Shown here: one piece after another, positions 1 through 23,609 of the stretch
Position numbering within the stretch: the stretch's first letter is position 1
Layout: the number at the start of each line of letters is the position of its first letter
Origin: a virus
Virus record (IMG/VR): IMGVR_UViG_3300044511_000041
Location: 1-23,609 of that record
DNA: 23,609 bases
Strand: one strand, 5' to 3'
Translations under genes and position numbers: made by a program
Notes under the pieces: model-generated
Databases searched by the model: none
Told to the model about the DNA's origin: nothing
What the model saw: the letters and a program-made list of their open reading frames with translations, nothing else

Positions 1-1111
1 CGGTCGAAAGGGCGTCACCGGCTTTGCCGTTATTATAGATAAAATTATCTTCAAAGAAATTCCCACCGGTCTTATCGCCGTAGGTCTGAATCCCATAGTG
101 GATAAAATCATGGACTAGGCAACTCTCAACTGTGGCACGGCTATCGGCAGTATTCCCCGATCCTGAATCATTTACAAGAAACACCCCGCTTTGGAACGAA
201 TCGTCAATCTGAGCACTATTCCCGGCTTTATTGCCATCCAGTTCGCAGTATCGAATGCCACCCCCGGACCCAGCTCCCAAGTTAATCCATGAGAACTGCC
301 CAGATTGGGTGCCATCTGCGGTAATAAACTTAGGCATCGCGCTTTTGTCGCCCAAAACCCATATATTTCCAGCTCGAAAATCAAACTGATATCCCCAAGG
401 GTTTTGCGCAGCCGCTACTCCAGACAAAGTGTAAGTGGCAGGACCGAAAAGAAAACTGATATTCGGAGTTGTTACCGGTCCCACCTTGGCTGTAAGAGTT
501 TGCGCCCCCTGATAGCCCCTGCAATCCACAGTGCCGCCAGTTGCAGGAAGAGACTGCCAAGCTGCATTTAAGGCCGCTGCCGTAGCCGTTGGCCCACTCC
601 ACCATTGGGGGAGGACGGATGCTACCACACCGGCCCCAAAAGTCACCGTCCCGCTTCCAGTGAACACCTGATAATTCCCTGCATCGAAGGGGCCGTTACA
701 GGTGAAGGTAGTGCCATTGGCCACGGTGATAGTAGCCCCTTTCGGGGCTTTAAGCTGAAGCGTCGCGGGGATAGTGAGACCCCCGCCTACTTGGGAAGTC
801 TGGGCAAGAGACAAGTCGCCAGCGGTAGCGCCGATAGCCGTGATTGTGGCGGAAAGAGAAGCCGAGGCCGTAATATCTACCGGCCCGTAAAAGACGTTGC
901 CGATCTGATCGGTAGACCGGACCAGAGGGGAGCCGTCCGACGCATACTGATTAGACGTATCGATAATGTCCCCAGAAATGCGGGGAGATAAGATATTACC
1001 CACGCGCTTCCAGAAATTAGCCGCTTTCTGAGCCTCACCGGGGGCAAGACTGAAGACAACGAATAAGGCGATAATCAGGGGCACCCAGGCCCATTTGAGA
1101 AGGCGTTTCAT
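1..1111 (-). CDS. Tailspike-like beta-helix protein with signal peptide (partial, runs off left edge)
   Basis: The frame is open from an ATG at 1111 to the window edge (370 codons, no stop), so the C-terminus is missing. AAGGAG lies 7 bases upstream and is formed by the last codons of the preceding gene. The protein starts with a Sec-type signal: basic MKRLLK, a hydrophobic core to about residue 22, and a likely cleavage after PGEA near residue 27. Residues about 180-210 (ATAAALNAAW, then GGTVDCRG) resemble the start of a Pectate_lyase_3 right-handed beta-helix. The last visible 100 residues have the short repeated Asn/Gly-rich strands of such helices (GGGIRYCELDGN, VESCLVHDF, FFEDNFIYNN). 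Its place after the ejection proteins matches the tailspike slot of P22. Binding or degradation of a surface polysaccharide is inferred. Catalytic residues cannot be assigned without the C-terminus. Confidence 0.8.
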   Translation of the reverse strand, partial: MKRLLKWAWVPLIIALFVVFSLAPGEAQKAANFWKRVGNILSPRISGDIIDTSNQYASDGSPLVRSTDQIGNVFYGPVDITASASLSATITAIGATAGDLSLAQTSQVGGGLTIPATLQLKAPKGATITVANGTTFTCNGPFDAGNYQVFTGSGTVTFGAGVVASVLPQWWSGPTATAAALNAAWQSLPATGGTVDCRGYQGAQTLTAKVGPVTTPNISFLFGPATYTLSGVAAAQNPWGYQFDFRAGNIWVLGDKSAMPKFITADGTQSGQFSWINLGAGSGGGIRYCELDGNKAGNSAQIDDSFQSGVFLVNDSGSGNTADSRATVESCLVHDFIHYGIQTYGDKTGGNFFEDNFIYNNGKAGDALST

Positions 1112-1115
1112 ATCC

Positions 1116-1562
1116 CTACTCCTTAAACCGTAGAATCATCTTGACGGTGAATATCTTGCTATTGCCAACATTAGCCGCATAGGGGATAATGCGGCGGTTC
1201 AGCAAGTCAAATGTAACCCCGCTGACTTCATCCAGGGGAGTCCCAATCTTAGTGTTTACGTTTGATAGGTTGTCGCCCATACCGCCCAGATAGTCGATAC
1301 CGGAGTTATCAGCATCCCGCATTTCCAAATCATAGAGGTCTGTAGGCTGATCGCCCCCTGTCCCCGGAACAATGGTCACGGTTCCAATCTGGCCGGTAAA
1401 AGGCGAGGAATGTTTATATCTGGTAGTATCTCCCGGCTGCGTGATCGTCGGGCTGCTGAGTTCCGGGGAACCGCCAGCAGCGGCAGTAGTGCATACCCAG
1501 GTCAACTCAACAGACTTGCCGTCCTGGGCTTCCTTAAAAGAAAATACCGCTGAACCTGCCAT
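1116..1562 (-). CDS. Unknown 148-residue beta-rich protein between two tailspike-like genes
   Basis: I do not recognise this family. I chose the ATG at 1562 because AGGAGG (1571-1576) is 8 bases upstream of it, while the alternative ATG at 1568 is only 2 bases away. The protein has no signal peptide or membrane segment. It is rich in Thr, Gly and Ser and has alternating hydrophobic patterns (SAVFSFKEAQ, GTVTIVPGTGG, FTVKMILRFKE), which suggests a compact beta domain. It sits between two tailspike-like genes with gaps of 4 and 12 bases, and its last codons make the ribosome binding site of the next gene, so the three are co-translated. A chaperone, adaptor or minor tail protein would fit the position, but the sequence does not show which. 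Confidence 0.75.
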   Translation of the reverse strand: MAGSAVFSFKEAQDGKSVELTWVCTTAAAGGSPELSSPTITQPGDTTRYKHSSPFTGQIGTVTIVPGTGGDQPTDLYDLEMRDADNSGIDYLGGMGDNLSNVNTKIGTPLDEVSGVTFDLLNRRIIPYAANVGNSKIFTVKMILRFKE

Positions 1563-1574
1563 TGTCATATCCTC

Positions 1575-3839
1575 CTATGAAGTAGGCGCTGTAATATCGA
1601 TAAAGAAAATAGTCACCCGAACTCGCCCGGTATCTGCTGCCGGGGCTACGTTCGGAGTAATCCTAATCGCTTGGGCCGTACCATTGTTATATGGACAGTT
1701 AGCCGTGCCTTTATTAGTTGTGCCCGCAGCAGTCGAGACGCTAGCTCCGGTATTAAACGTCGTACCGCTGGTAGCCCCGGTCACGGTAAAAGTAGCCGCG
1801 GTGGGAATGACCGTAGTCACCCGTACTGCTACGCCCAGGACCATCGCATTTGCCGGGATGGTGATGGTAGTATCTGTTGTAGCTGCCGCTGCGATAGTAG
1901 TTAACTCGGTTGCAGCCTTAATGCTCACTTCCTGTCCATTAAGACGTGTTACTTTAGAACTTTGCCCTGCCTCCACGTTTCGAGCCGCAATTACATCTTG
2001 AGAGGCGTTAAAGCTATAGCTCCAGAAGCCATTGTAAGCATCGATAATCGTGTTTGGATTATTATTGTATGTAGCAGGATTATAATCATGCGTCCGTACA
2101 ATCTTAGTCACATCCGCAGGCACCACACCTGCCGATACAACGATAGTAGTATTCACGCCCCCGAAAGTGCTGTCAGAAGCACACGTTGACCAATATATTT
2201 GACCATCTGCTCCAAGGAACATCACCTTATAATCTTTGAGAAATTTGCTGGTCTGGTCCCCGGATACCGTAACCGTAGTCGCATTGACATAGGTCGCTGT
2301 GAATTGCTGGTTATAATTGGGCACCAGCATGTTAGCCAGGCTGAAATCGCGGGGCGTCGTGCCGTACATCTTGAGAATGCCCCGTAACGATGTATGAGAC
2401 CAGAGGACAATAGGAATATGAAGGGTATCATCAATCCCTTCCATCCATAGGTGATCTAAGCTAATTGCCCGGTGCGGTTCTCCTACCGCAGCATCGCCAA
2501 ACATGAAAGCTACGCCGCTTCCGCCCGTACCATTCTTCAGTACGGGACTACTGACCGCATTCCATGCCTTGCAGAGAGTAACCTTGAAATCTTTGACCGC
2601 ATGGAAGGTGCCCAGACGCTTCATGGTCCCCCGCCAGTGACATTGCGTAAAATGCAGGCTATTGTCTGATGCAGTACCCCCGGTCCATTGGAAATAATAA
2701 GCCCCGGTGGAGGCATTACAGTCCCGCATGTCTACGCCGTCGAATTTAATATCATAAGCCCTGGCGGGCGTCCCAGAGTTAGTTACATGGTGAAAACCGA
2801 TCTGAGTCGTAGCTGGATTATGCCAGACAGTAATATCTTTAAGCCGCAGCCGGATAAATTCATGGGCAGAATAGAACCATTTAATATTATTGGCATTGGC
2901 GGACATATCCACGGTATAGTCGCTATCGTAGTCCCGCATGTTGAAGTCGGTTGATCCGCTGTATATATCCTCATAGCTGGTGAATAAATCCACGGCCCCG
3001 GTGGGCTTTAGGATGGTAGAAGGGCCGGAACCTTTCAACCCCACCAGTTTATGGCGGTTTACCGTAGAGGCGTTAAAACGAAAAGTACCCGTGCTGAGTT
3101 TTACCCAGCCGTATTTACCGCCGTTCTTCACTGCCAACATAGAGGCATTGAGAGCCGCTGCATTATCCGTGGAATCGTCGCCGATGCACCCCAGCCATTC
3201 CCCCCAGGGCTGCGTAATATTGGAATAAGTAATCGCCGCTGTACCCTGGAGATTGAATACCTTGTAAGGGCCAGCAATCTCGCCGACAGAACCAATAGTT
3301 AAAGATGTAGCCGTAGGGACCGTGATAAGGCCGGAGGCTGATCCCCGCGTAACCCATAACTGAATATTTGCAGGAATATTGGAAGTGAGCGTAACCGCCT
3401 GATCTACGATTAATGTCTTGTAAGCTGCGCCGATGGTGGCTATGGCCCCGTCAATATCGCTTCCGGCCAGGACTACGTTAGTAGAAGTAACCCACTCGAC
3501 ACCGTTGATATTGTCCACCGGCCAGCCGGAGACTGCGCCGTCTGTATTGGTCTTGAGGTTCCACTTATAGGAGCCGGAGCAGTAGAACAGGGCCTCGCCG
3601 TTAGAATCTAATATTACCGGGTTGCTGGCGGGCGTAGTCAATCCCTGATCCGTGTAGACCGCTTTTGGGGTGCTGGTCCCCGCTGCATAGGTATAGAGCT
3701 TGTACCCGGAAGCAGGCGATCCGTCTGCTTTCTTGTAGGAAAACTTAGGGTAAGTCCCTACCCGGACGGCTTGGGAAACCCCGGCCAGAGCCAGGATAAC
3801 CAGGGCAATCAAAGGAATTAACAAGCGCCGGTAATTCAT
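1575..3839 (-). CDS. Tailspike / tail fibre protein with beta-helix domain and signal peptide
   Basis: 754 residues. AAGGAG lies 8 bases before the ATG. Residues 1-24 form a Sec-type signal (basic MNYRR, hydrophobic core, VSQA cleavage site). Residues about 30-110 (FSYKKADGSPASGYKLYTY, then PVILDSNGEALFY) resemble the head-binding or adaptor domains at the N-terminus of P22-type tailspikes. At about residue 215, GDDSTDNAAALNAS followed by KLSTGTFRF matches the start of Pectate_lyase_3 beta-helices. The last 110 residues (TTDTTITIPANAMVLGVAV, then RVRVTIFFIDITAPTS) form a separate beta domain of a kind I associate with phage tail protein C-termini, possibly for trimerisation. It lies after the gp16-like gene, the tailspike position. 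Host polysaccharide binding or cleavage is inferred. The signal peptide is unexpected in a virion protein. Confidence 0.85.
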   Translation of the reverse strand: MNYRRLLIPLIALVILALAGVSQAVRVGTYPKFSYKKADGSPASGYKLYTYAAGTSTPKAVYTDQGLTTPASNPVILDSNGEALFYCSGSYKWNLKTNTDGAVSGWPVDNINGVEWVTSTNVVLAGSDIDGAIATIGAAYKTLIVDQAVTLTSNIPANIQLWVTRGSASGLITVPTATSLTIGSVGEIAGPYKVFNLQGTAAITYSNITQPWGEWLGCIGDDSTDNAAALNASMLAVKNGGKYGWVKLSTGTFRFNASTVNRHKLVGLKGSGPSTILKPTGAVDLFTSYEDIYSGSTDFNMRDYDSDYTVDMSANANNIKWFYSAHEFIRLRLKDITVWHNPATTQIGFHHVTNSGTPARAYDIKFDGVDMRDCNASTGAYYFQWTGGTASDNSLHFTQCHWRGTMKRLGTFHAVKDFKVTLCKAWNAVSSPVLKNGTGGSGVAFMFGDAAVGEPHRAISLDHLWMEGIDDTLHIPIVLWSHTSLRGILKMYGTTPRDFSLANMLVPNYNQQFTATYVNATTVTVSGDQTSKFLKDYKVMFLGADGQIYWSTCASDSTFGGVNTTIVVSAGVVPADVTKIVRTHDYNPATYNNNPNTIIDAYNGFWSYSFNASQDVIAARNVEAGQSSKVTRLNGQEVSIKAATELTTIAAAATTDTTITIPANAMVLGVAVRVTTVIPTAATFTVTGATSGTTFNTGASVSTAAGTTNKGTANCPYNNGTAQAIRITPNVAPAADTGRVRVTIFFIDITAPTS

Positions 3840-3851
3840 TGATAATACTCC

Positions 3852-3880
3852 TTGCTTTTTGGGGAAAGAATATTTATTTT
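3852..3880 (+). promoter_or_regulatory. Weak candidate plus-strand promoter in the tailspike/ejection gene gap
   Basis: TTGCTT (3852-3857) is followed after 17 bases by TATTTT (3875-3880). A start site 7-8 bases later would fall on the ATG of the small plus-strand frame at 3888, giving a leaderless message. The match is only partial (4 of 6 in both boxes), and the gap is AT-rich enough to produce this by chance. Confidence 0.22.
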
Positions 3881-3887
3881 CTCAGTT

Positions 3888-3986
3888 ATGAAAATTCTGC
3901 TTATCATTTTCGCCATTTTGTGGGCCTTAAACCTTATTGGGGATGTTTGGCGATCTTTTGACCTCGCCGATTACCCAAAAAATTAA
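3888..3986 (+). CDS. Possible 32-residue membrane protein on the opposite strand
   Basis: This is a 32-codon frame in the only sizeable gap of the tail block, and the only plausible gene on the plus strand. The product starts MKILLIIFAILWALNLI, a single membrane segment, followed by a short polar tail (DVWRSFDLADYPKN). No well-spaced ribosome binding site is present; a purine run (GGGGAAAGAA) ends 17 bases upstream. A weak promoter-like pair would start the message at or next to the ATG. The last codons overlap the end of the convergent gp16-like gene by 4 bases. Small single-pass proteins of phages include holin-like and exclusion proteins, but nothing here identifies one. It could be a chance frame. 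Confidence 0.28.
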   Translation: MKILLIIFAILWALNLIGDVWRSFDLADYPKN

Positions 3987-5587
3987 GGCTCCTCCGGCAA
4001 ATTTAGCGGTTTACCCGCAATATTTGAACGGGTTAGCCTATGGGCACGGTCTAAACCTATGGCCAAACGTGCTTTAACTATAGGTGAGTCTAAAACTCGT
4101 TTCACCAAAAACATCAACCCTGCTCCTTCCACGGTGCCCTGTGCCGCTCCGCCCACGCCGCCTGCCACAATATCGCCTAATCTGATTACCTCGTAATTCC
4201 TGATCCGGTGAACCGATCTCTCTAAGACTTCATTAAGATTGATTTTATCCGCCCAATCCTTATTAAGCCGTTGAAGTTCCGGAAACTGCTTTTCAAGTTC
4301 TTCTTTCAGGCCCCGCGCCAAGGTTTTATCAAATTCTCTTGACAAATTAGTCATTTCACCATAGGCATCTTTCTGAACCTGATATAGACGTTTTTTCATG
4401 GTCTGCGCCACATCTACGGGGATAGTTTGACCTCGATATTGCATTATCCCTGCCTTAGCTTCATCTATTTTCTGAAGGTATCCGGTAGGATCGGGCATAC
4501 CCCTATAGTAATCCTTCAAATCTTCAAGTCTGCTTGCCGCTTTTTCAAAATCTATTACTTTCCCGGCCTTAGCTCCTTCATCTATCATCTTGTCTATGTC
4601 GGTGCCGATCCGGGCGCCTTCTTTTTCAAGTCTGGCAAGAGACGCCTTATTAGGCAAATATGCCCCTTCTATGCCGGTCTGGACTACCCGGTTACGAATA
4701 TCGGCAGGCACGGAAGGAGGGATTTTTAGCGCACTCTCGTAAAGGTGAGGGGCCAGTTTGCTTCCGGCCCACTCCCCCACTATTGAGGGAACTTTTCCAA
4801 GTAATCTTAAATATCCTGGTGCCGCGGCCAAGGAACCGACAAGCGCCGCCCCACCAGTAATCATCTCCTTTTCCTCTTCCGTGGCTTTTGGAAAGGATAG
4901 GTCAAGAAGGGGCCTGATAGTTTTCTGGCTTGCAGTTTTCATCAACCATTCCAGAGGCACAAAAGGAGCGTTTGCGATTCCCCCGGCAATCTTAGCGGCT
5001 GGTCCTGCCCCTTCTGAAAACATAGATAGAGATTCAGAAGTCGGATCGCTCAAAGACGGTTCGGGGGGGGCTTGCAGAGATTGAGCATCAATCCCTGCCA
5101 ATTCCTGGCTAAAGTCCTTGGTAATGACCGAAGACCCAATGGAATTTAGCTCAGACATAAAATCTGGTTTTGCAGCTCCGGCCCGAACAGTCATTTCCTT
5201 ATTCAAATCCCGCCTTTCAATATGCCAAGGTTCGTTCTTGCCGCTCTTTCCTTGTCCTAACATGGGCCGATGAAAACCGTATTTTTCCAAAAGTCCCATA
5301 TTGGCAAGTTCGTTAGCCTGATCTGTGTCTAAATCCATAGCCATGCCTATCTCATGGCGAGAAGTGCCGGGGGGAGCCGCCAAGCTCGGTTTGGTTCGGT
5401 AGGCTTCCGCCTGAGTATCATAAGACCGCCAGGCATCACCGATTTTTAGTTCTTTTCCGGTTTGGGAAAAGTAATCATGAGCCATTTCATCAAATGAAGA
5501 CATGAAATCGGTATCCATGCCCACCAAATTTGCCTGACCGACATAAGGGGAGCCAGCATAAGCTAATTCTTGTAAGAATTTAGACAC
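3983..5587 (-). CDS. gp16-like ejection protein with N-terminal M15-type peptidoglycan peptidase
   Basis: 534 residues. The start is GTG, directly after the TAA of the preceding gene (TAAGTG), with a GTGGGG-like binding site about 10 bases upstream. Residues about 45-125 carry the VanY/M15 metallopeptidase signature: DAWRSYDTQAEAYRT, then SRHEIGMAMDLD with H78 and D85, then EPWHIE with E119 and H122. H78, D85 and H122 are the expected zinc ligands and E119 the catalytic acid. The remaining about 400 residues are Ala/Gly-rich and helical, with charged helical stretches around residues 320-450 and hydrophobic segments near 240-270 and 460-490. This is the third ejection-protein slot, held by gp16 in P22 (about 609 residues). 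It probably enters the host envelope with the DNA and locally cuts cross-linking peptides of peptidoglycan. The peptidase is seen directly; the ejection role is inferred from position. Confidence 0.82.
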   Translation of the reverse strand: MSKFLQELAYAGSPYVGQANLVGMDTDFMSSFDEMAHDYFSQTGKELKIGDAWRSYDTQAEAYRTKPSLAAPPGTSRHEIGMAMDLDTDQANELANMGLLEKYGFHRPMLGQGKSGKNEPWHIERRDLNKEMTVRAGAAKPDFMSELNSIGSSVITKDFSQELAGIDAQSLQAPPEPSLSDPTSESLSMFSEGAGPAAKIAGGIANAPFVPLEWLMKTASQKTIRPLLDLSFPKATEEEKEMITGGAALVGSLAAAPGYLRLLGKVPSIVGEWAGSKLAPHLYESALKIPPSVPADIRNRVVQTGIEGAYLPNKASLARLEKEGARIGTDIDKMIDEGAKAGKVIDFEKAASRLEDLKDYYRGMPDPTGYLQKIDEAKAGIMQYRGQTIPVDVAQTMKKRLYQVQKDAYGEMTNLSREFDKTLARGLKEELEKQFPELQRLNKDWADKINLNEVLERSVHRIRNYEVIRLGDIVAGGVGGAAQGTVEGAGLMFLVKRVLDSPIVKARLAIGLDRAHRLTRSNIAGKPLNLPEEP

Positions 5588-7171
5588 TTATTCAATACCC
5601 CACTTTTTGCCTAATTCCTGCATTTGCTGCAATAATTTCTGCTTTTGCGGACTTTCCGACATTGCTTTGACTTGGGACAGTTTGGTATCGTAAGCCTGGC
5701 GTTCTTCAGAAGATAGTTTATTCGTTTCCCCTCCTTTTTTCCCTCCCCCAATAATATCCGGCCTTTGAACCTTGTTTTCCTTAACCAAATGGGGAAAAGC
5801 AGTAGAAAATTTATCATCAACATATTTCGTCACAGTATTTATATCGTTTTGAATACGTTGATGTTCCATATTAATCCCTTTGGCCCTATTTTCTAACTCC
5901 ATTTGCATAACAGCGCCAACATTCTTAAACTGGCTTTTGTTTAGCGTTGTATTGAGCAAATCCCAAACCTCTTTTCGGGCAGTATCGGACACCACGCCGC
6001 CCGCTCCGGTAGCACTAGTCATTACTTTGGCCCATTCATTGGCAGTCGGTCCCACTATCGCCTGAAATGCCTTAACATCTTGGTTCATTGGGACTTCTTG
6101 TCCCATGATTTTTCCTTGAAACCATTGCAGCCAGGCATTGGCAGCAGGGGAACCAAACCTATCTACACCTTCAGATAGTTTGTTTCCTAAATCAATATTC
6201 AGACGGGCATTATTGGTAAAGGCTTCGATTAATGCCTGTTGACCAGCGAGCCTTGTTTTTGCTGTATTCAATGCTTTGTAATTACTCTGAATACTTGCAA
6301 TGTCTTGTGTGTCAAAACCGGCATTATAAGCCATGTCAGCAACTTTGCCTTTTTCTAGTCCCCGGAATGATGTCATAGATTTAGCGCCTAATATCCACGC
6401 TTTAGCATTCATCAATGTAGCACCTTCCGGCGTGGAAATACCTAATGCTGCCGCATCCTTGGGAACTGCTCCAGGAAATGGAGGCGAGTTTTTATCTCCG
6501 TAAGCCCACCTTGCAGAATTGTCGGGGTCTATATATAAGATTTTATCTTCCTTATGTTTCGGCCCCCCCAGGCCCGGAATCAGACTAAAGCTCTTATCGG
6601 GGGGAGCTAAGGGGTCAAACACCCCACCCACTTCCGTTTCACCGACTTGCCCGGTCTTAAACTGCGGCAATCCATGCCCCTTCATTCGCATCACAGCCGC
6701 ACTTGCCCGATCTGTAAACCCTTCATCATATTCTGAAGGTAGAACCAATTCTAAAAGTGGAACTGATTGCACTAATCCTGCCCGGAGTTTAGGATAAAGC
6801 ATTGCAGCCTGGGGATTGCCTTTAAGTGCTTGAAGTTGCTGGACACCAAATTCATAGAGTTTAGGATTATCCAAGGCACTTTTTCGCAAGGCTTCTTGGC
6901 GAGCACCTAACATATTAACCACCGCCAGGGCCTTGTTTGGATCGGCCTTAGCTACTTCCGCCATGCCCGGCTGCGTAGGGCCTTTAGTGAAATCCAATCC
7001 CTGCAAAGCCTGCCCTAATGCCGCTTCTTGCGCCCGCTGCCGTCTCAGTTCGGTAATCCGTTCCCGGCGCAGTTCACCCTCAGCCTCGCGGTCCTGAAGA
7101 GTAGCCATGAGCATTAGCATATTTAAAGGGTTCGTCTGCTGCTGCGGCGGAATTAAAGGAGGTACTGGCAT
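5588..7171 (-). CDS. gp20-like DNA ejection protein (internal virion protein)
   Basis: 527 residues, long and mostly helical. It has a Pro/Gln-rich start (MPVPPLIPPQQQ), a highly charged helix at about 27-50 (REAEGELRRERITELRRQR) and a Lys/Gln-rich helical end (QKQKLLQQMQELGKKWGIE). No signal peptide, membrane segment or enzyme motif is visible. It starts 2 bases after the gp7-like gene and its stop codon abuts the start of the gp16-like gene. It therefore occupies the middle slot of the P22 series gp7-gp20-gp16, and its length is close to P22 gp20 (about 471). In P22 these proteins leave the capsid during infection and form a conduit across the envelope. Ejection proteins diverge fast, so the call rests on synteny and composition rather than a motif. 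Confidence 0.65.
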   Translation of the reverse strand: MPVPPLIPPQQQTNPLNMLMLMATLQDREAEGELRRERITELRRQRAQEAALGQALQGLDFTKGPTQPGMAEVAKADPNKALAVVNMLGARQEALRKSALDNPKLYEFGVQQLQALKGNPQAAMLYPKLRAGLVQSVPLLELVLPSEYDEGFTDRASAAVMRMKGHGLPQFKTGQVGETEVGGVFDPLAPPDKSFSLIPGLGGPKHKEDKILYIDPDNSARWAYGDKNSPPFPGAVPKDAAALGISTPEGATLMNAKAWILGAKSMTSFRGLEKGKVADMAYNAGFDTQDIASIQSNYKALNTAKTRLAGQQALIEAFTNNARLNIDLGNKLSEGVDRFGSPAANAWLQWFQGKIMGQEVPMNQDVKAFQAIVGPTANEWAKVMTSATGAGGVVSDTARKEVWDLLNTTLNKSQFKNVGAVMQMELENRAKGINMEHQRIQNDINTVTKYVDDKFSTAFPHLVKENKVQRPDIIGGGKKGGETNKLSSEERQAYDTKLSQVKAMSESPQKQKLLQQMQELGKKWGIE

Positions 7172-7173
7172 CT

Positions 7174-7908
7174 TTAATATCCTCCTGAACTATACATCCA
7201 ATCGTAAAAGTCATTTGAACCTATAGGATAACCGGAAGACCCTATAGGATTTTGGCCACGGTTCATATACTGATAAAGGAACGGCATCATTAGCAGATTA
7301 TTAGAAATTCCGCCTAATGCCCCGCCCATAGCGTTAGCCTGGTTAATGTACCCGCTGGCCCTGGCTTGGCCTGCCTGGGATATATTATTGCCGATCATAG
7401 CGGCGTAATTAGCCCCAGTGTTGGCGCTGCTTTGGGCGGAAGTCTGGCCTAAACCCGCCAAAGACATATAAGGGTTCAATTTCTGATAAAACCGATTGAG
7501 ATAATTCTGGTAATCCCCGGTAGCAAAGTCTTGGGCATATTTTGTTAAGGCTTTAAGCGTCGGGCCGCTTTCTAACATCCCTCGCATAGCGGCATCTGAT
7601 TCCAGGGCGTTCATACCCTCCCGCAAACGGAAGGTATAATCGGGTGATTTTTTATAGGCCCACGGTCCCATAGGGCCTTCCCGAAGCCGATTTTGCAAGG
7701 CTTGCAAAGCCCAGGCACCTTTAGCCCGCCAGGGCTGCAAAAGTTTATTCGCACGGTTGAACATCCGCACTTGCATTCGAGTGGCATAATTCGCAGCGCG
7801 GGCTTGGGCGCGGGCAGCATTACCAGCGGCATCACTGCCCATGCACCCGCCAGCCAAAGAAGCGCCACCGCCCAATACCCCTCCCATAACCGGAGCAATC
7901 CAAGACAT
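7174..7908 (-). CDS. gp7-like DNA ejection protein
   Basis: 244 residues (P22 gp7 is about 229). The ATG overlaps the stop of the acetyltransferase gene by one base (TAATG). The N-terminus is Gly/Ala-rich and hydrophobic (SWIAPVMGGVLGGGASLAGG), then comes a basic helix at about 33-60 (ARAQARAANYATRMQVRMFNR), and the second half is Gln/Ala/Asn-rich with few charges. This is the usual make-up of phage DNA-transfer proteins that insert into membranes. It is the first of three ejection-type genes in the order known from P22. No catalytic motif is visible. The function is inferred from composition and order. Confidence 0.72.
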   Translation of the reverse strand: MSWIAPVMGGVLGGGASLAGGCMGSDAAGNAARAQARAANYATRMQVRMFNRANKLLQPWRAKGAWALQALQNRLREGPMGPWAYKKSPDYTFRLREGMNALESDAAMRGMLESGPTLKALTKYAQDFATGDYQNYLNRFYQKLNPYMSLAGLGQTSAQSSANTGANYAAMIGNNISQAGQARASGYINQANAMGGALGGISNNLLMMPFLYQYMNRGQNPIGSSGYPIGSNDFYDWMYSSGGY

Positions 7909-8384
7909 TAGCCCAACCTCCCCAGAAAAGTCCGTTGAAACGGTTCAAGGCCGTCTCCCCGGTACATTCTGGCGATAGCCTTGTCCCGTTTGTCAGGAAA
8001 GGCGCTCATTAAGATAAACTCAACTCCCTGCTCTTGGCCCCAGGCCCGTAATTGCTGGCGCAACATCTTTCCCGCTTCAGTTTTGCGATATTCCGGCAAA
8101 ACCCACCACCAGTGTTCAGTTAGGACGTATTGCGAATTGTCCAGAAACCAGGTTATTACGCTCCCGGCCACGGACCCGCAAAACTCGCCGTCTTTTTCAG
8201 CCACAAAACAGCAACGTAACCGGCCTTCCATAAGGGTATAGAGATGTTCACAAAAACGACCCGGATGAAAGTTTAGCCCCTTGCCTTCCAACTCCGCATA
8301 TTCGTAAAATTGCCGCCCGGAGTCCATGAGGTCCGGTATATCCCCGATTTCTGCGGGACGGATAAGAATGTCACTGGTCAACAT
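7908..8384 (-). CDS. GNAT-family N-acetyltransferase inside the tail cassette
   Basis: 158 residues. The ATG directly follows the preceding stop (TAGATG), and AGGA lies about 8 bases upstream. It has the GNAT layout: an N-terminal strand (ILIRPAEIGDIPDLMD), a central strand entering the acetyl-CoA loop (HWWWVLPEYRKTEAGKMLRQ, residues 91-110, where R100-K106 replaces the usual Q/RxxGxG/A), a following helix, and a C-terminal strand-helix (RMYRGDGLEPFQRTFLGRL). The substrate cannot be read. It sits between the fibre gene and the gp7-like gene and is translationally coupled to both, so it is made late. Acetylation of a virion protein or of a host target during assembly is possible. GNAT genes occur in phage structural blocks, but I know of no settled role. 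Confidence 0.8.
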   Translation of the reverse strand: MLTSDILIRPAEIGDIPDLMDSGRQFYEYAELEGKGLNFHPGRFCEHLYTLMEGRLRCCFVAEKDGEFCGSVAGSVITWFLDNSQYVLTEHWWWVLPEYRKTEAGKMLRQQLRAWGQEQGVEFILMSAFPDKRDKAIARMYRGDGLEPFQRTFLGRLG

Positions 8385-9269
8385 CTACCATCCTATGTTG
8401 CTTATTAAAGCTGCATAATCAATATAGACATTATGGGCATTATTTCCATTTGAATAATGATAAAGTCTTATTTTCGCATTTCCTGAGCCGTCAACATAAT
8501 TTACATTGTTCACGTTAGCTAATGTGTACCAATCATACAAGGTAGATGTATGCCGGAGGACCGCTGCTTGCTGCCAACTTAATGAATTATAATTGTAAAT
8601 ATCAATGCCGCAAAAATGACTGTTTGATCCATCATAATCAGCCCTTAATACTATCATGTCAAACTTTATAACGCTGGTAAAAGCTATTTCTATGTTAAAT
8701 CCGGGAACCCCGACAACTTCGCCAACTTGATAGACATTACCGTCAAAGGGAACTTGAGTCTGACTGACATTTACTCCGCCTGCTGGTGTCCCCGTATTTA
8801 CGGTGATACTTGCCGGGACATAGATGGTTTTGCTAACCCATGTGCCTACACCGTTAATAAATTGCATAGCGTCGTTTGGCAGTTTAGGAAAAAAACCATG
8901 CTTGGTAATACTGCTATTATTGATTGTAACATCTCTAAGATTTAACGCTTCTTCCCGAAGCTGGCCCGCCCCGGCTGCGTCCTCATGGTCATGCTGGGCA
9001 TTCGTAAAGTCGGCAATATAGGGAGCTATTAAGGTTTTATTAGTCAATGTCTGGGCATCTGAGGTTCCCACTACTACCCCACCCGGCTTCGCTTTCCCTG
9101 AATCCGCCACTTCTCCACCAGCAATAATGTCCGTGAAATTCCCTACCGTGCCCCCAGAAAGCGTATCAAGCTTATTATTCATCCGGGTAAGCACGTCTGT
9201 CAGCCAATACAGGAAAGCCCTGGGCAGTTCCTTAGCTGATAGTTCAGGGAGGTTACGGAGGCGGATCAT
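8385..9269 (-). CDS. Tail fibre or tail needle-like protein
   Basis: 294 residues from the ATG at 9269, chosen because it follows the stop of the previous gene by one base (TAAAATG) with AGGGG about 9 bases upstream. The frame stays open to 9359, but that would overlap the neighbour by 89 bases. Residues 1-40 (RLRNLPELSAKELPRAFLYW, then LTRMNNKLDTL) form helices that could bind the tail tube. Next comes a fibre-like region with motifs frequent in phage fibres (SDAQTLTNKTLIAPYI, FTNAQHDHEDAAGAGQL). The last 150 residues form a Tyr/Asn-rich beta domain ending in YIDYAALISNIGW. In P22 the needle gp26 lies between gp10 and the ejection genes, which is this slot. The sequence is more fibre-like than the coiled-coil gp26, so a receptor-binding or plug role is inferred. 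Confidence 0.68.
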   Translation of the reverse strand: MIRLRNLPELSAKELPRAFLYWLTDVLTRMNNKLDTLSGGTVGNFTDIIAGGEVADSGKAKPGGVVVGTSDAQTLTNKTLIAPYIADFTNAQHDHEDAAGAGQLREEALNLRDVTINNSSITKHGFFPKLPNDAMQFINGVGTWVSKTIYVPASITVNTGTPAGGVNVSQTQVPFDGNVYQVGEVVGVPGFNIEIAFTSVIKFDMIVLRADYDGSNSHFCGIDIYNYNSLSWQQAAVLRHTSTLYDWYTLANVNNVNYVDGSGNAKIRLYHYSNGNNAHNVYIDYAALISNIGW

Positions 9270-9270
9270 T

Positions 9271-9573
9271 TTATGTCCCCTCATACCCCCCTGACCCATA
9301 AGAAGAAACCGGGGAACCCAGATTTTTCCGCCAGTTTCTAAAAAATGGAAACATGCCAAAATCCTGCCGCAGCAGTTGAGAATAGTCAGGAAGTTCAGGT
9401 GGTTCTAAGCCGTATCCTCCATATTCCCAAGGGGATTGAGATTCACCGTAGCCGCCTAAATATGATCGGGGTAGGAGGCCCAATAAGAAATTAGGCATCA
9501 TATCGTACATAGAACGGTCTTCAGGCTGATTATCTGCAAGACCGGCGAATAGCATGTTTCTGGCTAAGGCCAT
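9271..9573 (-). CDS. Unknown 100-residue Tyr/Gly/Pro-rich protein
   Basis: No family recognised. The ATG at 9573 has GGGAGGA 7 bases upstream, and this site overlaps the last codons of the gp10-like gene. The N-terminal half is mixed (MALARNMLFAGLADN). The second half is rich in Tyr, Gly, Pro and Ser (SYLGGYGESQSPWEYGGYG, then SSYGSGGYEGT) and looks disordered. It lies between the gp10-like protein and the fibre or needle protein, close to the place of P22 gp14/gp26. It may be a small assembly or internal protein. It has no signal peptide or membrane segment. Confidence 0.7.
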   Translation of the reverse strand: MALARNMLFAGLADNQPEDRSMYDMMPNFLLGLLPRSYLGGYGESQSPWEYGGYGLEPPELPDYSQLLRQDFGMFPFFRNWRKNLGSPVSSYGSGGYEGT

Positions 9574-9576
9574 TTC

Positions 9577-11004
9577 TCATTCCTCCCAATCTATGTAAAG
9601 CCGCATCCCGGAAATATACCGTTTCACCGGGTCTGTGATGATTATCCGGGGAATCACTGCCCGATAACGTCCACATTGGTTCCAGTAAACTTCCTTATCA
9701 TATTCACCCTGTTTGCCCATAGATTTCCACCGCTCTACGCCCCAGGTATGGCCCCCATCCTTGGAAAACTGAAGCATAGCCATCGGGTCTTCACCCTGGC
9801 CCGTAGCCGTGCCTACGCCGGTTTCCATGTCTAATTCACAGCGGTTGACTACTGCCCAGCGCCGGGGGTCTTTAGTGTTTTCTATTACCTGGCCGGTACG
9901 TACCGCCCGGATTGCTTCACCGTCATCATCATAAACATCGGATTTCAAAGCGTAGGTTTTGCCGTTTGTCCAATCGCCTACTAACCATTCATTATTGAAG
10001 AAAACTGCACAGTTAGCCCGGTGTCGGCCCTGCGTCGTATCTCCCGCGGTCTTAAATGAGTGGCGCACATGCCAAAGCTGACTTGAAGCGTCATAAATCC
10101 AAGTAATCCCCGCACTTGGGAAAGTAAACCAAGCCCAAGCATGACCCTCAAAGATCATCGAAAAAGCTATTACATCGTCCATCCGGCTGTATTTGCTAAT
10201 CATATATTCGATTTGGCGGGTAGAGACAATCTGAGGATTGTATGATAAGGCCCGCACAAACTGCCCTTTATCAGTCAGCCACATAACCCCGTTATCGAGC
10301 TTGCAAGCCGCCCGTGGACCGGCAATGCCCCACTCAATGAATCCGCCGCCTACCCTGGAAAAAGAAAAATCAGCACCCCCGGTGTTTTGATAAACTTCCG
10401 TAGTATATTTGCCTAAAAGCCAGAGTTCTCGATGGTCTGATAGGACCATATATAACGGATCGGAATGGCCCTCAGCTTGGGCAAATTCTAAGCCATTCCA
10501 ATTTGTCGGGTCTTTCAAGGCGGATTGGTAAAAATTGCCTGTATCTTTGGCGGAAACAATGAAGCGGCTATCCTGGTAGGTCAAAGATGAAGGTATGGGA
10601 AATTCCGGGTCCGTGATCTTTTGCAGATTATCCATACCGATTTGATGATAATAGCCGTTAGCTCCGTCTACGATCATCAAATAAGTGCCGCAATCTTCCA
10701 TCCAAACAGTCTCCCCCAGGGAACCGAGACTGTTTTTTAAGGTAGTAATATTAAAGAGTTTATCCACTTTATACAACTTGTTTCCCTGCACTACATAGAG
10801 ATAATCCCCTACGACTCGGTAGCCGCGTACCTCCGTATCCGCCTCACAAGTAAAGCGATGTAGAAGGCCGGGAGACCCTGCCAAGGCCATAATTGCCTTA
10901 CCGCCTTCCTGGTCCAACTCCGGGAAAAGGTTAATCGTTTCCTGGGAATTGACGTTAGGGCTGCGGCCCTGGTAGTGCCCGCCGATGAAGGGGATTATGG
11001 GCAT
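9577..11004 (-). CDS. P22 gp10-like tail accessory / packaged DNA stabilisation protein
   Basis: 475 residues, nearly the length of P22 gp10 (about 472). The start MPIIPFIGGHYQGRSPNVNSQ, followed by ETINLFPE, is the typical opening of this family. The body is a series of beta blades with repeated short motifs (YLYVVQGNKLYKVD, GTYLMIVDGANGYY, ELWLLGKYTTEVYQ, GVMWLTDKGQFVRAL), consistent with a beta-propeller. gp10 assembles on the gp4 ring below the portal after packaging, closes the channel and carries the needle. The gene lies 3 bases after a small gene that follows the gp4-like gene, reproducing the P22 order. The C-terminal IIITDPVKRYISGMRLYIDWE fits the same family. Confidence 0.88.
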   Translation of the reverse strand: MPIIPFIGGHYQGRSPNVNSQETINLFPELDQEGGKAIMALAGSPGLLHRFTCEADTEVRGYRVVGDYLYVVQGNKLYKVDKLFNITTLKNSLGSLGETVWMEDCGTYLMIVDGANGYYHQIGMDNLQKITDPEFPIPSSLTYQDSRFIVSAKDTGNFYQSALKDPTNWNGLEFAQAEGHSDPLYMVLSDHRELWLLGKYTTEVYQNTGGADFSFSRVGGGFIEWGIAGPRAACKLDNGVMWLTDKGQFVRALSYNPQIVSTRQIEYMISKYSRMDDVIAFSMIFEGHAWAWFTFPSAGITWIYDASSQLWHVRHSFKTAGDTTQGRHRANCAVFFNNEWLVGDWTNGKTYALKSDVYDDDGEAIRAVRTGQVIENTKDPRRWAVVNRCELDMETGVGTATGQGEDPMAMLQFSKDGGHTWGVERWKSMGKQGEYDKEVYWNQCGRYRAVIPRIIITDPVKRYISGMRLYIDWEE

Positions 11005-11007
11005 GGG

Positions 11008-11214
11008 TTAATCTTCTTCCTCTTCCTCTTTTTCTGTCGGCACCTTGGTTCCCTTTTTCATTTTGCCGTCCTTCACAGTAAAAGACTGGCCCTTATCGAC
11101 GCCGGTAATAGTGCCTTTATTGCGGGAAGCGTAGAAAACCTTCTCGCCTTTCTCTTCGCCATATTGCTGCTTCATGGCAGCCATGATTTCACGACCCTTC
11201 TTAGTCATTGGCAT
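11008..11214 (-). CDS. Small basic/acidic phage protein of unknown function
   Basis: 68 residues. The ATG has GGGAG 8 bases upstream. The opening MPMTKKGREIMAAMKQQYG, then EEKGEKVFYASRNKGTITGV, follows a pattern I recognise from many small phage proteins encoded in structural regions (start, basic helix, VFYAS.NKG.I.GV). No biochemical function is known to me. The C-terminus is a run of Lys and then Glu (KVPTEKEEEEED). It lies between the gp4-like and gp10-like genes with short gaps on both sides, so it belongs to the late operon. A minor capsid or assembly role is possible. Confidence 0.78.
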   Translation of the reverse strand: MPMTKKGREIMAAMKQQYGEEKGEKVFYASRNKGTITGVDKGQSFTVKDGKMKKGTKVPTEKEEEEED

Positions 11215-11226
11215 TATTATTGCTCC

Positions 11227-11937
11227 CTACCCAATCGGATTATAGATCGTACCCCGGCGCACCCGGCCCCATTCTAAGCCCACCGGCTCCACTTGGCGGG
11301 CCATATTAAGGCTTACAGCACCCTTTAAGGCCCGCTGTGCTCTGGCTAATAGCGCCGGATCAGCATTTTTGCCGCTTAATTCCACCATGAGATTAAGTTT
11401 TAGAACATTAAAGAGGTTCCGGGGAATGGCGGTTATTAAAACCAAGTTATCTCCTAATGCTGCCGGTTCGTTCAGAGGTTTCCTGGAGACAAAAAATAGT
11501 GAATCCGTGGAATCAGGCACCGGCCAGAGAACAAAGGTTGCATTTGGAGAGGTATATTTTACCCAGAGGCTCAGGGGAATACCGGGCGAAGCCTTGTCGG
11601 TAATCCCGGCGTAAGCATTTTCCCCGATAATCTCCACATCGGAGTCAACCCCCGAAGATCGTACATAGGCGGATATAACCTCTTCCGGGCGCACCGTGTT
11701 CAAGGTAGGCGCTCCCGACTCGCCGATGGTATAGGTAGAAGTCCCTGCTATCATTGAGAAAGACTCCACCACCACGTTAGGAGCAATTTGCAACCCTATT
11801 TCAGCAATCATGTCCTGGAGCCGGTAAAATGCCTGATGCAGTTCCCCGGCTTCAATGGAATCGCCGATATTCACCCGGCCTAAATCCTCCAAAGCCGCAG
11901 TTACTAAATCTTGGGCAGTGCGAACGGTGAGAGCCAT
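11227..11937 (-). CDS. P22 gp4-like tail accessory factor (head-tail connector)
   Basis: 236 residues, longer than P22 gp4 (about 166). The ATG abuts the stop of the preceding gene (TAAATG), with AAGGGG 5 bases upstream. The N-terminus TAQDLVTAALEDLGRVNIGD, followed by LHQAFYRLQDMIAEI, has the helix pair typical of gp4 and related head-tail adaptors. A beta region follows (TSTYTIGESG, then RPEEVISAYVR), and then a helical tail (LLARAQRALKGAVSLNMARQ). In P22 twelve gp4 copies bind the portal and form the platform for gp10. The gene precedes the gp10-like gene, as in P22. P22 gp4 has also been reported to hydrolyse peptidoglycan; nothing here confirms that. Confidence 0.85.
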   Translation of the reverse strand: MALTVRTAQDLVTAALEDLGRVNIGDSIEAGELHQAFYRLQDMIAEIGLQIAPNVVVESFSMIAGTSTYTIGESGAPTLNTVRPEEVISAYVRSSGVDSDVEIIGENAYAGITDKASPGIPLSLWVKYTSPNATFVLWPVPDSTDSLFFVSRKPLNEPAALGDNLVLITAIPRNLFNVLKLNLMVELSGKNADPALLARAQRALKGAVSLNMARQVEPVGLEWGRVRRGTIYNPIG

Positions 11938-12177
11938 TTAGTCCCCTTTGGCCTCTTTCTTAGCCTTCCTTGCGGCCTGGGCTTTTTGCCAGGGTTTTAA
12001 GTCTTCATCGGGCTGCTGGTCTGCAACTTCGGGAATATCATAGGGGGCCTCGCCCCACTCCCCCGACTCCAGGGCCTCAATGAGTAGCTGTTCATCGGTA
12101 AAGAGGACATCCCCATGTTCCCGGTGATAGGCAAAGGTGGGACCGAATGGCCGTCCCCGATGCTTTTTAAGTTTCAT
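11938..12177 (-). CDS. Unknown 79-residue charged protein
   Basis: No family recognised. The ATG at 12177 is preceded by GGAGG, 5 bases upstream (GGAGGATATATG). The protein is highly charged: a basic start (MKLKKHRGRPFGPTF), an acidic middle (LIEALESGEWGE, then PEVADQQPDEDLK) and a Lys/Ala-rich helical end (WQKAQAARKAKKEAKGD). It has no membrane segment. Its stop codon directly touches the start of the gp4-like gene, and it follows a stable hairpin after the repeat-rich gene. It may be a small capsid or connector assembly factor; the sequence does not decide this. Confidence 0.75.
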   Translation of the reverse strand: MKLKKHRGRPFGPTFAYHREHGDVLFTDEQLLIEALESGEWGEAPYDIPEVADQQPDEDLKPWQKAQAARKAKKEAKGD

Positions 12178-12193
12178 ATATCCTCCAAGAAGG

Positions 12194-12217
12194 CGGGGGA
12201 GGCCGGAGCCTCCCCCG
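12194..12217 (-). promoter_or_regulatory. Very stable intergenic hairpin with UNCG-type tetraloop
   Basis: Ten perfect pairs (12194-12203 with 12208-12217) close a four-base loop. In minus-strand RNA the loop is UCCG closed by C-G, an exceptionally stable UNCG tetraloop. On the plus strand the loop would be CGGA, which is not a known stable loop, so the structure fits the transcribed strand. It lies between the stop of the 741-residue gene and the binding site of the 79-residue gene. No U-run follows (CCUUCUU), so it is a poor intrinsic terminator. It is more likely an RNA-stability or processing element. Confidence 0.7.
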
Positions 12218-12222
12218 GTAGA

Positions 12223-14448
12223 TTATTTAACCCAATGTTCAATGTTAACGTACTCGTTAGTCACGGTATCGCCTGCATTCTGGCTTTGAATCTGGGCTTT
12301 GATGGTAGTAGCCCCCGCTGCCATGTTCTTAGTAGCAGCAGCATAATCCACCACGCTCACCTTACCGTTTACTTGGAGCGTGCCGGTGATCTTCTGGTTA
12401 GCCGTGCCGGTATACTCATGCACGACAAAGGTTGCCGTCCAGTCACCGGCAGCGGCGTCCGATGCAGTGAGACTCATTACCTGGGCATCCAAGAGATAAA
12501 GATGGACGACCATAGCCGCATTAGCGCCGGTTTTGGTCCCGGTGAGGGTGTAGCGTAAGGTTTTGGTGGCGCTAAACCAACCGGAAGCCATAGACAGACT
12601 GGAGCCGGTCACATCCGCAGTACCTGCGCCAGCTTGCGAGGTCTGCGTGGCGCTCTGGGCAATAACCAGGGGCACCCCGCCAGTGTAATCAGGTAGGGTG
12701 ATAGTCCGATCTGCGGTGGGATCGGCCACGGCCAGAGAAGTTTGATTCGCATCCGCGGTATTACCATCAAAGATCAGGGGAGTGGCCCCCGTGATAGTAC
12801 CCGCCACGGTCACAAACGACCCGGCAGCCCCCAGGGTAACAGTCCCGGTAGACGTGCCGGTGCAAATACCCACATTCTGATTATTGTTATTGTTTATCAG
12901 AATACCGCCGGAGCCGGATAGGAGAGTCGTGGTGGAAGTGCCGGTGCTGCTCCCCAAATTCACGGTTTTGTTAGCTGCGCCGTTGCCGACATGCACCGTC
13001 TGATTGCCAGCGCCGCCGATGGTTATGGTCCCGGTAGTGGTCCCCGTGCCGACCCCCGTAGTCATAGCCGCAGCGTCATGGTTTACAGTGTAGGTGCCCA
13101 CTTCGGTTACTACTGCCGGGCCGGTAGCATTACCGATGGTCACGGTGCCGGTAGACGTACCAGTGTTGATATTAGTAGGCTGATTGTTGCTGCCGTTAAT
13201 ACCTACTCCACCAGACCCGGAATTGATAGTCGTGGTGGAAGTAGTATTAGTTGACCCTACATTTACCAACTTGACAGCCGCCCCAGTACCGACATTAATC
13301 GTCTGGTTTGCGGCACTGCCGATAGTTATGGTGCCGGTGGATGTTCCGGAAGCGATATTAACCGCAAAGTTACTGGAAGCGTTCAGATTAACCGCTGCGC
13401 CGGTGATAGTAGCCCCCAGCGTGCCGGTCAAGAGGCCATCCATAGTCACGGCCCCGATTCCGGTCATGTCGCCGGTAGCGGAAATATCCCAATCCGCAGA
13501 GTTGATCGTTATAGTGGGGTTGCCGTCACCGATAGCAATAGCCGGGGTATTGCCATTCGTTAAAAGAATGGCGTCTTTATAACCGGGGCCGGTGTCGTTA
13601 TCATAAACCTGGATTGATAGGGTTTCCCCGGAAACGGCAGAACCCCGGATAGCATTGCCATTAGCGAGGGTCATATTCCCGCTCATGGTAATGCCGGTTA
13701 CGCCGGTGAATGCCCCCGCGGTAGAAACATCCCAGGTAGACGAATTGACGGCCACAGTCCCTAAGCCCCCGCCGATGCTAACTGCGCCGGTGGAAGTGCC
13801 CGTATTAAGGTTAGTAGCATAGTTGGAGTTAGCGTTAAGGTTAACCGCCGCCCCGGTGCTGGTGATTCCGGTGGTAGTAAATAGCCCCGTATGCGTGATG
13901 CTGGCCACGGTCATGGCCCCGGCCTTAGTTACGCTCCAGGTGCCCCCGGACCCGGTAATGTCGTTCCCGGAGCCGGTGTTAGTAAATGACAGGGCAGCAC
14001 CGGACGCTTGCGCCCCCATAGTCACAGACAAGCCAGCGCCGGACTGTGCCCCTACAGGGTTTTTAGTGATTTCCAGGACGCCGTTGTTATCAGCGGCATT
14101 ATTAGTCAGGGTAATCGCCCCGGAATCTACCGTCACGGCCCGGCCTGAACCTGCCCCGCCGTAATCATAAGCCCCGTCTAAGGTGACACCGGCAGCGGTA
14201 ATCAGGTCATGCACCGTGCCTGCATCATCTTCAAAATAGAGCTTAGTAGTCCCGGAAGAATCCTTGACATAGAGCCAGCCGGTGTTGTTCTTGGGATTGC
14301 CCGCCGGGGCGCTGATCTGCGGCAACTCAATCTTGTTGTCAACAGTCAGGTTAATCCCGGAATCCCGGTCATTCAACCCGCCAAAGGCGGTCCCGGCCAT
14401 AGCCAAGACCATCAGTAGCCAGGCGAAGGAAAACAGTTTTTTCTTCAT
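12223..14448 (-). CDS. Repeat-rich beta-structured fibre or decoration-like protein with signal peptide
   Basis: 741 residues. GGAGGG lies 7 bases before the ATG. Residues 1-23 form a Sec-type signal (MKKKLFSFAWLLMVLAMAG, then TAFG). The body is extremely rich in Thr, Ser, Gly, Asn and Ala and carries at least five copies of GTSTGTVTIG-like motifs (starting at residues 217, 368, 430, 469 and 531) beside NLNANSN/NLNASSN motifs. The pattern suggests a stack of short beta strands. Residues 368-468 and about 469-560 are a tandem duplication. Residues about 615-741 form a non-repetitive beta domain ending in EYVNIEHWVK. It follows the coat gene by 24 bases, where some phages encode head decoration or head fibres, so a surface fibre is inferred. 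Alternatives are a secreted adhesin-like protein or a tail fibre. Confidence 0.8.
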   Translation of the reverse strand: MKKKLFSFAWLLMVLAMAGTAFGGLNDRDSGINLTVDNKIELPQISAPAGNPKNNTGWLYVKDSSGTTKLYFEDDAGTVHDLITAAGVTLDGAYDYGGAGSGRAVTVDSGAITLTNNAADNNGVLEITKNPVGAQSGAGLSVTMGAQASGAALSFTNTGSGNDITGSGGTWSVTKAGAMTVASITHTGLFTTTGITSTGAAVNLNANSNYATNLNTGTSTGAVSIGGGLGTVAVNSSTWDVSTAGAFTGVTGITMSGNMTLANGNAIRGSAVSGETLSIQVYDNDTGPGYKDAILLTNGNTPAIAIGDGNPTITINSADWDISATGDMTGIGAVTMDGLLTGTLGATITGAAVNLNASSNFAVNIASGTSTGTITIGSAANQTINVGTGAAVKLVNVGSTNTTSTTTINSGSGGVGINGSNNQPTNINTGTSTGTVTIGNATGPAVVTEVGTYTVNHDAAAMTTGVGTGTTTGTITIGGAGNQTVHVGNGAANKTVNLGSSTGTSTTTLLSGSGGILINNNNNQNVGICTGTSTGTVTLGAAGSFVTVAGTITGATPLIFDGNTADANQTSLAVADPTADRTITLPDYTGGVPLVIAQSATQTSQAGAGTADVTGSSLSMASGWFSATKTLRYTLTGTKTGANAAMVVHLYLLDAQVMSLTASDAAAGDWTATFVVHEYTGTANQKITGTLQVNGKVSVVDYAAATKNMAAGATTIKAQIQSQNAGDTVTNEYVNIEHWVK
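12800..13347 (-). repeat. Internal tandem duplication in the repeat-rich protein
   Basis: Two blocks of about 100 codons (13045-13347 and about 12800-13044) share the same motif order. Each has a first GT(S/T)TGTITIG motif, then NQTINVG or NQTVHVG, then TSTTTINSGSGG or TSTTTLLSGSGG, then a second GTSTGTVTIG or GTSTGTVTLG 62 residues after the first. The period is 101 residues (368 to 469, 430 to 531). The repeat arose in the gene, and the DNA copies have diverged. Confidence 0.75.
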
Positions 14449-14472
14449 GGTTTAGCCCTCCTTTTGGCCCGG

Positions 14473-15744
14473 TTACGCCGAAGCGATCCGACAGCCCAAG
14501 TCGGGGTTGATAACCTTGAGGTCGTAAAGTACGTCAAAACGAATCACCTCGTTCAGGGTCAAGATGCTCTCCAGGCCCCGCATAACCGTAAAGGTAAAGC
14601 CGTTTTTGCTCATGCTGCGGCTCCAAACTACGGAAGGCGGAACCACAATGGGCACCATCGCCAGAGAGATGCAGTTTTTATGAAAGGCCAAAGGCACCCG
14701 GTAGGCGGTGCTGGCCGTGCCGGGAATAGATACCGCCGCATTGTTGGCGGGCAGGGTGTCGATATTCTGGTAAGGCAGTTTGGCAGCCGCAGCGGTAGAA
14801 CTCCGCAGATTCCAGGGAGCCGTACCCGGCCAAATAGTGGGGGTCAGTTCAAAACTTCCACCGCCTATATCGGCAAAAGTCCCATTAGCGGTAACTACAA
14901 ACTGCCGATTCTCGCCAAAGGTGGTCCCGTTCACCGGGTTGACGGCGTTGACGCTGGCTACGGTGAACACATCCCCGGCTTTCACGGTAAGGGCCGAACC
15001 AGCGCCGTTCTGATCCAGAGTGAAGTTGGTATCTTCATCGGCCACAGTGTCATCAATCAGGACCGTACCAAGCCCCGCCCAACTTCCCGGCGTATGCGTG
15101 GGGACGTTTTGGGAAACGAAGCTGTCAAACCCGGCGTACAGGCTAGGAAATTGCGCTTTTTGAATCGCCGTCCCCACCATCTGCTGCTGAAAGACACCCT
15201 TGAGTTGGCTAGCCAGGTAGACCTTAGTCACCGGGTCAACGAACAGAGACCGTTCTCCAGGGGGGCAGGCCAGGTTAGTCAGGCGGGCATCCGCCAGACC
15301 CACGGTGAGCCAGTCGTTAAGCTGCTGTCCGGGGGTTCCTACCTGGTTAGCGATATACTTATACTGTCCCAATACATCCCGGTCAATGTAGTCAGCCAGG
15401 GCTAAAATCGCCGGGTCGATGATCCGTTCCTGCACCCTGTCCAAATCCCAGGTCATTTGCTGCGCGGTGAAATCTTTGGCATGGGATTTCCAGGTGTCAA
15501 CTTGGAAGGTGGTAGTAGATTCGTAAAAGTCGTGAACTTTGCCGGTAAGGTCCGGTCCGTCCACGACGCGGGCGTAAGACGGCGTTTTGATGGAAATCGT
15601 ATCGCCGATCTTCCAGCCGTTTTGCAGCTTGCTAAATTCTTCCTCAAACCCACGATGAACGCGGTTTGCCGCAAGCATATAGTTTTCCAGTTGCATCATG
15701 GTTTCTTTCGCAAACCATGTGGGGTGACTCCAAATATCAGCCAT
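14473..15744 (-). CDS. Major capsid (coat) protein, P22 gp5-like
   Basis: 423 residues (P22 coat is about 430). AGGAGA lies 7 bases before the ATG. The N-terminal pattern WFAKETMMQLENYMLAANRV, followed by HRGFEEEF, then KIGDTISIKTP, matches the P22 coat family, in which a helix with A.E....LE.......V...YE.EF precedes VGDTV.I..P. The middle (DLDRVQERIIDPAILALADY, then IDRDVLGQY) fits the HK97-fold spine helix region, and a large insertion-like segment follows. The gene sits directly after the scaffold gene, as in P22. P22 coat folding depends on host GroEL/GroES, which gives the GroES-like gene upstream a possible purpose. Confidence is high from motif and order together. Confidence 0.9.
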   Translation of the reverse strand: MADIWSHPTWFAKETMMQLENYMLAANRVHRGFEEEFSKLQNGWKIGDTISIKTPSYARVVDGPDLTGKVHDFYESTTTFQVDTWKSHAKDFTAQQMTWDLDRVQERIIDPAILALADYIDRDVLGQYKYIANQVGTPGQQLNDWLTVGLADARLTNLACPPGERSLFVDPVTKVYLASQLKGVFQQQMVGTAIQKAQFPSLYAGFDSFVSQNVPTHTPGSWAGLGTVLIDDTVADEDTNFTLDQNGAGSALTVKAGDVFTVASVNAVNPVNGTTFGENRQFVVTANGTFADIGGGSFELTPTIWPGTAPWNLRSSTAAAAKLPYQNIDTLPANNAAVSIPGTASTAYRVPLAFHKNCISLAMVPIVVPPSVVWSRSMSKNGFTFTVMRGLESILTLNEVIRFDVLYDLKVINPDLGCRIASA

Positions 15745-15768
15745 TTAGGTATCTCCTATGACGCTCCC

Positions 15769-16584
15769 TTAACCCCTCCTTGCCTGTCGCGCAGCTTTGT
15801 ATGCTTCATAATCCTGATCGCCGAGCGATACCGCCGGAGTCTCCTTGCCGGCTCCAGGCTTGGTAATGCCGGGGGCGTTAGTTTCGGTTTTTTGTCTTAC
15901 GAAACGCTCTGGAAAGAGACGCTTCATGCGTTCGGTTACTTTTTGAAGCTGCTGTGCGCCGCCAATACCTTGCTGGGAAAGGCGATCCGCATAATCTATA
16001 GCCTCCAGAGTCATTTCCTGGTCCCTGTAAATCCAGGAAGCAACGTCGGGGGATGCAGCCCATTCATTAAAGGCGGCAATTTCTGCGTCGGAGTATTGAC
16101 TTTCAGGCATCGCCGGTTCTTCTTTGGCGGGTGTAGCCTTATTGATTTCCCCGGCCAGGCGGTTGACTTCTTCCAAGTTGCCCATGTCTAGGGCTTCTTG
16201 CTGTTGAGCCTTTAAGGTATGCAACCGCCGCTCTGCCCGTTCCTGATCCGCCGTTTTCTGGCCCTTAGCCAATTCTCCAAGTGTTTTTTCCAACTTCTCC
16301 ATTTGGGATTTCCACTTCTTGAGAAGCTGGGACTCGGAACGCTCCAGATAGCGGAGCCGTTCTAACTTTACAGGTATGTTTTTGTCCATGATTTCAAGAA
16401 ACTGTTCTGGAGTCTTGAAATCTTCGGGAGCGCCTTTATAAGCGTCCCCTTCCTTGTAGCCATACAGTCGCGCCCGGTCTAATACAGCCGGGTCGGTTTG
16501 GGTTGCGGCCTGTTCGCCGGTGCCTTCCGTTTCGGAAGTCTGAATATCCTGATCCAGATTGTCAATGATTGCATCTTCAGGCAT
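15769..16584 (-). CDS. Scaffolding protein, P22 gp8-like
   Basis: 271 residues (P22 gp8 is about 303). AGGAGG lies 8 bases before the ATG. The N-terminus is acidic (PEDAIIDNLDQDIQTSETEG), a long charged coiled-coil-type region spans about 75-150 (KLERLRYLERSESQLLKKW, then TADQERAERRLHTLKAQQQ), and the C-terminus is basic (YEAYKAARQARRG). This layout, with a positively charged end that binds coat, is typical of P22-type scaffolds. It lies 24 bases before the coat gene and immediately after an intrinsic terminator, so its expression depends on read-through, antitermination or an unseen internal promoter. It is expected to be absent from the mature virion. Confidence 0.82.
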   Translation of the reverse strand: MPEDAIIDNLDQDIQTSETEGTGEQAATQTDPAVLDRARLYGYKEGDAYKGAPEDFKTPEQFLEIMDKNIPVKLERLRYLERSESQLLKKWKSQMEKLEKTLGELAKGQKTADQERAERRLHTLKAQQQEALDMGNLEEVNRLAGEINKATPAKEEPAMPESQYSDAEIAAFNEWAASPDVASWIYRDQEMTLEAIDYADRLSQQGIGGAQQLQKVTERMKRLFPERFVRQKTETNAPGITKPGAGKETPAVSLGDQDYEAYKAARQARRG

Positions 16585-16603
16585 TTTCTGTGCCTCCTGG
16601 GTT

Positions 16604-16646
16604 GAAATAAAAAAAGCTCTCCCGGTCGTTTTGACCAGGAGAGCTT
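16604..16646 (-). terminator. Intrinsic terminator between accessory gene and scaffold gene
   Basis: Fourteen pairs (16614-16627 with 16633-16646) close a 5-base loop (AAAAC in the RNA) and are followed on the minus strand by UUUUUUUAUUU. One pair (16623 with 16637) is G-U in minus-strand RNA but A-C on the plus strand, so the structure belongs to the minus transcript. It ends 19 bases before the scaffold start codon, with no room for a promoter between. The late operon must pass it, probably by antitermination. Confidence 0.9.
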
Positions 16647-16666
16647 CGTAAAGCCGTTCCGGTGTT

Positions 16667-16696
16667 GCCCCCGCCGTTCAGTTGGAGGGCAGGGGC
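16667..16696 (-). promoter_or_regulatory. GC-rich hairpin just upstream of the terminator
   Basis: Nine pairs (16667-16675 with 16688-16696) enclose a 12-base loop. The 16672/16691 pair is G-U in minus-strand RNA and A-C on the plus strand, so it too is built for the minus transcript. It starts 4 bases after the stop of the AT-rich gene and lies 20 bases upstream of the terminator stem. No U-run follows it. It may cap the upstream message, pause polymerase or take part in antitermination; the sequence does not say which. Confidence 0.6.
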
Positions 16697-16700
16697 CGAA

Positions 16701-17072
16701 TTATTTAATTAAACTTTTATATGTCCCAATATCTATTCTGATTAATTCATCTTTTGAAACTATATCATGACTGCTTATTATTGATATTTTAAATATACCA
16801 TATAGCATCTGAAGGCGATCGATGCTTGGTTTACTTTCTATTCTATTGCCACTAAACAGATATTCTTTCTTCTTAAAAGACTCCATTGCTTCTAATACTA
16901 TCGGCATTAAATAATTGCATGTAATGTCTTCTAAAGGCATTATAAATTCGTTAGTTGTCAAATTGATTGTTTTGCTATAAAAATATATGATCTCTTTATC
17001 CAATGCTTTATCTAACAAATATAGCATTTCATTGCCAATTATTTCATTAGTTATTAATACATTACATCTCAT
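16701..17072 (-). CDS. AT-rich accessory protein of unknown function (moron-like)
   Basis: 123 residues, no recognised family. The ATG overlaps the stop of the preceding 31-residue frame (ATGA), and GGGGA lies 8 bases upstream. The protein is Ile/Leu/Lys-rich with alternating hydrophobic and charged stretches (NEIIGNEMLYLLDKALDKE, YLMPIVLEAMESFKKKEYLF, LYGIFKISIISSHDI). It has no signal peptide or clear membrane span. Base composition is clearly more AT-rich than the flanking structural genes, and it is followed by its own terminator. Both are features of recently acquired phage cargo. It is not needed for the P22 assembly scheme. A host-interaction or anti-defence role is possible but not shown. 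Confidence 0.75.
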   Translation of the reverse strand: MRCNVLITNEIIGNEMLYLLDKALDKEIIYFYSKTINLTTNEFIMPLEDITCNYLMPIVLEAMESFKKKEYLFSGNRIESKPSIDRLQMLYGIFKISIISSHDIVSKDELIRIDIGTYKSLIK

Positions 17073-17164
17073 ATCTGTATTCCCCGCTCCACTTTCTCAA
17101 GCAAAGATGCCAGGAATCGCAAAGAGCGAATCACGGCTTTCAGGATTTGGCGGGTGTCGATCAT
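17069..17164 (-). CDS. 31-residue mini-ORF, amphipathic helix protein
   Basis: The frame begins one base after the stop of the GroES-like gene (TAATATG) and ends by overlapping the start of the AT-rich gene (ATGA), so it fills the gap exactly. The product MIDTRQILKAVIRSLRFL, then ASLLEKVERGIQI, is one continuous amphipathic helix with hydrophobic residues spaced as i, i+3/4 and Arg/Lys on the other face. No strong ribosome binding site precedes it, so it would rely on coupling to the upstream gene. Similar tiny helical proteins occur in other phage structural blocks as far as I recall, but I know no function. Perfect junctions on both sides support a real gene despite the length. Confidence 0.6.
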   Translation of the reverse strand: MIDTRQILKAVIRSLRFLASLLEKVERGIQI

Positions 17165-17165
17165 A

Positions 17166-17666
17166 TTAAGGAATAAAATCCCGTTGCGGATTGGCCCGCA
17201 ACATCGTTTCAATGGTCACACTTTCGTCAACCTCGCTAAATATCGCCTTGTCATGGACAAAGGCATAATCTTCGCCGTCTGCACCCTGATATGTCACCGC
17301 ATTATCCAAAGCACACCAGACCATTGCCCCAGGTTCAGGTCTGGCCCCTTCATTTTCCCTGAAAGCGCCGGTCCCGGCAGCAATGAATCGAACTTTGTGC
17401 AGTTCATAGGTGTCCAGTTTGCGGCCCATTAAGGGGATAATTATGCCGCCCTTGCTAACTTCTTCGATTTTGGGAGGTTTCACCAAACACCGCTCATGAA
17501 ACACCCGTAAATGGCCATGTTGATTCTTTACTATAGGTTTTTCAAGTTGTTGCAAATCCGTTTTGTCACATAATTCTTCGGCACATTTAATGGGACGCCT
17601 ACCACTAGTACTATGTGTTATATGACCCCTTGGACATTTAAATCTCCAATCTATGATCGGTATCAT
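17166..17666 (-). CDS. GroES-like co-chaperonin with N-terminal putative zinc-binding extension
   Basis: 166 residues; the ATG overlaps the preceding stop (ATGA), with AGGGG upstream. Residues about 52-150 follow the GroES (Cpn10) chain: HLRVFHERCLVKPPKI matches the family opening IRPLHDRVIVK, EEVSKGGIIIPL at 69-79 matches the GroEL-binding mobile loop (SAGGIVL in E. coli), KVRFIAAGTG matches GEVLAVGNG, PEPGAMVWCAL matches VKVGDIVIF, and the end YAFVHDKAIFSEVDE matches VLIMSESDILAIVE. Residues 1-50 are an extension not found in GroES, with C11, H15, C28 and C33 (FKCPRGH, then IKCAEELC) that could bind zinc. Phage GroES relatives such as T4 gp31 adapt host GroEL for coat folding. The gene lies two genes upstream of the scaffold and coat genes, and P22-type coats are GroEL/ES clients, so the same job is likely here. 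The zinc site is inferred. Confidence 0.82.
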   Translation of the reverse strand: MIPIIDWRFKCPRGHITHSTSGRRPIKCAEELCDKTDLQQLEKPIVKNQHGHLRVFHERCLVKPPKIEEVSKGGIIIPLMGRKLDTYELHKVRFIAAGTGAFRENEGARPEPGAMVWCALDNAVTYQGADGEDYAFVHDKAIFSEVDESVTIETMLRANPQRDFIP

Positions 17667-17896
17667 TTTTTCCCCTTTTCTTTCTTTTCTTCAGGTTTGG
17701 GAACTACCCGAATCTGGAATTGATTGCCGTTAATAGTAAATACCCCGATCACGTCCAGGGTAAGGTTGTTTTTAGTAAGCAGTTCGTTAATTTGCTTCTC
17801 CACTTCTTGAGCCTTGTCAGGTTTAACCTCTTTTTTGGCCTCTACATTGCAAGCCAAGATAGCAGAGATCAAGAGAAATAGGAAGATTTTTTTCAT
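17663..17896 (-). CDS. Small exported protein or lipoprotein of unknown function
   Basis: 77 residues. The ATG overlaps the portal stop (ATGA), and GAGGTG lies just upstream. Residues 1-16 form a signal (MKKIFLFLLISAILAC). C16 could be the lipidated Cys of a weak lipobox (ILAC); otherwise cleavage after NVEA at residue 20 is possible. The rest is a Lys/Glu-rich helix (KPDKAQEVEKQINELLTK), a short beta region (LDVIGVFTINGNQFQIRVV) and a Lys/Glu tail. It is translationally coupled to the portal and GroES-like genes. Phage lipoproteins include exclusion proteins and outer spanins, but it lacks the Pro-rich character of spanins and has no partner gene. Function unknown. Confidence 0.72.
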   Translation of the reverse strand: MKKIFLFLLISAILACNVEAKKEVKPDKAQEVEKQINELLTKNNLTLDVIGVFTINGNQFQIRVVPKPEEKKEKGKK

Positions 17897-19920
17897 TGCA
17901 CCTCGCTTCCAGTAGGTTGCGGCTGCATTGCCGCTAACATCTGTTGCGCCACTGCCGTAAACGCCTGCACCTGCTGGCCCAATTCCTGAGATTCAGCAGT
18001 CATTAGCTTTGCCACCGCATTAGTAAACGCTTCAAAGTCCTTCCGTTGCTGCTCATGGGCCTTGAGTTGCATTTCCTCCATCTTCAACATCAGTTCCGGC
18101 GGTGGACCTTGGGGTTGCGGCGGTTCTTCGCCTTCATCTAAGCCTCGAATTTCCACCGGGATCACCTTTTTGATCTGGTCAAGCAGCTTTTGTGAATTAG
18201 GCAAGTCCAGATTTTCCATTATCGCATACGCAATCGGCAAAGCCATTTGCGGCGCAGCCCTGGCCACAATCTCAGTTACTCGCATTAACTGCTCTACCAT
18301 TTCCTGGCGCTGTGTGGTGAAACTGGGGCCGACGGACACGTCTACATCATATCGTCCCACAGTCAAATCGTTTAAAAATATGGTCACACCAATACGGGGG
18401 TTAGAGAGATAATTTTGTGGAATTTCAGGCACTTGCTCCAATAGCGGCGTACCAGGCATCGCATTAATGGGCACGGAAATTTCCTTACCATCCTTCCCCA
18501 CTATTCGCAGGATACGCTCCGAGTCGTAAACGTAAGGAATTAAATCTACCAGGGATTTGATCGAATAAATGTAGGTTGTGGTGAAATTGCCTACAAAAGT
18601 TTGGCTCCCTACGTTGCCTTGCTTCTGTTGAGCAATAAGCGACCGGCCCGACTCTTCGCCCCGCTTATCTCCTAGACTCGCCGTATAAATCCCCATTGCC
18701 GCCATAATATCATGGTCCATCCGCTGCATCTCAGAGACTAAGGCGGTAGATAGTTGCGGCGGCGGTTCCCGGAAAGGTTTGCCCTGCGGAGCTTCAGGGT
18801 CAGGGTCATACGGCACATAAGAAAAGTTCTTAACGTGCATCTGGTCCCAGATATGCTTATGCTTTTGAAACATAGCAGGCGTTGCAAATAGCGGATTTTT
18901 TGGAGTCAGAGCGATGAACTCCGTGTTGGCCGTAGTCCAGTAATTATAAAGCTGCTGCGGCACTATGGCATTGCGGACTTTGCCGCGAGACCGATTAAAA
19001 CCTCTAATATTGGTAGTGATGCCAGCTTCTTCAAAAATCGGGATATTGCGTGCTGGCCAGTCATACGGGCCTTCCAAGACCTTCCCGGCCCGCATCTTGC
19101 ACCAGCGGATTTGTGGACGCTTAACCGTTAATTCCTTTAAAATAGCATCGGTTTCCTGCAACTTGTCTTCCGTGACTGTCATTTTATAGGGTAGACCCGG
19201 ACGCAAGGAGCGCTCAATTTGATAGAACTTACGATCTACCATTTCTTTGTACCAGTATTCGGCGATTCGATAGCCTAATTCCTGGTGTTTCCAGTCGGTC
19301 CAATACTGGTCTTCCGGCCATTCCCCGAACTCTTCCCCATACTCCTTTTTATATTCTTCCTTAGTTATCCAGTCCATTACAAAGACATAGGAAGCATCCG
19401 ACTTGTCAGGCTTTTTGCAAGGGCCGAAGTAGACGCTCATGGGATTGGGAATAGAGTTGACTTCTATCGACCTTACAAAAGGATCGTCCGGGTCTTCTAC
19501 AATGTCGTGCCGCCAGCAGCCCTTGCCGCAAATTATGTTGTGATAGTGGGAGTGATTATAAGCAGCGCGGGACAAGGAAGTGCGTTCAATTCTCTGGATT
19601 AAACCCCCAATAATTTCCGCCACAATAGGATCGCCCGCAGAATCTATCGGGCGCACTTTATGAGACGGCTCAAGCTGTTCAAACTCCCCCTGTACTACGT
19701 CCAGTTTTTCAGGGATTTTGTTAATGCTGATGCAAGGCCGGGGCGGATCTGATTTTTCCCGGAAATCCTTAATCTCTTTGGACCACTGGCAGTTGTCCTC
19801 ATTAATAGCAAACCGCAAGTCGTAATCCTTGGCCAGACGTTCATCTTTCTCGATAGTCGAGATATTTTTGAACCGCTCTGCGGCCAGCTTTAATAGAGCG
19901 TCTTGATTTTTTTCAGGCAT
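17893..19920 (-). CDS. Portal protein, P22 gp1-like
   Basis: 675 residues from the ATG at 19920 (P22 portal is about 725). I chose 19920 over the in-frame ATG at 19938 because it forms the TAATG overlap used by the two genes upstream and has GGGG about 8 bases before it. The N-terminus (LLKLAAERFKNISTIEKDER, then CQWSKEIKDFRE, RPCISINKIPEKLDVVQGEF) follows the P22 portal family pattern. The middle holds INKIP, wing and stem-type helices and DHDIMAAMGIYTASLGDKRG, then EESGRSLIAQQKQG. The C-terminal about 80 residues are a Gln/Met-rich helix (LMLKMEEMQLKAHEQQRKDF), comparable to the barrel of P22 gp1. Twelve copies form the DNA entry vertex and bind terminase and gp4. Order TerL to portal to scaffold fits P22. 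Confidence 0.9.
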   Translation of the reverse strand: MPEKNQDALLKLAAERFKNISTIEKDERLAKDYDLRFAINEDNCQWSKEIKDFREKSDPPRPCISINKIPEKLDVVQGEFEQLEPSHKVRPIDSAGDPIVAEIIGGLIQRIERTSLSRAAYNHSHYHNIICGKGCWRHDIVEDPDDPFVRSIEVNSIPNPMSVYFGPCKKPDKSDASYVFVMDWITKEEYKKEYGEEFGEWPEDQYWTDWKHQELGYRIAEYWYKEMVDRKFYQIERSLRPGLPYKMTVTEDKLQETDAILKELTVKRPQIRWCKMRAGKVLEGPYDWPARNIPIFEEAGITTNIRGFNRSRGKVRNAIVPQQLYNYWTTANTEFIALTPKNPLFATPAMFQKHKHIWDQMHVKNFSYVPYDPDPEAPQGKPFREPPPQLSTALVSEMQRMDHDIMAAMGIYTASLGDKRGEESGRSLIAQQKQGNVGSQTFVGNFTTTYIYSIKSLVDLIPYVYDSERILRIVGKDGKEISVPINAMPGTPLLEQVPEIPQNYLSNPRIGVTIFLNDLTVGRYDVDVSVGPSFTTQRQEMVEQLMRVTEIVARAAPQMALPIAYAIMENLDLPNSQKLLDQIKKVIPVEIRGLDEGEEPPQPQGPPPELMLKMEEMQLKAHEQQRKDFEAFTNAVAKLMTAESQELGQQVQAFTAVAQQMLAAMQPQPTGSEVQ

Positions 19921-20120
19921 TAGAGTTGCCCCATACAATAATCATTAATTAGAGCATCCACTGCTGGGGTAATATCTCTATCGAGTGATAGTTGTTCCGG
20001 AAGTTTCTTGTCGATACGAACATACTTAGACCATCCTTGCTGATCGTGTCCACATATCCAGGATGCCCGCATGTCCATGTTCTTTATTTTTCCTTCATTG
20101 TATATTGTTATGCAAAGCAT
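19920..20120 (-). CDS. Unknown 66-residue protein between TerL and portal
   Basis: No family recognised. The start codon shares a base with the stop of the upstream gene (TAATG) and its own stop overlaps the portal start the same way. The sequence has one Cys/His cluster (WICGHDQQGW, residues about 21-30) and an acidic second half (SLDRDITPAVDALINDYC). It has no signal peptide or membrane segment. An alternative start at MDMRASW (about residue 15) is possible, but would lose the overlap. Because it is coupled to the portal, it may tune portal translation or act in assembly; no direct evidence supports either. Confidence 0.65.
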   Translation of the reverse strand: MLCITIYNEGKIKNMDMRASWICGHDQQGWSKYVRIDKKLPEQLSLDRDITPAVDALINDYCMGQL

Positions 20121-20356
20121 TAATTTTGATTCGCTTTTTCCAAGTCGTTAGGTGACAAGATGCTATTCGCATGGGGTAAGTCTATAATCTTATTATCTAT
20201 CAATACCGCTGTCGCTTTTAGTAGAAATATCAAGGTTTCCTTAACCCCAAGCGGCGAGTTGAGAGAAATATTGGCGTCCGCATGTACCGCTATTTGGATC
20301 ACACCTACAACCTGCTTTCCTGTCTGGCGCTCTGCTTTTGCTTGTTTGTGACTCAT
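20120..20356 (-). CDS. Unknown 78-residue protein after TerL
   Basis: No family recognised. I chose the ATG at 20356 because it overlaps the TerL stop as TAATG; the frame is open 15 bases further upstream, inside TerL. The start is basic and polar (MSHKQAKAERQTGKQVVG), followed by a beta-like strand (VIQIAVHADANISLN) and a hydrophobic helix (KETLIFLLKATAVLIDNKII) that looks like a protein core rather than a membrane span. It is the first of three consecutive TAATG junctions from TerL to portal. Position suggests a packaging or portal accessory role, but nothing in the sequence shows it. Confidence 0.7.
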   Translation of the reverse strand: MSHKQAKAERQTGKQVVGVIQIAVHADANISLNSPLGVKETLIFLLKATAVLIDNKIIDLPHANSILSPNDLEKANQN

Positions 20357-21693
20357 TACATCCCCATCCATCCACTAGAAGTGCGTAATCCTTGCATAAC
20401 TTGAGCCGTTTGCTGCTGCACTATTCTTTCCTTGAACCGATGCGACAGAGCTAGGGTTTGAAAAGCATCCGCCGGATGCGAAGCCCAATCATGGATCGGC
20501 TGCGTCTTATAAACTCGGTTTTTATCGTCGTATTCGCTGCGATAGCTGGCGAGGCCGTCTAATCCCTTGCGACAGTTTTCCTCGTCAAAGTAGCAAACGG
20601 GGAAGATATTACGGATTGCCTGATGTCCATCCTCTTTCCTGGCTGGCCGTTGAGCCACATGAAAATTCAAGCCCAGGGAGGCAGCAGTTTTGAGGCGTGT
20701 CCTGCCGGTCCCAAGCTCTTTAACCGTTATATCGTGCGGCGCCCAATGATCACCATAGACCCCGGCCCATAGGTCTAATTTCTCCCTAAGGATTCGGGCA
20801 TAAAACTCTAGTCCTTCCCCCCGGTTCTCATAATAGGCAATCACATGAATCGCCCGGCCTACATTTTGCGTGAACCATATCGAAGTGGAATCATCAACCC
20901 CTAAATCCCACCAGGTATCAACCGGAATGCCGGACTGAAAAGGCACGCGGGTTATCCGGCCCTGCTCCCTGGCCCGCCTTAACTCCCCAGCAAAATAGGC
21001 TCCAGGGGCAGCAGCCTCGAATGAACAGTAGAATTCCTGATCAATCATCTCGTCAGACATACCCGCCTGGCGCTCAGACTCAATATCTTCGCGGGAAATA
21101 ATGCCGGTATCATCTACGGTTAGGAGTTCGCAAAACCAGGAAGAATTGTAAGTAGCGGAAACGTATAGTTCGTAAGCATGGTTTCGGCCGCGAGGCGTAA
21201 ACAGAAACAATGCCCACCCTTTGTTTTCAAGTAAAATCGGCCTGAAATAATCCCAGGCCCGCGGGTCTTGAAGGGAAAACTCTGAAAAGACTACGCCCAC
21301 CGGGTTAGTGCCCATGACATTGTCGAAATTGTCTGAGCCAATCACTTGCCAGAGGGAACCAACTTTTGTAGTCAATTTCATCTCAGTGGCATTAGGATCG
21401 CCTGAGATTAGTTCCGGTGGCCAGTAATCAAGAAAGGGTCTGCCATGTCGGTCCTTACCATCCCAGATTACTTTACGGCCCTGATTAGTTTTGGGGAGAA
21501 AATGATAATAGTTGCCAGGCCGCTCGCAAGAGGCGTACACTGTCCAGTTTAGCGATGTCAGGTCTTTCCCGGCTCGGCGGTGCCAGACACAGACAGCCCG
21601 CTGACCGCCGATTCGCATTCCTTGCCGCATATATTGCAACATGGAGCGTTGATAATTCCTTGGTTCCCAGTTATAGGGGAGACTTATTTCCAC
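20356..21693 (-). CDS. Terminase large subunit (TerL): packaging ATPase and nuclease
   Basis: 445 residues from the GTG at 21693, chosen because AGGGG lies 8 bases upstream; the TTG at 21699 is only 2 bases from that site. The N-terminal ATPase has the adenine region WEPRNYQRSML, a deviant Walker A (VWHRRAGKD, about 36-44), Walker B VGVVFSE (about 132-138) and the coupling motif LFLFTPRG (about 162-169). The C-terminal RNase H-like nuclease has an acidic cluster in WWDLGVDDST (D263, D267, D268), a second motif GVYGDHWAPHD, and a last acidic site HPADAF near the end. It cuts concatemeric DNA and pumps it through the portal into the procapsid. It overlaps TerS by 23 bases and its stop overlaps the next gene. 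Confidence 0.95.
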   Translation of the reverse strand: MEISLPYNWEPRNYQRSMLQYMRQGMRIGGQRAVCVWHRRAGKDLTSLNWTVYASCERPGNYYHFLPKTNQGRKVIWDGKDRHGRPFLDYWPPELISGDPNATEMKLTTKVGSLWQVIGSDNFDNVMGTNPVGVVFSEFSLQDPRAWDYFRPILLENKGWALFLFTPRGRNHAYELYVSATYNSSWFCELLTVDDTGIISREDIESERQAGMSDEMIDQEFYCSFEAAAPGAYFAGELRRAREQGRITRVPFQSGIPVDTWWDLGVDDSTSIWFTQNVGRAIHVIAYYENRGEGLEFYARILREKLDLWAGVYGDHWAPHDITVKELGTGRTRLKTAASLGLNFHVAQRPARKEDGHQAIRNIFPVCYFDEENCRKGLDGLASYRSEYDDKNRVYKTQPIHDWASHPADAFQTLALSHRFKERIVQQQTAQVMQGLRTSSGWMGM

Positions 21694-22018
21694 GGTCAAA
21701 ACCCCTGAAATTGATAGTTAATTCCCCCTCAACATGCTGCTTTTGTCTAGGGGGAGCAAAATCATCCCTGAACTCAGGATGCCTCTCTAAAAAGGCCAAG
21801 GGGTTTGTTTTTCGCATCTGTTCCAAGGGGTCCGTAGCAATCTCTATCGTCTTAAGAGCTAAATCCCTTAGAAAACTCTTTTTCTTTTTCCAAGCCCCGA
21901 CAGTATTTTCATGCACTCCAAGAGCGCGGGCAATCAGTGCCTGAGACACGCCAGAAGCTAATTTTGTGATAACAAATTCCCGTGTTATAGGGTCATCTAT
22001 AGGAGATGGTCTGGCCAT
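21671..22018 (-). CDS. Terminase small subunit (TerS) with helix-turn-helix
   Basis: 115 residues from the ATG at 22018, preceded by GGGGAGG 7 bases upstream. An upstream in-frame ATG at 22075 would lie inside the previous gene and lacks such a site. Residues about 20-45 (SGVSQALIARALGVHENTVG, then AWKKKK) are a clear helix-turn-helix of the kind found in TerS and HTH_23/29 families. A helical middle and a Pro/Arg-rich end follow. It directly precedes and overlaps TerL. TerS rings recognise the packaging start site and hand the DNA to TerL. The pac or cos site cannot be located from this sequence, but is often within or near TerS. Confidence 0.82.
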   Translation of the reverse strand: MARPSPIDDPITREFVITKLASGVSQALIARALGVHENTVGAWKKKKSFLRDLALKTIEIATDPLEQMRKTNPLAFLERHPEFRDDFAPPRQKQHVEGELTINFRGFDRGNKSPL

Positions 22019-22020
22019 AT

Positions 22021-22245
22021 TTAAACCTCCCCACCGTATTCTTCGGGGAGCTTCCATTCCTTGTGGCATCTGCAAAATGCATTATGTTGGGGATATAATG
22101 GGCATAGGTTGCCCCCCGCTTTATTCCACTTGATCTGGTCTTCGGTTGACATATCTATATTATCATATGGATACCAGCGCCCATCTAATGCCCACTTGCC
22201 TATGGGTATCTCTACAAACCTGATAATCCTTTCTGTTTCTAACAT
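22021..22245 (-). CDS. Unknown 74-residue Cys/His protein upstream of TerS
   Basis: No family recognised. The stop lies 2 bases before the TerS start, and its last codons contain the TerS binding site. The protein has a hydrophobic start (ETERIIRFVEIPIGKW), a Trp/Tyr-rich middle (LDGRWYPYDNID) and a Cys/His cluster (C48, H54, C58, C60, H61 in LCPLYPQHNAFCRCHKEW) that could bind a metal. It does not have the HNH nuclease pattern. The ribosome binding site is weak, and an internal ATG at 22152 would still keep the cluster. It is the first gene after the structured RNA region and probably heads the packaging operon. HNH or zinc-finger proteins often neighbour terminase genes, which is suggestive only. 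Confidence 0.6.
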   Translation of the reverse strand: MLETERIIRFVEIPIGKWALDGRWYPYDNIDMSTEDQIKWNKAGGNLCPLYPQHNAFCRCHKEWKLPEEYGGEV

Positions 22246-22329
22246 TGTTAGTTTCTATCTTTCTAAACTTCTAAATCCTGATATTTCTAAGGTTATATAC
22301 TCGCAAGTTTATTAACCATAGGATTTATC

Positions 22330-22716
22330 GGGCCAGCGATGTTATATCCGGTTATTGGCTCTCGCTACACCGGCAGAGTTTTTTCTGGTTCGTATGCCTC
22401 ACGCGCCCGTTTATCCGTTCTCCCCACTCCGAGAGGGATTATCGGCGGCTAACCTTGCTTCGCCGGGTTGATTCCCGGCTGGCCGCCCTATGGGTTCTTA
22501 AAATCGGGGAGGGTCGACGCCTCGTTCTTTGTTCGCCCTCCCTCCTTCCACTAAGTTCGGCCCGGCATTCCGCGGAGCCTATCCCCGTATCGGAGAAACA
22601 ATAATCACTGGCAGGACTCAGGAGTGCACTTCCCACCGGCTACCAGCGACACCTATGCGCAGTTCCTAGGATTTTAACCCCCCCGGCCAGGGGCCTTGCA
22701 AGGCGTATCTTCTTAA
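22330..22716 (-). ncRNA. Candidate large structured RNA (or long structured leader) upstream of the terminase genes
   Basis: This block is much richer in G and C than its flanks and holds no convincing gene. It begins just after a strong promoter. Stems that fit minus-strand RNA: 22606-22614 with 22640-22648 (9 pairs, two of them G-U only on the minus strand); 22444-22449 with 22482-22487, enclosing a perfect 6-pair hairpin 22462-22467/22474-22479; 22508-22513 with 22536-22541, extended by 22515-22517 with 22533-22535; a hairpin 22573-22577/22583-22587 (one minus-only G-U); 22652-22655 with 22667-22670; 22332-22335 with 22356-22359; and 22681-22684 with 22690-22693. No terminator follows, so it may be processed from, or be the leader of, the terminase message. 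I found no match to tmRNA, RNase P, SRP, 6S, group I or group II landmarks. Families such as ROOL and GOLLD need a covariance search. Confidence 0.62.
22693..22704. promoter_or_regulatory. Perfect 12-base palindrome, possible operator
   Basis: GCCTTGCAAGGC lies 19 bases downstream of the -10 box of the promoter before the structured RNA. The half-site GCCTTGC also occurs in the spacer of the same promoter (22731-22737), and CGCCTTGCA occurs just after the -10 box of the Panacea gene promoter (23529-23537). A repressor binding site is possible. It could equally form a hairpin at the 5' end of the RNA. Confidence 0.3.
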
Positions 22717-22722
22717 TTTCCT

Positions 22723-22752
22723 AAAATAAAGCAAGGCAACCGCAAAAGTCAA
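22723..22752 (-). promoter_or_regulatory. Sigma70-type promoter for the structured RNA and terminase operon
   Basis: TTGACT (22752-22747), an 18-base spacer and TATTTT (22728-22723) read on the minus strand. An A/T-rich tract (ATAAAATTTTC) lies immediately upstream of the -35 box and could act as an UP element. The -35 region shares TTTTCTTGAC with the promoter of the Panacea gene. The predicted start is near 22716, right at the edge of the GC-rich block. Confidence 0.65.
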
Positions 22753-22841
22753 GAAAATTTTATGCGATTTTGTGACCTTCACTAAAAAACAATCCTTTTT
22801 CTTCCTTGCCGAGATTAGCCGGAAGCAACCTGAGATTTCAC

Positions 22842-22920
22842 TTATGGAAAATCAAACAGAAGAAGATAAAAATGATCTGTCATAATTTTTGTCATAAATT
22901 TCCTTCCATTTCAGGAAATT
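22842..22920 (-). other. Hairpin that hides the binding site of a 17-codon frame
   Basis: An 8-pair perfect inverted repeat (22897-22904 with 22913-22920, 8-base loop) contains AAGGA in its 3' arm on the minus strand. Five bases later, at 22895, an ATG opens a 17-codon frame ending at 22842 (MTKIMTDHFYLLLFDFP). The frame is hydrophobic at its end and too short to judge. The arrangement recalls translation-regulated leader peptides or tiny toxins, and it lies directly downstream of an antitoxin-like gene. The inverted repeat could also be an operator. The remaining gap (22753-22841) shows nothing else that I can support. Confidence 0.3.
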
Positions 22921-22957
22921 CTATGATAATAATGGTCCTGAACCCAAAGGCCGATCA

Positions 22958-23518
22958 TTAATTGGCATGTAATATAGCTGCAACATAATTTAAATCAGAT
23001 ACTTCATCATCAATCAATGCAATATCCCGCTCAGTTTTGCCAAGTTCTCTCAGTATATCTTCAATTCGAATTGGAATAGAACTTCCTTCGGGGTCTTGCC
23101 ATTCTGGTAATGTGTCATGACAAATTTTAACCATTTCCCATTCATCAAATGGTTTATATTTTTCATAAATACTTAATAATAATTCTCTCTCTCTCTTGCT
23201 CAATACATCGGCAGCAGGGACCTCAATTATTGCTACCTCGTAACCTGCGGGAGGGGAAATATATTTATGCCAATATGAATCAACCCCCGGGGCTTTGCCT
23301 GAATTAATTATATCCAACACTTTGCTTAAAACAGGCCCTCGATCCATTGAGACATAAAAATCGCCTGTTATTGGTCTTGCCCATCGAGACAAAGCTTCAC
23401 GATCGGCAAGATATAATAATTTGATAAGCTTCATATAATTCATCTTGCCGCCGTTTTCTTTTAAAAGCAAACCGACCGCCTCAGTAGTCTTGATTTCGTT
23501 GAATTTAAATCTAATCAT
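22958..23518 (-). CDS. Panacea-domain (DUF4065) antitoxin-like protein
   Basis: 186 residues from the ATG at 23518. The longer frame starting with TTG at 23569 is rejected because that TTG is the -35 box of the promoter. The domain pattern is clear: KTTEAVGLLLKENGG, then MNYMKLIKLLYLADREAL, then DFYVSMDRGPVLSKVLDII, and later HDTLPEWQDPEG. This is the fold of SocA/GepA-type proteins, which neutralise diverse toxins in PanAT systems. The gene follows a terminator and has its own promoter, and its composition is AT-rich, which suggests cargo rather than core phage. No normal-sized toxin gene follows; one could lie beyond the right edge, across the terminator. Possible jobs are blocking host toxin-antitoxin defence or stabilising a prophage. 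Confidence 0.85.
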   Translation of the reverse strand: MIRFKFNEIKTTEAVGLLLKENGGKMNYMKLIKLLYLADREALSRWARPITGDFYVSMDRGPVLSKVLDIINSGKAPGVDSYWHKYISPPAGYEVAIIEVPAADVLSKRERELLLSIYEKYKPFDEWEMVKICHDTLPEWQDPEGSSIPIRIEDILRELGKTERDIALIDDEVSDLNYVAAILHAN

Positions 23519-23540
23519 AAATAAACCACGCCTTGCATAA

Positions 23541-23569
23541 AATTTATCAAAAGTCGCGGCTATTGTCAA
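23541..23569 (-). promoter_or_regulatory. Sigma70-type promoter of the Panacea-domain gene
   Basis: TTGACA (23569-23564), a 17-base spacer and TAAATT (23546-23541) read on the minus strand, followed by a leader of about 15 bases with AAGGCG before the ATG at 23518. The -35 box is a perfect match to consensus; the -10 box matches at 4 of 6 positions. It lies directly downstream of a terminator, as expected for an independent unit. Confidence 0.75.
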
Positions 23570-23577
23570 GAAAAGTT

Positions 23578-23607
23578 GTTAAAAAAAGAAAGCCCCGCTC
23601 GGGGCTT
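23578..23607 (-). terminator. Intrinsic terminator of a gene beyond the right edge
   Basis: Seven pairs (23590-23596 with 23601-23607, GCCCC stem flanked by A-U pairs) close a 4-base loop and are followed on the minus strand by UUUCUUUUUUU. It ends a minus-strand unit that lies outside the window. It is only about 8 bases from the next promoter. Confidence 0.9.
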
Positions 23608-23609
23608 AA

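Follow-up and report, generated by a model that had tools for sequence, protein, structure and literature searches.

A conserved four-way-junction RNA ahead of the packaging and head genes of very different phages

From a GC-rich island to a compact RNA core

What is a GC-rich stretch with no obvious gene doing directly in front of the terminase genes of a phage? The question is raised by the window, i.e. the whole 23,609-nt stretch of IMG/VR record IMGVR_UViG_3300044511_000041 analysed here, in which an earlier note had proposed a large structured RNA at positions 22330-22716. This island lies on the minus strand, which is also the strand of the packaging genes. It is flanked just upstream by a gene for a SocA/Panacea-domain antitoxin-like protein (22958-23518, minus strand; E 7.8e-20), for which no obvious partner toxin was found inside the window, and downstream by a 74-aa ORF of no family (22021-22245), a probable TerS with weak helix-turn-helix profiles (21671-22012) and the adjoining TerL (20356-21699; phrog_2, terminase large subunit, E 1.7e-21), all on the minus strand; a P22-like portal and coat are encoded in the window as well. 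The description of the island as GC-rich and gene-poor is borne out, its GC content being about 0.6 compared with 0.35-0.45 in the flanks and no convincing gene being present, and so is the remark that landmarks of common RNA families are missing from it, given that no Rfam or tRNA landmark was found there.

The claim of a structured RNA before the terminase genes needs to be narrowed, however. Taken as a whole, the 387-nt island folds no better than its dinucleotide shuffles on either strand (z -0.04 for both minus and plus), whereas the true signal comes from its 3' part together with 14 nt beyond its edge at 22330, that is, from 22316-22493 of the minus strand (z -2.46). The element is thus about 180 nt long rather than 387 nt, and it still adjoins the terminase genes, the 74-aa ORF that forms the first frame of the packaging operon following it after 70 nt. 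The 5' half (22495-22716, minus strand) displays structure at chance level (z +0.48), nor did any homologue of it turn up, blastn homology to L105, a contig described below, starting only from 22476 downward; this half is possibly a leader between promoter and RNA. The three pairs previously singled out because they work as G-U in minus-strand RNA (22607/22647, 22612/22642 and 22576/22584) are indeed pairable only in that strand, but all of them fall into this unconserved half. The promoter-like site in front of it (TTGACT-18-TATTTT, 22723-22752, minus strand) had been called strong, an epithet that is unsupported because the site matches at 9 of 12 positions and nine such sites occur in the region when 7.1 are expected by chance.

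The 178-nt core (22316-22493; all coordinates of its parts refer to the minus strand) adopts a four-way junction of helices P1 to P4, a fold worked out for the members by hand and with RNAalifold, in which P1 is the closing helix, P2 and P3 form hairpins and P4 makes a long arm. P1 joins the 5' arm CCAUAGG (22487-22493) to CCUAUGG (22316-22322). P2 (22445-22486) pairs GCGGC (22486-22482) with GCCGC (22449-22445) and encloses a further hairpin, GCCGGG-AAUCAA-CCCGGC (22479-22462), whose AAUCAA loop is common to contig L105 introduced below; a tRNA-like mini-helix spotted by eye on the plus strand (22444-22487) is nothing but P2 read backwards, and ARAGORN reports no tRNA. After J2/3 (CGAU, 22441-22444), which is invariant in the 10 complete members, come the P3 hairpin UCCCU-CUCGGAGU-GGGGA (22421-22438), the likewise invariant J3/4 (ACGGAUAAA, 22410-22418) and the P4 arm (22329-22409), where CGGGC-GCG (22409-22402) pairs with CGC-UG-GCCCG (22338-22329) and a distal hairpin is formed by CCGGU/ACCGG (22373-22369/22352-22348). 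J4/1 reads AUAAAU in the window (22323-22328) and AUAAUU in most members. Across the class, the RNA measures roughly 160-180 nt and its joiners are near-invariant (CGAU after P2, ACGGAUAAA before P4, and AUAAUU, AUAUUU or AUAAAU after P4), such that about 19 near-invariant unpaired nucleotides surround the junction. RNAalifold also returns a variant in which P4 is lengthened by pairing between GGAU (J3/4) and AUUC (J4/1), so that the boundaries of P1, P2 and P4 may shift by a few pairs.

Members of the class and covariation of the helices

Is this RNA peculiar to the window? An exact scan with GGATAAACGGGCGCGTGAG returned a single contig, L105, which is 66.8% identical to the window over 226 nt (E 4e-21; 22476-22253 of the minus strand), and shorter and gapped patterns then yielded L109, L112, L114, L117 and L119, followed by L144, L145, L162, L171 and L176. 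The patterns AATCAANNNNNNCGAAGCAAGG and ATCGCTGGCCCGATAA gave chance matches only, L105 excepted. Given that the RNAs of L145 and L171 are identical, there are 11 distinct members, namely the window and 10 other viral contigs, with L162 cut at its 5' end; judged by these sequences, the class spans at least eleven very different phages. A covariance model built from L109, L112, L114, L117 and L119 only, with the window and L105 held out, recovered both the window (43.4 bits, E 1.6e-9; 54.7 bits at 22315-22494 when run unfiltered) and L105 (49.9 bits, E 4e-11), and nothing else rose above noise across 94 loci. The window accordingly displays what defines the class, i.e. the P1-P4 junction, CGAU, ACGGAUAAA and AUAAUU-like joiners, and a place before packaging/head genes on the same strand.

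In all six records searched whole, there is one copy of the RNA per contig. L002-L088, a set of TerL relatives from IMG/VR and genome contigs that was covered as whole contigs for 37 of them, yielded no copy, so the RNA does not track TerL lineage. A search with TerS returned no relatives, and a host search via the TerL of L117 returned none either; no copy was found in 395 genomes of Desulfobacterota and 398 of Pseudomonadota, where the single pattern match, L138, is due to chance; this is a weak negative, as only seven candidates were scored per genome.

The strongest proof of the fold is provided by the changes in the P1 arms. P1 covaries at all eight positions, its arms reading GUCCUGCG/CGCAGGAC, AUCAUGCG/CGCAUGAU, CCUGCGCG/CGCGCAGG and ACCUCCAG/CUGGAGGU across members, CCAUAGG/CCUAUGG in the window and UCGUAGCU/AGCUACGA, extendable to 13 pairs, in L145. 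P2 covaries, as does P3 (GCCUG/CAGGC in L105, GUACACA/UGUGUGC in L145), and in P4 four members have A-U instead of G-C at the third pair, both partners having changed. In the last scan, whose P4 pattern R...Y did not force U opposite A, all four distinct matches with a 5'-A carried a 3'-U. A hand alignment of the 10 complete members has 216 of 220 core cells paired (shuffle maximum 192) and 41 double-change cells (shuffle maximum 23), figures to be read beside the model-fitted test because the arms were chosen by eye. In the latter, which covers all 11 members and is itself biased towards the structure used for fitting, 97.2% of cells pair and double changes occur at 15 pairs; there are 45 double-change cells compared with 10.8 expected, none of 500 shuffles reaches any of the measures, and sliding the partners by 1-3 columns brings pairing down to only 32-43%. 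Covariation among homologues, set beforehand as the test of the earlier proposal, is therefore seen, and the alternative of a conserved reading frame finds no backing, six-frame stops revealing no frame shared among the members. In every contig that extends into the neighbours, the packaging/head genes that follow have the conserved strand as their coding strand; the wobble tally (three G-U in the sense strand, two A-C that would be wobbles in the antisense) does not settle the strand by itself. That a conserved structured RNA class exists is thus close to certain.

Does it correspond to any RNA already described? At gathering scores, none of the member RNAs (in the window and 10 member loci) is matched by an Rfam 15 family, and at E<=10 the window island collects chance matches only, among them RAGATH-23 on the plus strand (E 0.64). 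Of the earlier suggestion of an abundant RNA of the ROOL/GOLLD sort, the family assignment is not upheld, as neither gathering scores nor a search of the window island at E up to 10 brought up ROOL, GOLLD, HEARO or OLE; ROOL and GOLLD RNAs are alike in being phage-borne, conserved and structured, but they are much larger and often lie near tRNA islands, not terminases (PMC12286853). Blastn with the RNAs of the window and five other members against cultured phages and plasmids gave no credible match, and full-text searches of the literature turned up no description of such an RNA, though one may exist outside Rfam. The RNA at 22493-22316 is therefore best regarded as a new class, not in Rfam 15, even though its mode of working may be of a known regulatory kind.

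Genomic setting of the RNA

Wherever a member has downstream sequence, the RNA adjoins terminase or portal genes and shares their orientation, mostly with 60-130 nt between it and the first packaging/head gene. In nine contigs it lies upstream of small-then-large terminase genes; in L112, L114, L117, L119, L144, L162 and L176 it is closely followed by a small TerS or helix-turn-helix gene and then by TerL. The TerL proteins are of different families, gpA in L109, Terminase_6 in L112 and L119 and Terminase_3 in L114 and L117, with other TerL profiles matching those of L144, L162, L176 and the window. In L109, the RNA occupies one contig end, and the Nu1-like TerS and gpA TerL open the other. 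This 37.4-kb contig (L109/G401) breaks off 75 nt beyond the RNA and resumes about 154 nt ahead of TerS, as though it had been opened at the cos site. A different arrangement is met in L145 and L171, where tail tube is followed by the RNA, head closure, DNA end protector and T4-type portal, in this order. In the T4-like L145, it is the head-closure and DNA-end-protector genes plus the RNA (2608-6254) that stand between tail tube and portal; in the cyanophages P-HM1 and P-TIM40, its nearest cultured T4-like relatives, the tail tube directly adjoins the portal and the RNA is absent from the region fetched. The downstream genes of L105 are unseen because the contig ends 221 nt after the RNA.

On the other side, the upstream gene is a holin in L117 (PF05105) and, by inspection, a small membrane-like protein in most others of the L117 subgroup; in several members the RNA begins 15-40 nt after this lysis-type gene. 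In L112, L114, L119, L162, L176 and L144, but not in the window or L105, the stretch from the RNA to the ribosome site of TerS contains another, shorter hairpin whose 3' side is conserved (UUCGGGGGUCUUG-like).

What could the RNA do?

It is rare for an RNA to be conserved across phages whose packaging motors differ. Here, the junction core stays near-unchanged from a lambda-type contig of 70% GC to a T4-like contig whose copy has 46% GC, which suggests that the RNA probably meets a need common to very different phages late in infection. What mechanism could then account for the homology, fold, covariation, conserved position and same-strand orientation shown here? As its neighbours range from gpA/Nu1, Terminase_6 and Terminase_3 to a T4-like portal, no single phage packaging protein is common to the members, and host machinery, or no partner at all in the case of a ribozyme, is a likelier counterpart than a packaging protein. 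It seems somewhat probable that the RNA acts in cis on host machinery. The best explanation as a whole, to which a probability of about 0.4 can be given, would be an unlisted phage RNA class working in cis in the manner of put of phage HK022, where RNA alone antiterminates over at least 10 kb (PMC9378689). According to this model, the RNA would be read with the nascent late transcript, act in cis on a host component and, by binding the elongating RNA polymerase, permit read-through of terminators in the long head operon with no protein required.

The put-like reading is favoured by the HK022 precedent in combination with internal terminators and with the lack of any Q family found. The window contains a strong intrinsic terminator in the head operon (16613-16647, minus strand; -26.7 kcal/mol, with a stem of 15 bp and a T tract), with the ribosome site and start of the scaffold gene within about 20 nt downstream. 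Because it stands directly before scaffold and leaves no room for a promoter, expression of scaffold and coat from upstream needs read-through. Operon-internal terminators occur in L117 and L162 as well; the association is only suggestive, with a strong internal terminator in 3 of 10 RNA-bearing phages compared with about 1 of 27 control loci without the RNA. Q-type antiterminators (PF06530, PF03589) were found in none of the 11 member contigs, which proves little as these contigs are partial. Like put, the RNA is structured and leads a long operon with internal terminators, and it would need the host RNA polymerase only; put, however, is about 70 nt long, consists of two stem-loops and serves early operons (PMC9378689), whereas the RNA described here has 160-180 nt, a four-way junction and a late/packaging operon, and no homology or resemblance in sequence or fold to the two-hairpin put RNA was found. 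A further point against antitermination is that in several members the RNA begins after a lysis-type gene, not beside a promoter. The antitermination mechanism itself, argued by analogy, should therefore be considered tentative; if it applied, it would represent a way of controlling late genes without any protein. Antitermination is likewise the role of EAR/epsC-type leader RNAs. These too precede long operons (epsC motif, PMC2864571), but of exopolysaccharide genes rather than of phages, and Rfam gives no match.

Could the RNA instead cut the late transcript? A self-cleaving ribozyme or RNA-processing site between lysis and packaging genes, with the joiners as catalytic or recognition core, would agree with the tight intergenic spot seen in several members, where the RNA starts 15-40 nt past one gene and 60-130 nt separate it from the next, and with the roughly 19 near-invariant unpaired nucleotides at the junction. 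Hammerhead ribozymes are found in phage intergenic regions too (PMC3088659). Conserved junction nucleotides are a further feature in common with them and with other phage-borne self-cleaving ribozymes. Yet the junction order and core differ from those of hammerhead and other phage ribozymes, and hammerhead, twister, hatchet, pistol and other Rfam ribozymes are not matched, so that cleavage, which would make this a new ribozyme class, is rather unlikely. A similarly low standing is assigned to a riboswitch-like or translational leader that would tune the first packaging/head gene to a ligand or host factor. It could invoke the 5'-leader position and, in one subgroup, a short hairpin (of the CCC-UUCG-GGGGUCUUG type) after the RNA and just before the TerS ribosome site; but the window and L105 do without this hairpin, the downstream gene varies (TerS, small ORF, head closure) and nothing clear was found that could pair with P1 instead.

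As to a part in DNA packaging, which had been raised before, the suggestion draws on genomic position only. A trans-acting packaging or capsid-assembly RNA at the portal would be comparable to phi29 pRNA in being encoded by tailed phages and tied in position to packaging genes, which it adjoins in all members with downstream sequence, and the finding of just one copy in each of six fully searched records would suit it. The phi29-like version is nonetheless argued against because phages with different terminases carry the RNA: terminases and portals come from different families, the members have TerS-TerL or T4-type motors instead of a phi29-type motor, which lacks TerS, the window's closest TerL relatives lack the RNA and Rfam returns no pRNA match. 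To our knowledge, lambda-type and T4-type motors work without RNA in the relatives that have been studied. This makes a portal RNA improbable, although it would overturn the view of packaging RNA as special to phi29 relatives. A DNA-level packaging site whose inverted repeats mimic RNA stems is very improbable. Cos and pac sites commonly adjoin terS, and the gpA/Nu1 contig L109 does end 75 nt past the element, but the P1 arms are fully altered yet paired across about 150 nt while junction strands are conserved, and the element also occurs in a T4-like contig beside portal, not terminase, genes. Pairing is kept while the P1 sequence changes completely, which suits an RNA much more than a site acting as DNA. 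Stems arising by chance from high GC content, which the whole-island z of about 0 would seem to favour, still stand as the account of 22495-22716; for 22316-22493 they are contradicted by the held-out homologues and by covariation far beyond shuffles, and their likelihood is next to nil. Finally, a widespread, horizontally moving RNA class that alone would govern the packaging/head switch in podo-, sipho- and T4-like phages, be it as ribozyme, antiterminator or capsid/portal RNA, appears less probable than not by a clear measure. Whichever way it works, an RNA of roughly 180 nt is a clean, testable target.

Two minor observations concern the reading frames around these elements. In the window, an AT-rich, moron-like ORF of 123 aa (16701-17072) precedes the terminator at 16613-16647. 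The frames that lie upstream of the RNA in L117 (9313-9861, the holin) and in L105 (13704-14411) stop only inside its 5' part, and coding and RNA structure therefore overlap there.
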